Assembly (NCBI GenBank): GCA_021325375.1
Contig: JAJPHG010000041.1
Location: 124,001 to 188,000 of the forward strand
Length of the DNA stretch: 64,000 nt
From: Alphaproteobacteria bacterium
GTDB lineage: Bacteria; Pseudomonadota; Alphaproteobacteria; Micropepsales; Micropepsaceae
Direction of reading: 5' to 3'
Shown here one piece after another: positions 1 through 64,000 of this stretch (the first letter of the stretch is position 1; each line of letters opens with the position of its first letter). The position numbers and the translations under genes were made by a program. Under the pieces are notes generated by a model, which saw only the letters and a list, made by a program, of their open reading frames with translations, searched no databases and was not told the DNA's origin.

Positions 1-2
1 CC

Positions 3-1172
3 GTCGTGCGCGTCATGGCCGGACGCCCGCGCCTCATCCGCCGCGCGCGCGGCTATGCCCCCGCGCCGATGCGGCTTCCCAAGGGGTTCGAGGACGCGCC
101 CGAGATCCTGGCCTTCGGCGGCGAGCTGAAGTCGACGTTCTGCCTGGTGAAGAACGGCCAGGCGATCCTGTCGCAGCACCAGGGCGATCTCGAGGACGCC
201 GCGACCTTCGACGACTACCAGAAGAACCTCGCGCTCTATCGCGACCTCTATCATCATCGTCCGCGCGCCATAGCGGCGGACATGCATCCCGAATATCTCT
301 CGACCAAGCTCGCCAAGGAGCATGCGCGCGGCGTGGCGATGCACGAGGTGCAGCATCACCACGCGCATATCGCCAGCTGCATGGCGGAGAACGGTCTGCC
401 CATCGACGCGCCGCCCGTGCTCGGCGTGGTGCTCGACGGCCTGGGCTACGGCGCGGACGGAACGATCTGGGGCGGCGAGTTCCTGAGCACAGACTATCTC
501 GGCTTCGAGCGCCTCGCCTCGCTCAAGCCCGTGGCGATGATCGGCGGCGCCCAGGCGATCCGCGAGCCATGGCGCAACACCTATGCCCATCTCGTCGCCG
601 CGTTCGGCTGGGATGGATTCGAGGAGCGCTTCGGCGACTTGCCGCTCGTCTCCTATTTGAAGAGCAAGCCGCGCGCCAGCATCGACCGGATGCTGGAAGC
701 CGGCATCAACGTGCCGCCCGCGAGCTCCTGCGGACGCCTGTTCGATGCCGTCGCGGCCGCGCTCGGCTTGTGCCCCGACCTTGCGCTGTTCGAAGGCCAG
801 GCCGCCATCGAGCTGGAGGACGCCATAGAGGCGCCGGAGGAAGGCTATGTCTTCGACCTGCGCGAACCCCGCGCGCTGTGGGAAAGCCTGCTCGAAGATA
901 TCCGCGCCGATGTCGGCGTGCCGAAGATCGCCGCGCGCTTCCACTACGGCTTGGCCGCCGCGGTGACCGATCTCGCGGTCGCGCTCGCGCCGGGCGATAC
1001 GGTGGTGCTCTCCGGCGGCTGCTTCCAGAACAAGACATTGCTGGAAGTCTGCACAAGGATGATCGAGAGCCGCGGACTTCGGGCGCTCTCCCAAGCAGAC
1101 ATCGCAACCAATGACGGCGGGCTGTCGCTCGGCCAAGCGGCAATCGCCGCCGCGCGCGAAATAAGAGGATAG
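3..1172 (+). CDS. hypF: Carbamoyltransferase HypF, C-terminal part (5' end outside window)
   Basis: HypF makes the carbamoyl/cyanide precursor for the CN ligands of [NiFe]-hydrogenase and passes it to HypE. Only the C-terminal Kae1-like carbamoyltransferase half is visible. It has the His-rich metal motif VQHHHAHIASCMAE, GLGYGADGTIWGGEF, SCGRLFDAVAAALGL and the late SGGCFQNKTLL nucleotide-binding segment, all typical of the family. The reading frame is open to the left edge, so the acylphosphatase, zinc-finger and YrdC domains should lie upstream. The gene leads directly into hypC, whose Shine-Dalgarno sequence AGAGGA is inside the last codons of hypF. Identity is very likely; the first in-frame ATG/GTG here is internal and is not the true start. 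Confidence 0.95.
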   Translation, partial: VVRVMAGRPRLIRRARGYAPAPMRLPKGFEDAPEILAFGGELKSTFCLVKNGQAILSQHQGDLEDAATFDDYQKNLALYRDLYHHRPRAIAADMHPEYLSTKLAKEHARGVAMHEVQHHHAHIASCMAENGLPIDAPPVLGVVLDGLGYGADGTIWGGEFLSTDYLGFERLASLKPVAMIGGAQAIREPWRNTYAHLVAAFGWDGFEERFGDLPLVSYLKSKPRASIDRMLEAGINVPPASSCGRLFDAVAAALGLCPDLALFEGQAAIELEDAIEAPEEGYVFDLREPRALWESLLEDIRADVGVPKIAARFHYGLAAAVTDLAVALAPGDTVVLSGGCFQNKTLLEVCTRMIESRGLRALSQADIATNDGGLSLGQAAIAAAREIRG

Positions 1173-1176
1173 AACC

Positions 1177-1452
1177 ATGTGCCTTGGAATTCCCGGACGG
1201 ATCGTCGCCATCACGGACCCCGGGCGCAAGCTCGCCCTCGTCGAGGTGAGCGGGGTCAGGCGCGAGATCAACGTCGCCTGCGTCGTCGACGACGGCCAGC
1301 CGATCGAGGATTGCGTGGGCTATTGGGTGCTCGTCCATGTCGGCTTCGCGATGAGCCGCATCGACGAGGCCGAAGCCGCCGCGACATTGCAGGTGCTCAA
1401 CGAGCTCGGCGAGGTGCAGCAGGAGCTCGCCGCCATGGCAGGCTCGGCATGA
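1177..1452 (+). CDS. hypC: Hydrogenase maturation chaperone HypC
   Basis: Small OB-fold chaperone that works with HypD to build the Fe(CN)2CO centre and deliver it to the hydrogenase large subunit. The protein is 91 aa and begins MCLGIPGRIV, with the essential Cys2 exposed after Met removal; GVRREINVACV and GYWVLVHVGFAMSRIDE are typical of HypC/HybG. A good ribosome site (AGAGGA) precedes the ATG by 7 bases. The stop codon overlaps the start of the SIS gene as ATGA, implying translational coupling. Length is normal for the family. Confidence 0.97.
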   Translation: MCLGIPGRIVAITDPGRKLALVEVSGVRREINVACVVDDGQPIEDCVGYWVLVHVGFAMSRIDEAEAAATLQVLNELGEVQQELAAMAGSA

Positions 1453-2129
1453 GCGGCAACACCACGCTCAAATCGCTCTATCCCTTCCTGCACGGGCGAA
1501 AGCAGGACCCGGCGCAGATGAACGCGGCGCTGCTCGCGGCGGTCGGCGAGAAGGTCGATCATCATCGCGCCACCATCGACGCGTTCTTCGCCAAGAACGG
1601 TCAGGCGGTGATCGACGCCGCCGGCGCGATCGCCGACACCTATCGCCGCCGCGGGCGGATGTTCACGATGGGCAATGGCGGATCGAGCTGCGACGCGGCC
1701 CACGTCGCCGTCGAGTTCATGCATCCGGTGACGGCGGGACGCCCGGCGCTCACGGCCATCGACCTGACCGCCGACCGCACGATGCTGACCGCGGTCGGAA
1801 ACGACGTCGGCTTCGCGCACATCTATGTCCGCCAGATCATCGCGCAGGGACGCGCCGGCGACGTGCTCATCGGGCTCTCGACCAGCGGCAATTCGCAGAA
1901 CCTGGTGAAGGCGTTCACCAAAGCCAAGGAGATGGGGCTGACCACCATCGGGCTTTCGGGGATGAGCGGCGGCGAGATGGCGAAGATGGGGATCGACCAC
2001 TGCCTCGTCGTCGAGACCGACAGCATCCACCGCATCCAGGAATGCCACGTCACGATCTTCCACGTCCTTTGGGACCTGGTGCACACGCTTCTGGCCGACG
2101 AGCGCGGCTCGATGGGAGAGAACACATGA
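1449..2129 (+). CDS. SIS-domain phosphosugar isomerase (GmhA-like) inside the hyp operon
   Basis: A 226-aa SIS-fold protein resembling sedoheptulose-7-phosphate isomerase GmhA. The phosphosugar-binding features are visible: MGNGGSSCDAAH, HVAVEFMHPVTAGRPAL, and the serine-rich GLSTSGNSQNLVKAF. The ATG at 1449 overlaps the hypC stop and the gene's own stop overlaps hypD as ATGA, so it sits strictly inside hypC-hypD. GmhA normally serves LPS heptose synthesis, but no other heptose gene is nearby. SIS/GmhA-like genes are known passengers of some uptake-hydrogenase clusters (for example the actinobacterial-type group 1h), so a hydrogenase-linked role is more likely, although the reaction is unknown. 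Confidence 0.9.
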   Translation: MSGNTTLKSLYPFLHGRKQDPAQMNAALLAAVGEKVDHHRATIDAFFAKNGQAVIDAAGAIADTYRRRGRMFTMGNGGSSCDAAHVAVEFMHPVTAGRPALTAIDLTADRTMLTAVGNDVGFAHIYVRQIIAQGRAGDVLIGLSTSGNSQNLVKAFTKAKEMGLTTIGLSGMSGGEMAKMGIDHCLVVETDSIHRIQECHVTIFHVLWDLVHTLLADERGSMGENT

Positions 2130-3286
2130 AATATGTCGACGAATTCCGCGACCCGGAGAAGGCCAAGACACTCCTGGCCGAGATCAATGCGCTCGCCGCC
2201 AAGCTGCATGCCGGCATGGATCGCCCGCTGCAGATCATGGAGGTGTGCGGCGGCCACACGCACGCGATCTTCCGCTACGGCATCGAGAGCATGCTGCCCG
2301 ACGCCATCGAGCTGATCCACGGTCCCGGCTGCCCCGTCTGTGTGCTGCCGATGGGACGCGTCGACGACTGCGTGGCGCTGGCCGAGATCCCGAACGTCAT
2401 CTTCACCACCTTCGGCGACGCGATGCGCGTGCCGGGCTCGAAGAAGAGCCTGCTCCAGGCCAAGAGCGAAGGCTGCGACGTGCGCATGGTCTATTCGCCG
2501 CTCGACGCGCTGAAGCTGGCGAAAGAGAACCCGGACAAGGAGGTCGTCTTCTTCGCGCTCGGCTTCGAGACGACGATGCCGTCCACGGCGATGACCGTGC
2601 TGCAGGCGGAGCGCGAGGGGGTCAGGAATTTCTCGCTGTTCTGCAACCACATCACGATCATCCCGACGGTGAAGGCGATCCTGGATTCGCCCGAGCTGAC
2701 GCTGGACGGGTTCCTGGGCCCGGGTCACGTCAGCATGGTGATCGGCAACGCGTCCTACAATTTCATCGCCGAGCAATACGGCAAGCCGCTGGTGGTCGCC
2801 GGCTTCGAGCCGCTCGACGTGCTGCACGCGATCTGGATGGTGCTGAAGCAGCTCGACGAGAAGCGCAGCGTCGTCGAGAACCAGTACAGCCGCGTCGTGC
2901 CGGAGGACGGCAACGCGGTCGCGCTGGACGCCATCGGCCGCGTCTTCGAGCTGCGCGGGTTCTTCGAGTGGCGGGGCCTCGGCTCCATCGACCATTCCGG
3001 CGTGCGCATGCGCGACGCTTACGCGCTCTACGATGCCGAACGGAAATTCTCGGTCAAGTCGATCAAGATCGCCGATCCGAAATCCTGCCAGTGTGGCGAG
3101 GTGCTGAAGGGCGTGATCAAGCCGTGGGAGTGCAAGGTCTTCGGCGGCGCCTGCACGCCCGAGACGCCCTTGGGCGCGCTGATGGTGTCGTCGGAAGGCG
3201 CGTGCGCGGCCTATTACCAGTACGGCGACGTGGAGAAGATCCACACCAAGCGCGCCGAGATGCTCAAGACGGGTACGCTGTCATGA
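2126..3286 (+). CDS. hypD: Hydrogenase maturation protein HypD
   Basis: Iron-sulfur scaffold on which, with HypC, the Fe(CN)2CO unit of [NiFe]-hydrogenase is assembled. The protein is 386 aa. Signature motifs are MEVCGGHTH (Cys41) and GPGCPVC (Cys69/Cys72), the GFETTMPSTA segment, FLGPGHVSMVIG, and the C-terminal [4Fe-4S] cysteines in SCQCGEVLKG, KPWECKVFGGACTPE and SSEGACAAYY. The start ATG overlaps the upstream SIS stop (ATGA) and the stop overlaps hypE, so translation is probably coupled through the operon. Length and motif set are complete. Confidence 0.98.
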   Translation: MKYVDEFRDPEKAKTLLAEINALAAKLHAGMDRPLQIMEVCGGHTHAIFRYGIESMLPDAIELIHGPGCPVCVLPMGRVDDCVALAEIPNVIFTTFGDAMRVPGSKKSLLQAKSEGCDVRMVYSPLDALKLAKENPDKEVVFFALGFETTMPSTAMTVLQAEREGVRNFSLFCNHITIIPTVKAILDSPELTLDGFLGPGHVSMVIGNASYNFIAEQYGKPLVVAGFEPLDVLHAIWMVLKQLDEKRSVVENQYSRVVPEDGNAVALDAIGRVFELRGFFEWRGLGSIDHSGVRMRDAYALYDAERKFSVKSIKIADPKSCQCGEVLKGVIKPWECKVFGGACTPETPLGALMVSSEGACAAYYQYGDVEKIHTKRAEMLKTGTLS

Positions 3287-4353
3287 ACGTCGTCCAGCTC
3301 CACAAGACGCCGCGCCGCATGGGCCATGTGAACGTGCCCAAGGTCACCATGGCGCATGGCGGCGGCGGCAAGGCGATGCGCGATCTGATCGACGACGTCT
3401 TCATCTCGGCCTTCGACAACGAGACCTTGGCGACGATGGAGGACCAGGCGCGGTTCCGCCTCGCCGATCTCGCGGCCTATGGCGACCGCCTTGCGATGAC
3501 GACGGATTCCTACGTCATCCATCCGCTGAAATTCCCCGGCGGCGACATCGGCAAGCTCGCGGTCTGCGGCACGGTCAACGACCTCGCCGTCGGCGGCGCG
3601 GTGCCGCTCTATCTCTCCTGCGCCGTCATCATCGAGGAAGGCATCGAGGTGGAGCTGCTGCGCGAGATCGCGCGCTCGATGGCCAGGACCGCGCGCGAGG
3701 CCGGCGTCATGTTCGTCACCGGCGACACCAAGGTCGTCGACAGGGGTGCCTGCGACAAGCTCTTCATCAATACCACCGGCATCGGCGTGATCCGCGAAGG
3801 CATCAATTTGGGCGCGGACCGCGTCAAGCTCGGCGACGCGTTCCTGGTCAACGGCCTGCTCGGCGACCATGGTGCCGCGATCCTCAATGCGCGCGGCGAC
3901 ATGAAGCTCGCGACGCCGCTGGAGAGCGATTGCGCGGCGCTGCACGGATTGATCGCCGACCTGCTCGCCGCCGCGCCCGGCACGCGCTTCATCCGCGACG
4001 CGACACGCGGCGGCATCGCCACGGTCTTGAACGAGGTCGCGGACGCCTCGCAGATCGGCGTCGAGATCCACGAGGACAAGACGCCGCTGCGCGACGAGGT
4101 GCGCGGCTTCTGCGAGATCCTCGGACTCGACCCGCTCTATCTCGCCAACGAGGGCAAGCTCGTCACCGCCGTGCCTGCCGCCCAGGCCGATGCCGCTCTC
4201 GCGGCCATGCGCAACCACGCGCTCGGACGCGAGGCCGCGATCATCGGCCATGCCACCGACGGCCGGCCGGGCCGCGTCGTCATGCATACCGTTTTCGGCG
4301 GACGCCGCATCGTCGACATGCTCGTCGGCGAGCAGCTTCCGCGCATCTGCTAA
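3283..4353 (+). CDS. hypE: Hydrogenase maturation protein HypE (thiocarbamate dehydratase)
   Basis: HypE receives the carbamoyl group from HypF on its C-terminal Cys and dehydrates it with ATP to a thiocyanate, the CN donor. This 356-aa protein has the PurM/ThiL-type ATP-binding N-terminus (MAHGGGGKAMRDLI), VCGTVNDLAVGGAVP, VTGDTKVVDRG and RDATRGGIATVLNEVA, and ends in the diagnostic PRIC tail with the acceptor Cys356. The ATG at 3283 overlaps the hypD stop. Everything needed for function is present. Confidence 0.98.
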   Translation: MNVVQLHKTPRRMGHVNVPKVTMAHGGGGKAMRDLIDDVFISAFDNETLATMEDQARFRLADLAAYGDRLAMTTDSYVIHPLKFPGGDIGKLAVCGTVNDLAVGGAVPLYLSCAVIIEEGIEVELLREIARSMARTAREAGVMFVTGDTKVVDRGACDKLFINTTGIGVIREGINLGADRVKLGDAFLVNGLLGDHGAAILNARGDMKLATPLESDCAALHGLIADLLAAAPGTRFIRDATRGGIATVLNEVADASQIGVEIHEDKTPLRDEVRGFCEILGLDPLYLANEGKLVTAVPAAQADAALAAMRNHALGREAAIIGHATDGRPGRVVMHTVFGGRRIVDMLVGEQLPRIC

Positions 4354-4366
4354 AAGAGGACAAACG

Positions 4367-4996
4367 ATGAAACAGGACGCCATGGACCCCGTCGACGCCA
4401 CCGTCGTGCGCATCAAGGACAAGGGCGAGGTCAAGGAGCTCGATTACGACGGCGCGATGACCCATCACATGAATTCGCTGTGGTGGGGCACGGCCGTCGG
4501 CTACCGCGCGATGCAGGCCGCGGCGAAAGCGTTGTCGAAGGACGGGCTGTGGAGCCGCGACGATCTCTACGTCGTGGGTGCCCACCCCGGCCCCGGCGTG
4601 CGCGACGCCATCGACTACGTCACCGACACCGTCGGCCGCGACCGCTACAAGGTCATGCTCGACGACAATTGCGGCATGAAGTGCAACAGCGCGATGAAGT
4701 TCGAATGGTGGGTGAGCGACGGCAAGCGCACCGCTTCCGTCCGCTTGCGCGAGGATTTCGTGCCGCGTGCCTTCTACGAGCTCTCCGACCGCCTCGGCAC
4801 CGACGCGCAGACCGAGGAGGATTCGATCCTGTTCGAGATCTCCAAGGTGAACCTGTCGACACGCATCTGGGCGTCGCCGCTGGAGAAGAACTTCATCGTC
4901 GACGTCGTGGACGTGCCGCTCGCGCCGGGCGAATTGCCGAAGGAGATGCAGCGTAAGGATTACTGGGACGACCTGAAGGTCAGGCAGTCCGCCTGA
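4367..4996 (+). CDS. FmdE-like accessory protein of the hydrogenase operon
   Basis: A 209-aa soluble protein starting 13 bases after hypE behind a strong AAGAGGA site. Residues 33-55 (HHMNSLWWGTAVGYRAMQAA) resemble the N-terminal signature of FmdE-like proteins, in which a His-containing GH.CPG..LGYRA segment starts the fold. AHPGPGVRD (72-80) and a later pair Cys102/Cys106 in DNCGMKCNSAM could bind metal. The usual first Cys is missing, so this is at most a divergent member. Its position suggests a role in hydrogenase biogenesis or electron transfer. Function is unknown and the family assignment is tentative. Confidence 0.6.
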   Translation: MKQDAMDPVDATVVRIKDKGEVKELDYDGAMTHHMNSLWWGTAVGYRAMQAAAKALSKDGLWSRDDLYVVGAHPGPGVRDAIDYVTDTVGRDRYKVMLDDNCGMKCNSAMKFEWWVSDGKRTASVRLREDFVPRAFYELSDRLGTDAQTEEDSILFEISKVNLSTRIWASPLEKNFIVDVVDVPLAPGELPKEMQRKDYWDDLKVRQSA

Positions 4997-5003
4997 GAGC
5001 TTC

Positions 5004-5804
5004 ATGTACGCATTGGACTACGCCATTCCGATCGTCCATCTGGGGCCGATGACGGCGGATTATGCGTCGATCCCGCTCGACAGGTCCGATCCGCGCCACG
5101 GCGAGGCGATGGTGCCGCTCGACGCGTTCGGCATCGCGTTCCAGTCCCATCACGCGCGCGGCGACGGCGGCAACTGGCCTTACCATCGCGCGGTGCCCGG
5201 CGCGCGAAAGGACGTCTGGCTGCGCCGGACCGTCGCTGAGATGCTGCTGCGCGTGAACCGCCGCCTCAAGCCCTTCGGCGCCGAGACCGTCGTGCTCGAC
5301 GGCTACCGCACCATGCAATGCCAGCACGGCATGTGGGACTTCTTCCTCGCCGACGCCGGGCGCCGCATGCCAGAGGCGACGCCGGAGGAACGCTACGAGC
5401 TGGCGCTCGAATCCGCCGTCGATCCGAACCGGTTCGACGCCGACGATCCGACCACCTGGCCGGTGCATGCGACCGGCGCCGCGGTCGATCTGACGCTGCG
5501 CGATCCGGAAACCCATGAGCGCTTCGATCTCGGCGGGCGCTTCGAGGACATCAATCCGCTCAGCGCGGCGCATTATTACGAGACAGAACTGGCGGCAGGG
5601 CGCATCGCGCCCGACCATCCGCATCTGTGGAACCGGCGCCTGCTGCATTGGGCGATGACGATGGAGGGCTTCCAGAACGATCCGATCGTGTTCTGGCACT
5701 ACGACTGGGGCAGCCAGCTCTACGTGCAGGTGCGCAAGGAGCTTGGCCTCGAGGCCCCCGCCGCCGCCTGGTACGGCTTCATCGACGAACCGCCGCCGAG
5801 ATAA
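5004..5804 (+). CDS. VanX-like M15D family protein, copy 1 (catalytic Glu replaced)
   Basis: A 266-aa protein of the D-Ala-D-Ala dipeptidase (VanX/DdpX) type with no signal peptide. Family landmarks align: VVLDGYRTMQ with the substrate Arg (Arg102), PVHATGAAVDLTL with zinc ligands His155 and Asp162, and FWHYDWG with zinc ligand His232. In VanX the sequence before the last His is EWWH with Glu as general base; here it is VFWH, so residue 229 is Val. It may be inactive as a dipeptidase or use another mechanism. The ATG is only 7 bases after the FmdE-like gene, so it probably belongs to the hyp transcript. Confidence 0.85.
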   Translation: MYALDYAIPIVHLGPMTADYASIPLDRSDPRHGEAMVPLDAFGIAFQSHHARGDGGNWPYHRAVPGARKDVWLRRTVAEMLLRVNRRLKPFGAETVVLDGYRTMQCQHGMWDFFLADAGRRMPEATPEERYELALESAVDPNRFDADDPTTWPVHATGAAVDLTLRDPETHERFDLGGRFEDINPLSAAHYYETELAAGRIAPDHPHLWNRRLLHWAMTMEGFQNDPIVFWHYDWGSQLYVQVRKELGLEAPAAAWYGFIDEPPPR

Positions 5805-5879
5805 AAGCGGCAACCCAAACGCAGGTTCGAGCGTTCCAGTCCTCCCGTGCTGATTGCAAGGGGAGCTGAGGAGATTCCC

Positions 5880-6710
5880 TTGTTGTCGGCACTGCATAGG
5901 ATTGCGACCTACCCTTTCGATCTCGACCATCCCGTCCTCGCGCGCTATCCGGCCATGAAGTTCGGCGATCTGGACGCCGTGCGTCATTTCGCGCGGCTGC
6001 TTGGCCCTTTGGCGGCACGTCTGTACCGCGGGCGGCGCGGCGGCGGGCTGGTGTTCACCTCGCCGCCGGTCTCCTCGCTTCCGAGCGGCGCCAACCTTCT
6101 TTGCGAGGCCGTGTATGCCGAGCTTCGGCGTCTCGGCCTCCCCGCCGGTCTCGAGACCCTTCGCCTGGAGCAAAATCCGCAGCCGTTCGAAAGCGAGGAG
6201 GAATTCCGGGCTCGCGGCGACTATGCCAAGCTCGATTGCGAGGCGCGCCTGCAGTCGCAATCGGCGCAAGCGCAGGACATCCGGTTCGACGCGCAAGCCT
6301 TCCGCGGCCGTCATGTCGTCTTCGTCAACGACATCAACGTCACCGGCGCACAGATGCGATGTATGCGCGCGCTGCTTGCGCGCGCGCAGCCGCGCAGCCT
6401 CGACTGGCTGCTCATCGTCGATGTTGCGCCGGAGATCGGCCGGCGCCATCCCGGCCTCGAAAGCGAGATCAACCATTCGCGGCTGGCGGAGGACTGCGAG
6501 CTGGTCTCGTTCCTGCGCCGGTCCGAGCTCCGCTACACGGGCAAGTTCGTTGCGCGGCTGCTGTCCTTCGGCGGTGAGCGCCTCGCCGGGATCTTCCGGC
6601 AGCTCGACGCCGCCACCCGCAACGCGATCCGCGACGCGGTCGCCCGTGAAGGCAGCTACTCGCAGAGTTTTTTCTCCGAGAAGATCGCCGCCGCATGCGA
6701 GGGCGCGTGA
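5880..6710 (+). CDS. Phosphoribosyltransferase-like protein
   Basis: A cytosolic protein of about 276 aa. The PRPP-binding-type motif is clear in HVVFVNDINVTGAQMRCM, and an earlier strand GLVFTSPPVSSLPSGANLLCEAVY matches the N-terminal part of PRTase folds. It carries no obvious second domain. I chose TTG 5880 because GAGGAG lies 6 bases upstream; the frame also allows GTG 5847, which would put that ribosome site inside the gene. It is flanked on both sides by VanX-like genes, which suggests that the three act together, possibly on a nucleotide or a peptide conjugate. The substrate is unknown. Confidence 0.7.
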   Translation: MLSALHRIATYPFDLDHPVLARYPAMKFGDLDAVRHFARLLGPLAARLYRGRRGGGLVFTSPPVSSLPSGANLLCEAVYAELRRLGLPAGLETLRLEQNPQPFESEEEFRARGDYAKLDCEARLQSQSAQAQDIRFDAQAFRGRHVVFVNDINVTGAQMRCMRALLARAQPRSLDWLLIVDVAPEIGRRHPGLESEINHSRLAEDCELVSFLRRSELRYTGKFVARLLSFGGERLAGIFRQLDAATRNAIRDAVAREGSYSQSFFSEKIAAACEGA

Positions 6711-6729
6711 GCCATGCTATGATCGCAGC

Positions 6730-7521
6730 ATGTTCGAGCTGGACCACAAGATCCCGATCATCGAGCCCGAGGTCTATGCGGGCGACTACACCGTCATAGC
6801 GTTCGATCGTGACGATCCGCGCTTCCGCGATCCGCTTGTGCGGCTGGAGAGCGTCGGCGTCGCCTACGAGTCGCATCACGCCCGCGACGATGGCGCCAAT
6901 TGGCCCTATCACTGCGCCATCGCGGGCGCGCGCAAGGACATGTGGCTGCGCAAGACCGCCGCGGAGAAGCTCGCGCAGGTGAATACGCACTTGACGCCGT
7001 TCGGCGCCGAGCTTCTCGTGCTCGACGGCTACCGCACCATCGAGTGCCAGCGTGGGCTGTGGGATTTCTTTTGGCAGGAGCACGCACGCGCGGACCCCGG
7101 CGCCACGGAGGAGGACTGCCGCGACTACGCGCTCGACCACGTCTTCGATCCGACGCCCTTCGACGAGACCGATCCGTCGACCTGGCCCGCGCATACCTGC
7201 GGCGCCTCGGTCGATCTCACCTTGCGCGACCGCGCCACGCGCCAGGTCCTCGACATGGGCGTGCGCTTCGAGGACATCTGTCCCGAGAGCGCCAATGACT
7301 ATTTCGAGCGGGAGCTGATCGCCGGACGCATAGCTGCGGACGACGGGAGGCTGTGGAACCGGCGCCTGATCCACTGGGCGATGAGCGCGGAGGGTTTCCT
7401 CAACGATCCCTTCGTCTTCTGGCACTACGACTGGGGCAATCAGCTATACATAAAGGTGCGCCGCGCGCTCTTCGCAGACGCACCCAAAGCCGCCTGGTAC
7501 GGCTATATCGGACCGCCATAG
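6730..7521 (+). CDS. VanX-like M15D family protein, copy 2 (catalytic Glu replaced)
   Basis: A 263-aa paralogue of the protein at 5004-5804, co-linear with it without gaps across the whole length: LVLDGYRTIE (Arg102), PAHTCGASVDLTL (His155, Asp162) and FVFWHYDWGNQ (His232) fall at identical residue numbers. As in copy 1, the general-base Glu of VanX is Val229. Both copies also share SHHAR.DG.NWPYH near residue 50, not a VanX hallmark, which suggests a separate M15 subgroup. It starts 19 bases after the phosphoribosyltransferase-like gene. The arrangement looks like a duplication that then enclosed, or was split by, that gene. Confidence 0.85.
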   Translation: MFELDHKIPIIEPEVYAGDYTVIAFDRDDPRFRDPLVRLESVGVAYESHHARDDGANWPYHCAIAGARKDMWLRKTAAEKLAQVNTHLTPFGAELLVLDGYRTIECQRGLWDFFWQEHARADPGATEEDCRDYALDHVFDPTPFDETDPSTWPAHTCGASVDLTLRDRATRQVLDMGVRFEDICPESANDYFERELIAGRIAADDGRLWNRRLIHWAMSAEGFLNDPFVFWHYDWGNQLYIKVRRALFADAPKAAWYGYIGPP

Positions 7522-7596
7522 CCAAAATCTTCGTGATCGCCATTGACGCCCGTGCGCGCCGTACCGAGATATGGCGCACACATCGAGGGGTTATTC

Positions 7597-9627
7597 ATGA
7601 TCCGAAGCATTCTGTTCGCTTGTGCGGCGCTTTGCGCGTCCCAGGCTCTCGCCGAGACGCCGGTCGACCAGCTCGCCAAGCCGCCCAAAGACGCAACAGT
7701 CTGGACGCTCACCTCCAGCAACGGCGCCTCGCGCCACGGCCAGGTATCGATGTGGACGACGCCCGACGGCACGCACTGGTCGCGCTTCAGCTTCAACCTG
7801 CGCGGCTTCGTCAGCGAGACGGACGAGCAGAACCGCTTCGCGCCCGACGGCTCGCTGACCAGCATCGTCGTGCGCGGCAAGACCCCGCAGGGCGACGCGG
7901 CCGAGAGCTACGAGGTCAAGGACGGCACGTACACCTTCACCAGCCCCGTCGATCACGGCACGGGCAAGGCCTCGCCCGACCTCGTCTATGTCGCGTTCGG
8001 CGGCACGATCGATTCCTTCAACCCGATCATCGACAAGATGATGAAGTCGCCGGACCATTCGGTCGGCCTGCTGCCGTCCGGCCGCGGCGCGATGGAGAAG
8101 CTCACGACGCTGGAGGTCTCCAACGGCAAGGAGAAGAAGACGCTGACCGCCTATGGGATCACCGGCTTCGGCCTCTCGCCGCAGCCGGTGTGGATGGACG
8201 GCGACAAGCTGTTCGGCGTCGCCGGCGTGGTCTCGTTCCTGCCCGAGGGCTGGGAGAAAGCCGGCGAGGCGATGAGCAAGGCGCAGGACGATGCGCTCGC
8301 CAAGCGCGCGCCCGCGCTGATGGCCGCGATCGCCAAGACGCCCGCGGGCCCGGTCGCGTTCAAGGACGTCAAGCTCTTCGACTCCGACGCGCTCAAGTTC
8401 CGCGACCACGAGACGGTCGTGGTCGACGGCGGGCGCATCACCGAAGTCGGCGAGAACGCGAAGATCCCGGCGAATGCGCAGGTGATCGACGGCGCGGGCA
8501 AGACGCTCGTGCCCGGCCTTTGGGACAACCATCAGCATTATGGCGACGATTCCACCGGCCCGCTGCTGCTCGCGTCGGGCATCACCAGCGTGCGAGATCC
8601 GGGCAACCAGCCCGAGGAACTGATGGCGCGCAAGAAGCGCATCGACGATGGCCAGCTCCTCGGCCAGCGCATCGTGCCCTCGCTCCTGATCGACGGACCG
8701 GGGCCCTACACCGCCCAGGTCGCGGTCGTCGTGCACAATGTCGACGAGGCGCTGGCGGCGGTGCACCGCGCCAAGGACAGCGGCTATTTCGGCATCAAGA
8801 TCTACGGCTCGATGGATCCTGCCTGGGTCAAGCCGATGGCCGACCTCGCCCATCAGCTCAGCCTGCACGTCCACGGCCACATCCCGCACGGCATGCGCCC
8901 GCTGGACGCTGTGCGCGCGGGCTATGACGAGATCACGCACATCAATTTCGTGATGATGCAGGCGATGCCGGACGACATCGTCAAGAACTCGAACGGCATG
9001 AACCGTTTCGTCGGCACCGGCAAATACGCCAAGGACGTCGATCTGCATTCGCCCGCGATGACGGCCTATCTCGACGAGCTGGCACAGCGCCACATCGCGG
9101 TCGATCCCACGCTGGTGACGTTCGAGGGCCTCTACGTCCCCGACGCGGGCACCTACCCCGCCGCCGACGCGCCCTATATCGACACGCTGCCGTCGCAGTT
9201 CGCGCGCGGCTTCCTGCAGACCGCGATGGCGCCGACGCCCGATCTGTCGCGCGCCGACATGCGCGCGAGCTTCGCCAAGCTCAAGGCGCTGATCCCCGAG
9301 CTCGAGCGCCGCCACATCCGCCTGCTCGCGGGCACCGACGGCGTGGGCTTCGAGTTGATCCGCGAGCTCGAGCTCTATGTCGAGGCAGGATTGACGCCGG
9401 AAGAGGCGCTCGCTTGCGCCACGATCAACCCGGCGGTCGTCTACGGCATGGCGGACAAGACGGGCTCGATCGCCAAGGGCAAGCTCGCCGAGCTCGCTCT
9501 GATCGACGGCGATCCGTCCAAGAAGATCGGCGACCTTCGCCAGGTTGAGCTCGTGATGCGCGACGGCAAGCTGATGAAGGCCTCCGACCTGCGCGCCTCG
9601 CTCGGGATCTCGGGGCCGCCGAAGTAG
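7597..9627 (+). CDS. Exported amidohydrolase-family metal-dependent hydrolase
   Basis: A 676-aa protein with a signal peptide (MIRSILFACAALCASQALA, cut near residue 19) behind a GAGGGG ribosome site. The C-terminal two thirds is an amidohydrolase barrel: VPGLWDNHQHYG gives the HxH metal pair at residues 312/314, LHVHGHIPHG (about 424-430) and THINF supply further His ligands, and GTDGVG (about 580) the terminal Asp, followed by the usual GSIAKGKLAELALID beta-sandwich return. The first ~200 residues form an extra domain I cannot assign. Likely a periplasmic hydrolase of cyclic amides, dipeptides or similar; substrate not predictable. Confidence 0.85.
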   Translation: MIRSILFACAALCASQALAETPVDQLAKPPKDATVWTLTSSNGASRHGQVSMWTTPDGTHWSRFSFNLRGFVSETDEQNRFAPDGSLTSIVVRGKTPQGDAAESYEVKDGTYTFTSPVDHGTGKASPDLVYVAFGGTIDSFNPIIDKMMKSPDHSVGLLPSGRGAMEKLTTLEVSNGKEKKTLTAYGITGFGLSPQPVWMDGDKLFGVAGVVSFLPEGWEKAGEAMSKAQDDALAKRAPALMAAIAKTPAGPVAFKDVKLFDSDALKFRDHETVVVDGGRITEVGENAKIPANAQVIDGAGKTLVPGLWDNHQHYGDDSTGPLLLASGITSVRDPGNQPEELMARKKRIDDGQLLGQRIVPSLLIDGPGPYTAQVAVVVHNVDEALAAVHRAKDSGYFGIKIYGSMDPAWVKPMADLAHQLSLHVHGHIPHGMRPLDAVRAGYDEITHINFVMMQAMPDDIVKNSNGMNRFVGTGKYAKDVDLHSPAMTAYLDELAQRHIAVDPTLVTFEGLYVPDAGTYPAADAPYIDTLPSQFARGFLQTAMAPTPDLSRADMRASFAKLKALIPELERRHIRLLAGTDGVGFELIRELELYVEAGLTPEEALACATINPAVVYGMADKTGSIAKGKLAELALIDGDPSKKIGDLRQVELVMRDGKLMKASDLRASLGISGPPK

Positions 9628-9635
9628 CATCATTG

Positions 9636-9727
9636 ACCCTCCCCTTGAGGGAGGGTCGAAAAATGCAAAGCATTTTTCGGGGAGGGGTGACGGCGGCGAG
9701 ACCGGTCCCCTCCCTCAAGGGGAGGGT
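9636..9727 (+). repeat. REP-like nested palindromic element
   Basis: Two perfect 20-base inverted arms (9636-9655 and 9708-9727) enclose a second perfect hairpin with 10-base arms (9657-9666 and 9670-9679, loop AAA). The unit lies in the 3' flank of the amidohydrolase gene and just before the D-cysteine desulfhydrase-like gene. It is non-coding and may act as a terminator or be a mobile REP/MITE-like repeat of this genome; only one full copy is in the window. Confidence 0.85.
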
Positions 9728-9799
9728 TGAAGTGGAAGCGTGCTTGCCGCCACAGCGCGGATTGGCCACACTCCGCCGCCATCCGAACCGAGCGCCGCC

Positions 9800-10804
9800 G
9801 TGCATCTCTCCCGTTTCCCCCGCCAGCGTTTCGCCCATCTGCCCACGCCGCTCGAGCCGATGGAGCGGCTGTCGAAGCATCTGGGCGGACCCAGGCTCTG
9901 GATCAAGCGCGACGACTGCACCGGGCTTTCGGGCGGCGGCAACAAGACGCGCAAGCTGGAGTTCCTGATCGGCGACGCGTTGGCGAAAGGCTGCGACACC
10001 GTCATCACCCAAGGCGCGACACAGTCGAACCATGCGCGCCAGACCGCCGCCGCCGCCGCGCGCTTCGGGCTCGAATGCCATCTGCTGCTCGAGGACCGCA
10101 CCGGGTTCCAATCACCGGACTACACGCTGAACGGCAATGTCCTGCTCGACCGCCTGCACGGCGCGCATCTCTCCAAACGCTCCGGCGGCACCGACATGAA
10201 TGCGGAGATGGAGACGCTCGCCGCCGAACTGCGCGCGAAAGGCAAAAAGCCCTACGTCATCCCGGGCGGCGGATCGAACGCGGTCGGCGCGCTCGGCTAC
10301 GCGAATTGCGCCTTCGAGCTGGTGGCGCAGGCGAACGAGCGCGGCTTGAAGCTCGCCCACGCCGTGCACGCGACCGGCAGCGCCGGGACTCAGGCCGGCT
10401 TCGTCACCGGGCTCGTCGCGATCAATTCCGGCATCCCCGTGCTCGGCATCGGCGTGCGCGCGCCGAAGGAAAAGCAGGAGCAGGCCGTGTTCGCGCTCTG
10501 TGAACGCACCGCCGAGCATCTTGGCGTGCCCGGCATCGTGAAGCGCGAGCACGTCGCGGCGAATTGCGACTATGTGGGTCCCGGCTACGGCCTCCCGACC
10601 GAGGGCATGGCGGAAGCGGTGAAATTGCTCGCGCGTCTGGAAGGCATCCTGCTCGATCCCGTCTACACCGGTAAAGGCATGCACGGGCTGATCGATCTCG
10701 TCGGCAAGGGCTTCTTCGCCAAGGACAGCGACGTCGTGTTCCTGCACACCGGCGGATCGGCGGGGCTGTTCGCCTATCCCGACGCGTTCGATCTGCCGTC
10801 ATGA
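9800..10804 (+). CDS. D-cysteine desulfhydrase / ACC deaminase-like PLP enzyme
   Basis: A 334-aa fold-type II PLP enzyme. [30 protein letters not shown] is the standard opening of D-cysteine desulfhydrase; the Schiff-base Lys is in [26 protein letters not shown] follows, the phosphate-binding loop is [11 protein letters not shown], and the end is [28 protein letters not shown]. It probably deaminates D-cysteine or a related D-amino acid to pyruvate, ammonia and sulfide. GTG 9800 fits the family's usual N-terminus; an upstream GTG at 9740 would add 20 unrelated residues. The stop overlaps the racemase start (ATGA), coupling the two. Confidence 0.85.
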
Positions 10805-11511
10805 GCCAGCCGGAAATGATCGCGGGCGTCATCGGCGGCATGGGGCCGGAGGCGACGGTCGATTTCCTGCGCCGCGTGGTAGCCGCCACTCCGGCCGCGG
10901 ACGATGTGGATCACATCCGCGTCCTCGTCGACAACAATCCGAAGATTCCGTCGCGGCTCGCAGCCCTCGTCGACGGAAATGGCGAAGATCCTCTGCCTAG
11001 CCTGATCGCCATGGCGCTCGGCCTGAAGCGGCAAGGTGCCCAATTCCTGGTCATCCCCTGCAACACCGCGCACTACTACCTGCCGCGTATCGCCGAGGCC
11101 GTCCAACTTCCGGTGATCGATATGGTTGGCCTCGCAATTTCGAAGCTTGGAGAATTTTCGCCAAGGCCACGCAAGATCGGCATGCTCGCCTCACCCGCAG
11201 TGCAAAAAGTCGGGCTCTACGCCCATCGCCTGGAGGACAAGGGCTACATCGCGCTATTTCCCGATGATGAAGGTGAGGCGCGCATGCTGGGCGTCATCCG
11301 CGCAGTTAAGGCAGGCCGCGCGACCGATGAAATCAAGCGCGACTACGACGATGTCGCGTCCTCGCTCGAACGCGCCGGTGCCGATGGATTCATAATCGCC
11401 TGCACGGAGCTTTCCGTGCTCGGTCCGCCACAAAGCACGCGACTGCCATGGGTCGATGCTCTCGAAGAACTCGCAAAGACAACAGTTTGGGTGGCAAAAG
11501 GCGCTATTTGA
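10801..11511 (+). CDS. Aspartate/glutamate racemase family protein
   Basis: A 236-aa cofactor-independent racemase-fold protein. It opens with [14 protein letters not shown] and has the two catalytic Cys motifs, [10 protein letters not shown] and [10 protein letters not shown], each in its expected half. It probably interconverts L- and D-forms of Asp, Glu or a related amino acid. Its start overlaps the stop of the D-cysteine desulfhydrase-like gene, so the pair is likely translated together and handles D-amino acids. Its last 8 bases overlap the convergent acetamidase gene. Confidence 0.88.
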
Positions 11512-12511
11512 ACACCCCCTTCGGCAGCATCACGTGGACGCCCTTGTTGCGGTCGACGACTTCAGTGACGTCGACGTCGCCGGCTACGCTCACGAGCATG
11601 TACGCGTCGTCGCGGCTCATATGTTTCGCCGAGACCAGGAAGTCCACCATCTCGCGCACGGCCTTGTGGGCTGCGATGGAGAGGTCGTCGTCGAAGCCCA
11701 TCGCGATGTAATGCGTCGGCGTCTCGGCGCGCGGGTAAGCCACGTGCAAATCCTTGCGCACGACGAATTCCAGCGTGCCGATGAGCGAGGTCTCCATCGC
11801 GGTGACGTCGACCTCGCCGTTGCCCTGGCCGGCATGGCCGTCGCCGATCTCGAACAGCGCGCCCTTGTTCCACACCGGAAGATAGAGCGTCGTGCCGGCG
11901 ACCAGCTCCTTGTTGTCCATGTTGCCGCCGTTGATCGTGGGCGGCGTGGAATCGTAGCGTCCGAAATCGGCCGGCGGCGCGACGCCCATGCTGCCGAAGA
12001 ACGGATGCAGCGGGATCTCGATCCCGGGCCCGAAATTCGCGACCATCCGCTTCCTGTCGAGCGGGATGATCTTGATGCGCGAATAGGGGAAATCGTCGGT
12101 GAGGATGCCCGCCCCGTAGCGGAAGCCGTTATAGGCATAGGGGATCGCAAGATCGATTTTCCGAATGTGGATCTCCAGCGTGTCGCCGGGTTCCGCGCCT
12201 TCGACGTAGACGGGGCCGTTGAGGATATGCCCGCCCGGCCCCTTGTCGGTCACCTTCGCGAAGACGTCGCGCAGCGCCTGCTCGACGTCGCCGGGCGCGA
12301 CGCCGGCTTTCTCCAGCCCGATGGGACTGTTGGTGAGCAGCGTGCGGAACACGACCGTATCGCCCGACTTGATGCGCAGCACCGGCGCCCGCGTCGCGTC
12401 ATAGTTGCCCCAGGCGACCGTGTCCGGCGCGGCGTTGAGGGTGAAGGTCGCGGCGCGGGCGGCAAAGGGTGCCAGCGTCAGCAGAATCAAAGACGCAAGG
12501 ATCGTTTTCAT
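11504..12511 (-). CDS. Exported acetamidase/formamidase family protein
   Basis: A 335-aa protein with a signal peptide (MKTILASLILLTLAPFAARA). The body matches the FmdA/AmdA family: GGHILNGPVYVEGAEPGDTLEI, the NGFRYGAG region, PLHPFFGSMGVAP, NGGNMDNKEL, and GDGHAGQGNGEVDVTAMET, which contains the conserved acidic and His residues. It likely hydrolyses short amides to ammonia and a carboxylic acid in the periplasm; many relatives are cytosolic, so export is notable. Transcribed alone, convergent with the racemase gene and divergent from the membrane protein at 12605. Confidence 0.88.
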   Translation of the reverse strand: MKTILASLILLTLAPFAARAATFTLNAAPDTVAWGNYDATRAPVLRIKSGDTVVFRTLLTNSPIGLEKAGVAPGDVEQALRDVFAKVTDKGPGGHILNGPVYVEGAEPGDTLEIHIRKIDLAIPYAYNGFRYGAGILTDDFPYSRIKIIPLDRKRMVANFGPGIEIPLHPFFGSMGVAPPADFGRYDSTPPTINGGNMDNKELVAGTTLYLPVWNKGALFEIGDGHAGQGNGEVDVTAMETSLIGTLEFVVRKDLHVAYPRAETPTHYIAMGFDDDLSIAAHKAVREMVDFLVSAKHMSRDDAYMLVSVAGDVDVTEVVDRNKGVHVMLPKGVFK

Positions 12512-12604
12512 CGACCATCCATCACGGAATGTATGCTCACTTGACCAGATTTATCCCGGTTCGTCTAATGGCGATAAGGCAATCGCCGAGCGCGGGGGGC
12601 GGGC

Positions 12605-13876
12605 ATGGAAGATGTCGCAAAGCATGCCCTGCTGACGCGGGTCGACATCTCTCTGGCAGCGAGAGCAGCGGCCAATCTCTATTCCGCGCCCTCGACGTTT
12701 CCCCTGCTGATGTATTTGCTGCTCGGCCTCCTGGCAGCGGGCGTGACTGTCGGCGAAAAGACGGCGTACGTGATCGCCATGGTTTCGGTCGCCATGTTCT
12801 CTTGCTACATCACGAGGAAGCGGCTTGATCGCGTCGCCCACGTTGTTTTCTTGATCTTCATTGGTGTTTTGGCGGGCACCGCCGTCGTTGCGGTGTGGCT
12901 GTCCGCGGACGGCTCGGATGGCTTGTACGCAACCCTTCTTCCCATGGTCATCGCCGGCCTTCTGGCCGTCGGCGGATTTCTCGCCTGGCTGGCTTGGCCT
13001 TCCATCCGCCTCCTCGTCGCTCCGCCGACGATGCTGGGGCCGACGCCCGTGGAGATGAACCGAAAGGTCAACGCGTTCCTTGCCTCCAACAGGCAGGCAC
13101 TTCCGCTGCTTCATAAGCCGGAGAACCCCATTCGCGCCACGGTGTATTTCTCGCTCTTCCTGCTTATCCTGATCACGGCCTTTCTGGCTTCCGCTCTGCT
13201 CAGGCAGGTGAGCCTTCTGCCGTTCCTCATCGCGGGTTCGGCTGCGTGGTACATGTGGCGCAGGCACTATGCCTGGAGCGCCGAGAGGCTCATGGCGCAT
13301 GACAAGCGCGCGCCGGTCGTCTTCCTGCGGTCTTTCGTCGACGATGGCGTCAGATTGCGTGCGTCCGGCTTCGTGCCCAGATGGCGCGCGCGCACCATCG
13401 AGGAGGCGATGGCGCCCTTGGCGCGCGGAGTCGGGCCGTTCGTCACTTTCGCGAATCCCGCCAGCCGTCTTCCTCCACTCGGGGCTGCGAAGGCGTTCCA
13501 TACCAACGACACATGGCAGGGCGCCATCGAAGAATGGATCGTCGGCGCAAGATTGATCGTCTTGGCCGCCGGGCGGACCGACTCCGTGAAATGGGAGCTG
13601 GAAAGAATCGACGCCGTCGGCGCGATGCACAAGCTCGTCATCCTGCTGCCGCCGGACCGCAAGGGCCACAAAGGCGAGCGGCTCCAATGGCTGCGCGCCT
13701 ATTTCGCGGCCACCTCTTATGAAGCCGCGATAGGCGAGCTGGACGTCGACAGGACGACAGCACTGGTGTTCCTGCCCGGCCGCCTTCTGGCGATCGGCAA
13801 AAGCTCCACGAAAAAGAGAGAAATCGACTTCATCGTCGCGTTCAACACGGCGATATATGCCACCTTGATGAGCTGA
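12605..13876 (+). CDS. Multi-pass membrane protein with a TIR/SEFIR-like C-terminal domain (unassigned)
   Basis: A 423-aa protein I cannot name. Hydrophobic segments at about 32-49, 54-69, 78-99, 108-130, 178-198 and 202-218 anchor the N-terminal half. The C-terminal half is soluble and shows a recurrent pattern: APVVFLRSFVDD (237-247), TIEEAM (264-269), GPFVTFANPASRLPPLGAAKAF (277-298), Trp304, and ARLIVLAAGRTDSVKWELERI (315-335). A Rossmann-like strand followed by a late Trp-Glu pair (330-331) is reminiscent of TIR/SEFIR-type effector domains, but I cannot confirm this. It stands alone between divergent and co-directional genes. Function unknown. Confidence 0.7.
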   Translation: MEDVAKHALLTRVDISLAARAAANLYSAPSTFPLLMYLLLGLLAAGVTVGEKTAYVIAMVSVAMFSCYITRKRLDRVAHVVFLIFIGVLAGTAVVAVWLSADGSDGLYATLLPMVIAGLLAVGGFLAWLAWPSIRLLVAPPTMLGPTPVEMNRKVNAFLASNRQALPLLHKPENPIRATVYFSLFLLILITAFLASALLRQVSLLPFLIAGSAAWYMWRRHYAWSAERLMAHDKRAPVVFLRSFVDDGVRLRASGFVPRWRARTIEEAMAPLARGVGPFVTFANPASRLPPLGAAKAFHTNDTWQGAIEEWIVGARLIVLAAGRTDSVKWELERIDAVGAMHKLVILLPPDRKGHKGERLQWLRAYFAATSYEAAIGELDVDRTTALVFLPGRLLAIGKSSTKKREIDFIVAFNTAIYATLMS

Positions 13877-13917
13877 AGCGGCATGAGGATCGCCTTGCGC
13901 TGGACCGGAGACATCGG

Positions 13918-15132
13918 GTGAACCGCAAATTCGCGTTCTGGCTGGTCGCGGGGATGGTGGGCGGCATCGCCTTCGGGCTGGGCTGCCATGCCTGGCTCGC
14001 GCCCGCGCAACTTGGCCTCGCGACGGACGTCCTCGGCCTCGTCACCACCATCTTCCTGCGCCTGATCAAGATGATCATCGCGCCGCTCGTGTTCTCGACC
14101 CTGGTCGCGGGCATCGCCCATATGGGAAGCGCGTCCGAGGTCGGCCGCATCGGCGCCAAGGCGCTCGCCTGGTTCCTGTTCGCCTCGATCGTGTCGCTGT
14201 CGCTGGGACTTGCGATGGTGCACCTGTTCCAGCCCGGAATCGGCATGAACCTGCCGAGCGGCGGCGGGGGCCAAGCAGCAGGCGGCATGTCGCTCACCGA
14301 CTTCATCGCCCATCTCGTGCCGCGCTCGATCGCGGAGGCGATGGCGAACAACGAGATCCTGCAGATCGTCGTATTCTCCGTCTTCGTCGGCACCGCCATC
14401 GCCGCCGCGAAGGAGCGCGCCGAGGCCGTCGTCGCCCTCGTCGAGCAGATCGCGGGCATCATGTTCCGGGTCACCAACTATGTGATGCTGTTCGCGCCCG
14501 CCGCAGTGTTCGCGGCCCTCGCCTCCACCGTCGCCACCCAGGGCGCGGGCGTGCTGGTGGTCTATGCGAAATTCGTCGGTGGGTTCTTCGTGGCGCTGGT
14601 GATCCTGTGGGCGCTGCTTCTCACGGCGGCCTATCTTGTCCGCCGCGACCTCAAACTGCTCGGCGCCGCGCGCGGACCGATGCTCATCGCCTTCTCGACG
14701 GCAAGCTCGGAGGCCGCCTATCCGCAGCTGCTCGAACGGCTCGAAGGCCTCGGCCTGTCGCGGCGCATCGTGAGCTTCGTGCTGCCGCTGGGCTATTCCT
14801 TCAACCTCGACGGCGGGATGATGTACCAGACCTTCGCGGTCGTCTTCATCGCGCAGGCCTACGGCATCGATTTGAGCGCGATGCAGCAGCTGAGCCTGCT
14901 GCTGCTCCTGATGGTCACGAGCAAGGGCATGGCCGGCGTGCCGCGCGCCTCTATCGTGGTGGTCGCGGCCGCGCTGCCTTATTTCCATCTTCCCGAGGCC
15001 GGGCTGCTGCTGGTCCTCGCCGTCGACCACATCCTGGACATGGGAAGAAGTGCTACGAATATATTGGGGAACGCGGTCGCCTGCGTGGTGGTGCAGGCTT
15101 GGGAAGGTAAACGGGAGGAAACATCCGCATGA
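13918..15132 (+). CDS. Dicarboxylate/amino acid:cation symporter (DAACS family)
   Basis: A 404-aa inner-membrane transporter of the GltP/DctA family. It shows FLRLIKMIIAPLVFSTLVAGIAHMG, the serine-rich re-entrant loop FSTASSEAAYPQ (hairpin 1), the substrate and cation-binding GYSFNLDGGMMYQTF, and the second hairpin MVTSKGMAGVPRASIVV, ending with LDMGRSATNILGNAVAC. It takes up C4-dicarboxylates or acidic amino acids with H+ or Na+. The start is a GTG at 13918. The stop overlaps the following hydrolase gene by ATGA, so the two form an operon. Confidence 0.93.
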   Translation: MNRKFAFWLVAGMVGGIAFGLGCHAWLAPAQLGLATDVLGLVTTIFLRLIKMIIAPLVFSTLVAGIAHMGSASEVGRIGAKALAWFLFASIVSLSLGLAMVHLFQPGIGMNLPSGGGGQAAGGMSLTDFIAHLVPRSIAEAMANNEILQIVVFSVFVGTAIAAAKERAEAVVALVEQIAGIMFRVTNYVMLFAPAAVFAALASTVATQGAGVLVVYAKFVGGFFVALVILWALLLTAAYLVRRDLKLLGAARGPMLIAFSTASSEAAYPQLLERLEGLGLSRRIVSFVLPLGYSFNLDGGMMYQTFAVVFIAQAYGIDLSAMQQLSLLLLLMVTSKGMAGVPRASIVVVAAALPYFHLPEAGLLLVLAVDHILDMGRSATNILGNAVACVVVQAWEGKREETSA

Positions 15133-16202
15133 AGCTTCTTGACCGCGCCGCGTGCGCCCTGTTGCTGTTCTGTGGCGCCGCGCACGCAGACCCCGTGACG
15201 AAGGAAAGCGATTTCGTCGTCCACGATTTCAAGTTCCGCTCGGGCGAGACGCTCCCCGATCTGCGCCTGCACTACACCACGCTGGGGGCGCCGCATAAGG
15301 ATCGCCATGGCCATGTCGACAACGCGGTGCTCATCCTGCATGGCACCGGCGGTGACGGGCACCAGTTCCTCAGGCCGCAATTCTCGGGCGTGCTGTTCGC
15401 GCCCGGCGGGCTGCTGGATCCGGCGAAGTACTACCTCATCCTTCCCGACGGCATCGGCCACGGCAAATCGTCCAAGCCCAGCGACGGACTGCACGCGCGC
15501 TTCCCGCACTACGATTACGACGACATGGTCGCGGCGCATTATGCACTCGTGACCAAGGGGCTGCATGTCGACCATCTGCGCCTGGTGATGGGCACGTCGA
15601 TGGGCTGCATGCATTCCTTCGTCTGGGGTGAGACCTATCCCGATTTCGTCGATGCGCTGATGCCGCTCGCCTGCCTTCCCGTCCAGATCGCGGGCCGCAA
15701 CCGCATGTGGCGCAAGATGACGATCGACGCGATCAGGAACGACCCCGCCTGGGCGAACGGCGAGTACAAGGATCAGCCCCGCGCAGGCCTGCGCACCGCC
15801 GCCGACATGCTGATGATCGCGGGCGCAGCGCCGCTGCCGATGCAGAAGACCTGGCCCACGCGCGACGCGGTGGATTCGGGCGTCGACGAGGCGATGAACC
15901 GCTATCTCACCACCCTCGACGTCAACGACCTGATGTACCAGGTCGACGCCTCGCGCGATTACGATCCCTCGCCCAAGCTCGGCCTCATCACCGCGCCGGT
16001 GATGTGGGTCAACTCGGCGGACGATTTCATCAACCCGCCCGAGCTCGGCATCGCGGAGAAGGAGGTCACCGAGATCAAGCGCGGCCGCTTCGTGCTCGTG
16101 CCCTTGAGCGAGCAGACCCACGGCCACGGCACGCACACCTGGGCGGTGTTCTGGAAGGACCGGCTGGAAGAGCTGCTCAAGGAGAGCGAGCCCAAGCGTT
16201 GA
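15129..16202 (+). CDS. Secreted MetX-like alpha/beta hydrolase
   Basis: A 357-aa alpha/beta-hydrolase of the homoserine O-acetyltransferase (MetX) subfamily. Signal peptide cleaved after AHA (residue 20). FKFRSGETLPDLRLHYTTLG and NAVLILHGTGGDGHQF are the family's N-terminal strands, the nucleophile elbow is GTSMGCMHS (Ser157), the acid is probably in NSADDFINPPE, and the His in THGHGTHTW. True MetX is cytosolic and makes O-acetylhomoserine; export argues against that role here and for a periplasmic esterase or acyltransferase. Coupled to the upstream symporter by an ATGA overlap, which may import its product. Confidence 0.85.
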   Translation: MKLLDRAACALLLFCGAAHADPVTKESDFVVHDFKFRSGETLPDLRLHYTTLGAPHKDRHGHVDNAVLILHGTGGDGHQFLRPQFSGVLFAPGGLLDPAKYYLILPDGIGHGKSSKPSDGLHARFPHYDYDDMVAAHYALVTKGLHVDHLRLVMGTSMGCMHSFVWGETYPDFVDALMPLACLPVQIAGRNRMWRKMTIDAIRNDPAWANGEYKDQPRAGLRTAADMLMIAGAAPLPMQKTWPTRDAVDSGVDEAMNRYLTTLDVNDLMYQVDASRDYDPSPKLGLITAPVMWVNSADDFINPPELGIAEKEVTEIKRGRFVLVPLSEQTHGHGTHTWAVFWKDRLEELLKESEPKR

Positions 16203-16210
16203 GCCTGTCG

Positions 16211-16624
16211 ATGTGGAAATGGGTTGCGATCTATGGCGCGGCGCTGGCGGCGGGGACGCTGGCGCTGCAATGGCTCGACTACCAGCTTCTGGCGCGGGCG
16301 CATTCCGGCGACATCTATATCTTCCTGATCGCGCTCGGGTTCTTAGGCCTGGGTGTGTTCCTCGGCACAAGGCTGCTGGGCGCGCCCAAGCCGGCCGCAT
16401 TCGACGGCAACCCGAAGGCCCAGGCCGCGCTCGGCATCAGTCCGCGGGAGCTGACGATCCTGAAAGAGCTCGCCGCCGGCCATTCCAACAAGGAGATCGC
16501 GGCGAACCTCAACGTCTCGCCCAACACGGTCAAGACCCACGTCTCGCGGCTGTACGAGAAGCTGGACTCGAGCCGGCGGACGGATGCGATCAACAAGGCA
16601 AGGGAACTGGGGATATTGCCGTGA
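16211..16624 (+). CDS. Membrane-anchored LuxR-type HTH regulator
   Basis: A 137-aa protein with two hydrophobic segments (about 4-22 and 35-55) and a C-terminal LuxR/GerE helix-turn-helix: ISPRELTILKELAAGHSNKEIAANLNVS (split here only for length) followed by PNTVKTHVSRLYEKLDSSRRTDAI. No receiver or ligand domain is present, so the signal would have to act through the membrane part. ATG 16211 is chosen; an in-frame TTG at 16199 overlaps the hydrolase stop and is an alternative. The gene is followed by a repeat region and then a DUF4199 protein; such small LuxR/DUF4199 pairs recur in bacteria and may work together. Confidence 0.85.
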   Translation: MWKWVAIYGAALAAGTLALQWLDYQLLARAHSGDIYIFLIALGFLGLGVFLGTRLLGAPKPAAFDGNPKAQAALGISPRELTILKELAAGHSNKEIAANLNVSPNTVKTHVSRLYEKLDSSRRTDAINKARELGILP

Positions 16625-16651
16625 GCTCACCACCCTCCCCCAAATCGTCAT

Positions 16652-16730
16652 GGCCCGGCTTGTCCGGGCCACCCGCGGACGTCCGCTCGATGGTGCAAGT
16701 TTGCCGTGGGTCGCCCGCATAAAGCGGGCG
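16652..16730 (+). repeat. Pair of REP-like hairpins
   Basis: First hairpin: 7-base arms GGCCCGG/CCGGGCC at 16652-16658 and 16664-16670, loop CTTGT. Second: 7-base arms CGCCCGC/GCGGGCG at 16712-16718 and 16724-16730, loop ATAAA. The surrounding text (CGTCATGGCCCGGCTTGTCC and GCGGGCGATGACGA) is typical of dispersed intergenic repeats in alphaproteobacteria, with the outer CGTCAT/ATGACG also inverted. It lies between the LuxR gene and the DUF4199 gene and could end transcription or stabilise mRNA. Confidence 0.75.
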
Positions 16731-16847
16731 ATGACGAGAGGGGGGCAGGTATTCCGGGCGATTTCGTCCCAATCACCCTTTCGGGCGATTGTCTCGCGGG
16801 GCCGTAACGCGCCTGATCGCGGCCGAAACAACCAACAGGGGGCACCC

Positions 16848-17378
16848 ATGTTCCGCAACATCCTCACCTACGGCACCATCGCCGGACTGGCCGTCGGCAT
16901 CCCGCTTTCCGCCATCACCATCGGGTATCACGGCCCGCTCTCCCACAGCATGCTGCTGGGCTACACGATCATGCTGGTCGCGCTCAGCGCGGTGTTCTTA
17001 GGGATCAAGCGCTACCGCGACGTCGAGCTGGGCGGGGTGATCGGCTTCTGGCGGGCGCTTGTGCTGGGGCTCGGCATCAGTTTCGTCGCCGGGCTCTTCT
17101 ACGTCGTCGCCTGGGAAACCGCGTGCGCCATCACCGGCATGGATTTCGCGAGCTCCTATGCCAAGGCCATGATCGCCCAGAAGAAGGCGGCGGGGGTCAG
17201 CGGCGCGGCGCTGGCGAAGTTCGTCGCCGAGATGAACGACTTCAAGGTGCAATACGCCAATCCGCTCTACCGCTGGCCTATGACCTTCGCCGAGATATTC
17301 CCCGTCGGCGTGCTGGTATCCCTGATCTCCGCAGGCCTGCTGCGCTTCAGCCGATTCCTCCCCGCGCGGCGCGCCTAA
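16848..17378 (+). CDS. DUF4199-type membrane protein
   Basis: A 176-aa integral membrane protein with four hydrophobic segments (about 8-26, 32-50, 66-88 and 150-170). FLGIKRYRDVELGGVIGFWRALVLGLGISF is the pattern of DUF4199 proteins, which have no known function. The ATG at 16848 follows GGGGGC; upstream in-frame codons lie in the repeat region and are unlikely to be translated. Located after the membrane-anchored LuxR regulator, which may control or sense through it. Confidence 0.75.
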   Translation: MFRNILTYGTIAGLAVGIPLSAITIGYHGPLSHSMLLGYTIMLVALSAVFLGIKRYRDVELGGVIGFWRALVLGLGISFVAGLFYVVAWETACAITGMDFASSYAKAMIAQKKAAGVSGAALAKFVAEMNDFKVQYANPLYRWPMTFAEIFPVGVLVSLISAGLLRFSRFLPARRA

Positions 17379-17402
17379 GCCACCGACACAACGCCTATCG
17401 AG

Positions 17403-17432
17403 CAGGGCGTTGCCCAACCGGGCAGCGCCCTG
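17403..17432 (+). terminator. Terminator-like hairpin after the DUF4199 gene
   Basis: Inverted arms 17403-17415 and 17420-17432 pair at 12 of 13 positions (the remaining one is a T-G wobble), loop AACC. A TTTT run lies a few bases downstream at 17439-17442, so the U-tract is weak and displaced. Probably separates the LuxR/DUF4199 unit from the porin-glnK-amt unit. Confidence 0.6.
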
Positions 17433-17599
17433 CCCGCGTTTTGCGCAGACGGTTCGGCGTGGAGGACTTTGTCCCCAGTCTGTTGCGCCGCAGCAACCGG
17501 TCTGGCCGCCTTCTCTATTGCTGGCGGCGATGAATCCTCGAAAGTTCATGTCCAGGGGAAAACGCTCAGGACAACGAAATTGTTCGAAAGGAGATTGAG

Positions 17600-18916
17600 A
17601 TGCATGTCCTTCTGCGGAAGGTGCCTGCCGTCATGAGTGTCCTGAGCCTCATGGTGTGCAGTGCAAAAGCCGATCCGCTTCCGACCCCGGCAATGACCGG
17701 CCCGCTGGTGGCCGACGCCAACCTCTACAGCATCGACCTGTCCGATTCCGGCATCCCAGGCTTCGGCAAGATCTATATGACCGGCGCGGTCACGGGGCTG
17801 GCCTTCTACCAGAGCAATGCCGCTCGCGCCTTCGACGGCGACAACGAGACCGAGGCGGATTTGAGCAACGGCCAGGTCTTCATCCAGAAGACCGACGGGC
17901 TGGTGCAGTTCTTCGTCGAGGCGGGCGCCTACACCCTGCCTTCGCTCGGCGCGTCCTATATCTCCACCAAACAATCGACCGGCGATTTCTTCGGCGCGGT
18001 GCCGGTGGCATATCTGAAGCTCGCGCCCACCGACGATTTCTCGATTCTGGCGGGCAAGCTGCCGACGCTGATCGGCGCCGAATACACCTTCACCTTCGAG
18101 AACATGAACATCGAGCGCGGCCTGCTCTGGAACCAGGAGCCCGCGATCAGCCGCGGCGTGCAGGCGAACTACGCCGCGGGGCCGGTGTCGCTCTCGCTGT
18201 CGTTCAACGACGGCTACTATTCCGACGTCTACAACTGGCTGTCGGGCCTGGCGAGCTGGACCATCGACCCGCAGAACACGCTGACCTTCGCGGCTGGCGG
18301 CAATCTCGGCCACACGAACGCGCGTCCCGACTTCGCGACGCCGACGCTGCAGAACAACGGGCAGATCTACAACCTGCTCTACACGTTCAACGCGGCGCCG
18401 TGGCTGGTCAATCCCTACCTCCAATACAGCCGCGTTGAATCCGCCATCGCCTGTTTCGACAACGCGCCGTCGTTCTGCAAAGGCGCCGCCACCTGGGGCG
18501 TGGGGCTGCTGGGCAGCTATACGCTCAATTCCAGCTGGAGCGTCGCGGGCCGCTTCGAATACACCGCGCAGTCCGGCGATCCCTGCAACCTCGTCTTCGA
18601 CGATGCCGGCGGCGTGGGCGGCAGCCCCGCGGGCTGTCCGGGCGATCCGCGCTCCTTCGACACGCCAGGCGTGCTCTACGGCCCGGGCAGCAAGGCCTAT
18701 TCGCTCACCATCACGCCCACCTGGCAGCACAAGACGCTCTTCGCCCGCGCCGAGTTCTCCTACGTCCATCTCGACGACACCAGCTCGGTGACGGATGTCT
18801 GCTCCGTCGCCTGCAGCCCGCCGGTCGTGCTGTTCCGGCACGGCACCGGGTTGGGACCGGCGGGTCTCGATACCGACCAGGCGCGCGCGATGCTCGAGCT
18901 TGGGATTCTCTTTTGA
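17600..18916 (+). CDS. Outer-membrane porin preceding glnK-amtB
   Basis: A 438-aa exported beta-barrel protein. Signal peptide through about residue 24 (SLMVCSAKA), then alternating amphipathic strands through the length and a C-terminal aromatic (MLELGILF) as required for BAM-dependent insertion. Segments such as FFVEAGAYTLPSLG, LAGKLPTLIGAEYTF and RGVQANYAAGPVSLSLSF are characteristic of the BBP2/OprB-like porin group. A strong AAAGGAG site precedes the ATG. It ends 12 bases before glnK, so it is likely co-expressed with the ammonium system and may let ammonium or a small N-source cross the outer membrane. Substrate not shown by sequence. Confidence 0.85.
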   Translation: MHVLLRKVPAVMSVLSLMVCSAKADPLPTPAMTGPLVADANLYSIDLSDSGIPGFGKIYMTGAVTGLAFYQSNAARAFDGDNETEADLSNGQVFIQKTDGLVQFFVEAGAYTLPSLGASYISTKQSTGDFFGAVPVAYLKLAPTDDFSILAGKLPTLIGAEYTFTFENMNIERGLLWNQEPAISRGVQANYAAGPVSLSLSFNDGYYSDVYNWLSGLASWTIDPQNTLTFAAGGNLGHTNARPDFATPTLQNNGQIYNLLYTFNAAPWLVNPYLQYSRVESAIACFDNAPSFCKGAATWGVGLLGSYTLNSSWSVAGRFEYTAQSGDPCNLVFDDAGGVGGSPAGCPGDPRSFDTPGVLYGPGSKAYSLTITPTWQHKTLFARAEFSYVHLDDTSSVTDVCSVACSPPVVLFRHGTGLGPAGLDTDQARAMLELGILF

Positions 18917-19267
<351 letters not shown>

Positions 19268-19300
19268 AACCCACGCTCAGAATCGAAGGGAACTCCCACA

Positions 19301-20623
19301 ATGAAAAACACGATCAAACACCTCGCCGGCGCGGGCGCGTTGCTGGCCGCGGGCGCGACGCCGGCCCTGGCGGCCGCGCCCGTCGATCCGCTCAACAGCG
19401 GCGACACCGCGTGGATGCTGACTTCCAGCGCGCTCGTCCTGATGATGACGATCCCGGGACTGGCGCTCTTCTACGGCGGCATGGTGCGCAAGAAGAACGT
19501 GCTGGCGACGCTGGCGCAGAGCTTCGGCGCCACCTGCGTCATCACCATCTTGTGGATGATCATCGGCTATTCCATCGCCTTCACGCCGAACGGCAACGCG
19601 GGCACGAACCAGTTCCTCGGCGGCTTCAAATATCTGTTCCTGGCGCCGATGGGCGTCAAATCGGTGAGCGCGCTCGCCGGCACCATCCCCGAATCCGTCT
19701 ACATGTTCTTCCAGATGACGTTCGCGATCATCACCCCGGCGCTGATCGCCGGCGCGCTCGCCGACCGCATGAAATTCTCCGCCTTCATCACCTTTATGGG
19801 GGCGTGGCTGATCGTCGTCTATTGCCCGATCGCGCATTGGGTATGGGGCGGCGGCTGGCTCGGCACGCTGGGCGCGCTCGACTATGCCGGCGGCACGGTC
19901 GTGCATCTGAACGCGGGAACGGCCGCGCTGGTCACGTGTCTCGTGCTCGGCCCACGCAAGGGTTACGGCGTCGACAACATGGCGCCGCACAATCTCGTGC
20001 TCAGCGTCATCGGCGCGTCGCTGCTCTGGGTAGGCTGGTTCGGCTTCAACGCGGGCTCGGCGGTGACCTCCGGCTACAATGCGGGCATGGCGGCCGTCGC
20101 CACGCAGATCGCGACCGCCGCCGCCTCGCTCGCCTGGATGGGCGCGGAGTGGATCGTGGCGAAGAAGCCGTCTGTGCTCGGCATGATCTCGGGCGCGGTC
20201 GCAGGCCTTGTCGCGATCACGCCCGCCTCTGGCTTCGTCAATCCGATGGGCGCCCTGCTCATCGGCCTGGCCGCGGGCGTCGTCTGCTATCTCTCGGCCG
20301 TGCACATGAAGAGGCTGTTCGGCTATGACGATTCGCTGGACGCGTGGGGCGTGCACGGCGTCGGCGGCGCGCTGGGCGCGATGCTGACCGGCGTCTTCGC
20401 CTCGAACGCGATCAACGGCCAAGGCAAGGGCTGGCTGATCGACGGCAACGGCCATCAGATGCTGATCCAGTTCTACGACGTCGCGGCGACCTTCGTGTAC
20501 TGCGCCGTGGCCACGCTGATCATCCTGAAAGCGATCGACTGGACCATCGGCCTGCGCGTGTCCAAGGACGTCGAGATCGAGGGCCTCGACGTCAACCTCC
20601 ATGGCGAGACCGTTCACGGCTGA
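19301..20623 (+). CDS. amtB: Ammonium transporter Amt
   Basis: A 440-aa inner-membrane ammonium channel with an N-terminal signal sequence (to about residue 25, ATPALAAAP) and eleven predicted membrane helices. Family motifs: LVLMMTIPGLALFYGGMVR, the first pore His in GGTVVHLNAGTAAL, NAGSAVTSGYNAGMAA, and the second pore His in DAWGVHGVGGALG. Transcribed behind glnK with an AAGGGA ribosome site 33 bases after its stop. GlnK would block conduction when nitrogen is abundant. I looked for a -24/-12 sigma-54 promoter upstream of the unit and did not find one. Confidence 0.97.
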   Translation: MKNTIKHLAGAGALLAAGATPALAAAPVDPLNSGDTAWMLTSSALVLMMTIPGLALFYGGMVRKKNVLATLAQSFGATCVITILWMIIGYSIAFTPNGNAGTNQFLGGFKYLFLAPMGVKSVSALAGTIPESVYMFFQMTFAIITPALIAGALADRMKFSAFITFMGAWLIVVYCPIAHWVWGGGWLGTLGALDYAGGTVVHLNAGTAALVTCLVLGPRKGYGVDNMAPHNLVLSVIGASLLWVGWFGFNAGSAVTSGYNAGMAAVATQIATAAASLAWMGAEWIVAKKPSVLGMISGAVAGLVAITPASGFVNPMGALLIGLAAGVVCYLSAVHMKRLFGYDDSLDAWGVHGVGGALGAMLTGVFASNAINGQGKGWLIDGNGHQMLIQFYDVAATFVYCAVATLIILKAIDWTIGLRVSKDVEIEGLDVNLHGETVHG

Positions 20624-20722
20624 GCATGGGCGGCCGTGGGACCGCGCAATGTGGGCCGCGCCGACATTTCGTTCGGCAATGCGTGCGTGGAACTGTAGAG
20701 TCGGCGCCGGGAGGATCCATCC

Positions 20723-21616
20723 GTGGCGTCGACTTTGCGGGACCGTTTGAGCGCCGGCGATTTCGTGCTGACGGCCGAAATATCGCCGCCGCTCTCCGCC
20801 GATCCGAAGGATGTCATCGAGCGCGCCGCGCCGCTGAAAGGCCTGGCCGACGCGGTCAACGTGACCGATGGCGCGGGCGCGCGCGCGCATATGGATTCCA
20901 CCGTCGCAGCCCATCTCCTGCGGCAGCAGGGCATCGAGCCGATCCTTCAGCTCACCTGCCGCGACCGCAACCGCATCGCGCTGCAGAGCCAGCTCGTCGG
21001 CGCGGCGGCGCTCGGTCTCGTCAACCTGCTCGCGCTGACGGGCGACGATCCGAAGGCCGGCGACCAGCCCGATGCGATGCCCGTGTTCGACCTCGATTCC
21101 GCGGGCCTGATCGCCACCGCCGCCGCGATCCGCGACCGCCACGCGCTGCCCACCGGACGCGCGGTGGCGGGTGAGCCCGATTTCTTTCTCGGCGTAGCCG
21201 ATTCTCCGCTCGACCCGCCCGATGGGTGGAAGCCCGCGAGCTTGAGGAAAAAGATCGACGCCGGCGCGCAGTTCGCGCAGACGCAATTCTGCATGGACAC
21301 CGCCGTCCTGCGCCGCTACCTCGAGGCGCTGTCGCGCGAAGGACTGCTTTCGAAGCTGCACGTGCTCGTCGGCGTGGCGCCGCTGGCGTCGGCGAAGTCA
21401 GCGCGCTGGATCGTGAGCCATCTCAAGGGCTCGCTCATCCCCGATTGGATCGTGGAACGCCTGGAGCGCGCCGCCGATCCGAAAGCGGAGGGCGAGGCGA
21501 TCTGCATCGACTTCGTCGACGAGATGCGCGAAATACAGGGCGTCGCGGGCGCGCACGTCATGGCGCCGCTCAACGACGCGGCCATCCCCCGCGTGCTCGC
21601 GCGGCTGAGGCGGTGA
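20723..21616 (+). CDS. Methylenetetrahydrofolate reductase-like protein
   Basis: A 297-aa FAD-dependent barrel protein of the MetF/MTHFR family, which reduces 5,10-methylene-THF to 5-methyl-THF. Visible features are the catalytic Glu strand VLTAEISPP, DAVNVTDGAGARAHM, LQLTCRDRNRIALQSQL, LALTGDDP and the C-terminal barrel GAQFAQTQFCMD. The GTG start has a GGGAGGA site 8 bases upstream. It stands alone and is convergent with the methyltransferase gene 4 bases away. Divergence from E. coli MetF means it could serve a C1 branch tied to the nearby MetE-like proteins rather than methionine synthesis; this is conjecture. Confidence 0.85.
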   Translation: MASTLRDRLSAGDFVLTAEISPPLSADPKDVIERAAPLKGLADAVNVTDGAGARAHMDSTVAAHLLRQQGIEPILQLTCRDRNRIALQSQLVGAAALGLVNLLALTGDDPKAGDQPDAMPVFDLDSAGLIATAAAIRDRHALPTGRAVAGEPDFFLGVADSPLDPPDGWKPASLRKKIDAGAQFAQTQFCMDTAVLRRYLEALSREGLLSKLHVLVGVAPLASAKSARWIVSHLKGSLIPDWIVERLERAADPKAEGEAICIDFVDEMREIQGVAGAHVMAPLNDAAIPRVLARLRR

Positions 21617-21620
21617 ACGC

Positions 21621-23003
21621 CTATCCCAGATCCCGCCTGCGCGTGATGACGTAGGACTCGTCCCAGAACCACAGCCCGCCGTGCTTCTGCAGCACCTCGC
21701 GCGTCGCTTCCAGATAGAGGTTGTTGGACATCACGTCGGCCAGGCGCTGGTCCTCGATCTGCGCGACGTAGATCGCCGCGTTCCACGCCGCCAGCAGCGT
21801 GGACGTGCCGATGCTCGCGCTCACCTCGGTCGGCAGCGTGTGCATGTCGTAGCGGAACAGCGAGCGCGCGTCCGAGCCCGCGTGGAAGCCGATATTGCGC
21901 GCCTCCTTGCCCAGCGCCGTCTTCACCGCCGCGAGAAGCTGGTGGCGGTCGGTGACGAACGGGTTCTCGCCCGGCCAGACCTTCTGGATGATCTCCAGCC
22001 CCGGATCGCCGCCATGGCTGTGCATGCCGAGAAGCCGTCCGCCGGGGCCGAGCGCGCGCACAAGCGGAGCGATCACGCGGCTCGCCTTGAACTCGACGCT
22101 GGCGCGGGCGCGATAAGGCTGCGAGGCGATGACGAGGTCGTAGTCGGCGCGCGCGGCGCCGCGCCGGGGCATCACGGAATCGAGCAGGAAGCGATAGTCG
22201 TCGCGGTAGATCACGAGCACGACCGGCTTCTCATAGGTAAGGCTGCCGGCCCCGGGCCGCGCACGCGTGCCCCAGTTCTGCGCCAGGAACGGCTGGAGCT
22301 CGGTGATCTGCTGCTCGAAATCATGACCGGTGTGGCCGGTGAGCGCGACCTCGCGCCAGACCATGCTCGTCGCGGCCTCCACCGAGCTGGGCGTCAGCCA
22401 CGGCGCCTCGGAATAGTGCATGTTGGTCATGACCAGCACGGTCGAAGGGTGCTCGAAGAAGCGGTCCGGCATCTTCTCGAGCGTGAGGCGCACGTCCTCG
22501 AGACTGATCTCCTTGCCGACGATGGTGAGCGGCATGGTCGGAAAGCGGTCGTGCGTCGCCCGCATCACGCGCGACAGCACCGTGCCGTCGCCGACGCCGG
22601 CATCGAACAGGCGCACGGAGGGCGGACGCGGATGGATGTTGCCGAGCTCGGCGCCGATGCGGTCGGCGACGACCCATTTCTCGCTGCAGGTCGTCACGAA
22701 CAGGAGATATTTCTGGCGGTTGTCGTAGAAGCGGAAATTCCCCTGCGCGTCGCGCGGCTGCGAAGACGGCGCCGGCATCGCTGCGCGCGGCGCGGCGGGC
22801 AGGGATCGCGTGCGCGACGGCGCATGCATGGCGCTCATGAACGCGCGCAGGCGCGTCAGCGTCTCGCCCGTGACACGGCCGCCGGTGCGCAGACGGCCCA
22901 CCAGCTTGCCGTCATTGACCGCGAGACGGCCGAACGTCGTCTCCGCCAGGCCGTTGCGGTGGCAATAGTCGGAGATTTCCGCGATCAGCGTCTCACCGTC
23001 CAC
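21621..23003 (-). CDS. HTH-SAM methyltransferase-like protein
   Basis: A 460-aa protein with an N-terminal Xre-like helix-turn-helix (about 1-58: LAETTFGRLAVNDGKLVGRL), a Pro/Ala-rich linker (61-85) and a Rossmann methyltransferase domain whose SAM-binding loop is RLFDAGVGDGTVL (131-143). Later segments DYDLVIASQPY and LGPGGRLLGMHSHGG fit a class I methyltransferase. The fusion of a DNA-binding-like module to a methyltransferase is unusual, but I recognise no specific substrate. Monocistronic; its 3' end faces the MetF-like gene. Confidence 0.7.
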   Translation of the reverse strand: MDGETLIAEISDYCHRNGLAETTFGRLAVNDGKLVGRLRTGGRVTGETLTRLRAFMSAMHAPSRTRSLPAAPRAAMPAPSSQPRDAQGNFRFYDNRQKYLLFVTTCSEKWVVADRIGAELGNIHPRPPSVRLFDAGVGDGTVLSRVMRATHDRFPTMPLTIVGKEISLEDVRLTLEKMPDRFFEHPSTVLVMTNMHYSEAPWLTPSSVEAATSMVWREVALTGHTGHDFEQQITELQPFLAQNWGTRARPGAGSLTYEKPVVLVIYRDDYRFLLDSVMPRRGAARADYDLVIASQPYRARASVEFKASRVIAPLVRALGPGGRLLGMHSHGGDPGLEIIQKVWPGENPFVTDRHQLLAAVKTALGKEARNIGFHAGSDARSLFRYDMHTLPTEVSASIGTSTLLAAWNAAIYVAQIEDQRLADVMSNNLYLEATREVLQKHGGLWFWDESYVITRRRDLG

Positions 23004-23065
23004 GACAGTCCTCCCTGCGCCGGAGCAGGCTGACGCGCGGACCGCGGATCGTCAATAAATTCTGC

Positions 23066-23084
23066 GCCCACAATTATCGTGGGC
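23066..23084 (-). terminator. Possible terminator hairpin after the alpha/beta hydrolase
   Basis: Six-base arms GCCCAC/GTGGGC (23066-23071 and 23079-23084) with a 7-base loop, placed 22 bases after the end of the minus-strand hydrolase gene. No strong T-run follows on that strand, so it may be Rho-assisted or incidental. Confidence 0.4.
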
Positions 23085-23105
23085 AAGACAGTGGGAAGGA
23101 CCGCG

Positions 23106-23825
23106 TTAAACGCGCGCAAGCCAGGACCGCATCTCCGCAGTCAGCGCATCCGGCCGTTCCATCGCGATCATATGGGCACTTCCTTCGATCACCGCCAGGC
23201 GGCTTTCCGGGACGAGCGCCGCCATCTCGCGGTGGATGGAGACCGGCCGAAGCTTGTCTTCCCACCCCGCGCAAACCAGAGTGGGACAGGAAATCGTGGG
23301 CAAGATATCCGTCTGGTCGCGGCGCATGAGACCCGCCAGCGTTTGAGCGGCCGCGGCTTCCGGCGATTGCCGCGCCATCATCGCGACGACATCTTCGACG
23401 AGCGCCGCGTCGCCCATGTTCGCGGGCGCCATGACCAGAGGCGTCCAGCCGCGCGCGAAGCTTTCCATGCCGTCGGCCGCGATCTTCGCCAGGATCGCGT
23501 CGCGCCGCGCCGCTTCCGCCGCGCGCGCCTCTTCGCTCAGATGCCCGCGATAGTCGGTCGCGACCAGCGCCAGGGCGCGCACGCGGCCCGGCGCGCGGCG
23601 CACGATCTCGAGCGCGACGCGGCCGCCCATCGAATGGCCCGCGAGCGCGAAACTTTGCGGCGCGGTCGCCAGCACGATGTCCGCCATGGTGTCGAAATCG
23701 TGGGCCAAGCCATAGCCCGCGACGCGGCAATCGGCGATGTCGCCGAGGTCGCGCGTCTGCGCGCGCCAGAACGCGCCGTCGCAGAGCATCCCGGGCAGCA
23801 GGACGAGCGGAACCTTACGCGGCAA
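23106..23825 (-). CDS. Alpha/beta-fold hydrolase
   Basis: A 239-aa cytosolic alpha/beta hydrolase: oxyanion strand VLLPGMLCDGAFW, nucleophile elbow GHSMGG (Ser69 region), acid in WEDKLRPV and catalytic His in GSAHMIAMERP. The fold is clear; the substrate is not. Its start lies inside the last 11 bases of the upstream MetE-like gene, so it is translationally linked to it and belongs to the IclR-linked catabolic locus. A role in ester or thioester hydrolysis within that pathway is plausible. Confidence 0.85.
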   Translation of the reverse strand: MPRKVPLVLLPGMLCDGAFWRAQTRDLGDIADCRVAGYGLAHDFDTMADIVLATAPQSFALAGHSMGGRVALEIVRRAPGRVRALALVATDYRGHLSEEARAAEAARRDAILAKIAADGMESFARGWTPLVMAPANMGDAALVEDVVAMMARQSPEAAAAQTLAGLMRRDQTDILPTISCPTLVCAGWEDKLRPVSIHREMAALVPESRLAVIEGSAHMIAMERPDALTAEMRSWLARV

Positions 23826-24846
23826 GCGTCTTCCTCGCGATCTCGGCGCCCTGTGCCATCGCCGCCATCTTCCCGAAAGCCACCTCGCGCGGCAGGTATT
23901 TCAGCCCGCAATCGGGAGCGATGACGATCCGCCTGGCATCCACGAAAGGCAGCGCGCGCGCGATGCGCTCCGCCACGATCTGCGGCGTCTCGACCTCATG
24001 CGTCGACAGGTCGAGCACGCCCAGGATGATCGTCTTGCCGGGCAGCTTCTCGAGCACGGCGCAGTCGAGCTTGGACTGCGCCGTCTCGATGGAGATCTGC
24101 TTGACCGAGGTCGCGGCCAGCTCCGGCAGGAAGGAATAGCCGCTCGGCCGCTCGTGGATGATCGCGGCATAGCCGAAGCAGATATGCAGCGCCGTCGCGC
24201 CTTTGACGCCGTCGAGCGCGCGTTCGACCGCGGCGACGCCGAACTCACGCGCCTTCTCGGGCCGCGCCTGCATATAGGGCTCGTCGATCTGCACGAAATC
24301 GGCGCCGGCGGCGAAGAGATCCTTGATCTCCTCATTGACCGCGGCCGCGTAGTCGAGCGCCATCTCGGCCTCGCTCTTGTAGAAATCGTTCTGCGCCTGC
24401 TGCGACATGGTGAACGGTCCCGGCACCGTCACCTTCACGGGCTTGGAGGTGTTCGCCTTCAGGAATTTGAGGTCGCGCACTTCCACCGGCTCGCGGCGGC
24501 GTATCCTGCCCGTGACGCGCGGCACCGGATTGGGATGGCCGGAACGGTCGAGCGCGGTGCCCGGGTTGTCGAGATCCACGCCTTCGAGCGCGGTGGCGAA
24601 GCGGTTGGAATAGCTCTCACGCCGGATCTCGCCGTCGGTGATGATGTCGAGGCCCGCGCGTTCCTGGTCGAGGATGGCGAGCCGCGTGGCGTCGTCCTGC
24701 GCCTCCTGCAGCCACTCGGGACCGATCCGCCACAGCTCCATCGCGCGCACCCTAGGCGGGAAGCGCTTGGCGAGCTTGGATCGGTCGAGCAGCCAGTCGG
24801 GCTGGGCATAGGAGCCGACCAGGCTGGTCGGCAGGATCGGTAGCAT
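23815..24846 (-). CDS. MetE C-terminal/epoxyalkane:CoM transferase-like zinc protein, 1
   Basis: A 343-aa protein of the cobalamin-independent methionine synthase (MetE C-terminal domain)/UROD-like barrel superfamily, lacking the MetE N-terminal half. ERAGLDIITDGEIRRESY and GADFVQIDEPYMQA are barrel strands of the family, and the zinc site has the form HxC...C: ALHICFGY and VIAPDCGLKYLP. The same ligand pattern is found in epoxyalkane:coenzyme M transferase, so it probably activates a thiol for alkyl transfer. It diverges from the IclR gene and pairs with the alpha/beta hydrolase. True methionine synthesis cannot be excluded but is unlikely given context and the paralogue at 30204. Confidence 0.8.
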   Translation of the reverse strand: MLPILPTSLVGSYAQPDWLLDRSKLAKRFPPRVRAMELWRIGPEWLQEAQDDATRLAILDQERAGLDIITDGEIRRESYSNRFATALEGVDLDNPGTALDRSGHPNPVPRVTGRIRRREPVEVRDLKFLKANTSKPVKVTVPGPFTMSQQAQNDFYKSEAEMALDYAAAVNEEIKDLFAAGADFVQIDEPYMQARPEKAREFGVAAVERALDGVKGATALHICFGYAAIIHERPSGYSFLPELAATSVKQISIETAQSKLDCAVLEKLPGKTIILGVLDLSTHEVETPQIVAERIARALPFVDARRIVIAPDCGLKYLPREVAFGKMAAMAQGAEIARKTLAA

Positions 24847-24860
24847 CAGCGTTGCTCTCC

Positions 24861-24890
24861 ATGATAGAAACGGGCGGTTTCGATATCCGA
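24861..24890. promoter_or_regulatory. IclR-type operator candidate A (half-site conserved)
   Basis: Between the divergent MetE-like 1 and IclR genes. Its right half TTTCGATATCCG matches the right arm of the palindrome at 29315-29344 at 11 of 12 positions; the left half is poorly matched. Likely the autoregulatory site of the IclR gene. Confidence 0.5.
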
Positions 24891-24956
24891 CTCGCGGGCG
24901 TCCGTTTCCCGGATCGCGGCAACCGGATAACGAAACCGGCCACGACCGGACACACG

Positions 24957-25778
24957 ATGCAGAAGCGCACGCCGCCCAAGAAGCCCAACAACGACACCGA
25001 ATATCTCTCGACGCTCGACCGCGGGCTGTCGGTGCTGCGCGCCTTCGGCCGCGACAACCCGCAGATGACGCTGAGCGAGGTCGCCGCCATCACCAGCCTG
25101 TCGCCGGCCGCGGCGCGGCGCTGCCTGAACACCCTCGTCAAGCTCGGCTACGTCGCCAAGCACCGGCGCCACTTCCTGCTGCGTCCCGAGGTGATGAGCT
25201 TCGCCTCGGCCTATCTCGATTCCATGAGCCTGGGCGAGCTCGTGCGCCCGCATCTCCAGGCCGTGCGCGACGAGACCGGCGACAGCTCGTCGCTTTCGGT
25301 GCTGTCGGGCTACGACGTGCTCTATCTCGTGCATGTCTCGACCAACAGGATGGTGCGGCTCGCCGCCGGCATCGGCACGCGCTATCCCGCCTATGCGACG
25401 TCGATGGGCCGAGCGATCCTGGCCTTCGAGGCGGACAATGTGCGCGCGCATTACCTCAACACCGCGATCTTCAAGTCGTTCACCGAGCATACCGTCACGT
25501 CGCGCACCGAGCTCAAGCGCATCCTCGCCGAGGCGCACAAGACCGGCTACGCCGCGATCCAGGACGAGCTCGACTACGGCCTGGTGTCGGTCTCCGTGCC
25601 CATCCTCGACGATAGCGGGCGGTCGATGGCGGCGATCAACTGCTCCACCTCGACCTCGCGGGCCGGACGCGACGAGCTGATCCGCACCCGCCTGCCCGTG
25701 CTGCGCAACGCCGCGCGCTTCATCGAATCCGCGCTGCGCCGCCAGCCCTATCTCCTGCGCTCGGTCCATCCGGACTGA
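24957..25778 (+). CDS. IclR-family transcriptional regulator (PcaR/PobR-like)
   Basis: A 273-aa regulator. An N-terminal winged helix (about 15-75; YLSTLDRGLSVLRAFGRDNP, LSEVAAITSLSPAAARRCLNTL) is followed by the IclR effector domain with YDVLYLVHVST, GTRYPAYATSMGRAILAF, GYAAIQDELDYGLVSVSVPI and AAINCSTSTSRAG. The pattern is closest to regulators of aromatic-acid catabolism such as PcaR/PcaU. ATG 24957 gives the normal length; a frame-open ATG at 24852 would place the start inside the operator. It is divergent from MetE-like 1 and probably controls the palindromes at 24861, 28125, 29315 and 30169. Confidence 0.9.
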   Translation: MQKRTPPKKPNNDTEYLSTLDRGLSVLRAFGRDNPQMTLSEVAAITSLSPAAARRCLNTLVKLGYVAKHRRHFLLRPEVMSFASAYLDSMSLGELVRPHLQAVRDETGDSSSLSVLSGYDVLYLVHVSTNRMVRLAAGIGTRYPAYATSMGRAILAFEADNVRAHYLNTAIFKSFTEHTVTSRTELKRILAEAHKTGYAAIQDELDYGLVSVSVPILDDSGRSMAAINCSTSTSRAGRDELIRTRLPVLRNAARFIESALRRQPYLLRSVHPD

Positions 25779-25787
25779 GCGGCCCCG

Positions 25788-28034
25788 TCAGAACCTCTTC
25801 GTCAGCTCGATGCCCCAGGAGCGCGGATCGGCTTTGAACAGGAAGCCGCCGGTCGAGTACTCCGTGTTGTATTTGGTGTCGAACAGGTTCTTCGACCAGG
25901 CCGTCACCTGCCAGTTGTCGCGCTCCAGCCCGACGCGCAGGTCGAACAGGTTCACCGGATCGCGCGCGATCGGCACGGGCTCGCCCGCCGCCGGGACCGG
26001 GATCACGAACGTCGTGGGCCCGATCAGATTGTAGTCGGCGCGCGCGTGGAAGATGAACCCGTCCTCGATCGGCTTGTCGTATTGCAGGCCGACGTCGAAC
26101 GTGTAGTCGGAGACCAGCGGCGCGCGCGAGCCCACGACCAGCGAGCTCGACGGTCCGGGGAACTCCTGCACGTCGCTGTCGGTGTAGCCGAAGCCGGCGT
26201 TGAGCAGCAGGTTCTGATCGAGCCGCGCGGTCAGATCGAGGTCGAAGCCCACGAACTGCACTTTCTTGATGTTGCCCAGGTTCTGCGTCGAGTTCGAGGC
26301 CAGGAACACGAAGTAATAGTCGTTGTGGTCCTCGGTGATGTAGCCGGCGCCGTTGAGCAGCAGCTTGCCGTCGAGCAGGCTGCTCTTGAAGCCGCCCTCG
26401 AAGGTGTCGGCGGTCTCGGCGTTGAACAGGTCGCCGACATTGTCGAAGCCGGCGGCCTCGGAGGCCTGCGCCACGCCGGTCTGGTTGAAGCCGCCGCTGC
26501 GGAAGCCGCGGCTATAGTCCGCATACAGACTGAGATTGTCTTCAGCCTGCCATTTCACGATGAATTGCGGCTGGAATGCGTCCCAGGTGTGCGAGCGCTT
26601 CTCGCCCGTCGTCGCCGGAATCGCCTGACGGCCGGTGACCGGGTTGGCGTCGAGGAATTCCTGCGGCGTCAGCGTGATGTTCTCGCGGTGATCGTTGTCG
26701 TAGCGCATATTGGCGGAGAGCTCGACCGTGTCCGTCACGTCGTAGGACATGTCGAGATAGCCCGCCCAGGCGAACTGGTTCTGGCCGTCGGCAAGGAAGC
26801 TGATCTGCGATTGCGGCGCGAAGGAATCGATGCCGAATTGCGGGTTCGGATCGCGGAACACGGGCTGCACGCCGGAATCCGTCGGGCCGTCCCACATGTT
26901 GCCGGTCGAGATGTAGCGCTGGGTGTAGAAGATCTCGCCGCCCGTGATCCAGCGGAAGCGCTCGTTCGCCTGCGAGGTGTAGCGCACCTCCTGGGTGAAG
27001 GTGCGCGTGTCTAGGAACTGGGCCTGGCCGAAATCGAAGCCCACCGCCGAGTGGCCGAACGGATTGAACGGATAGCCGTCGCCGGTGAGGATTTCCCACA
27101 CCGTGCTGTAGCCGGTGATGGAGCTGATCGTGCCGCTGCCGACATTGTCGGTCAGCTTCAGCGCCGCGTCGTAGATCTTGCGGTCGTCGAGGCCGGAATT
27201 GTTCATGTCGATCGGCTGCGAGGTGTAGTTCGGGTTGTTGAAATTGGGCGAGCCGAACGGTGCGACGATGTAGTAGAGGCCGCGCGTCGTCAGAAGATCG
27301 GCCGAGAGCCGCAGATCCGCGGTGAAATCGGAGTCAGGCTTCCACAGGAACGTGACGCGGCCGCTGAAATCCTGAACCGGATCGGCGTTCTTCCTGGCCG
27401 ACTGGTCGGCGGTGTCGATGTTGCGCAGATAGCCGTCGGTGTCGAGATATGACGCCGCAACGCGCATTTTCAGCGTGTCGGTGATGGGCCCCGAGACCTC
27501 GCCGTCGATGCGTCCGCCCGGACCGCTGTCGTAGCCGGAGGTGAACTGCGCCTGCCAGTCGTCGGTCGGCTGCTTGGTGGTGATGAGGATCGCGCCGCCG
27601 ATCGCGTCGCGTCCGTAAAGGCCGCCCTGCGGGCCTTTCACCACCTCGATCTGCTGGATGTCGAGAAGGTTCTGGTTGAACTCGGCCGGCTGGGTCATCG
27701 GCACGCCGTCGACGACGATCGCGACCGAGGGCTCGCTGTTGCGCGCCTGGCTGATGCCGCGCATGACGATGAAGCTCGTGCCCGCGTTCTGCGTCGGGAT
27801 GAAGGTGACGTTCGGCACCGCGCTCAGGAAATCCGCCGGGCTCCTGATGCCCTTGGCCGCGATCTCTTCCGAGGTGAAGGCCGTGACCTGCGCCGGCACC
27901 TTCTGGATGTCCTCGCTGCGCTGACGCGCGGTGACGACGACGGTTTCGATCTGGTCCTCGGCGAATGCCGGCAGGGCGCCTGCGACGAGCGCCGTGGTGG
28001 CCAGCAAGATTCCGAGCTTGTGCGAGCGCGTCAT
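25788..28034 (-). CDS. TonB-dependent receptor 1 (IclR locus)
   Basis: A 748-aa outer-membrane receptor: signal peptide (…LVAGALPAFA, about 25 aa), TonB box IETVVVTARQRSEDIQKVP, plug domain with the conserved NVTFIPTQNAGTSFIVMRGI and VEVVKGPQGGLYGRDAIGG segments, and a 22-strand barrel ending in a terminal Phe (LTKRF). It imports a scarce or bulky substrate through the outer membrane using TonB energy. No iron-related gene is close, and the IclR-type palindrome lies about 90 bases upstream, so it probably imports the compound degraded by this locus. Convergent with the IclR gene. Confidence 0.93.
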   Translation of the reverse strand: MTRSHKLGILLATTALVAGALPAFAEDQIETVVVTARQRSEDIQKVPAQVTAFTSEEIAAKGIRSPADFLSAVPNVTFIPTQNAGTSFIVMRGISQARNSEPSVAIVVDGVPMTQPAEFNQNLLDIQQIEVVKGPQGGLYGRDAIGGAILITTKQPTDDWQAQFTSGYDSGPGGRIDGEVSGPITDTLKMRVAASYLDTDGYLRNIDTADQSARKNADPVQDFSGRVTFLWKPDSDFTADLRLSADLLTTRGLYYIVAPFGSPNFNNPNYTSQPIDMNNSGLDDRKIYDAALKLTDNVGSGTISSITGYSTVWEILTGDGYPFNPFGHSAVGFDFGQAQFLDTRTFTQEVRYTSQANERFRWITGGEIFYTQRYISTGNMWDGPTDSGVQPVFRDPNPQFGIDSFAPQSQISFLADGQNQFAWAGYLDMSYDVTDTVELSANMRYDNDHRENITLTPQEFLDANPVTGRQAIPATTGEKRSHTWDAFQPQFIVKWQAEDNLSLYADYSRGFRSGGFNQTGVAQASEAAGFDNVGDLFNAETADTFEGGFKSSLLDGKLLLNGAGYITEDHNDYYFVFLASNSTQNLGNIKKVQFVGFDLDLTARLDQNLLLNAGFGYTDSDVQEFPGPSSSLVVGSRAPLVSDYTFDVGLQYDKPIEDGFIFHARADYNLIGPTTFVIPVPAAGEPVPIARDPVNLFDLRVGLERDNWQVTAWSKNLFDTKYNTEYSTGGFLFKADPRSWGIELTKRF

Positions 28035-28124
28035 GACAGTGCCCCTCTCCTGTCCCGCGGCCCGCGATCCCGTTCTCGGACCTGCTGCCCGCGGACTCCT
28101 CCGTTGTGAGGAATCTAGGTCCTT

Positions 28125-28154
28125 TCGCTTTTCGAAGTCAATTTCGCTATTTGG
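28125..28154. promoter_or_regulatory. IclR-type operator candidate D (upstream of TonB receptor 1)
   Basis: Thirty bases matching the palindrome at 29315-29344 at 25 of 30 positions, including the identical centre TCGAAGTCAATTTCG. It lies about 90 bases upstream of the receptor start and overlaps the last codons of the CoA-transferase gene. Confidence 0.7.
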
Positions 28155-29295
28155 AAGAACGCCAGATCTTGCCGGGGTGTGCTTTTTCGGCGTTGTGCTC
28201 GCCGAGCGTGGGCGGCGCGGTCACTTCGCTTAAGGCCTGCCCATCGAAATTCACCGGGAAACGCACCGTGCGGAACCTGCCCATCGTGGGATGTTCCGCT
28301 TCCACCTGGATTCCCAGATGCCTGGCCTGCCGGTCCTGGAGCGCCTCGGTCGAATCGTAGACGGGCGCGTAGGGCACGCCCTGCTCTTCCAGCGCCGCGC
28401 ACCACGCAGCGCGCGGCTTGGTCTTGAAGATGGGCGCCATCAGCGCGATCAGGTCCTCCTGATGCGCGATGCGGCCGGGGCGGTCGGCGAATCGCGGATC
28501 CTCGAACAGGTCGGGGCGGCCGATGGCGCTGGCCAAGCCCTCCCAGAATTTCGGCGGCGAGGACATGTGCAGCGCGATCCATTTGCCGTCCGCGCATTCG
28601 AAAACGTAGGACTGCGACACGCTGGGTCTGCTGTACGGCCCCATCACCTCGCCGGCCTGGAAATAATGCGTGAAGTCGTCGAGGTTGAAGTGGCACATCG
28701 CCTCCAGCATCGAGACGTCGACGCGGCGGCCCTTGCCCGTCTTTTGGCGCTCGTGCAGCGCGCCCAGCGCCGCGAAGGCCGCGTAGAACCCCGTCATCGA
28801 ATCGGCGATCGCGGGGCCGACGACGCGCGGGTTCTGAGGGTTTATGAGCAGCCTCAGCCACCCGCTCGCGGCCTGCGCCACCGTGTCGTAGGCGGGACGG
28901 CCGGCATCCGGCCCGTCGCTGCCGAAGCCCGAAATGCCGCAATAGATGAGGCGCGGGTTGAGTTTCTGCAGCCGCTCGGCGCCGACGTTCAGCTCCTCCG
29001 CCACGCCGGGGCGGAAATTCTGGATGAAGATGTCGGCCTCGGCGATGATCTCGTCGAAGGCTGCGAGGTCCGGCGCCTCACGCGTATCCAAGGTCAGGCT
29101 GCGCTTGTTGCGGTTGTAGGTCTGGAAGTGCGGGCTGTAGAGTCCGCCTTTGAAGGCGCGGAAGGGATCGCCGGTTTCCGGGCGCTCGACCTTGATCACG
29201 TCGGCACCCATGTCGGCCAGGAACATCGCCGCCGCGGGGCCGGTGATGAACGTGCCCATCTCGACGACGCGCACACCTTCAAGCACTTTGATCAT
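28147..29295 (-). CDS. CaiB/BaiF (class III) CoA-transferase
   Basis: A 382-aa class III CoA-transferase, which moves CoA between carboxylic acids through an aspartyl intermediate. LEGVRVVEMGTFITGPAAAMFLADMGADVIKVE and YNRNKRSLTLD are the family's opening; the catalytic Asp is expected in GSDGPDAGRPAYDTVAQAASG; VDVSMLEAM and LGEHNAE complete the pattern. Substrate specificity cannot be read. It would activate an acid to its CoA thioester for the citryl-CoA-lyase-like enzyme encoded divergently across the strongest palindrome of the locus. Confidence 0.92.
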   Translation of the reverse strand: MIKVLEGVRVVEMGTFITGPAAAMFLADMGADVIKVERPETGDPFRAFKGGLYSPHFQTYNRNKRSLTLDTREAPDLAAFDEIIAEADIFIQNFRPGVAEELNVGAERLQKLNPRLIYCGISGFGSDGPDAGRPAYDTVAQAASGWLRLLINPQNPRVVGPAIADSMTGFYAAFAALGALHERQKTGKGRRVDVSMLEAMCHFNLDDFTHYFQAGEVMGPYSRPSVSQSYVFECADGKWIALHMSSPPKFWEGLASAIGRPDLFEDPRFADRPGRIAHQEDLIALMAPIFKTKPRAAWCAALEEQGVPYAPVYDSTEALQDRQARHLGIQVEAEHPTMGRFRTVRFPVNFDGQALSEVTAPPTLGEHNAEKAHPGKIWRSSK

Positions 29296-29314
29296 TGTGC
29301 GAGACTAGATTTTT

Positions 29315-29344
29315 CCGCATATCGAAGTCAATTTCGATATTCGG
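29315..29344. promoter_or_regulatory. IclR-type operator candidate B (strongest palindrome)
   Basis: Imperfect 30-base palindrome of the form CCGnATATCGAA-6-TTCGATATnCGG, 11 of 12 arm positions paired, in the 50-70 base divergent interval between the CoA-transferase and the citryl-CoA-lyase-like gene. Size and symmetry suit an IclR-type repressor/activator and related copies flank the other genes of the locus. Confidence 0.75.
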
Positions 29345-29365
29345 CAAATGCAGGAGAGCCCTCGG

Positions 29366-30145
29366 ATGCGCATCGGCAAGCAGGATACGCCCCTCACCGC
29401 CATCTCGACCGCCGACGCGGCGTCGATCACCGTGCGCGGCCGCGATCTCTGCCGCGACCTGATCGGCAAGATCGATTTCTCCGACTACTTCTTCCTGCTG
29501 ATGATGGGCCGCGATCCCACGCCCGACCAGCGCTTCTTCGTCAACGCTCTGCTCGTTGCCATCGCCGAGCACGGGTTGGTGCCGAGCGTCCAGGCCGCGC
29601 GCATGACTTATGCGGCGGGGCCGGAAGCGATCCAGGGCGCGGTCGCGGCGGGATTGCTGGGCTCGGGCTCGGTCGTGTTCGGAAGCGCCGAGGTCGCGGG
29701 CCATTTCCTGCATGAGCTCGTCGCGGCGAAGGCCGATGCGGCGCAGGTCACGGCTCGCATCCGCGAGATGCGCGCGAAGAAGGCGCCGATCCCCGGTTTC
29801 GGCCATCCGCAGCATGCCGGCGGCGACCCGCGCGCGAACGTGCTGCTCAAGCTCGCCGACGAGCGTGGGCTCAATGGGCCGTATATAAAGATGTTGCGCC
29901 GGATAGAGCGCGTGCTGCCCGAGGCGCTGGGCCGGGCGCTTCCCATCAACATCAACGGCGCGATCCCGGCGATCCTGCTCGAGATCGGCTTCCCATTGAG
30001 CGCGCTCAAGAGCATCTCCATATTGGCGCGCACGGCGGGGCTTCTCGCCCACCTTCGCGAAGAGGCGGAGCGTCCCATCGGCTTCATCCTCAGCCACGCG
30101 GCGGCCGAGGCGATCCGCTATGACGGCGAGACGGCGCCGGATTGA
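29366..30145 (+). CDS. Citryl-CoA lyase / citrate synthase-like protein
   Basis: A 259-aa protein covering the citrate-synthase-like catalytic domain in the short form annotated as citryl-CoA lyase. DYFFLLMMGRDPTPDQRFFVNALLVAIAEHG, the active-site His region GFGHPQHAGGDPRAN and the C-terminal NINGAIPAILLEIGF/ILARTAGLLAHLREE are typical. It should cleave (or form) a beta-hydroxy acyl-CoA by a retro-Claisen reaction. I chose ATG 29366, preceded by CAGGAG at a 9-base distance; ATG 29348 is also in frame but abuts the operator without a ribosome site. Confidence 0.82.
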   Translation: MRIGKQDTPLTAISTADAASITVRGRDLCRDLIGKIDFSDYFFLLMMGRDPTPDQRFFVNALLVAIAEHGLVPSVQAARMTYAAGPEAIQGAVAAGLLGSGSVVFGSAEVAGHFLHELVAAKADAAQVTARIREMRAKKAPIPGFGHPQHAGGDPRANVLLKLADERGLNGPYIKMLRRIERVLPEALGRALPININGAIPAILLEIGFPLSALKSISILARTAGLLAHLREEAERPIGFILSHAAAEAIRYDGETAPD

Positions 30146-30168
30146 ATTCGAGGCGTCCCGCGGATAGG

Positions 30169-30198
30169 CTGATATGCGAAATTTCCTTCGATAATCGA
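30169..30198. promoter_or_regulatory. IclR-type operator candidate C (at start of MetE-like 2)
   Basis: Contains CGAA-6-TTCGATAaTCG, keeping the central spacing and right arm of the 29315 palindrome; the outer left arm is degenerate. It ends 5 bases before the ATG of the MetE-like 2 gene, where no Shine-Dalgarno sequence is evident. Confidence 0.5.
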
Positions 30199-30203
30199 AA
30201 AAG

Positions 30204-31343
30204 ATGCAGCGCAGCACCGACCGGTTCCTGACGACGCACACGGGAAGCCTTCCACGGCCGGACGACCTCATCCGCATGATGTTCGCGAAGGAGGAAGGCG
30301 TTCCCGTCGACGCCGCGGCGCTCGATGCGCGCGTGCGCGAGGCGGTGTTCGACATCGTAGGCCGCCAGCGCGACGCGGGCGTCGACATCGTCAATGACGG
30401 CGAGATGTCCAAGCCCAGCTACGCGACCTATGTGAAGGACCGGCTAAGCGGCTTCGGCGGCAGCGGCAACACCTATGTCTTCCAGGATCTGGTCGAGTTC
30501 CCGCGCAGCGCCGCGCGCGTCTTCGGCGATCCGGGCCGCAAGGCGCGCAAGGCGCCGGCCTGCAACGGCTCTATCGCGCTCGCCGACAAGCGCTCGCCAG
30601 TGCTCGACATGGAGAACCTGAACGCTGCCGCCGGCGGCGCGATGACGTTCTCCAGCGCCGCCTCGCCGGGCGTGATCTCGCTGTTCTTCCGCAACGACCA
30701 CTACAAGAGCCACGAGGACTATCTACACGCCATCGCCGAGGCGATGCGCTTCGAATACGAGACCGTCGTCGAGCACGGCGCGACCTTGCAGCTCGACTGC
30801 CCCGACCTCGCGATGGGACGGCACGTGCAATATGCCGATCTCGACCTGGCTGGGTTCCGCAAGCGCATGCGCATGCATCTCGAGGCGCTGAACCATGCGG
30901 TGCGCAACATTCCGGCAGAGAAGCTTCGCCTGCACATGTGCTGGGGCAACTATCCCGGCCCGCATCATTGCGACGTTCCGTTCGGCGATATCGTCGACGT
31001 GCTCGGCCACGCAAAGCCCATGACCATCCTGTTCGAGGCGGCCAATCCGCGCCATGCCCACGAATGGGCGATGTTCGAGACGGTGAAGGCGCCGGAGGGC
31101 AAGGTCTGGGTGCCGGGCGTCATCGAATGCCAGTCGAACTACATCGAGCATCCCGAGCTTGTCGCCCAGCGCATCGGGCGCTATGCCGGCGTGCTCGGGC
31201 CTGAGAACGTGATGGCGGGTGTCGATTGCGGCTTCTCCATCCATGTCGGCCAGGGCGGCGTCGATCCCGATGTCGTCTGGGCCAAGCTCAAGGCGCTCGC
31301 CGACGGCGCGGCGCTGGCATCGAAGAAATTCTGGAGGAATTGA
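30204..31343 (+). CDS. MetE C-terminal/epoxyalkane:CoM transferase-like zinc protein, 2
   Basis: A 379-aa barrel protein of the same superfamily as that at 23815. It begins LTTHTGSLPRPDDLIRMM, has DAGVDIVNDGEMSKPSYATY, and carries the zinc ligands HxC in LRLHMCWGNYPGPHHCD with the third Cys in MAGVDCGFS. The HxC...C spacing and CWGNY.GPH context recall epoxyalkane:coenzyme M transferase more than MetE. It likely catalyses thiol alkylation or dealkylation. No ribosome site precedes the ATG, and an operator-like palindrome abuts it, so translation may be leaderless or coupled. The VOC gene follows after 2 bases. Confidence 0.82.
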   Translation: MQRSTDRFLTTHTGSLPRPDDLIRMMFAKEEGVPVDAAALDARVREAVFDIVGRQRDAGVDIVNDGEMSKPSYATYVKDRLSGFGGSGNTYVFQDLVEFPRSAARVFGDPGRKARKAPACNGSIALADKRSPVLDMENLNAAAGGAMTFSSAASPGVISLFFRNDHYKSHEDYLHAIAEAMRFEYETVVEHGATLQLDCPDLAMGRHVQYADLDLAGFRKRMRMHLEALNHAVRNIPAEKLRLHMCWGNYPGPHHCDVPFGDIVDVLGHAKPMTILFEAANPRHAHEWAMFETVKAPEGKVWVPGVIECQSNYIEHPELVAQRIGRYAGVLGPENVMAGVDCGFSIHVGQGGVDPDVVWAKLKALADGAALASKKFWRN

Positions 31344-31345
31344 AC

Positions 31346-31870
31346 ATGTCGCTTCCCAGCCGCCTGCATCACACCGCCTACGTCACCAAGGATATGGAGG
31401 CGACGCGCAAATTCTATGAGGACGTGATCGGCTTGCCGCTGGTCGCGACCTGGAGCGAGTCCGACGAGCTGTTCGGCGCGGTGCGCACCTATTGCCACTG
31501 CTTCTTCGGGCTCGGCGACGGCGGCGCGCTCGCCTTCTTCCAGTTCGAGAAGCCGCAAGACCAGGAGCAGTTCGGCCCCCAGATGCCGTTCTCGCCGTTC
31601 CATCACATCGCGCTCAACGTCGACGCCGAGACCCAGAAGGGCATCGAGGAGCGGCTCAAGAAGGCCGGATACAAGGAGCCCGGACATTTCGTGCTCGAGC
31701 ACGGCTATTGCCGCTCCGTCTATGCGACCGACCCGAACGGCATGATCGTCGAGTTCACGCTCGACGCGCCCAAGGCGGGCGAGATCAACGCGACGCGCCG
31801 CAAACAGGCCCATGCCGAGCTCAAGAAATGGCTCGGCGGCGACCACACCTCCAACAACACCTATCGCTAG
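31346..31870 (+). CDS. VOC-family (glyoxalase/dioxygenase-fold) protein
   Basis: A 174-aa vicinal-oxygen-chelate protein with paired beta-alpha-beta modules: LHHTAYVTKDMEATRKFYEDVIGLPLV, then FHHIALNVDAETQKGIEERLKKAGY and VYATDPNGMIVEFTLD. Metal ligands would be His8/His9, His86/87 and the Glu of VEFTLD. A strong TGGAGGA site lies in the end of MetE-like 2, so the genes are co-transcribed. VOC members include isomerases, dioxygenases and glutathione-dependent enzymes; I cannot choose among them. Confidence 0.88.
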   Translation: MSLPSRLHHTAYVTKDMEATRKFYEDVIGLPLVATWSESDELFGAVRTYCHCFFGLGDGGALAFFQFEKPQDQEQFGPQMPFSPFHHIALNVDAETQKGIEERLKKAGYKEPGHFVLEHGYCRSVYATDPNGMIVEFTLDAPKAGEINATRRKQAHAELKKWLGGDHTSNNTYR

Positions 31871-31879
31871 GCGGTACCC

Positions 31880-32311
31880 ATGACCGTGATCCCAAAGAGA
31901 ATCTGGCCCCTGATCGACGGCGCTTTCCCCGAGCATACCTGCCTGATCGGCACCGTGCTCAAGAACGGCTTCGCGCAGATCACGCCGCGCGGCAGCACGC
32001 AGGTCTATGATAACGAGCACATCTCGATCTGGGAGCGCGGCCGCGGCAGCACGACGGCGCTGCTGGGCGACGGCACCAACGTGACGGTGTTCTATTTCAA
32101 CCTCGGCGCCAAATCCGTGCTGCCCATCGGCGGGCTGGCGCGGCTCTACGGCACCGCGAGCATCCACAAATCGGGACCCGTCTACGACAAGGTGTGGGAG
32201 CGGCTGATCGAGCCCGAGAAGAAATCCGATCCCGAGAAGAAGGGTTGGGCCGTGCTCATCAAGATCGACCGCGCCGAAGACCTGCTCGGCCAGCCGTTGA
32301 AAGAGGATTGA
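31880..32311 (+). CDS. FMN-binding split-barrel (PNPOx-like) protein
   Basis: A 143-aa protein with the pyridoxamine-5'-phosphate-oxidase-like split-barrel pattern: IGTVLKNGFAQITPRGSTQVYDNEHISIWERG, then NVTVFYFNLG and GGLARLYGTASIHKSG. Such proteins bind FMN, F420 or haem and catalyse reductions or act as sensors. Located 9 bases after the VOC gene in the same operon; probably the redox step of the pathway, though cofactor and substrate are unknown. Confidence 0.75.
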   Translation: MTVIPKRIWPLIDGAFPEHTCLIGTVLKNGFAQITPRGSTQVYDNEHISIWERGRGSTTALLGDGTNVTVFYFNLGAKSVLPIGGLARLYGTASIHKSGPVYDKVWERLIEPEKKSDPEKKGWAVLIKIDRAEDLLGQPLKED

Positions 32312-32322
32312 GGGAGGAAGGA

Positions 32323-32676
32323 ATGCGCAAACTCGTTTTCTTGGGTCTCGCCCTGCTCGCGGCATCGCCCGCGATCGCCGACACGTGGACCGGCGTCTAT
32401 GACGGCACGATCGTCTCGACCTATGGCGACGGCCGCGTCGTGAAGGTCTATGTCAACGCCGACCACTCCTATTCCATCGCCTTGCCGAACGGCAAGGAGT
32501 TGAGAGGCAGCTGGGCCGATGCCGACGGGCAGAGCTGCTTCACGCTCACCGATCCGCCGCCCGCGCCGGGTGCCAAGCCGACCTGCTTCCCGATCAAGGA
32601 ATACAAGGTCGGCGACACGTTCTCCGGCGAGGACCCGACGGGCAAGTTCACCGGCGTGATCCAGGCGGGGCGCTGA
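32323..32676 (+). CDS. Small secreted protein of the IclR locus
   Basis: A 117-aa protein with a signal peptide (MRKLVFLGLALLAASPAIA) and a mature part with two Cys (in GQSCFTLTD and KPTCFPIKE) likely forming a disulfide. Strands DTWTGVYDGTIVSTYGDGRVVKVYV and YSIALPNGKELRGSWADAD suggest a small beta-barrel. It follows the FMN-barrel gene with a GGGAGGAAGG ribosome site, so it is the last gene of the operon. No family recognised; a periplasmic binding role is possible. Confidence 0.7.
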   Translation: MRKLVFLGLALLAASPAIADTWTGVYDGTIVSTYGDGRVVKVYVNADHSYSIALPNGKELRGSWADADGQSCFTLTDPPPAPGAKPTCFPIKEYKVGDTFSGEDPTGKFTGVIQAGR

Positions 32677-32680
32677 GCGC

Positions 32681-35032
32681 CTACGGCCCGAAGGACGGCG
32701 GCGCGTCGGCGGCAGCGGCGCCCCAATTCTTGTCGGGTGTTCGCGACAAGGTATAAGACAACGTTCCGCCCGCCCTTGCGAAGGACGCCGGAAGCCACGG
32801 CTTTGTGTTGGCCGCACCGTTCACCGACATCGCGCTTATATAAGGTACGTCCATGCCGGCGTTTTCGGCGGCGATCGTCACATGCCCGCCGGGCCTGTCG
32901 ACGATCGCCCGCGTGAACAGGGGGCTGCCCAGCACCATCTCGGCGCGGCCGGGATAGAGCGGGTACATTCCCAGCGCCGCCCACACATACCAGGACGACA
33001 TCTCGCCGAGGTCGTCGTTGCCGGATATGCCGTTCGGCGCGTCGATCCAGATCCGCTTCATGGCCGCGCGCACGATCTCCTGCGTCTTCCACGGGGTCCC
33101 CGCGAAATCGTAGAGCCAGGGCGAGGCGATGGACGGCTCGTTGTCCAGCTCGGCGTGGTCGTAGCCCGATTTCGTCACGGCGAGGCTGCCATCCGGATTG
33201 TAGAAGAAGCGGTCCATGCGCGCTTGCGCCTTGTCCGTGCCGCCCAGCGCCGCGAACAGGCCCGCCGGATCGAACGGCACCATCCAGAGATACTGCGCGC
33301 CGCTGCCCTCGACATAGTCGTCGTCGTTCTCGGTGCTGAAATCGACCGGCTTCCAGCTCCCGTCGGCATTGCGCGGCTGGATGTAGCCGGTCGCGGGATT
33401 GAACAGGTTGCGCCACCAGCCCGCGCGCGCGCGGAACAGCTTCGCGTTCGCGTCGTCGCCCAAATCCTCGGCCAGTTGCGCGACGCCGAAATCGGCCGCT
33501 GCCAGCTCGAGCGTGTCGGCGGCACTGCCCCAGCCGGGCGCGTTCGTGGGCATGTAGTGCAGCCTCAGCCACTGGTCGAGGCCGGGCCGCTCGCCCACGC
33601 ATTGCACCGGACAGCCGCGATGGTCGAGATCGAGCGCGGTCGGCACCGTCGCCGCCTTGAGCAGCGACGCATAAGCACCCTTGAGATCGAATTCGCGTCC
33701 GCCGAAGGCATGGATCGCGGCGATCGACGGCGGCGACGGATCGCCGTTCATCACGCTGGTGGCGCCCGTCACGTGCGTCCAGCGGTCCCACACGCCGCCG
33801 TTCTGCTCCGCCTGGTTGAGCAGCGACTGCGCGATGTCGGAGCCGGTCTTCGGATCGAGCCAGGTGACGAGCTGAAGCTGCGAACGATAGACGTCCCAGC
33901 CCGAGAAGTTCGCGTATTGGACCTGCTGCGGCGCCGCAACCTTGTGAATCTTCTTGTCGAATCCCAGATAATCGCCGTTCACGTCGCTATAGGTGTTCTC
34001 GCCGAGCAGCACGTGATAGAGCGCGGTATAGAACACCGCGCGCTCGTCCTTGGTGCCGCCTTCGACGGCGATCTCACCCAGCCGCGCGTTCCACGCCTTG
34101 CGCGCCGCATCGCGCACCACATCCAAGGTCGCGCCCTTCGCAATCTCGGCCGTGAGATTGGCGCGCGCGTTGGCGAGGCTGACATAGGAGATGCCGACGC
34201 GCATCGTCACCACCGGCGTCTTCGCTGGGTCGAACGTGATCCACGCGCCCGAGCCCTTGCGTCCCGGCGGATGGCCGCGGTCGCCATAGGTCGTGCCACC
34301 GCGCGCTTTAGTCCCACCTTTGGTCAGCGTCGTGTCCTGCCATGCGCCGCCCGCGGCAAACGGCTGGTCGAATTCGGCCACGAAATACAGCGTGTAATAG
34401 CTCTCGCGCCGGTCCGGCGAGAGATAGCCGCAGAAATTCCCGCTCGTGACGCTGCCCGTCACCTCGCGCCGCGCCGGATCGACGGTCACCTGCGCGTCGC
34501 TGCTGCCGATCTCGGAATCCGAGGTGCGGAACAGGAGATTGGCGGGCTTGGCCTTCGCCCAGGCGAAGCGCGCGACACCGGCACGGAGCGCGGCACTCAG
34601 CTCCACCGTCACGCCGTTGTCGAGCGCGACCTTGTAGTAGCCGGGCGACGCCGTTTCATGGTCGTGCGCGAACCAGCTCGAATACATGGAGAACGCATCG
34701 TCGGCGGCGGGCGAAAGCTCGACGTCGCGCGTCACCGGCATGATCGGGATGTCGCCGCTCGCGCCGGTGCAGCCGGTGCCCGAGAGGTGCGTGAGGCTGA
34801 ACCCCTTGATGCCGCTGACGCGCCACTCATAGCCGCCGGGTGCCGCGATCGGATAGCTGCGCCCCGGCAGCGGCGTCTCTTCCGGGCTGAACGCGACCAT
34901 GCCGAAGGGCAGGGTCGCGCCCGGATAGGTGTTGCCGCCATTCGTCGTGCCGATGAAGGGATTGACCTCGCCCGCCAAGTCGGCGAACGCGACGGTGGGG
35001 ACGAGCAGGAACGCGGCGAGAGCGATCCGCAT
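32681..35032 (-). CDS. GH92 alpha-mannosidase
   Basis: A 783-aa exported glycosidase of family GH92, calcium-dependent exo-alpha-mannosidases. Signal peptide MRIALAAFLLVPTVAFA, then NPFIGTTNGGNTYPGATLPFGMVAFSP and the family's catalytic-domain signatures GYYKVALDNGVTVELSA, YSDVNGDYLGFD, FSGWDVYRSQLQLVTWLDP and GISGNDDLGEMSSWYVWAALGMYPLYPG. ATG 35032 has TAGGAG upstream and begins the signal peptide; longer frames to 35149 are not needed. It follows the sugar permease by 10 bases and, with the GH47 gene, should trim mannose from high-mannose glycans. Confidence 0.95.
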   Translation of the reverse strand: MRIALAAFLLVPTVAFADLAGEVNPFIGTTNGGNTYPGATLPFGMVAFSPEETPLPGRSYPIAAPGGYEWRVSGIKGFSLTHLSGTGCTGASGDIPIMPVTRDVELSPAADDAFSMYSSWFAHDHETASPGYYKVALDNGVTVELSAALRAGVARFAWAKAKPANLLFRTSDSEIGSSDAQVTVDPARREVTGSVTSGNFCGYLSPDRRESYYTLYFVAEFDQPFAAGGAWQDTTLTKGGTKARGGTTYGDRGHPPGRKGSGAWITFDPAKTPVVTMRVGISYVSLANARANLTAEIAKGATLDVVRDAARKAWNARLGEIAVEGGTKDERAVFYTALYHVLLGENTYSDVNGDYLGFDKKIHKVAAPQQVQYANFSGWDVYRSQLQLVTWLDPKTGSDIAQSLLNQAEQNGGVWDRWTHVTGATSVMNGDPSPPSIAAIHAFGGREFDLKGAYASLLKAATVPTALDLDHRGCPVQCVGERPGLDQWLRLHYMPTNAPGWGSAADTLELAAADFGVAQLAEDLGDDANAKLFRARAGWWRNLFNPATGYIQPRNADGSWKPVDFSTENDDDYVEGSGAQYLWMVPFDPAGLFAALGGTDKAQARMDRFFYNPDGSLAVTKSGYDHAELDNEPSIASPWLYDFAGTPWKTQEIVRAAMKRIWIDAPNGISGNDDLGEMSSWYVWAALGMYPLYPGRAEMVLGSPLFTRAIVDRPGGHVTIAAENAGMDVPYISAMSVNGAANTKPWLPASFARAGGTLSYTLSRTPDKNWGAAAADAPPSFGP

Positions 35033-35042
35033 GGCAAAACTC

Positions 35043-36284
35043 CTAAACGGCATGACGGCGCGACCCTGCGAGCGCGAAAACCAGGATGCAGGCATAAGCG
35101 GCAAGCGGTACGAAGAACGCGATGGCGAGCCCGGCGCGGTCGGCGGCAAGGCCCGTGATCACCGGCAGCACCGCGCCACCCACGATCGCCATGCACAGCA
35201 AGCCGGAGGTCGACGATGTCGGCGCGTCGGCGCGCTCCAAGGTCAGCGTGAAGATCGTGGGAAACATGATCGAGTTGAAGAAGCCGACGGCGATCGCCGC
35301 ATAACCCGCTACGCTGCCGCCCGTCTGCGTCACGACGAGACAGAGCAGCAGCGCCGCGCCCGCGACGAAGGCAAGCGCGCGGCTCGCGGGCACGCGGATC
35401 AGGACCAGGCTGCCCAGCGCGCGGCCCACCATCGCCCCGCCCCAATAGAAGCTGAGCAGCCGGCCCGCCTGCTCGAAGCTCACATTCATGACCGCCGGCT
35501 GGTGCAGGAAGTTGATCAAGATGCTGCCGATGGACACTTCCGCGCCGACATAGAGGAAGATCGCGAGCCCGCCGAACAGCGCCCAGCGCGAGGCGAACGC
35601 CGCGAAGGGCGAGGCGGTCGCCTCCTGCTCCTCCTGCGGCACGCGCAGAAGCCGGCGCAGGCGCCAGATGAAGAGCGCGAGCAGCACGATCACGCCCGCG
35701 ATGATAAGGAACTGCGTGTCGATGTTGCGCAGCGTGGCGCCGCGCATGTCGGCGCCCGCATGGGCTCCGAACACGCCGCCGCGCAGTACGATATACGACC
35801 CGATGAGCGGCGCGATGACCGTGCCCAGCGAGTTGAAGGTCTGCGACAAGGTGAGCCGGAAATGCGAGCCTTGCGGCTTGCCCAGAAGCGCCGCGAGCGG
35901 ATTGGCCGCGACCTGGAGCTGGGTGATGCCCGCGGCGATGACGAACAGCGCGACGAGCACGAGAACGTAGGCGTCGAGATGTGTCGCCGCGGGCATCAGC
36001 AGGCAGCCCAGGATCATCGCGCCCAGCGAGATCAGGATCGTGCGCGCGTAGCCGGTGCGCTCCAGCACGAACGCCGCCGGGATCGAGATCACGCCATAGG
36101 CCAGGAAGAACGCGAACTGGGTGAGCATCGCCTCCGTATAGGAGAGGCTGAACACCGCGCGCACGCTTGGCACCAACGGATCGATCGAGGCGGTCGCGAA
36201 GCCCCACATGAAGAACAGCGTGGTGACGGTCGCGAACGCCGGATTGAACCGCGCGGGCGCCGCTTCGCTACTTGATGCCGACAA
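35043..36284 (-). CDS. MFS sugar permease (FucP/FHS-like)
   Basis: A 413-aa 12-helix major facilitator of the fucose/glucose-galactose:H+ symporter (FHS) type. TLFFMWGFATASIDPLVPSVR corresponds to the FHS first helix, with QVAANPLAALLG, LTLSQTFNSLGTVIAPLIGSY and FYWGGAMVGRALGS typical of the family. It overlaps the upstream GH47 gene by 17 bases and precedes GH92 by 10, so the three are one operon. It likely imports the mannose or oligosaccharide released outside. Confidence 0.88.
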   Translation of the reverse strand: MSASSSEAAPARFNPAFATVTTLFFMWGFATASIDPLVPSVRAVFSLSYTEAMLTQFAFFLAYGVISIPAAFVLERTGYARTILISLGAMILGCLLMPAATHLDAYVLVLVALFVIAAGITQLQVAANPLAALLGKPQGSHFRLTLSQTFNSLGTVIAPLIGSYIVLRGGVFGAHAGADMRGATLRNIDTQFLIIAGVIVLLALFIWRLRRLLRVPQEEQEATASPFAAFASRWALFGGLAIFLYVGAEVSIGSILINFLHQPAVMNVSFEQAGRLLSFYWGGAMVGRALGSLVLIRVPASRALAFVAGAALLLCLVVTQTGGSVAGYAAIAVGFFNSIMFPTIFTLTLERADAPTSSTSGLLCMAIVGGAVLPVITGLAADRAGLAIAFFVPLAAYACILVFALAGSRRHAV

Positions 36285-37641
36285 GGATGTTCCCTTCGGT
36301 GGAAAGATAGTTGGTCTTGTAGTCGAAACGATCCGTGTTCGAGAACAGCAGCCAGTAGTACTTCATCTGCTCGCTCCACCAATAGCCGGGGCAAAGGTCG
36401 CCCTGCTTCATCGGCGAGGCGGTGACGTCGTCGATGATGGTGAAGCCGTAGGCCGCGCGGCTCGTCTCCTTCATCTTCTCGAAATGGACGCGCGCAAGCT
36501 CGCGGTAGCGGTCGTCGGGATCGAGCAGGAAGAGGTTGAGGCACGAGTCCGCGAACTCTGGACGAAGCTCGTTGGTGATACGGTCCGGCGCGGCCTTGGC
36601 GGTGTCGTAGCCTTCGGGCAGCACGCCATAGCGCGCCTGCACCCCGGCCCATGACGCGAGATAGGCCTTGCCCCGCGCCATGTCGCCGCCCTGCCCCAGA
36701 AGCCCCGCATAGAACGCGGCGAGCTCGCTCTGGTGATGGTCGATCACCGTGCCGGTCTCGAAATCGACCTGCGGGAACCAGAGGTTTCCATCCGACATCT
36801 GCGCCTGGTACTTGGCGATGGCGGCGGCGTGGACATCGTACCAACGCTTGAAATCGGGATCGCCGAAGAGCTGCCAGCCGTCCCAGAGATATTCGAAATA
36901 GGAATCGCTTGGCGGCCCGACGCTGGCGCGGCGGCTCACCCAGGCGCCGGTCTCGACGTCGATCGTGTCGGCGACGAGATCGATCCTGGAGCGCCGGTCG
37001 AACAGCGCCTTCACGGAACGCTTTGCCATGTCGAAGTAGCGCTTGTCGCCGACCGCGCGTCCCAGCGTGCCCCATTCGGCGATATAGGTGCCGATCTCGG
37101 CGGGGAAGCTTTGGCTGTCGCGCACCGCGCCGGTCTTCAGGTTCACGAAGCGGTAGGGCATGCCGGTCGGCGATTTGGTGAAGGCCGGCGACAGGCGGTC
37201 GGCCAAGTCCTTCGCCAGCGCCAACAGCTTCTTCTCACGTGTCGCGCACCAAGCGGAGAGCAATCCGCCGACGAGGCGGATGCCCGTCTCGAAGACCTGC
37301 ACCTCGCCGTCGATGTCGAAACGAAGGTTGTCCGCGACCCAGCGCACGCCCTGCGCGACCTCGGTGTCCAGGCCCATCACATACAGAGTGTCGAGCGCCT
37401 CGACGATGGTGAGGCCCATCGGCGGGCCCTTGGGGAAGAAAAACGCCTGCGCCCCGCCGCTCACCGGCTTGATCTGGTCCTGGCCGAAGCAGCGCTCCCC
37501 GTAGCCCTGCCACGCCCATTTCATCTGGGCGCGCACGTCGGCGGCGAGCGTCTTCCACTTGTCCTCGGATATGGCGGGAACGGCGGCGAGCGCGGATGCG
37601 GCCGCGAGCCCCTTCAACACATGCCGTCGATGCAGACCCAT
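36268..37641 (-). CDS. GH47 alpha-1,2-mannosidase (Tat-exported)
   Basis: A 457-aa glycosidase of family GH47, inverting alpha-1,2-mannosidases mainly known from eukaryotes but with a characterised Caulobacter member. The start has a Tat signal (LHRRHVLKGLAAASALAAVPA). Conserved parts include GLTIVEALDTLYVMGL, ETGIRLVGGLLSAW, SDSYFEYLWDGWQL, ELRPEFADSCLNLF and the C-terminal calcium-binding Thr-Glu in YLSTEGNIL. It is the first gene of the GH47-permease-GH92 unit and lies 40 bases downstream of the RND adaptor. Function is degradation of mannose-rich glycans in the periplasm. Confidence 0.93.
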   Translation of the reverse strand: MGLHRRHVLKGLAAASALAAVPAISEDKWKTLAADVRAQMKWAWQGYGERCFGQDQIKPVSGGAQAFFFPKGPPMGLTIVEALDTLYVMGLDTEVAQGVRWVADNLRFDIDGEVQVFETGIRLVGGLLSAWCATREKKLLALAKDLADRLSPAFTKSPTGMPYRFVNLKTGAVRDSQSFPAEIGTYIAEWGTLGRAVGDKRYFDMAKRSVKALFDRRSRIDLVADTIDVETGAWVSRRASVGPPSDSYFEYLWDGWQLFGDPDFKRWYDVHAAAIAKYQAQMSDGNLWFPQVDFETGTVIDHHQSELAAFYAGLLGQGGDMARGKAYLASWAGVQARYGVLPEGYDTAKAAPDRITNELRPEFADSCLNLFLLDPDDRYRELARVHFEKMKETSRAAYGFTIIDDVTASPMKQGDLCPGYWWSEQMKYYWLLFSNTDRFDYKTNYLSTEGNILVGIK

Positions 37642-37680
37642 GAATCCCCCGCAGGCGCGGGACGCACTCTAGGCAGGTTT

Positions 37681-38841
37681 TCAGCTCTTCGCCACGCGTA
37701 CTTCGTCGCCGGGCTTGAGCGCGTCCGGCGGGTTGTCGATGACGCGGTCCTGGCGCGTCACGCCCGACGCGATCTCGACGGAGGTGCCGTAGTCACGAAG
37801 GATGGTGACCGGCTTCACGCTCACGCGGTTGCCGGGACCGACGACCGCAACCGCCGTGCCGTCGTCGTTGAAGATCAGCGCGCTCGCGGGCAGGCGGATC
37901 GCGTTCGCCGTCGCCGGCAGGTCGAAGCGCACCTGCGCGTAGTCGCCGGGCTTGAGCTTGCCTTGCGCGTTGTCGGCCCGGAGCTGGACCAGCACCGTGC
38001 CCGTCGTGGGATCGACGGCCTCGGCATTGGCGGCCAGCGCGGCGGTGAACGTCTCGCCGGGATATTCCGGCACGGTGAACTTCGCCGTCATGCCCGGCGC
38101 GATCATCGCGGAATAGTTCTGCGGCACGTTCACATAGATGCGCAGCTTCGTCGTGTCCGAAACAGTGAAGAGCGGCGTGGCGCCGGGCGTGCCGGTGCCC
38201 ACGGTCACCAGAGAACCGACGTCGACCGAGCGGCTCGTCACCGTGCCGTCGAAGGGCGCCGTGAGGTGCTCGAATTCGGTGAGGTCGCGCAGCCGCGCGA
38301 CGTTGGCCTGCGCGGACGCGACGGCGGCGGTCTTGGCGGCGAGATCGGCGTTCTTCTCGTCGACGTCCTGGGGCGCCGCGGCGTTGCTCTTGGCCAGCGC
38401 GTTCCAGCGCTTGGCGGTCTGCGCGGAGAGCTTCTGGTTGGCGATGGCCGTGTTGAGATCCGCGCGCGCCTGGGCGAGCTGCTGGTCCTGGTCGGGAATG
38501 TCGATCTCGGCAAGAAGCTGTCCCGCCTTCACCTTGGCGCCGATGTCGACATACCACTTCTTCAGGTAACCGCTGACGCGCGCATAGATCGGCGCGCTGT
38601 TGTAGGCTTGCACGTTGCCCGGAAGCGTAAGATCGCCGGCCTTTCCCGCCTGGCCGAGATTGATCACGCTGACCACGGGCAGCGCGTTGGTGTCGGTCCA
38701 GGCGGCGACGCTGCGGTCGGCGGTCACACGCGTGATGATGCCGACGACGATGATGAGCGCCGCCACGCCGGCTGCGATAATGCCCGCGAGCCTGAGACGT
38801 TTGGGCGGCACGTAGCGGAGCATGTCTTGATTATCAGGCAT
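37681..38841 (-). CDS. RND efflux periplasmic adaptor (MFP)
   Basis: A 386-aa membrane-fusion protein with one N-terminal membrane anchor (about 18-40), barrel-lipoyl-hairpin architecture (SAPIYARVSGYLKKWYVDIGAKVKAGQLLAEID, a coiled coil at about 115-190, then LTAPFDGTVTSRSVDVGSLV) and a membrane-proximal domain ending KPGDEVRVAKS. It links the RND pump to an outer-membrane channel. It overlaps the permease gene by 8 bases and is co-transcribed with it, in the order permease-adaptor, which is reversed from the common order. No outer-membrane factor gene is nearby. Confidence 0.93.
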   Translation of the reverse strand: MPDNQDMLRYVPPKRLRLAGIIAAGVAALIIVVGIITRVTADRSVAAWTDTNALPVVSVINLGQAGKAGDLTLPGNVQAYNSAPIYARVSGYLKKWYVDIGAKVKAGQLLAEIDIPDQDQQLAQARADLNTAIANQKLSAQTAKRWNALAKSNAAAPQDVDEKNADLAAKTAAVASAQANVARLRDLTEFEHLTAPFDGTVTSRSVDVGSLVTVGTGTPGATPLFTVSDTTKLRIYVNVPQNYSAMIAPGMTAKFTVPEYPGETFTAALAANAEAVDPTTGTVLVQLRADNAQGKLKPGDYAQVRFDLPATANAIRLPASALIFNDDGTAVAVVGPGNRVSVKPVTILRDYGTSVEIASGVTRQDRVIDNPPDALKPGDEVRVAKS

Positions 38842-41800
38842 AAGCTTCTTCCGGAGTGGACGTCACGTCGCGCGACTTCGTGGCTTCGCGGCCGTGAACG
38901 ATGCTGAAGATCACCGGCACGAACATCAGCGTCGCACAGGTGGCGAAGACGAGGCCGCCGATGACGGCGCGGCCGAGAGGCGCGTTCTGCTCGCCGCCCT
39001 CGCCCAGGCCCAGCGCCATCGGCGCCATGCCGATGATCATGGCGAGCGCCGTCATCAGGACAGGACGGAAGCGCGTGACGCCGGCCTCGACCGCCGCCAG
39101 CATCGCGTCGCCGGTCGCGGCCAGACGCTCGCGCGCGAAGCTGACGACGAGGATGGAGTTCGCCGTCGCCACGCCCATGCACATGATCGCGCCGGTGAGC
39201 GCGGGCACCGACAGCGTCGTTCCCGTCGCGAACAGCATCCACACGATCCCGGCCAGCGCCGCGGGCAGCGCGGTGATGATGACGAAGGGATCGAGCCAGG
39301 ACTGGAAGTTCACCACGATCAAGAGATAGATCAGCACGATCGCCGCGAGCAGCCCGTAGGACAGGCCGGAGAAGGCCGTGTTCATCGTCACCACCTGGCC
39401 GCGCAAGGTGACGGTCACGCCCTTGGGCAGGTCGTGCGCCGTGTCGGCGATCAGCGCGCGGATGTCGGCGGCCACGCCGCCCAGGTCGCGGTCCTGCGTC
39501 GTCGCGAAGAGATCGATGTCGGGCATGACGTTGTAATGAGTCACGACGGCGTCGGATTGCTGGCGGTGGATCGTGCCGAGCCCGCCCAGGATCTGCAAGC
39601 CGCCCGACGCGCCCGTCACCGGCACGTTCTGTAGCGCCGCCAGGCTGTCGACGCGATATTCCGGCGTCTGCGCCACGATCGGATACGACACGCCGGTCTT
39701 GGGATTGAGCCAGAAGGTCGGGGCGGTCTGCGAGCTTCCCGCGATGGAGGTCACGACGCTGTTGGTGACGTCGCGCTCGGTGAGGCCAAGCTGGGCCATG
39801 CGCGAACGGTCGACGTCGACGCGAAGTTGCGGGTTCTGGAACGATTGCTGCATGCGCGCGTCGGCGATGCCGCGGATGTTGCGCAGCTTGTCGAGCAGCT
39901 CGAGCGCATAGGCGCGGTCCTTGGCCGCGCTGGGACCGGCGACCTGGATGTCGATGGGCGCGGGCGCGCCGAAGTTCAGGATCTGGCTGACGATATCGGC
40001 CGGCAGGAACGAGATCGCGGTGCCGGGGAATGCTTTCGGCAGCCTCTCGCGCAGGGTGCGAACGTAGTCCGCGGTGGGGCCGTGGTCGGGGGCGAGCGTC
40101 ACGTAGATGTCGCCGTCCTGATAGCCGATCATGCCGGAATTGTTGTAGACGGTGTTGATCGAGCTGGTCGGCAGGCCGATGTTGTCGACGATCGAGGAGA
40201 TCTCGCGCGGCGGGATGGTCTTGCGGATCTCCTTTTCGATGTCGCCGAACATCACCGAAGCATGCTCGATGCGCGTGCCCACGGGCGGGCGCACATGCAG
40301 CGTGATCTCGCCTGCGTCCACCGCCGGGAAGAAATTCGAGCCGAGGGCCGGCACCAGCACGAACGACGCCAGCACGAAGACGAGGAAGCCGAGCACGAAC
40401 GGCCTGCGGTTGGCGAGCGCCATGGCGAGCAGGTTGCGGTAGCCGCCCCGGAAGCTCTCGAACCGCGCCTCGAAGCCGCGCTGGAAGCGCGCAAGCGTGT
40501 TGCCGCGCGGCGCGCCGTGCCCATCCTCGGCATGCGGCTTGAGCAGGTACATCGCCATCGTCGGCACCAGCGTGCGCGACAGAATGAAGGACGCGATCAT
40601 CGCGAACACGACGGCCTCGGCCATCGGCACGAACAGGAAGCCCGCGATGCCTTTCAGCGCGAACATCGGCACGAACACGATGCAGATGCAGAGCAGCGAG
40701 ACGAAGGCCGGCTGCACGATCTGCTGCGCTCCGTCGAGGATCGCGGTGCGCACCTCCTTGCCATGCTCGAGATGCCAGTTGATGTTCTCGATCGTCACCG
40801 TCGCGTCGTCGACCAGGATGCCGACGGCGAGCGCGAGACCGCCGAGCGTCATGATGTTCAGCGTCTGACCTGTCCACCAAAGGGCCGCCAGCGCGCTCAG
40901 GATCGCGAGCGGGATCGAGATCGCGATGATCACGGTCGAGCGCCAGCTCCCCAGGAACAGCAGGATCATCAGGCTGGTCAGCGCGGCGGCGATGATGCCC
41001 TCGCGCACCACGCCCGAGATCGCAGCCTTGACGAAGATCGACTGGTCGTTGAACAGGCTGATCTTGAAATTGGACGGCAGCGTGGATTCGATCTTCGGCA
41101 GCGCGTCCTTGACGCCCTGCACGATGTCGAGCGTCGAGGCCGAGCCGGTCTTGAGGATCGTGGTGAGCACCGCGCGCGCGCCGTCGACATGCACGACGCT
41201 CTGCTGCGGCGGGTTGCCGTCGCGGACATGGCCGACGTCGTGGATGTAGGTCGTGGCGCCGTTCTGGTACTTGACCGGAAGATCGTTGAGCTCCTCGATC
41301 GTCTCGGCGGCGTCGTTGAGCTTGACTGTGTACTGCATCGCGCCGAACTTCACCGTGCCGGCGGGCAGGATCTGGTTCTGCGCCGCGATCGCGTTCTCGA
41401 CATCCTGCGCCGACAGGCCTTTGGCCTGCAGCGCCTGGCTGTCGAGGTCGATCTGCAGCTGGCGCACCTTGCCGCCATAGGAATAGGGAATGGCCGCGCC
41501 GGGGATCGTCGTCAGCGTCGGCCGCACGAAGTTCTGCGCAATATCCAGCACCTGCTGCTCGGACATGTGCTGGCCGGAGAAGGCGAGCTGCAGGATCGGG
41601 ACCGTCGAGGCGTTGTAGTTCAGGATCAGCGGCGGCGTGGCGCCGGCCGGCATCTGCCTCAGCGTCGTCTGCGAGATCGAGGTGACCTGCGCGGTCGCGG
41701 TGCGGATGTCGACGCCGGGCTGGAAATAGATCTTCTCGATGCCCATGCCGGGGATCGAGGTGCTCTCGATGTGCTCGATGTCGTTGACCGTCGTCGTCAG

Positions 41801-42013
41801 CCCGCGCTCATAGGGCGTGACGATGCGGCCCGCCATCTCATCCGGCGACAGGCCGGTATAGGAGAACGCGACGCCGATCACGGGGATGCGGATGTCGGGG
41901 AAGATGTCGGTCGCCGTCTGCAACGCCGCCAGCACGCCCGCGATCACGATCAGGATCGCCATGACGATGAACGTCAACGGTTTTTCCAGCGCGACACGAA
42001 CGATCCAGGTCAT
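38834..42013 (-). CDS. RND efflux permease
   Basis: A 1059-aa inner-membrane RND transporter, 12 predicted helices and two large periplasmic loops. Landmarks: MTWIVRVALEKPLTFIVMAILIVIAGVLAA at the start, GLTTTVNDIEHIESTSIPGMGI, and GGLALAVGILVDDATVTIENINWHLEHG, the helix-4 segment with the proton-relay Asp residues. The ATG at 42013 begins helix 1; an open frame to 42133 is upstream noise. It exports drugs, solvents or metabolites with the adaptor encoded downstream, and diverges from a TetR gene over two operator-like palindromes. Confidence 0.95.
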   Translation of the reverse strand: MTWIVRVALEKPLTFIVMAILIVIAGVLAALQTATDIFPDIRIPVIGVAFSYTGLSPDEMAGRIVTPYERGLTTTVNDIEHIESTSIPGMGIEKIYFQPGVDIRTATAQVTSISQTTLRQMPAGATPPLILNYNASTVPILQLAFSGQHMSEQQVLDIAQNFVRPTLTTIPGAAIPYSYGGKVRQLQIDLDSQALQAKGLSAQDVENAIAAQNQILPAGTVKFGAMQYTVKLNDAAETIEELNDLPVKYQNGATTYIHDVGHVRDGNPPQQSVVHVDGARAVLTTILKTGSASTLDIVQGVKDALPKIESTLPSNFKISLFNDQSIFVKAAISGVVREGIIAAALTSLMILLFLGSWRSTVIIAISIPLAILSALAALWWTGQTLNIMTLGGLALAVGILVDDATVTIENINWHLEHGKEVRTAILDGAQQIVQPAFVSLLCICIVFVPMFALKGIAGFLFVPMAEAVVFAMIASFILSRTLVPTMAMYLLKPHAEDGHGAPRGNTLARFQRGFEARFESFRGGYRNLLAMALANRRPFVLGFLVFVLASFVLVPALGSNFFPAVDAGEITLHVRPPVGTRIEHASVMFGDIEKEIRKTIPPREISSIVDNIGLPTSSINTVYNNSGMIGYQDGDIYVTLAPDHGPTADYVRTLRERLPKAFPGTAISFLPADIVSQILNFGAPAPIDIQVAGPSAAKDRAYALELLDKLRNIRGIADARMQQSFQNPQLRVDVDRSRMAQLGLTERDVTNSVVTSIAGSSQTAPTFWLNPKTGVSYPIVAQTPEYRVDSLAALQNVPVTGASGGLQILGGLGTIHRQQSDAVVTHYNVMPDIDLFATTQDRDLGGVAADIRALIADTAHDLPKGVTVTLRGQVVTMNTAFSGLSYGLLAAIVLIYLLIVVNFQSWLDPFVIITALPAALAGIVWMLFATGTTLSVPALTGAIMCMGVATANSILVVSFARERLAATGDAMLAAVEAGVTRFRPVLMTALAMIIGMAPMALGLGEGGEQNAPLGRAVIGGLVFATCATLMFVPVIFSIVHGREATKSRDVTSTPEEAYA

Positions 42014-42164
42014 GCGGGGCGCCTCAATCTCGCCACAAGAATACATGACCGCCGGGCTTGCGGCCCGGCGGCGACGATTGCGGTTCGCGGCGCACGAACC
42101 GGCTTCGGGCGGCGCGGACGCGCCGCAGATCAACCCCTTGACCCTGCGGCGCCCCGATCTATGT

Positions 42165-42176
42165 TACCGATCGGTA
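42165..42176. promoter_or_regulatory. TetR operator candidate 1
   Basis: Perfect 12-base palindrome TACCGATCGGTA, part of a longer pseudo-symmetric GTTACCGATCGGTAC. It lies 152 bases upstream of the RND permease start and 56 bases before the TetR GTG. Confidence 0.75.
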
Positions 42177-42198
42177 CGTCACCTGCGGGCTATATAGG

Positions 42199-42210
42199 TA
42201 CCGCTCGGTA
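42199..42210. promoter_or_regulatory. TetR operator candidate 2
   Basis: TACCGCTCGGTA, the same palindrome with one central change, 34 bases from copy 1 and 21 bases before the GTG of the TetR gene. The pair fits cooperative binding of two TetR dimers that repress both divergent genes. Confidence 0.7.
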
Positions 42211-42231
42211 ACATCGTCAAGGCGGAAAACC

Positions 42232-42867
42232 GTGGCAAAACGCGTCGAAGCGAAGGCCTCTCTGCCCTCCCCGCGCAAAAGCCCGAGGCCGCCCAAGCGC
42301 GCGCCCAAACGGGCGGCCGAGCGCATCCGCGAGAGCGCGCGCGACCTCTTCTACCGCCAGGGAATCCGCGCCGTCGGCGTTGACGAAATCGTGAGCCATG
42401 CCGGCGTCACCAAGCCGAGCCTCTATCGCAGCTTTCCTTCCAAGGACGAGCTCGCGGCCGATTATCTGCGCCATATGGGCGAGGACGGTCTGGCGCGATT
42501 CGACGCGACGCTCGCCGCCAATCCTTCGGATCCGCGCGGTCAGCTGCGCGTCTGGCTCGTCCAGCTCCAGGCGAAGTCCGCCAAGCGCGACTATCGCGGC
42601 TGCGGCACCACCAACGCCGCGGTCGAATATCCCGACCGCAAGCACCCCGCGCGCAAGGTCGCCAGCGACATTAAGGGCCGCTTCCGCGCGCGCCTGACCG
42701 CGCTCGCGGCGCGCATGGGCGCGCGAAAGCCCGACCGGCTGGGCGACGCGCTGCTGCTTCTGTTCGAGGGCGTCTATGCGTCGGGACAATTGTTCGGCGC
42801 CGGCGGTCCGGCGCGCGTCGTCATCGAGGCGGCCGACGCCCTGATCGACCATCACCTGAAGCGCTGA
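42232..42867 (+). CDS. TetR-family repressor of the RND pump
   Basis: A 211-aa TetR regulator. A basic Lys/Pro/Arg-rich tail (1-27) precedes the helix-turn-helix AERIRESARDLFYRQGIRAVGVDEIVSHAGVTKPSLYRSFPSKDEL; the C-terminal ligand domain is helical with an LLLLFEGVYASGQLFG segment. Transcribed divergently from the RND permease over the twin palindromes at 42165 and 42199, so it likely represses the pump and itself, and releases on binding a pump substrate. GTG start with GGCGG upstream. Confidence 0.92.
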   Translation: MAKRVEAKASLPSPRKSPRPPKRAPKRAAERIRESARDLFYRQGIRAVGVDEIVSHAGVTKPSLYRSFPSKDELAADYLRHMGEDGLARFDATLAANPSDPRGQLRVWLVQLQAKSAKRDYRGCGTTNAAVEYPDRKHPARKVASDIKGRFRARLTALAARMGARKPDRLGDALLLLFEGVYASGQLFGAGGPARVVIEAADALIDHHLKR

Positions 42868-42872
42868 GCGAA

Positions 42873-43586
42873 CTATCGCGATTTCTTCCTGCTTCCGACG
42901 AAGGACAGAAATCCCGCGGCCATGAAATCGGCCATGCGCGCCTTCACCGACGGGAGATCGCCCGAGCGGCACAGTCCGTTCGAGAGGCGGTCGAGGCGGC
43001 CGCTGCGCGACAGCGAATGCATGAAGCTGCCGGTCACGAAATGATAGCCCCAGAAGATGTCCTCCTCCGGCACGTCCGGCAGCGCCTTGCGCAGCAATCC
43101 GATCAGGCGCAGCACGACCGGATCGAAATGCTGGTCGAACATCGCGGCACCTTCGGGCGTGTTGGACAATTGCGAGCCGAAAGCGCCGTAGTTCCTCCAA
43201 CCTTCGCCGCCGTTGGTGTAGAGATCGAAGTCCGTGTCCAGGAACACGTGAAGCGCGCCCGCCACGGTCGGCTTCCCGCCGGTGTCCTTCTCGTATTGCT
43301 CCAGCGCCTTCATGCGCCGCGCGCTCGTCACCTCCGCGCGGCGGACGAAGACCGCCTTGAACAGGGCGAACTTGTCCTCGAAGTAATAGTGCATCAGCGA
43401 TGTGTGGACACCGACCTTCAACGCCACGTCGCGCAGCGTCACGCCATAGAGCCCGTGCTTGGAGAAGAGGAGCTCGGCGGAGTCCAGGATCTGCTCCAGG
43501 GTCTCGGCGCGCTGCTCGGCCTTTGTCCGGGGTGACTTCTTGACCGTTCTCTTGCGGGGAAGCTTCGCCTTGGCTCGCGTCATCAA
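42873..43586 (-). CDS. TetR-family regulator of the acyl-CoA ligase module
   Basis: A 237-aa TetR regulator with a Lys/Arg-rich N-terminal tail and HTH (about 25-70): RAETLEQILDSAELLFSKHGLYGVTLRDVALKVGVHTSLMHYYFEDKFAL. The C-terminal domain (FLDTDFDLYTNGGEGWRNYGAFGSQ, ILRLIGLLRKAL-type helices) resembles regulators with aromatic or fatty-acyl ligands. Two alternate starts (43586, 43583) are adjacent. It lies 68 bases downstream of the acyl-CoA ligase and faces the RND repressor's 3' end. It may bind the inverted repeat at 47629-47711, but that is inference. Confidence 0.88.
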   Translation of the reverse strand: MMTRAKAKLPRKRTVKKSPRTKAEQRAETLEQILDSAELLFSKHGLYGVTLRDVALKVGVHTSLMHYYFEDKFALFKAVFVRRAEVTSARRMKALEQYEKDTGGKPTVAGALHVFLDTDFDLYTNGGEGWRNYGAFGSQLSNTPEGAAMFDQHFDPVVLRLIGLLRKALPDVPEEDIFWGYHFVTGSFMHSLSRSGRLDRLSNGLCRSGDLPSVKARMADFMAAGFLSFVGSRKKSR

Positions 43587-43654
43587 TCCGACCTTCGTTG
43601 GGTATGCTGGAAGCCTGCTTCCAGCCCGCGGCTGGACGGCCCCATCCCGCCCGC

Positions 43655-45193
43655 TCAGGCCCTTGTGTATTCCGCGCGAAGGCGATTCTTGTCAATCTTT
43701 CCGGTTGCCGCCAGCGGCATATGCGACACCTGGATCACCTGGTCGGGGATCCACCAATCGGCGACGTTGCCGCGCAGCGCCTCCAGGAGCGCGTTGTCGT
43801 CGAGGACGTGGCTCTTCTGCGGCTCCACGACGAGCAGAGGACGCTCGCCCCATTTGGCATCGGGCCGGCTTATGACGGCGACCAGGCCGACGCCCGGCAG
43901 GCGCCCCACGATGGTCTCGATCTCCACCGGGTTGATCCACTCGCCGCCGGATTTGATCAGGTCCTTGGACCGGCCCGAGATCGTCAGGTTGCCGTCGCCG
44001 TCGATGCTGGCGAGATCGCCGGTGTCGAAATAGCCCTCGCTGTCGAGCGCGTCCTTCTCGGCCTTGAAGTAGCGGTCGACGACGCTCGCGCCTTTCACTT
44101 TCAGGTGACCGGTGACGTTGCGCTGCTCGGCCAAGGTTGCGCCGGCGGCATCGGTGAGCTTCAGGTCCAGCCCGACCGGCGGGCGGCCCGAGGCGATGGC
44201 GCGCTCGCGTCCCTGCGCCGGCGCGACCGTGCCCAGAGGCGAAAGCTCGGTCATGCCCCAGCTCGTCTGCACGCGCGCCCGAAGACGCTCTTCCATGCGC
44301 CGGATCAGCGCGTCCGGACAGGTCGAGCCGCCGATGATCACGCGCTCCAGGCTCGGCACCTCGCCGCCGGTCTCGTCGAGGTGGTCGAGGAGGCCGTGCC
44401 ACACCGTCTGCACGCCGGCCGCGATCGTCACCCCTTCCGCGCGGATGAGCGAGGCCAGATGCGCGCCGTCGGTCTGACGGCCGGGCAGGACGAGCTTGGA
44501 GCCCGCGGCGGGGGCCGCGAACGGAAATCCCCAGCCGTTCGCGTGGAACAGCGGTACGGCGACGAGGACGCAATCGGACGCGGTCAGCGCGATCGAATCC
44601 GCCTGCAGCGCGCGCAGCGTGTGGAGATAGTTGGAGCGGTGGGTATAGACCACGCCCTTCGGCGCCCCCGTCGTGCCCGACGTGTAGCAAAGCCCCGCGG
44701 CGGCATTCTCGTCGAACCCGCCCCAGCGCGTCTCCCGTCCGAACTCGGCGAGCAGCGCCTCATAGGCGAACCCGCCCTCGGCGCGCGCGCCTTCCAGGTA
44801 TACGATCACCTCGATGCTCGGGCAGCGCAGCGCGAGCTCGCGCGCCAGCTCTTCGAGACCTTGGCCTACCGCCAGCACGCGGTCTTCGGCCTCGTTCACC
44901 ATCGCGGCCAGATGGGCCGCAGTCATGCGCGGATTGAGCGTGTGGCACACCAGCCCCGCCCCCATCGCGCCGTAATAGATCTCGATGTGACGTTGCGTGT
45001 TCCACGCCAGCGTCGCCACGCGGTCGCCCGTGCGCAGACCCAGCGCCAGGAGCGCGCCCGACAGCCGGTTGCTGCGCTCCCTCAGAGCCGCATAACCGAT
45101 GCGGCCGATACCGGCCGTGACGATCTCGCGATCAGGCGACCACTTGGCGGCGTGGTCGAGGAATTTGTCGACTGTGAGGGCGTAGGATTGCAT
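43655..45193 (-). CDS. Acyl-CoA synthetase (AMP-forming)
   Basis: A 512-aa ANL-superfamily ligase that activates a carboxylic acid to its CoA thioester via an acyl-AMP. Motifs: P-loop CYTSGTTGAPKGVVYTH, the adenylate motif TSWGMTELSP, GYFDTGDLASIDGDG, GRSKDLIKSGGEWI and the C-terminal catalytic Lys in ATGKIDKNRLR. It is soluble and of normal length. The order TonB receptor-ligase-TetR on the minus strand, with an MFS carrier and carboxylesterase divergent, suggests that it activates the acid released from an imported ester. Confidence 0.93.
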   Translation of the reverse strand: MQSYALTVDKFLDHAAKWSPDREIVTAGIGRIGYAALRERSNRLSGALLALGLRTGDRVATLAWNTQRHIEIYYGAMGAGLVCHTLNPRMTAAHLAAMVNEAEDRVLAVGQGLEELARELALRCPSIEVIVYLEGARAEGGFAYEALLAEFGRETRWGGFDENAAAGLCYTSGTTGAPKGVVYTHRSNYLHTLRALQADSIALTASDCVLVAVPLFHANGWGFPFAAPAAGSKLVLPGRQTDGAHLASLIRAEGVTIAAGVQTVWHGLLDHLDETGGEVPSLERVIIGGSTCPDALIRRMEERLRARVQTSWGMTELSPLGTVAPAQGRERAIASGRPPVGLDLKLTDAAGATLAEQRNVTGHLKVKGASVVDRYFKAEKDALDSEGYFDTGDLASIDGDGNLTISGRSKDLIKSGGEWINPVEIETIVGRLPGVGLVAVISRPDAKWGERPLLVVEPQKSHVLDDNALLEALRGNVADWWIPDQVIQVSHMPLAATGKIDKNRLRAEYTRA

Positions 45194-45263
45194 GGGCCTG
45201 TCGGTTGAACCGGTATTCCGGCCGCCGGCCGGCTGGTACAGCCGGCGGCCGTCTGCCCCCCGT

Positions 45264-47534
45264 TTAAAACAGCTTCGTCAAGCGGATTCCGTACTGACGG
45301 GGGAAGCCCGCGAAGCGAAGACCCGAATTGAGCGCCGCCACATAATGCAGATTCGTCAGGTTGGTCCCGTAAAGCGTGATGTCGTAGGTCTCGTGCGTCC
45401 AGTCGAGCTGCGCGCCCAGGATATCGCGCGCGGCGAGATGGTCGCCGAGCAGTGAGTTGTCGAACAGCGTCGCCCACTGATCGGACTCATGCGCGTAGTT
45501 GACCCGCGGCGTCAGCTTGTCGCCGTTGCCGACGTCGAACGTGTACTGCGCGCTGAGATTTAAGCTGAAATTGGGCGCGTAGGTCTGCGGATGGCCCTTC
45601 AGGTCGATGCAGGACGAGCTCGCCGGTCCCGTCGCAGGATCGCAAGCGGTGAACGACGCGATGCGCGGATCGGTGGCGAAGAACTGGCCCAGCGAGCTGT
45701 GCATCAGGCCGATGCCGCCGGTGAACGCGAAGTTGCCGAACGAGGCCTGGGTTTCGGCTTCGAAGCCGTAGATCTTGGACGCGTTCGGATCGTTGACCTC
45801 AAACCCGAAAGTGGGAAAGAGCGGGTAGCCGATCGTGACCTGGAAGTTCTTGTAGTCGTTGTAGAAGCCGTCGAGCTGCGTGCGCATATGGCCGTCGAGC
45901 CACGTCGCTTTCCAGCCCACCTCGTACTCCGTATCCCGCTCCGGCCCGAACGGCGCCGGAACGCCAAGCCCCACCGGCACGTTCAAGCCGCCAGGCTTGA
46001 ATCCGGTCGCAATGAAGGCATAGACGAACTGGTCGTCGTTGATCGTCCAGTTGATCGAGCCCTTGTAGTCGAAGCTGCTCGACTCGGTGTGCTGCTGGTC
46101 GGCCAGGAACGACCCGAACTGCAGGATCTGAACGTCGTTCTTCGAGCGGCTGTCCGACCAGCGCCCACCGAGCTGGAGCTGCACGCCGTTGCTCAGATTG
46201 AGGCTGGCCTGGCCGAAGGCTGCATAAGCCTGGTTCGGATTGTTGCCCTGCAGCGCGTAGATGCTGGCCAGACTGGTCGCCGGCTCGCCGATCACGAACT
46301 GGTAGGGTTTTTCGAAATCGTATGTGTTCGCCTGGGTATACGCACCGAAGACCCAGGTGACGAGACCGGTATCCGGCGAAATGACGTTGAATTCCTGCGA
46401 GTAGATCGTCTCGCCGACCTTGTCGAAGAAGGTGAAGTTGTCGACGCCATAGGCGACACCGAGCGTCGGCGTAAGGATGAAGTGTGGATCGACGAACGAT
46501 GCGCCGTCGAGGTCGGCCGTATAATCGGTGCTGGCCGTCTGATAGCCGGAGATGGATCGCAGCGTGATGCCATCGGGCAGCACATAATCGATCTTCAGCG
46601 ACGTGCGCACGAACCGGTCCATGGCACTCTGCGGGGCATTGGCGGTGATATGGAAGAGGTCGGTGTAGTGGGTGTTGGTTCCGCCGACTCCCTGGTAGGT
46701 GTGGAAACCGTCCTCGAACGGATCGGAGGGATAGGCGCCGTTGTCGAGATAGTCCGCGTCGACCTTGAACAACACCGTCAGCGGCTCGCTGGGCTTCCAC
46801 AGCGCGCTCACGCGGCCCGCGCCCCAACGCACGTCGCCCGGATTGTAGCCCGGCTTGCAGTTCGCATATTTCTGATGCGGGCAATTGTCCGCCGGATCGG
46901 TGTCCTGGATGGAATAGAAGCTGCCGCGCGCGTCACCGAAGCCTGCAACGCGCAGTGCGAAATCGTCGCTGACGGGGATATTGACCGCGCCTTGCACCAT
47001 GCCGTCGTCGTAGTTGCCGAACCCACTCATGACGTAGCCGTCATAACCGCCGCCGATCACCGGATTGTTGGAATCGACGAAGACGGCGCCGCCGGTCGCG
47101 TTCTGGCCGACGAAGGTGCCCTGCGGTCCGCGAAGGATCTGGATGTCCGATATGTCGTAGTACGGCTCTTCGGCGACATAGCCCGGGAACGTCGCCACGC
47201 CGTCGCGGTAGGTGATGACGCCGGTGGCCGTCTGCGAATTGTGCTCGCCCTTGCCGATGCCGCGGATGTTGAAGTCGATGCCCTGGCCGAAATTGTCGAC
47301 CGTGACCGACGGCGCGATGAACTGGAGCTGGTCGACCGTCACGACGCCCTTGGCGGCGAGATCGCCGCCGCTGATCACGTCGGCGGAGATCGGCGTCTTC
47401 ATCAGGTTTTCCGACCGTCGCTCGGCCGTGACAACGACGGTTTCGACGCCCCCGCTCACCTGCAATTGCGCGTATGCCGCATTGCAGCAAACGAGCGACA
47501 GGACAGATGCCGACAGATACAGAGCCCGCTTCAT
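45264..47534 (-). CDS. TonB-dependent receptor 2
   Basis: A 756-aa outer-membrane receptor. Signal peptide MKRALYLSASVLSLVCCNAAYA, TonB box GGVETVVVTAERRSENLMKTP, plug (GQGIDFNIRGIGKG, IQILRGPQGTFVGQNATGG) and a beta-barrel ending GIRLTKLF with a terminal Phe. ATG 47534 has GGGAGGG upstream; a longer frame to 47582 is not needed. It begins the minus-strand unit with the acyl-CoA ligase, 70 bases upstream of it, and is controlled from the divergent region with the 21-base inverted repeat. Probably imports the ester substrate of the adjacent esterase. Confidence 0.93.
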   Translation of the reverse strand: MKRALYLSASVLSLVCCNAAYAQLQVSGGVETVVVTAERRSENLMKTPISADVISGGDLAAKGVVTVDQLQFIAPSVTVDNFGQGIDFNIRGIGKGEHNSQTATGVITYRDGVATFPGYVAEEPYYDISDIQILRGPQGTFVGQNATGGAVFVDSNNPVIGGGYDGYVMSGFGNYDDGMVQGAVNIPVSDDFALRVAGFGDARGSFYSIQDTDPADNCPHQKYANCKPGYNPGDVRWGAGRVSALWKPSEPLTVLFKVDADYLDNGAYPSDPFEDGFHTYQGVGGTNTHYTDLFHITANAPQSAMDRFVRTSLKIDYVLPDGITLRSISGYQTASTDYTADLDGASFVDPHFILTPTLGVAYGVDNFTFFDKVGETIYSQEFNVISPDTGLVTWVFGAYTQANTYDFEKPYQFVIGEPATSLASIYALQGNNPNQAYAAFGQASLNLSNGVQLQLGGRWSDSRSKNDVQILQFGSFLADQQHTESSSFDYKGSINWTINDDQFVYAFIATGFKPGGLNVPVGLGVPAPFGPERDTEYEVGWKATWLDGHMRTQLDGFYNDYKNFQVTIGYPLFPTFGFEVNDPNASKIYGFEAETQASFGNFAFTGGIGLMHSSLGQFFATDPRIASFTACDPATGPASSSCIDLKGHPQTYAPNFSLNLSAQYTFDVGNGDKLTPRVNYAHESDQWATLFDNSLLGDHLAARDILGAQLDWTHETYDITLYGTNLTNLHYVAALNSGLRFAGFPRQYGIRLTKLF

Positions 47535-47628
47535 GTGATCCCTCCCCTTCCGCCTCCCGGCGGTCAACGTGCTCTCCGGCACGCTCGGCGACGCTGACAG
47601 GAAGGCGGGCGGAGGTCAATATTCATTC

Positions 47629-47711
47629 ACACGCGTATGAATATCTTAAGGGAGGGGTGATGCTTGCGCGCCACGCTTGAGCCTCGCCCGTTAAGATATT
47701 CACACGCGTGT
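47629..47711. promoter_or_regulatory. Divergent promoter with 21-base inverted repeat (paired operators)
   Basis: Arms 47629-47649 and 47691-47711 are inverted copies matching at 20 of 21 bases, each containing the palindromic core ACACGCGT and the TGAATATCTTAA tail, with a 41-base spacer. Core palindromes TTCACACGCGTATGAA (47626-47641) and TTCACACGCGTGTTAG (47699-47714) are 73 bases apart, centre to centre. They sit between the divergent TonB receptor 2 and MFS genes and should control both. Confidence 0.7.
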
Positions 47712-47790
47712 TAGCGTTGACGAGCCCGGCCGTTCGGCGTCATGGTGGACGAAACATCGGCGTTCGAACCGATGGGCCGAGGGGAGATTC

Positions 47791-49080
47791 GTGAGCGCAG
47801 GCAAATTACCGGCCGCGGGGCCGAAGGTGCCGGGTGCGCGCGCCTGGATCGCGCTTCTTGTGCTGACCTTCGTCTACGTCCTGAACTTCCTCGACCGTTC
47901 CCTGCTCGGCATCCTCGCCAAGCCCATCCAGGACAGCCTGCATGTCAGCGACGGCCAGCTCGGCCTGATCGGCGGGCTCTACTTCGCGCTCTTCTATTGC
48001 CTCATCTCCATTCCCGTCGGCTGGGTCGCCGACAGGACCAACAGGGTGTGGCTGCTGTCGCTTGCCTGCGCGCTGTGGAGCGCGGCGACGATGGCGTGCG
48101 GGCTGGCCGCGAACTACACGCAGCTCGCCGTGGCGCGCATGGCGGTCGGCATCGGCGAAGCCGGCGGCGTGCCGCCCTCCTATGCCGTGATCTCCGACTA
48201 CTTCCCGTCGGGCCGGCGCGGCACGGCGCTCGGCATCTACAATATGGGGCCGCCCATCGGAGCCGCGCTCGGCGTCGCGTTCGGCGCTTATATTGCCGCC
48301 GCCTATAGCTGGCGCGACGCCTTCATCGTGCTCGGCTCGGTGGGCGTGGCCGCGTCGCTGCTGTTGCTGCTCAGCGTGCGCGAGCCCGTTCGCGGCGGGC
48401 TCGATCCCAAGCCCGCTCCGGGTCCGCGCGCCGGATTCCGGCAGACGCTCAGGATGTTCTTCTCGCACCGCGCCATCGTGCTGGCGGCGCTGGGCGGCGG
48501 GGCGACGCAGATCATCACCTACGGCTCGGGCAATTTCGCAACGCTCTTCCTCATCCGCGAGAAGGGCATGACGCTGCGCGAGGTCGCGGTCTATTACGCC
48601 CTCGTCCTCGCGTTCGGCATGGGCGGCGGCATCTTCCTGTCGGGCCGCGTGATCGACCGCTTCACGCGGCGCTCGAAACAGGCCTACGCCGTCATCCCGG
48701 CGCTGACGCTCGCCCTCGCCGTTCCGCCGTTCCTGGGCTACGTCTGGGCGCCGACTTGGCCGCTCGCGCTTGCCTTTCTGATCGGCCCGACCTTTCTCAA
48801 CTACTTCTATCTCTCCTCGGCGGTCGCGCTGGTCCAGGAGGAGGTCGCGCCCCAGCAGCGCGTGCTCTCCGGCGCGCTCCTGCTGCTGATCATGAACCTG
48901 ATGGGGCTCGGGCTCGGGCCCACCTATGTCGGCGCGGTCAGCGACTACTTCCACGCCGCCGATCCGCACCATTCGCTGCAGATCGCGTTCTATGCGCTGG
49001 TGCCGTTCTACGGTCTGGCCATCGCACTGTTCATTTGGCTAGCTTTCGTGCTTCGAAGAGAACCTGGAGCCCCGCGATGA
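47791..49080 (+). CDS. MFS transporter (Spinster-like)
   Basis: A 429-aa 12-helix major facilitator of the Spinster-like group often placed next to TonB receptors in sphingomonads. VLTFVYVLNFLDRSLLGILAKPIQDSL, the A-loop GWVADRTNRVWL, VGIGEAGGVPPSYAVISDYFP and RRGTALGIYNMGPPIGAALG are typical. GTG start behind GGGGAG. Overlaps the carboxylesterase start (ATGA) and is divergent from TonB receptor 2, so it would carry the substrate or its product across the inner membrane. Confidence 0.9.
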   Translation: MSAGKLPAAGPKVPGARAWIALLVLTFVYVLNFLDRSLLGILAKPIQDSLHVSDGQLGLIGGLYFALFYCLISIPVGWVADRTNRVWLLSLACALWSAATMACGLAANYTQLAVARMAVGIGEAGGVPPSYAVISDYFPSGRRGTALGIYNMGPPIGAALGVAFGAYIAAAYSWRDAFIVLGSVGVAASLLLLLSVREPVRGGLDPKPAPGPRAGFRQTLRMFFSHRAIVLAALGGGATQIITYGSGNFATLFLIREKGMTLREVAVYYALVLAFGMGGGIFLSGRVIDRFTRRSKQAYAVIPALTLALAVPPFLGYVWAPTWPLALAFLIGPTFLNYFYLSSAVALVQEEVAPQQRVLSGALLLLIMNLMGLGLGPTYVGAVSDYFHAADPHHSLQIAFYALVPFYGLAIALFIWLAFVLRREPGAPR

Positions 49081-50711
49081 GAAGCCTGATCCTTGCCGCC
49101 GTCTGCGCCTGTCTGGCCTCGACGTCTCAAGCCGCGGAACCCGGTCCGATCGCCGACGCGCCGGCCGGGAAGCTGGAAGGGATCAGCCAAGGCGCGCTGA
49201 ACGTCTTCAAAGGCATTCCGTACACGCAGCCGCCCATCGGGACCTTGCGCTGGAAGCCGCCTGTGGCGCTGCCGCATTGGGATGGCGTGAAAAAAGCGAC
49301 GGCGTTCGGGCCCGCCTGCTTCCAGCCGACGGCGCGGATCGCGAGCATCTACACGGCCGATATCGGGCCGATGAGCGAGGGCTGCCTGTACCTGAACGTG
49401 TGGGCGCCGAAGGACGCGCACAACGCGCCCGTGATGGTGTGGATCCATGGCGGCGCGCTGACGACGGGGGCGAGCAGCGAGGCGCTCTATGACGGCACCA
49501 AGTGGGCCGCGCGCGGCATCGTGCTCGTCTCGATCAACTACCGGCTCGGCGTGCTCGGCTGGCTCGCGCATCCCGAACTCAGCGCCGCCTCGCAGCTCAG
49601 GACATCCGGCAATTACGGCCTGCTCGACCAGATCCAGGCGCTGCATTGGGTGCATGACAACATCGCTGCGTTCGGCGGCGATCCGGAGAACGTGACGATC
49701 GCGGGAGAATCTTCGGGTGGCCTGAGCGTCATGTACCTCATGGCCGCGCCCGGCGCGCACGACCTGTTCGCGAAAGCCATCGCGCAGAGCGCCTATATGA
49801 TCTCCACGCCCGAGTTACGGACGAAGCGCTTCGGCGGCATTCCGCAGGAGGATCTGGGCGTGTGGCTCCAGGGCAAGCTGAACGCGCCGAGCTTGGCTGC
49901 GATGCGCGCGATGGACGGGGCTGCGATCACCAACGCGGCGGCAGCCGCGGGCTATCCGCCGTTCGGGACGGTCGACGGACAAATCCTGCCGCGCCAGCTC
50001 GTCGATGCTTTCGACGGCGGCTATCAGGCGCCGGTGCCGATACTGGTGGGCTTCAACAGCGGCGAGATCCGTTCGCTCAGGATGCTGTCGCCGCCCGTGC
50101 CCGCGAACGCCGCCGAATACGAGAAGACCATCCGCGAGCGCTATCTCGATCTCGCGGACCGGTTCCTGAAGCTTTATCCCAGCAGCGACATGCAGGAGAG
50201 CATCTGGGCCACGACGCGCGACGGCCTTTACGGCTGGACCGCCGAACGCCTGGTCGCCGCGCAGACGCGGTTCGGCCTGCCCTCATACCTCTACTATTTC
50301 GACCATGGCGTCCCGGCCGCCGACGCGGCGGGGCTGCACGCTTTCCATGCGAGCGAGCTTCCCTACATGTTCGGCACGCTCGACCGCACGCCGCCGCATT
50401 GGCCGAAGGCGCCTTCCACGCCCGCCGAGGCGAAGCTTTCCGACGCCATGCTCGACTATTGGAGCAGCTTCGTGCGCACCGGACACCCGCAAGCCGCGGG
50501 CGAGCCTGCGTGGCAGCCTTATGGCACCAACAGGTCCTATATGGCGTTCGAGGACGCGCCCGTGCCGTCGGACCATCTTCTCCCCGGCATGTACGAATTG
50601 AACGAGGAGGTCGTCTGCCGCCGCCGCGCGAATGGAAGTCTCGCCTGGAACTGGAACGTCGGCCTCGTCGCGCCGCCGATACCCGCGCAAAACGCGCTCT
50701 GCAAGAAGTGA
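49077..50711 (+). CDS. Exported type-B carboxylesterase
   Basis: A 544-aa alpha/beta hydrolase of the carboxylesterase/cholinesterase (type B) family. Signal peptide MRSLILAAVCACLASTSQA; LNVFKGIPYTQPPIGTLRWKPP, SEGCLYLNVWAP, VMVWIHGGALTTG and the nucleophile elbow AGESSGG (Ser212) are clear, with the acid and His expected in GFNSGEIRS and the HAFHASELPYMFG region. Translationally coupled to the MFS gene. It probably hydrolyses an imported ester in the periplasm, and the acid part is then activated by the ligase at 43655. Confidence 0.92.
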   Translation: MRSLILAAVCACLASTSQAAEPGPIADAPAGKLEGISQGALNVFKGIPYTQPPIGTLRWKPPVALPHWDGVKKATAFGPACFQPTARIASIYTADIGPMSEGCLYLNVWAPKDAHNAPVMVWIHGGALTTGASSEALYDGTKWAARGIVLVSINYRLGVLGWLAHPELSAASQLRTSGNYGLLDQIQALHWVHDNIAAFGGDPENVTIAGESSGGLSVMYLMAAPGAHDLFAKAIAQSAYMISTPELRTKRFGGIPQEDLGVWLQGKLNAPSLAAMRAMDGAAITNAAAAAGYPPFGTVDGQILPRQLVDAFDGGYQAPVPILVGFNSGEIRSLRMLSPPVPANAAEYEKTIRERYLDLADRFLKLYPSSDMQESIWATTRDGLYGWTAERLVAAQTRFGLPSYLYYFDHGVPAADAAGLHAFHASELPYMFGTLDRTPPHWPKAPSTPAEAKLSDAMLDYWSSFVRTGHPQAAGEPAWQPYGTNRSYMAFEDAPVPSDHLLPGMYELNEEVVCRRRANGSLAWNWNVGLVAPPIPAQNALCKK

Positions 50712-50768
50712 CGAGCGTCACCAACGGCGGCGGGGAGAGCCGCCGTTGGCCGTTCGGATCGCAAGCGC

Positions 50769-51239
50769 TCAGTTGTGGACGATGGAGAGCGCCGGCGACG
50801 TCTTGATGCTGCCGGTGACGGTGCAACCACCCGTGAGCGGCACGTTGGTGAATTTGATCTTGCCCAGCTTGATTCCCACCTTGATGTTGCCGGGTCCGCA
50901 ATTGCCGATCGGCGAGGTGAAGGTCACGTTGTTGATCTGCGCCGACTTGGCGGTCAGGGCGTTCGACTGCCACGGCAGATTGCTGAGCCCGACGGTGCTG
51001 CAGCCGACCTGACCGCTGAACGTGCCGCTGTCGACGAAGCCGACGCCGGTATCGTCGACATGGCCCTGGAACTTCGCCTTGCATTGCAGCGTGACGCCGT
51101 TCTTCGTCGCCGAGGTCGTACCGGTGCCGGTGAAGGTCGTTCCTTCCGGTTCAAGGTGATATTTGGAAGCAGCATAGGCGTTGCCGGCGAGGCCAAACGA
51201 CACGAGGCCGGCGGCGATGATGGCGATGGCAGTTTTCAT
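50769..51239 (-). CDS. Secreted protein of unknown function
   Basis: A 156-aa protein with a signal peptide (MKTAIAIIAAGLVSFGLAGNAYA). The mature part is Gly/Thr-rich with four Cys (LQCKAK, VGCSTV, GNCGPG, GGCTVTG), probably in two disulfides, and alternating strands suggesting a beta-sandwich. I recognise no family. It is 70 bases downstream of TonB receptor 3 on the same strand and may be co-transcribed, but the gap is large enough for its own promoter. Confidence 0.7.
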   Translation of the reverse strand: MKTAIAIIAAGLVSFGLAGNAYAASKYHLEPEGTTFTGTGTTSATKNGVTLQCKAKFQGHVDDTGVGFVDSGTFSGQVGCSTVGLSNLPWQSNALTAKSAQINNVTFTSPIGNCGPGNIKVGIKLGKIKFTNVPLTGGCTVTGSIKTSPALSIVHN

Positions 51240-51309
51240 GACGCTTCATCCTTGGTTGATCGGCGCCCGCGCGCCAGGTTATGGAGCGACCGCGTCGCTC
51301 CGGAAAATC

Positions 51310-54285
51310 TCATTCGATCGATTTGGTGATCCGGATCCCGAACAGCCGCGGATCGGTCACGAAGACGTTGGTGGTCAGCGCGGTGTCGTCGCTGTTGAGG
51401 AACGCGCCGGTGATGGACGTGGTGTCGAACAGGTTCTTCACATAGAGCATGACGTCCAGGCCGTCCGCGTTCGCGAAGGTCAGCGACATGTTGACGTTTG
51501 TATAGCCGCGCAGCTGGTCATAGGGCTTGTCGTTGAACACGCGCGCGAAGGAGTCGGACTGGTAGTAGACGTCGCCGCGCAGCGTGGCCGTCCAGTCCTT
51601 TCCGATCGGCTTGGTGTATTGCGCGCCCGCCGACAGCGTCAGATGCGGCGTGTTCGGAAGCTGGTTGCCGGTGAGGTTCTTGGCGAAGCCCTCGCCGTTG
51701 TTCGGCGCCGTCTTGGGATCGAAGCCGATATAGCCGGGCAGGTTCACCGGGTCCGGGTTTGCCACGTAGGGCTTGCCGGTCACGGGATCGAGATCCTCGC
51801 TATAGGCCTGGGTGCAGGCGATGGTCAGCCCGCCATGCGCCAGCAGCTCGTTGACGACATAGGTCGGAAGAACGCAATTCGACGTCGCGGTGATAAAGGG
51901 CCTCACCACCATCCAGTCGGTGTTGCCGTTGGTGCGATCCATCAGGTCGATCGCCTCGGACCCGCCCGCGAGCGTGGCGTCCTGGTACCCGGCGGACAGG
52001 TTGAAGACCAAGCCGTCGACGGGCGCCCAGGTCGACTCGATCTCGGCGCCCTTCACCGTGGCGTTGAAGTTGAGGTTGACCGAGGTGCGGTCGACGATCT
52101 GGGAGATCTGGTAGTTCTGGTAGTTGTAATAGAAGAACGCGCCGTTCAGCGTCATCGTGTTGCCGAGCACGGCGTTCTTCGTGCCGAGCTCATAGGCGTC
52201 GACGAATTCCGGCTTGAAGGTGAGCGGATGCGTCAGGTCGCTGGGCGAGCTGAAATCGACGCCGCCACTGAAGATCGGCACGACGCCCGGCGGATTGGCG
52301 CCACCGGCCTTGTAGCCGCGCGAATAGGACGCGTAGACGAGCGTGTCGTCGGTGAAATCGGTCTTGGGCGTCCAGGTCGCGACCGCGCGGCCCGTCAGTT
52401 CCTGCCAATGCTGCGAGAGGACGCCGGCCGAAGGAATGCCCTTGAACGCCAGACCCGCCCAGCTCGGGAATTCCGTGAAGTCCTTCTGGTCGTCGGTGAA
52501 GCGCAGGCCGCCGGTGAGCTTCAAGGTCGGCGCGACCTGATAGTAGAGCTCGGTGAACGCGGCCCAGGAATTGATGCGCGCGGGATTCATGCTGAGGAAA
52601 TAGTTGTGGCCCTGCCCGTCGACATTGGCGAGCGAATGAGGATCGATATAGGCGCAGCCCAATCCCAGAAGCGTCTGGTTAAGATTGTTCGGATCGGCCG
52701 GGATCGGGTTGCAGCTGTTGGCCAGCGCCGGGTCGAACGGGATGTGGCCGGCGTTGCTCGGATTCTTGTCGCCGCCGTTGATGGAGTTCACGTATTCGGT
52801 GAACAGGCTGAGCGCGTTGAAGAAGACGTAATAGTCCTCCGACGTGCGGTAGTGCAGATAGTTGGCGCCCACCACGAAGTTCAACGGGCCCTCATAGTTC
52901 GAGGTCAGCCTGAGCTCCTGGTAGAACTGCTCCGAGTTCTCCTGGGAGACGTCCTGCCCCACCATCGTGTCGGAGCAGCCGAGCTGCGGATCGCAATATT
53001 CGCCGTCGCGGCCGACCAGCGTATGATGGCCGGGATCGATGAAGATGGGGCCGGTGTTGAAGCGGTTGTAGTCTTCGGTGGAATACAGGAAGTCGCTGTT
53101 GTAGCCGGTCTGCGACGTCAGCGTGAGCCTAGGCGTGAGCGCGTAGTCGACGTTCAATTCCAGCGTATCGCTTCTGGCCTTGTATTTCGGATCGAGCAGC
53201 GAATCGATGACGCGCAGATCGCGCGGCTGCACCACGCCCGCATACGGATCCGTGCCCGGCGCGACATAAGGCGTGAGCAGCTCCAGCGCGGTGACGAAGG
53301 GTATGCCGCCGGCATTCGGCGTCTCGAACGCGCTCGGTGCATAGAGCGAGCCGGGAAGGCATCCTTGCGTCAGCCATTCCGAGCCGAAATTCGCGGACGT
53401 GACCTGTTGCGGGCCCGCGGGGCCGTCGACGACCGACGGGCCGGGATCCTTTTCGCAGAGCTGCTTGGTGGAGCGCGCACGGTCGTCGTTCTCCCAGAAA
53501 TGCTCGTAGACCAGATCCGCCTTGAACTGGGCGGTGGGCTCGTAGTGCAAGGTCGCGCGGCCCGACGCCAGGTCGCGGCCGTCGATCGCCTGCCCCGTCA
53601 GCGCGTTGAGCTCGTAGCCGTCGCGCGAGGTCCATTCCCCCGCGATACGCAGCTGCAGGTGCTCGTCGAAGGGAAGATTGACCATCCCTTCCAGGCGGCG
53701 CTCGTTGTAATTGCCGACGTCGACGGAGAAATTTCCCTCGTACTGGTCCGTCGGCTTGGCGGAGACCATGTTGACCACGCCCGCGGGCGCGTTGCGGCCA
53801 TAGAGCGTGCCTTGCGGCCCGCGCAGCACCTCGACGTCGTCGACGTCGAAGAATTCCTGCTCGAAGAAATGATTGCGGATGAAGGGGATGTTGTTGAAGG
53901 CGATGGCGACGGCCGGATCGGTCGTGACCGAGATGGCCTGCGTGCCGATGCCGCGGATCTGGATGTTGTAGCCGGTGAAGTTGGTCTTGGAGAAGGTCAG
54001 GTTCGGCACCTCCCTGACGAGATCGGGGCCGCCGGCCACCTGCTCCGACTTCAGCTCTTTTTGAGAGAAGGCGGAAATCGCGATCGGAACGTTCTGGATG
54101 TTTTCCTGGCGCTTCTGTGCCGTGACGACGACGGTCTCGACGCCACCCGTGGACTGCTGCTGCTTCTGCGGTGGCGGCGGTGCCTGCTCGGGCTGCGCCT
54201 GCTGCGCGTCGGCGGCGCCGGCGATGAGCGCCGCCACGGCCGTGCCTGCGACAAGGGCGACGTGCAGGCGCGAGCTTTTCGGCAT
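51310..54285 (-). CDS. TonB-dependent receptor 3 (large)
   Basis: A 991-aa outer-membrane receptor. Signal peptide (MPKSSRLHVALVAGTAVAALIAGAADA), Gln/Pro-rich linker, TonB box GGVETVVVTAQKRQENIQNVP, plug with YNIQIRGIGTQAIS and VEVLRGPQGTLYGRNAPAG, and a long barrel with extended loops. It ends FGIRITKSIE, without the C-terminal aromatic normally needed for BAM recognition. No cognate enzyme lies beside it; the divergent upstream region (54286-54511) holds its promoter, and a TetR gene is the next on that strand. Substrate unknown. Confidence 0.92.
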   Translation of the reverse strand: MPKSSRLHVALVAGTAVAALIAGAADAQQAQPEQAPPPPQKQQQSTGGVETVVVTAQKRQENIQNVPIAISAFSQKELKSEQVAGGPDLVREVPNLTFSKTNFTGYNIQIRGIGTQAISVTTDPAVAIAFNNIPFIRNHFFEQEFFDVDDVEVLRGPQGTLYGRNAPAGVVNMVSAKPTDQYEGNFSVDVGNYNERRLEGMVNLPFDEHLQLRIAGEWTSRDGYELNALTGQAIDGRDLASGRATLHYEPTAQFKADLVYEHFWENDDRARSTKQLCEKDPGPSVVDGPAGPQQVTSANFGSEWLTQGCLPGSLYAPSAFETPNAGGIPFVTALELLTPYVAPGTDPYAGVVQPRDLRVIDSLLDPKYKARSDTLELNVDYALTPRLTLTSQTGYNSDFLYSTEDYNRFNTGPIFIDPGHHTLVGRDGEYCDPQLGCSDTMVGQDVSQENSEQFYQELRLTSNYEGPLNFVVGANYLHYRTSEDYYVFFNALSLFTEYVNSINGGDKNPSNAGHIPFDPALANSCNPIPADPNNLNQTLLGLGCAYIDPHSLANVDGQGHNYFLSMNPARINSWAAFTELYYQVAPTLKLTGGLRFTDDQKDFTEFPSWAGLAFKGIPSAGVLSQHWQELTGRAVATWTPKTDFTDDTLVYASYSRGYKAGGANPPGVVPIFSGGVDFSSPSDLTHPLTFKPEFVDAYELGTKNAVLGNTMTLNGAFFYYNYQNYQISQIVDRTSVNLNFNATVKGAEIESTWAPVDGLVFNLSAGYQDATLAGGSEAIDLMDRTNGNTDWMVVRPFITATSNCVLPTYVVNELLAHGGLTIACTQAYSEDLDPVTGKPYVANPDPVNLPGYIGFDPKTAPNNGEGFAKNLTGNQLPNTPHLTLSAGAQYTKPIGKDWTATLRGDVYYQSDSFARVFNDKPYDQLRGYTNVNMSLTFANADGLDVMLYVKNLFDTTSITGAFLNSDDTALTTNVFVTDPRLFGIRITKSIE

Positions 54286-54360
54286 CGGAGTCCCTCCCTC
54301 TGATCGGGAGCGGACGCGCCCGACCTACCGCCTTTTTTGGCGATTGGAGGGGCAACGCAC

Positions 54361-54372
54361 ACTGATGTCAGT
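54361..54372. promoter_or_regulatory. Small palindrome upstream of TonB receptor 3
   Basis: ACTGATGTCAGT, five-base arms with a 2-base centre, about 76 bases upstream of the receptor start. A possible operator; similar short sites arise by chance, so this is weakly supported. Confidence 0.3.
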
Positions 54373-54511
54373 AGTTCCACCATCGCCGCCCAAAAAAGTT
54401 TTTCCCGCCAGCCGTGGCATAGAGGTGACGGCTGGGGCGGCGGAAAACCTGCTTCGGTGCGGCGCAGCACGGCGCTGCGGCGCAACATGATGAGAAATTG
54501 TCAGCAGCGCT

Positions 54512-55144
54512 CTACAGGAAAAACTTGGGCAGAAGGAACGCAGTGACCTTCCTTGCGGAGGTGGGCTCGCGGTCGACCATCTCCTTGACCTGCTCGCCGA
54601 TCACGGAATCGGCGAACGCCATGAGAGCCACGAGGAGCACCGCCGAGGTGACGCCGCGGTGCGGATCGCCTTTCTCATCGGCGAACTTCTCCTCGAGCGC
54701 GCTCACGAGCTCGTCGACCGCCTGCCGCACCGGCTCCAAAAGGTAGAGATTGCCGGAGAGAACGATCCATGCCGCATGCCGGCCGGCACCGCCTTTGTCG
54801 AAAGCATCGAACACCATGTCGACCAGCGCGCGAGGCGCACCCTGGTCGGAGCGAAGATGCGACACCACGCCCATCAGGGCGGCCGCGAGGTCGCGCACCA
54901 TCGCGCTCATCAGCTCCGATTGAAGCTCTCCCGCCGTGCCAAAGTGATGCAGGACGTTGGTGTGCGACATGCCCAGATCGTCGGCCACGGCCTTCAGCGT
55001 CACGGAATCAGGCCCGCGTTCGACCAGAAGCTTGCGCGCCGAGGCGAGCATCTCGCCGCGCGCCTCCGGCGCCGAGCGGCGGCGGCGCGGCGCCGTCCGG
55101 GATTTGCGCGTCTTCTTCCGCTTAATTGACATTGTTGTCAGCAT
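54512..55144 (-). CDS. TetR-family regulator
   Basis: A 210-aa TetR regulator with a Lys/Arg-rich tail and HTH at about 28-72: EARGEMLASARKLLVERGPDSVTLKAVADDLGMSHTNVLHHFGTAGEL. The C-terminal domain has AAWIVLSGNLYLLEP and VTSAVLLVALMAFADSVIGEQV. Two starts are possible, ATG 55144 or ATG 55132; both lie in or at a TGACA-4-TGTCA palindrome. It is divergent from the predicted metal-dependent hydrolase with only 38 bases between starts, so it likely represses both itself and that gene. Confidence 0.9.
   Translation of the reverse strand: MLTTMSIKRKKTRKSRTAPRRRRSAPEARGEMLASARKLLVERGPDSVTLKAVADDLGMSHTNVLHHFGTAGELQSELMSAMVRDLAAALMGVVSHLRSDQGAPRALVDMVFDAFDKGGAGRHAAWIVLSGNLYLLEPVRQAVDELVSALEEKFADEKGDPHRGVTSAVLLVALMAFADSVIGEQVKEMVDREPTSARKVTAFLLPKFFL
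55127..55140. promoter_or_regulatory. TetR operator candidate over divergent starts
   Basis: TGACATTGTTGTCA, a perfect 5-base inverted repeat with a 4-base centre. It overlaps the N-terminal codons of the TetR gene and lies about 43 bases upstream of the hydrolase TTG, a position well suited to steric repression of both directions. Confidence 0.55.
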
Positions 55145-55182
55145 GCCGCTATGATCGGGTTAACAGGTTAAAGGATCGTGCT

Positions 55183-56034
55183 TTGTCGGGCGAAACGCAA
55201 ACGCCGGCCGATCTCGCCATCCGTCCGCGCGACATCGCCTTCGCGCGCGCTTTGCCCGTTGCGCCACGCTTCTGGCTTGGCGGCGATCCGATCGCCACGG
55301 CTTTTTTCAACGCGCTCTCCGCCTCGTTCCCGCAAGGAGAACGCTTCTTCATGGATTCCGTTCGCCCCTATCGCGAAAGCGCCGACGCGAAACTCGCCGG
55401 CCAGATCGCGGCCTTCACCGCCCAGGAGGCCGTCCACAGCCGCGAGCATCTCGTCTTCAACGCCCGCATCGCACAAGACGGCTTCGATTTCAGCCGCATC
55501 GAACTCTATCTCAAGAAACGCTTCGATTTCGGCCGCAAGCTGCCCCGGCTCAACCAGCTTTGCGCCACCATCGCGCTCGAGCATTTCACGGCTATCCTCG
55601 CTCATGCCGTTCTTTCCGACGGCCGCGATCTCGCCGGCGCGCCTGCGGAGATCCGGCGCATGTGGCAGTGGCATGCCATCGAGGAGATCGAGCACAAGGC
55701 GGTCGCGTTCGACACGTTCCTCATGGCGACGCGGCGGTTCTCGCGGCCGCGGCGCTGGTGGATCAGATGCGTCTCGATGGTGCTGAGCACGATCATGTTC
55801 CTGCGGTTCCTCTGGTTCGGCACGCGCGAATTCTTCCGCCACCACGGCATCGACGATCTGCGCAGCCGGCGTGCGCTCCTTCGCTATCTCTGGCTCGAGC
55901 CCGGCCTCATGCGGCGCGCCGCACCCGGCTATTTCGCCTACTACAAGCCGAACTTCCATCCCTGGCAGGTCGACGACCGTGCCTTGATCGCCGATGTGGA
56001 AACGGTTCTGGCGGCCGGCGATGCGGCGGCTTGA
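55183..56034 (+). CDS. Predicted metal-dependent hydrolase (PF10118-like)
   Basis: A protein of about 283 aa matching the predicted metal-dependent hydrolase family. Helical bundle with His/Glu-rich motifs: AFTAQEAVHSREHLVFN, IALEHFTAILAHAVL and MWQWHAIEEIEHKAVAFD, a ferritin-like di-metal pattern (ExxH repeats). TTG 55183 is chosen because AAAGGA lies 7 bases upstream; the frame also opens at 55126 within the TetR gene. A late hydrophobic stretch (MVLSTIMFLRFLWFG) suggests membrane contact. Its position opposite a TetR suggests inducible expression. Reaction unknown. Confidence 0.78.
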   Translation: MSGETQTPADLAIRPRDIAFARALPVAPRFWLGGDPIATAFFNALSASFPQGERFFMDSVRPYRESADAKLAGQIAAFTAQEAVHSREHLVFNARIAQDGFDFSRIELYLKKRFDFGRKLPRLNQLCATIALEHFTAILAHAVLSDGRDLAGAPAEIRRMWQWHAIEEIEHKAVAFDTFLMATRRFSRPRRWWIRCVSMVLSTIMFLRFLWFGTREFFRHHGIDDLRSRRALLRYLWLEPGLMRRAAPGYFAYYKPNFHPWQVDDRALIADVETVLAAGDAAA

Positions 56035-56449
56035 TCTCGTCTGTCTGTCCGCCGCGATTCTGGCGACGCCGCCTGCCGCTTCGGCGTCCGGCATTTTCGG
56101 CCTGTGGGCGACCGAGAAAAACAACGGCCGTGTGCTCATAGAACGCTGCGGCGCGGCGCTTTGCGGGCGTGTCGTCGACGGCGATCAGCTGCGCGCCCAT
56201 CCCGATCAGACGGACGTCAACAATCCCGATCCGGCGAAGCGGACGCGGCGCGTGAAGGGGATCCTGCTTCTGGAGGGCTACAGCGGGGGGCCGCCGCAAT
56301 GGCGCGGCGGCAGCGTCTACGATCCGCAGACCGGCGATGAATCCCACGACTCGACTTTGACCCTCGTCGCGCCCGGCACGCTCAAGGTCAAAGGCTGCCG
56401 CCTCCTGTTCTGCCGCACCGAAACCTGGACGCGCGCGGGTGGGAACTAG
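56021..56449 (+). CDS. DUF2147 family secreted protein
   Basis: A 142-aa exported protein of the DUF2147 family. Signal peptide (RRLDLVCLSAAILATPPAASA), then GIFGLWATEKNNGRVLIERCG, ALCGRVV, a charged middle and GYSGGPPQWRGGSVYDPQTGDE and GTLKVKGCRLLFCRTETWTR. Four Cys likely form disulfides. The family is common in alphaproteobacteria and has no firm function. The start overlaps the preceding gene by 14 bases, so the two are co-transcribed. Confidence 0.8.
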   Translation: MRRLDLVCLSAAILATPPAASASGIFGLWATEKNNGRVLIERCGAALCGRVVDGDQLRAHPDQTDVNNPDPAKRTRRVKGILLLEGYSGGPPQWRGGSVYDPQTGDESHDSTLTLVAPGTLKVKGCRLLFCRTETWTRAGGN

Positions 56450-56454
56450 GCGCT

Positions 56455-58644
56455 CTATCGCGTGCCGATGGATCCCGTCAGAACGGTGAGACTTGCGGCC
56501 GGCAGGTTGTAAGTCGCGCCCGATCCTCCCGAAACGGCCGTCGTGGAGGGCGGCCCGTCCGGATCGGGATAGCTGTGCCGGCCCTTCGCGATCCAGGCAT
56601 ATTGCGCGGGCCCGAACTGGGTCTGCGTCACGCTGCCGGAGAACCAGGCCGTGCCGCCCGTCGTATCGAACTGCACCTCGACGGCGTGGGCATTCTCGAA
56701 ATCGCGATTGACCAGCAGCAGCGACCAAAGCCCGTCGGGCCGCGCGAGCGGATAGGCGGCCACCCAGGAATCGCCGCCCGCGATGGACGCCGGATAGAGC
56801 ACATGCGTGCCTGACCCCGGCACGCTCCAGTCCTGCGTCAGCATCTGCGCCGCGAAATACTGCGAGAGCGGCGCCTGGGCCTGATATTTGGCATCGCCTT
56901 CGAGTACGCCATAGCTGCCCCAGCCGTGACAGGGAAAGGCCGGGCTCAGCGGGATGGGCTCGTATTCGTAGAAAAACGCGCCATTGGCTCCCGTCGAAAG
57001 CAGCGAGCCGACCATCTCCGCGTACCACAGCCCGCCCGTGACCTCCTGCGCGGCATCGGTTTCGTTCTGCGAATAGTTCGTCTCGGTGATGAACATGGGC
57101 AGCCCGGCAGGAAGACCGTCCTGCCGCCACACCGAGACGATATTGGACACCAGGCCGGGCTCGCGCATGAGATTGGCTTCGTCCTTGCTGTTGCTGCAGG
57201 AGCCGAACGGATAGTGCTCGAAGGAAAAGAACCCGAGATCGCTTAAATGCCCATGCGCCGACAGATAGGCGAGGAAGCGCTTCACCCATGACGTCTCGCC
57301 GTGCTTGACGAGCGGCCAGGCCTTCACGTCGTGCGCGTTGTCCTCGAACACAGGCCCGCCCAATTGAAGATTGGGATCGACGGCGTGCAGCGCGACGGCG
57401 AACTGGACATAGAGCGCCGCCTCGTCTTCCGGCGTCACGAACTGTCCGTCCGGCTCCTCGCCCATCTCCACGCGGGCGATCGAATAGCCGCGCGTCTCCA
57501 GATAGCGGATCTCCGCGGCCGCGTTCGCGGGCGTGCTGTACATCATCGGGATCGGCACGGTGGCCGGCATGCCGCGCGTGACGCCGCTCTGGAACACGAT
57601 GTCGAGCCCCGGCTGCTCCTGATCGCGCACCCGGTCTTCCTTGCCGTGCCACGGATCGACCGAAGAGGCATAGGTCACCGTCTGCTTGCGGTCCGGACGA
57701 TGCTCCACGAGGTCGGTGAAATTGCCGCCATCGATCGTGCCGAAGCCGGCTTCGGCGATCGCATAGCCTGCGCAATCGCGCGGATCCGGGCTACCCGGCG
57801 TCGTGCAGGTGCCGGAGCTCTGCGTCATCGCGATGCGCAGATAGCGCACGGCGTTGGGCGCGTCGCCGAGCGACAGCGTGACCGTGCCGCCGCTGCCGCT
57901 GGAGATCGCGCCATTGGGGAAGTTCGCCCACATGCCGTGCGCCGGGTCGTAGATCGGATCGCCGCCTGTCCAATACTGAACGGCGTATTGGACGGCGTAG
58001 GGACTGCCCCACCAGATCTTTGCGGCATTCACCCGCTGCTTGCCGCGCAGGTCGTAGAGCACCCATTGCGGATGCGCGCTGTCGGGATCGCCGGTGTAGG
58101 CCTGCGTCAGGTACGGATTGCTCTTCCAGAACGTCGTCAGGTCGCCGTCGTCGAGACGCGAATAGTCGTCGTCATTGCCCTGATCGTGGGTGAAGCCGCG
58201 GCGCGGCAGTCGGTATCCGAACGTGTCGACGATCGATTTTCCGGGTGTGGCGCTGCTCGTCCAATAGCCGCTGTCGCCGCCGGAGAAACTGCCATGCGGA
58301 TTCCAGTGCCAGTCTTGAACGGACAGCTCTGTATACAGACGATAGCTGACAGCGCCCAATCCGGCGCCGAGCATCTGGCCGACATTGGAGGGTGTGTAGA
58401 TCTCGGGCACGGCATGGAACGGAACCCCGTCCACGCCCGCTCCAAACGCGGCGCTGGGCGCGAACCGGTTGAGCGCGTGCGCCGGATCGGCATCGACCGC
58501 GATCATGTAGGGCGCACTGGCTGGCGGCGGCAGGACGACGGGCGGCAGGTTTTGCGGATGCAGATGCCTCGAATGGGCCTCAGCGGCGCCGGTCCACAGG
58601 GCAAACGCCGCCAACAGTGCAGTTCCGATGTCGAGCTTCCGCAT
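56455..58644 (-). CDS. Secreted glycoside hydrolase with inserted discoidin-like domain
   Basis: A 729-aa exported protein (signal peptide MRKLDIGTALLAAFALWTGAAEA). An (alpha/beta)8-type glycosidase core is interrupted near residues 150-300 by a F5/8C (discoidin)-like carbohydrate-binding domain (DDGDLTTFWKSNPYLTQAY, NAVRYLRIAMTQSSG). Acid/base Glu is probably in RVEMGEEPDGQF and the nucleophile in MFITETNYSQNETD, as in clan GH-A families such as GH39/GH51; the exact family is uncertain. It is the last gene of the GT-kinase-regulator operon, 18 bases after the LytTR gene. Confidence 0.75.
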   Translation of the reverse strand: MRKLDIGTALLAAFALWTGAAEAHSRHLHPQNLPPVVLPPPASAPYMIAVDADPAHALNRFAPSAAFGAGVDGVPFHAVPEIYTPSNVGQMLGAGLGAVSYRLYTELSVQDWHWNPHGSFSGGDSGYWTSSATPGKSIVDTFGYRLPRRGFTHDQGNDDDYSRLDDGDLTTFWKSNPYLTQAYTGDPDSAHPQWVLYDLRGKQRVNAAKIWWGSPYAVQYAVQYWTGGDPIYDPAHGMWANFPNGAISSGSGGTVTLSLGDAPNAVRYLRIAMTQSSGTCTTPGSPDPRDCAGYAIAEAGFGTIDGGNFTDLVEHRPDRKQTVTYASSVDPWHGKEDRVRDQEQPGLDIVFQSGVTRGMPATVPIPMMYSTPANAAAEIRYLETRGYSIARVEMGEEPDGQFVTPEDEAALYVQFAVALHAVDPNLQLGGPVFEDNAHDVKAWPLVKHGETSWVKRFLAYLSAHGHLSDLGFFSFEHYPFGSCSNSKDEANLMREPGLVSNIVSVWRQDGLPAGLPMFITETNYSQNETDAAQEVTGGLWYAEMVGSLLSTGANGAFFYEYEPIPLSPAFPCHGWGSYGVLEGDAKYQAQAPLSQYFAAQMLTQDWSVPGSGTHVLYPASIAGGDSWVAAYPLARPDGLWSLLLVNRDFENAHAVEVQFDTTGGTAWFSGSVTQTQFGPAQYAWIAKGRHSYPDPDGPPSTTAVSGGSGATYNLPAASLTVLTGSIGTR

Positions 58645-58662
58645 GGCTGGCTTTCCCTGGCT

Positions 58663-59412
58663 TCAGATATCCCCGAGCACGGTCCGCGCCCGTTCGCGGT
58701 AGGAACGGCTGAGCGTGAGCCTGGTCCCGTCGCGCAACGTGACGGAGCGGTCGCCGTTGAACAGCGGCTCGACCGACTGCACCGCGTCGGTGCGCACGAT
58801 GGTCGAGCGGTGGATGCGCAGGAACACCTTCGGATCCAGATGCGCCTCGAACTGGCTCATGGTTTCGCGCACCAGATGCACGTCCTTGCCGCAATGCAAT
58901 GAGAGGTAGTTTCCAGCCGACTCAACCCAATCGATCGCGGAAGTGCTGACATAATCCGTCCGACCGACCGACTTTATGGGAATGCGGTCCAGGTGCGGAC
59001 CGCGTGCCGCGACATCGCCGGCCCGCCGCGGCTGGAGACGCGCGCGCACCTTCGCCAGAGCCTGCCGCAACCGCTCGTGATCGAAGGGTTTGAGGAGGTA
59101 GTCCACGGCTTCGGCGGCGAAGGCCTGCACCGCGAACTCCTCGAACGCGGTGATGAACACGACGGCCGGGCGCTTGTCTGCCGGCAGGCGGCCCAGAAGC
59201 TCGAAGCCGCTCGCGCCCGGCATCTGCACGTCCAGCATCAGGAGATCGGGCTTGAGGCGGTCGATGTCCGTCATAGCCGTGTCGGCGTCGCCGCACTCGC
59301 CCACCACCTCGACGTCCGGCTCGTCGCTCAGATAGCGCCGCACGCGCGCGCGCGACAGCGGCATGTCATCGACGATCAAGGTCCTGAGTTTCACGGAACG
59401 CGAAGCCTTCAT
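58663..59412 (-). CDS. LytTR-type response regulator
   Basis: A 249-aa regulator with an N-terminal receiver domain (phosphoacceptor Asp in LLMLDVQMPG, acidic pair in LIVDDMPLSR, Lys in YLLKPFDHERL) and a C-terminal LytTR DNA-binding domain (SVGRTDYVSTSAIDWVESAGNYLSLHCG, FLRIHRSTIVRTDAVQSVEP). It is the partner of the overlapping kinase gene, whose last 47 bases it shares. An in-frame GTG at 59394 is an alternate start just before the receiver fold. Probably regulates extracellular polysaccharide functions. Confidence 0.93.
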   Translation of the reverse strand: MKASRSVKLRTLIVDDMPLSRARVRRYLSDEPDVEVVGECGDADTAMTDIDRLKPDLLMLDVQMPGASGFELLGRLPADKRPAVVFITAFEEFAVQAFAAEAVDYLLKPFDHERLRQALAKVRARLQPRRAGDVAARGPHLDRIPIKSVGRTDYVSTSAIDWVESAGNYLSLHCGKDVHLVRETMSQFEAHLDPKVFLRIHRSTIVRTDAVQSVEPLFNGDRSVTLRDGTRLTLSRSYRERARTVLGDI

Positions 59413-60079
59413 GGAACGGCAAGCTGATGCGCGCCATTAAACCCCCGCCTTCGCGAGGCTGCAATGCGAACACGGCCGCATCCCCGTAGACGTGGCGCAG
59501 ACGCGCACGGATGTTCGCAAGCCCGATGCCGAGCGACCCGCCGGCGCCGGACAGCCCCGGCCCCTCGTCCTCCACGTCCAGGATCAGGTTCGCTCCGTCG
59601 CGGCAAGCGCGGATGCGGATGCGGGCGATGCCGTCGGCGCTCATGCCATGCGTCAGCGCGTTCTCCGCCAGGGGCTGCATGACCATGCCGGGAAGACGCG
59701 CGCTGAGGGCGGCGGGATCGATGTCCAGACCATATTGCAGGCGGTCGCGCAGCAGCACCTTCTGGATGCCGAGATAGTGCTCGAGGAATGCGATCTCGTC
59801 GCGCAACGCGATCTCGTGCTGCTCGCCGTCGGCGAGCGACTTGCGAAGCAGCTGGCTGAGCTGGGTGATGACCTGGTCGGCCAGCTGCGGATCGTTGTAG
59901 CCCAGCTCGGAGATCGCGTTGAGCGTGTTGTAGAGAAAATGCGGATCGAGCTGGGTGCGCAGGCGGCGGATCTCCGCTTGCGCCAACCGCGCGCGCAGAC
60001 GCCGGCGATCGCGCCACAACAGCGCCGCCATCAACATCGCGCCTGCCAGCAATATCCATGGAATGACGGTGAACAGCAC
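59366..60079 (-). CDS. LytS/YehU-type sensor histidine kinase without sensor domain
   Basis: A 237-aa minimal kinase. One N-terminal membrane segment (LFTVIPWILLAGAMLMAALLW) and a short coiled linker lead straight into the His_kinase domain (phospho-His in LDPHFLYNTLNAISELG) and a GHKL ATPase (N-box LAENALTHGM, G-box VEDEGPGLSGAGGSLGIGLANIRARL). Relatives carry 5-8 membrane helices or an extracellular sensor; here none exists, so another protein probably supplies the signal. Starts 3 bases after the glycosyltransferase stop. Confidence 0.9.
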   Translation of the reverse strand: MLFTVIPWILLAGAMLMAALLWRDRRRLRARLAQAEIRRLRTQLDPHFLYNTLNAISELGYNDPQLADQVITQLSQLLRKSLADGEQHEIALRDEIAFLEHYLGIQKVLLRDRLQYGLDIDPAALSARLPGMVMQPLAENALTHGMSADGIARIRIRACRDGANLILDVEDEGPGLSGAGGSLGIGLANIRARLRHVYGDAAVFALQPREGGGLMARISLPFHEGFAFRETQDLDRR

Positions 60080-60082
60080 GTC

Positions 60083-61960
60083 TCAGCTCTCGCTCTTGAA
60101 CCCGATCCAGGCCGCCTCTTCCGTCAGCACGGTGCCCATCAGATCGATGCGGGCTTTGACGTCGTCCTCGCGACAGACGTAAAACCATTTGACCCCCAGG
60201 CCGCAGACGCGGAAGTCGCGCCCCTTGGTGGGTGGCCGGAAATCGGCGACGACGCTGGACGTGAAGGTGAGCGCGACCTGCCGCTCCTGCCCTGGTCCCG
60301 CATCGAGCGTGATCGCGACGGTCCTCTCCTCGTCGCCGCGCAACGGAACTGAAATTCGCTGCCCGTCGGAGGTATGGACGATGCCGGTCCCGTCCTGGCC
60401 CTGCACGCCTCTCAGGCCGAGATAGACGCAGATCCTCGCATCGCGCGCATCTTCGACGACGAAAGCGAGCGTCGCCGGCCCACGTTCGCGGATCCAGCAA
60501 CCCCAGGGCTCCGCCCACCACCAGCCGCGTCCGTTGCGGAAAATCTCGCCGCGCCGCGCATATCGACCGCGCGCGCCCTGGTTTTCGCCTGCGAGACTGT
60601 AGAACACCCCGGTTTTGACCGGCACCGGATAAATGCTGTCGTCCGGGATCTCCTGCGGCGCGCGGGCCGGCGTCTCTTCGGCCCAACTTTGCAATTGGCG
60701 GACGATCTGGGCGCCGATCACCTGCCAGCTTCGCGGATGGAATTCGGCCTCGATCTTGCGCTCGCGCGCGCGCCGGTTGTCGGAATCGAAAACGATGCGC
60801 TCGACCGCTTCCAGGAACGCGCGCTCCGAGTTCACGTCGAAATATTCCGCGAATGCCCCGCCCGCCTCCGGCAGCGAAGCGACGTTGGAAACGATCGGGA
60901 CCTTGCCGAAGCAGAGCGACTCGGTCACGGGCAACCCCCAGCCCTCGTAGAGGCTGGGATAGAGCGTGCAGATGCACCCCTCATAGAGCTTGCCCAGCAC
61001 GACGTCGGAGATATTCGAAAGGATCACGACTTGGCGCATGAGCTCGTCGCTCGCCGCCAGGCGCGCATGCGCCTCGCTGTTCAGCCAGCCGCGCTGGCCG
61101 ACGCACACCAATTTGGGGCAGTTCTCCTCGCCGTGACGGCGCAGAAGCTTGAGCCACGCCGCGAACGCCAGCGCGTGGTTCTTGCGCGGCTCGATCGTGG
61201 ACACGAAAAGCACGAAGCCGCCGCGCTCGAGCTCCAGCTCCTGGAGCGTCGCCTCTTCGCCGGATTCCTGTTGCCGGCCCGCGGTCGGTGCGTTGCGGAA
61301 ATCGGCGTCGAGCGTGATCACCGCCGCCTCGCGCTCGGCGCCTGCGCGGCGCGCGGCAGTGCGCAGATCCGCGAGCGTGTTGCGGGAATTCACCAGGAAA
61401 TAATCGGCGTGGACGAAGACGCTCTCGATCCATTCCTCGAAATTGTTGCGAAGCTCGCTGACGCAAAGCTCCGGCATCGCCATGGGAATGAGATCGTGGA
61501 TGAACGGAACATATAGAATGTCGAACCTGGCCTTGGCGAAGCGCACGCCGAGGAAATAGTTGTGCAGCCACCACGAGCTGCCGAGATTGAGCAGGACGGC
61601 GCCGAACGGGAACTTGAACAGCGTGCCCCGCGCGATCACCGCTTCGAGGGTCTCGGCCAGGGTGGCCCAAGCGCTTTCCGCGAAATCGCCCACGCTCATC
61701 CTGGACAAGGTCGCGAACAGCTCGCGCGGAATCTCGATCCAGTAGTTCGATTCCTTGGTGAAGCAAGCGATCGAGAATTCAAAGCCTGTGTCGCGGATCG
61801 CATATTCGACGACCTCGATCTGCACGCGCTGGATCCCCGTCGGCAGCCGCGCGCTGCGGAAATAGTTGACGACGTCGCTGACGTCGAAAACCACGTGAAA
61901 CGGGCGCACCCCGCCGGACGAAGGGGATTGGCCTGGACGCGCGTCGCTGGCGGAGTTCAT
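60083..61960 (-). CDS. Glycosyltransferase (GT4-like) with C-terminal beta-rich domain
   Basis: A 625-aa protein. Residues about 20-410 form a GT-B glycosyltransferase with the GT4 pattern: PFIHDLIPMAMPELC, YFLVNSRNTLADL, GFVLFVSTIEPRKNHALAF, NISDVVLGKLYEGCICTLYPSLYEGWGLPVTESLCFGKVPIVSN with the ExxxxxxE donor site. The remaining ~190 aa (GWWWAEPWGCWIRERGPATLAFVVED through FRVCGLGVKWFYVCR) look like a jelly-roll domain often seen in polysaccharide-modifying proteins. It heads the operon with the kinase, regulator and glycosidase, and diverges from the radical-SAM pair. Sugar donor unknown. Confidence 0.85.
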   Translation of the reverse strand: MNSASDARPGQSPSSGGVRPFHVVFDVSDVVNYFRSARLPTGIQRVQIEVVEYAIRDTGFEFSIACFTKESNYWIEIPRELFATLSRMSVGDFAESAWATLAETLEAVIARGTLFKFPFGAVLLNLGSSWWLHNYFLGVRFAKARFDILYVPFIHDLIPMAMPELCVSELRNNFEEWIESVFVHADYFLVNSRNTLADLRTAARRAGAEREAAVITLDADFRNAPTAGRQQESGEEATLQELELERGGFVLFVSTIEPRKNHALAFAAWLKLLRRHGEENCPKLVCVGQRGWLNSEAHARLAASDELMRQVVILSNISDVVLGKLYEGCICTLYPSLYEGWGLPVTESLCFGKVPIVSNVASLPEAGGAFAEYFDVNSERAFLEAVERIVFDSDNRRARERKIEAEFHPRSWQVIGAQIVRQLQSWAEETPARAPQEIPDDSIYPVPVKTGVFYSLAGENQGARGRYARRGEIFRNGRGWWWAEPWGCWIRERGPATLAFVVEDARDARICVYLGLRGVQGQDGTGIVHTSDGQRISVPLRGDEERTVAITLDAGPGQERQVALTFTSSVVADFRPPTKGRDFRVCGLGVKWFYVCREDDVKARIDLMGTVLTEEAAWIGFKSES

Positions 61961-62187
61961 GCGGAGTTGATGCGCCCCAAATTCGCGTGCAATTCAAGTT
62001 CCAGGCACGTACCCCAAGCAGCGCCATCCACCGTGGCGGTACCCTAGTGCGCGCAACCGCCGTTTTCCAGCCTCACCGCGGCAGTTGCACACGCCTAGAT
62101 AGATTTGTGTGCAATGCAAACCCGCGGACCTACACAAGCTGCAAGCGGTCTGGCAGACTGCCGCCGTTACCGCGCAGCAGGCTGGGC

Positions 62188-63624
62188 ATGAGCGTATCGA
62201 CCACCATAGGTCAAACTCCGCCGACCCTTCCCTCCCGGGCGCCGCTTTATTGTGACTGGCTTTGGCATTCGGTGACCGTGCTCTGCGACGGGACGGTGAC
62301 CTGCGGATGCTCCGATCCGTTCAAGACGCGCAATCACGGAAGCCTGAAATCGTCGTCGCTGCGCGAGATCTTCGCCGGAGCATTGATCGCGAAGCGGCGC
62401 GAGGATTTGCTCGCAGGCCATAAATGCCACAAATGCGCCCTGCACGACGGCGCCGAAGGCAAGGACCTGACGCCGAGCGGCCCATACCCGAAGAAGCTGA
62501 TGCTCGAGCCCACGATCAAGTGCAACATCCGCTGCATCAACGAGACGTGCAACATCGCCAACGACGCGGCCTTTCATCTGCGCCGCGAAGATTTCCTGTC
62601 ATGGCCGCTTTACACCAAGCTCATGGACGAGGCGGGACCGCATCTCCAGGAGCTCGTCTTCTACAATTACGGCGAGTCGTTCGCGCATCCGAAGGCGCTG
62701 GACATGCTCGCCTATGCGAAGAAGGTGAACCCGCGCATCAGGGTGGCGACCAGCACCAACGGGATTCTGCTGGCCCGCGACGGCATGGCCGAGCGCATCG
62801 TCGAGGAAGGCCTCATCGACGCGATCTGTTTCACCATCGGCGGCGTCGACCAAGAGACCTATGTCCGCTATCACAAGGCCGGATCGTTCGAGAAAGCGAT
62901 GGACGGAATGCGGCGCATGGTCGAGGCAAAGCGGCGCTTAAGCAAGTCCGCTCCGCTGGTGCACTGGCGCTACCTGCTGTTCAACTGGAACGATTCCGAC
63001 GAATGCATTGCGCAAGCGCTGCGCCTGCGCGAGGAAATCGGCGTCGACCAGTTCAAGTTCATGCTGACCGCCTCTCCGATCGAAGGCAGGTCGCTCAGGC
63101 GCGCGCCCGGAACGCCCGGATACGCCGCGATCAGGCAGTGGCTGGCATACCAGGACGACTATTCGGCGGACCCGCTTCAGGAAGCCGGCCTCTGGTCGCT
63201 CGAGAAAAGTCCGCGTCTCGGCCCTTTCAGCTGGACGGGGCGGACCGCGCGCGTCTGCATGAAGCCGGTCGACGGACAGGTCAATTTGCGCCTCGCGCGA
63301 ACGACGAACCCGGTCGCGCCGCCGCAAGCGGTGACGCTGCGCCTGCCGTGGCAGCATGAGGTGGCCGCCAATGTCGGCGCCGGCAAATGGGGCGACAACC
63401 TGATTTCGGTTCCCGTCGAGTTCCACGACGAGGTGCAGATAACGCTGGAGGTCGACCAGATATTCTCGCCGCTTCGGCATACCGACAGCCACGACAACCG
63501 GGAACTGGGCGTGATGGTATGTATGGACGGCGTCTCCGCCGCCCCCAATCCGTATCGAACCGCGGACGTGTCCGCGCTGAAGGTCAAGGGCTTGTCGCGC
63601 GGCAGCAGCCGGGAGCTCTTCTAG
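62188..63624 (+). CDS. Radical-SAM protein with N-terminal SPASM-like domain, copy 1
   Basis: A 478-aa protein. Residues 22-83 resemble a SPASM cluster-binding domain (TVLCDGTVTCGCSDPFK, GSLKSSSLREIFAGALIAKRREDLL, KCHKC) with Cys22, 33, 39, 41, 80 and 83. The radical-SAM barrel follows: EPTIKCNIRCINETC gives Cys112/116/121 (CX3CX4C, not CX3CX2C), then ELVFYNYGESFAHP and RVATSTNGILL. Residues about 375-470 are a beta-rich domain (IFSPLRHTDSHDNRELGVMVCM). The order SPASM then radical SAM is reversed from the usual. Starts at ATG 62188; the divergent glycosyltransferase suggests a polysaccharide or peptide modification role. Confidence 0.82.
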   Translation: MSVSTTIGQTPPTLPSRAPLYCDWLWHSVTVLCDGTVTCGCSDPFKTRNHGSLKSSSLREIFAGALIAKRREDLLAGHKCHKCALHDGAEGKDLTPSGPYPKKLMLEPTIKCNIRCINETCNIANDAAFHLRREDFLSWPLYTKLMDEAGPHLQELVFYNYGESFAHPKALDMLAYAKKVNPRIRVATSTNGILLARDGMAERIVEEGLIDAICFTIGGVDQETYVRYHKAGSFEKAMDGMRRMVEAKRRLSKSAPLVHWRYLLFNWNDSDECIAQALRLREEIGVDQFKFMLTASPIEGRSLRRAPGTPGYAAIRQWLAYQDDYSADPLQEAGLWSLEKSPRLGPFSWTGRTARVCMKPVDGQVNLRLARTTNPVAPPQAVTLRLPWQHEVAANVGAGKWGDNLISVPVEFHDEVQITLEVDQIFSPLRHTDSHDNRELGVMVCMDGVSAAPNPYRTADVSALKVKGLSRGSSRELF

Positions 63625-63647
63625 GTGACCGACAAGGAGCACTGGGT

Positions 63648-64000
63648 ATGAGCACCTCGACCGTCGTCGATCAAAGCCCGACGCCGTCCCCGGCCCAGGC
63701 TCAGGCTCCGCTCCATTGCGAGTGGCTTTGGAATACGGTCACGGTCCTCTGCGACGGGACGGTCACCTGCGGACTCGACGATCCTTTCAAGCTGCGCAAC
63801 CACGGAAGCCTGAAATCGGCATCGTTGCGCGAGATCTTCGCCGGCGCCGCGATCGCGAAGAGGCGCGAGGAGCTGCTCTCCGGCAAGAAGTGCTTCAAAT
63901 GCACGATGCACCAGAGCGCGCAGGGCCAGGATCTGACGCCGAGCAGCCCCTATCCCAGGAGGCTGGTCCTGGAGCCGACGATAAAATGCAACATCCGCTG
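63648..64000 (+). CDS. Radical-SAM protein with N-terminal SPASM-like domain, copy 2 (cut by window end)
   Basis: The first 117 residues of a paralogue of the preceding gene. It starts 23 bases after it behind AAGGAG. TVLCDGTVTCGLDDPFK, GSLKSASLREIFAGAAIAKR, KCFKC and LEPTIKCNIR repeat the copy-1 pattern closely, with Cys24, 35, 41, 82, 85 and 114; the extra Cys41 of copy 1 (CGC) is Leu here (CGL). The reading frame is open at the right edge, within the CX3C motif. The N-terminal 18 residues are unrelated to copy 1. Confidence 0.85.
   Translation, partial: MSTSTVVDQSPTPSPAQAQAPLHCEWLWNTVTVLCDGTVTCGLDDPFKLRNHGSLKSASLREIFAGAAIAKRREELLSGKKCFKCTMHQSAQGQDLTPSSPYPRRLVLEPTIKCNIR

Follow-up and report, generated by a model that had tools for sequence, protein, structure and literature searches.

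Two adjacent genes at the end of the window (the whole stretch of 64,000 nucleotides of alphaproteobacterial DNA that was analysed) encode radical-SAM proteins in which a Twitch/SPASM-type domain stands ahead of the radical-SAM core, an architecture that is close to certain in both. The cluster motif of both cores is spaced CX3CX4C. The family to which the two proteins belong is without a name of its own and its substrates are most likely cell-surface sugars. The full reading that we favour, in which the proteins are BtrN-like enzymes with a relocated Twitch domain that oxidise or epimerise sugars of envelope glycans, is put forward tentatively, at close to an even chance.

Results

The gene pair and its locus

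Genes 1 and 2 (Table 1) are tandem paralogues with 79% identity. Gene 2 begins with an ATG at 63648, with AAGGAG ahead of it, 23 bases after gene 1; its end lies 1072 bases outside the window on a contig that extends to 190467, and is followed by a convergent 139-aa ORF and another long ORF truncated by the contig end. For gene 1, the preliminary description of this DNA gave a start at 61987, a GTG which belongs to an upstream extension of the frame; the residues 22–85 that it assigned to the auxiliary domain fit the ATG at 62188. Between the two genes dN is 0.136 and dS 0.635 (dN/dS ~0.21), so both copies look to be under selection. Recent acquisition of the pair was considered on composition and rejected, GC3 (0.82–0.83) falling within the range of seven other genes (0.58–0.88). 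An Rfam search of positions 60000–64000 gave no match.

Table 1. Positions of the gene pair, its domains and the neighbouring glycosyltransferase gene in the window.
Feature	Position	Strand	Remarks
GT4-type glycosyltransferase (P0003)	60083..61960	-	625 aa, PF00534 61.5 bits
Radical-SAM gene 1 (P0001)	62188..63624	+	478 aa: N-terminal Twitch, radical-SAM core, C-terminal beta-rich domain
N-terminal SPASM/Twitch-type domain, gene 1	62251..62436	+	residues 22-83; conserved Cys 22, 39, 80, 83; PF13186
Radical-SAM cluster motif, gene 1	62521..62550	+	C112-X3-C116-X4-C121, non-canonical
Remaining radical-SAM core, gene 1	62551..63114	+	to ~residue 309; YNYGE, TSTNG, FNWNDSD motifs; PF04055
C-terminal beta-rich domain (DNRELGV), gene 1	63235..63597	+	common to gene 2, L020, L025
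Radical-SAM gene 2 (P0002)	63648..64000 (first 117 codons)	+	474 aa, end at G000:C3:189072

The pair had been described as lying next to a glycosyltransferase gene. P0003 is indeed adjacent, but it is divergent from gene 1 on the minus strand across a gap of 227 bp, and is thus not in one transcript with the radical-SAM pair; judged by position alone, it is a possible partner. P0003 has matches in 7 of the 59 further genomes of the genus. At one of these (L119), a TPR-GT4 protein is followed by two sulfotransferase-like genes, one scoring just above the cut-off and one below.

A Twitch-type domain ahead of the core

PF13186 (SPASM) matches residues 22–83 of gene 1 (26.3 bits) and 24–86 of gene 2 (23.4 bits; cut-off 21.5), and PF04055 (Radical_SAM) matches residues 121–249 (35.6 bits) and 111–253 (35.4 bits; cut-off 29.5), respectively. 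The preliminary description had proposed a SPASM-type segment before the core in two tandem paralogues and named these HMM searches as the check; all four scores bear it out, and the N-terminal block, for which a zinc or ribbon domain was the alternative, scores as SPASM. These two general domains are all that Pfam gives for gene 1, which also scores below the cut-off of every NCBIfam model. The Beijerinckiaceae relative L025 is not listed for PF04055 at E 0.1.

In full SPASM domains two clusters are held by seven or eight cysteines. An alignment of 39 family rows shows Cys at position 22 in every row not gapped there (38 of 38), at 39 in 36 of 37, and at 80 and 83 in all 39; C33 and C41 are variable. 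Four near-invariant cysteines point to a Twitch domain with one auxiliary cluster; the SPASM assignment made earlier therefore stands at the level of the Pfam match and is narrowed, by its conserved cysteines, to a predicted Twitch rather than full SPASM domain, the cluster itself likewise being predicted.

A profile built from nine rows of the N-terminal domains alone was searched against the ORFs of 45 other radical-SAM loci and matched 39 of them. At ordinary radical-SAM loci (34 of 40) every match lies after the CX3CX2C motif, the strongest being a C-terminal SPASM domain (L012 residues 285–353, E 2.2e-18); at loci of the NF033640 family (5 of 5) every match lies ahead of the motif (L102 residues 26–100, 2.3e-8). 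These E-values relate to the small 45-locus set, in which the weakest listed is 0.0025. The profile finds both C-terminal SPASM and N-terminal NF033640 domains, and thus describes a single domain that can stand at either end. The ordinary radical-SAM/SPASM proteins of the L012/L016/L066/L068 type have cores among the nearest in the genomes searched and SPASM domains among the nearest to the family N-domain; unlike the family, they carry the SPASM domain at the C-terminus and the motif CX3CX2C.

The AlphaFold2 model of the N-domain has a mean pLDDT of 66.7, with the last 16 residues (including C83) below 50. The ten best of 40 fold matches in the PDB are BtrN and anSMEcpe chains, at weak E-values (0.43 to 3.8); the top match is BtrN [4m7s, E 0.43, prob 0.90, TMq 0.62]. 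BtrN, 2-deoxy-scyllo-inosamine dehydrogenase, has one four-Cys auxiliary domain, as predicted for the family; PMC9012708 describes its cluster as a likely electron acceptor in the two-electron oxidation of an aminocyclitol alcohol. In contrast to the family, the Twitch domain of BtrN is C-terminal and its motif C16/C20/C23 is CX3CX2C, as given in the same text (PMC9012708), and the PDB sequence search with gene 1 returned no match to BtrN, yielding one chance-level match only (E 1.6). The whole-protein model of gene 1 has a mean pLDDT of 65.0 (residues 81–91, with C83, and 112–117, with C112 and C116, are below 50), and matches radical-SAM barrels spread over many chemistries. The spread of chemistries and the weak E-values of the N-domain matches both count against the BtrN-like reading.

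PMC9012708 presents the domains that carry the auxiliary clusters of radical-SAM enzymes as extensions at the C-terminus, and the literature searched returned no 'N-terminal SPASM' with radical SAM. The preliminary description had held that the domain is C-terminal in all known proteins; in that form this is not supported, as NF033640 (N_Twi_rSAM) already names a family with an N-terminal Twitch domain. Like the pair described here, NF033640 proteins have the Twitch/SPASM-type domain before the core and can occur in tandem (in genome G512); they differ in having the canonical CX3CX2C in 5 of 5 loci and in their C-terminal part. Gene 1 scores 19.7 bits against NF033640 (cut-off 170), over the N-domain only (residues 21–84), and the model gives a partial match to 11 of 11 family members scanned (best E 5.5e-12). 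The score far under the cut-off and the different motif set the two genes apart from NF033640. An N-terminal Twitch as such is already known.

The cluster motif is CX3CX4C

The three cysteines of the core lie in the strings CNIRCINETC and CNIRCTNETC in the two genes, a CX3CX4C spacing that the preliminary description had passed over. The family rows read CX3CX4C in 35 of 39 cases, drawn from Acidobacteriota, Pseudomonadota and one unclassified bacterium; three read CX3CX2C (L055, L059 and L067) and one CX3CC (L028). Most Acidobacteriota rows (28 of 30) have an extra Cys at the X3 place, which is replaced by Ile in the other two (L076 and L091), so that of the two only the X4 Cys is constant. 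A GE pair (162–163) is invariant in all 39 rows. As a baseline, all 45 other radical-SAM loci read CX3CX2C and none CX3CX4C; they represent 36 distinct contexts, several loci being one protein met twice.

Other non-canonical spacings are known in the superfamily. PMC4389238 and PMC4340712 give CX4CX2C for GenD1, CX5CX2C for HmdB, CX14CX2C for QueE, CX2CX4C for ThiC and CX2CX21CX5C for PhnJ; these resemble the family in departing from the canonical spacing, and differ from it in that none, as given there, is CX3CX4C. Within the literature searched, of which coverage was thin, no report of CX3CX4C together with radical SAM was found. The string CX3CX4C does turn up in one ferredoxin review, PMC11430716, outside the context of radical SAM.

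The C-terminal domain

The preliminary description assigned a beta-rich domain of the DxRELGV type to the first gene alone. The domain is present there, and a DNRELGV domain is present in gene 2 too, beyond the window end. It recurs at 24% identity at the end of an O-antigen-ligase-like protein (Wzy_C) in L029. Acidobacteriota members have a C-terminal domain of another kind. A profile of the domain found no match among PDB sequences. Two proposed relationships were rejected by profile comparison, each with few sequences: to the end of the P0003 glycosyltransferase (hhalign probability 0.2%) and to the insert domain of NF033640 proteins (0.5%). The absence of both relationships and the different Acidobacteriota domain count against a glycan substrate.

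Distribution and phylogeny

Within the window's genus, full-length relatives are absent from the 59 other genomes, two of which give core-only matches. In the class, with no more than five candidates scored in each genome, the family profile matches 18 of 385 genomes at E 1e-20; the only matches that begin before profile position 68 are two, both in the window's own genome. Across the phylum 9 of 398 genomes match at E 1e-30, the N-domain being reached in one genome (G762, L067; canonical motif) besides the window's own. The Acidobacteriota class that includes L024's genome is richer, with a match at E 1e-50 in 83 of 193 genomes, one each; the 30 highest-scoring were read residue by residue. 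A scan of 84,980 species' genomes by two short peptide patterns, not exhaustive, gave 10 loci. They come from a gammaproteobacterial MAG (L020, 60% identity, the frame broken within the N-domain), from one MAG each of Beijerinckiaceae, Planctomycetota and Desulfuromonadaceae, from four Acidobacteriota and from one unclassified bacterium; the tenth is L029, where only the C-terminal domain matches. The 37 stretches returned by a scan of viral_contigs include no relative, and none of 11 plasmid records found by tblastn reaches 80% query coverage.

Two trees were calculated. In the first, which includes the motif columns and leaves out rows L013_C, L019_C and L064_C, L056 (CX3CX4C) is joined weakly to canonical Planctomycetota rows (84/56), and L065, whose sequence has a C-terminal SPASM domain, is placed inside the family, at the end of a very long branch. 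The second omits the motif columns and L065 and has the 30 Acidobacteriota rows thinned to 12. It splits 21 N-terminal-Twitch rows from nine C-terminal-SPASM rows on a branch (94/90) that is below the starred support level; genes 1 and 2 are sisters (98/95), adjoined by the gammaproteobacterial member (99/91). That CX3CX4C must have had several origins was rejected as a conclusion, a single origin being neither rejected (p-AU 0.137) nor shown.

Neighbourhoods of the relatives

An envelope-sugar role is likely for the family, on the strength of the neighbours of relatives and of one adjoining gene, the divergent GT4 gene P0003. The Planctomycetota relative L027 has the N-terminal Twitch and the canonical motif, and its start lies 15 bases downstream of lpxB in the same orientation; within 6 kb on the other strand lie lpxA, lpxC-fabZ and lpxD, as well as a protein nearest to UDP-GlcNAc 3-dehydrogenase (205.6 bits, cut-off 450). 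This is a single case, most relatives being located elsewhere. A convergent lpxC lies downstream within ~1.5 kb at 8 of 30 Acidobacteriota loci. NF033640 genes adjoin polysaccharide genes in G512, where four stand in tandem, one fused behind an ABC_tran-Wzt_C protein, at a polysaccharide export locus with ABC2_membrane, RmlD, RmlC and TylF genes (NF033640 occurred in 2 of 150 genomes; neighbours were examined by models in G512). The Desulfuromonadaceae protein L028 joins a methyltransferase, a glycosyltransferase, the Twitch and the radical-SAM core in one chain; it adjoins TylF and further methyltransferase domains, and the gene that precedes it has the ordinary order of core, then SPASM. The recurrence of the C-terminal domain in the O-antigen-ligase-like L029 points the same way. 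At the gammaproteobacterial locus L020, kdsA lies two genes on, after a gene that looks by eye like pyrG.

Other surroundings count against the glycan reading. The constant context in Acidobacteriota is an ECF sigma-factor gene (27 of 30 loci), a STAS gene (28 of 30) and a gene for an 88-aa protein, all upstream of the radical-SAM gene; lpxC is absent from the short downstream flank (~1.5 kb or less) at 22 of 30 loci. The lpxB neighbour L027 has the canonical motif. L025 lies among defence genes, flanked by a protease-like gene and by a SIR2-like gene followed by Avs2. PADLOC returned no match for either gene 1 or the L025 protein. No glycan gene was recognised by eye near L067 or L059 (the second Planctomycetota copy).

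Alternative functions

The preliminary description left the choice between a maturase and a sugar-modifying family. Its sugar alternative is likely through the relatives described above, and maturation of a peptide or protein, with the 88-aa protein as substrate or partner in Acidobacteriota, now seems unlikely. The 88-aa protein lies between the STAS and radical-SAM genes at all 13 loci inspected (of 30) and is conserved (69–71% in three other genomes), and SPASM peptide maturase models match the core weakly. However, gene 1 scores far under the cut-offs of these models, the 88-aa protein has no Cys and a helical or coiled-coil look (by eye and from two sub-threshold Pfam hits), and no match to it was found in 6 of the 10 carrier genomes searched, the window's own included. 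Nor was a precursor-like small ORF recognised by eye beside the window's pair or L025, which leaves the 88-aa protein as the sole candidate precursor.

We think it improbable that the moved third Cys, together with the N-terminal Twitch, alters the geometry of the SAM cluster and supports a novel reaction on sugars bound to lipid A or polymer.

Somewhat less probable again are 'pseudo-SAM' proteins, in which the CX3CX4C loop would lack a SAM-cleaving cluster and the Twitch cluster would be kept for regulation or electron transfer. TIGR04347 gives a partial match in 8 of 11 members, L028 is reduced to CX3CC, and the Acidobacteriota genes follow those for a STAS protein and a sigma factor, all of which would suit such a role. 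Against it, the three motif cysteines are kept, with the third at X4, in 35 of 39 rows even as the adjacent residue varies, the GE pair is invariant, and the dN/dS between the two genes is ~0.21.

Maturation of a metalloenzyme or metal cofactor is very unlikely: TIGR04317 (tungsten-oxidoreductase maturase) and TIGR04311 (putative metalloenzyme maturase) match 11 of 11 members scanned and outscore all other NCBIfam models on gene 1 (72.1 and 63.5 bits), but against curated cut-offs of 380 and 400 these are, for gene 1, superfamily-level matches, which cover the core only (residues 100–288), and no tungsten-type oxidoreductase was recognised by eye among the neighbours.

Discussion

For the BtrN-like sugar oxidase or epimerase, we propose the following mechanism. 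The [4Fe-4S] cluster that cleaves SAM would have C112, C116 and C121 as its ligands, with C121 on a loop that exceeds the usual length by two residues. The N-terminal Twitch would occupy the place of its C-terminal counterparts, packed against the barrel mouth, and would hold one four-Cys [4Fe-4S] cluster near the substrate to take the second electron, as PMC9012708 proposes for BtrN. Abstraction of H at a sugar carbon would be followed by oxidation of that carbon, or by its epimerisation if the radical is re-reduced. The substrate would most likely be an envelope-glycan sugar, of lipid A or a polysaccharide, which the C-terminal domain may help to hold, and the two copies may act on two positions or on two sugars.

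The same domain at the other end of the chain tests whether its position in space, and not in sequence, is what matters, and the family also tests the auxiliary cluster as an electron acceptor. In its Acidobacteriota and Pseudomonadota members, CX3CX4C is a natural variant of the signature that defines the superfamily, and searches that demand CX3CX2C would miss this variant. If the glycan reading is true, radical chemistry takes part in making the sugars of the bacterial envelope.

Surroundings and copies of the glycosyltransferase

Directly after the divergent GT4-type glycosyltransferase gene of the window, and on its strand, lie overlapping genes for a LytTR response regulator and a histidine kinase (see table). 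The same genome carries a second copy of the glycosyltransferase (L118, G000:C27) that is 52% identical and is followed by a gene which, by eye, resembles the sulfotransferase-like gene of L119, the locus of a match to the glycosyltransferase in another genome of the genus.

Coordinates of features in the window and at the loci of relatives
Locus	Position	Strand	Feature
Window	58663-60079	-	LytTR response regulator and histidine kinase genes
L020	7712-9092		Gammaproteobacterial member
L023	6744-9329		Conserved Acidobacteriota gene order
L025	1227-15680		Beijerinckiaceae member and neighbours
L027	1111-8771		Lipid A gene cluster, Planctomycetota MAG
L028	1598-8990		Pair of very long genes, Desulfuromonadaceae
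L029	6453-8402		O-antigen-ligase-like protein (Wzy_C)
L104 (G512:C19)	3236-10144		NF033640 tandem array

Genomic settings of radical-SAM relatives

At L023 and in all 13 of the Acidobacteriota loci inspected, the radical-SAM gene is preceded, in conserved order, by genes for an ECF sigma factor, a STAS protein and an 88-aa protein that belongs to no Pfam family. The Beijerinckiaceae member (L025) lies in a defence-rich region, its neighbours being Vsr, a cytosine methyltransferase, a MzaB-like protein, a SIR2-like protein and Avs2. The reading frame of the gammaproteobacterial member (L020) is interrupted within the N-terminal domain, reflecting either a mistake in the assembly or decay of the gene.

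In the Planctomycetota lipid A cluster (L027), lpxB is followed directly by a radical-SAM gene with an N-terminal Twitch domain, and the cluster also encodes a protein whose nearest family is UDP-GlcNAc 3-dehydrogenase. At L104 the known N-terminal Twitch family NF033640 (N_Twi_rSAM) forms a tandem array of four genes adjoining dTDP-rhamnose genes; one of the four forms the C-terminal part of a fusion with an ABC_tran-Wzt_C polysaccharide exporter subunit. The O-antigen-ligase-like protein of L029 ends in a stretch resembling the C-terminal domain that the radical-SAM genes encode, DNRELG included.

Opposite domain orders in adjacent genes

The two very long genes of L028 stand side by side with opposite domain orders. 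In the first the radical-SAM core precedes SPASM; in the next SPASM/Twitch precedes the core, and CX3CC replaces the usual cluster motif. The adjacency of opposite orders is a possible clue to the origin of the inverted domain order.
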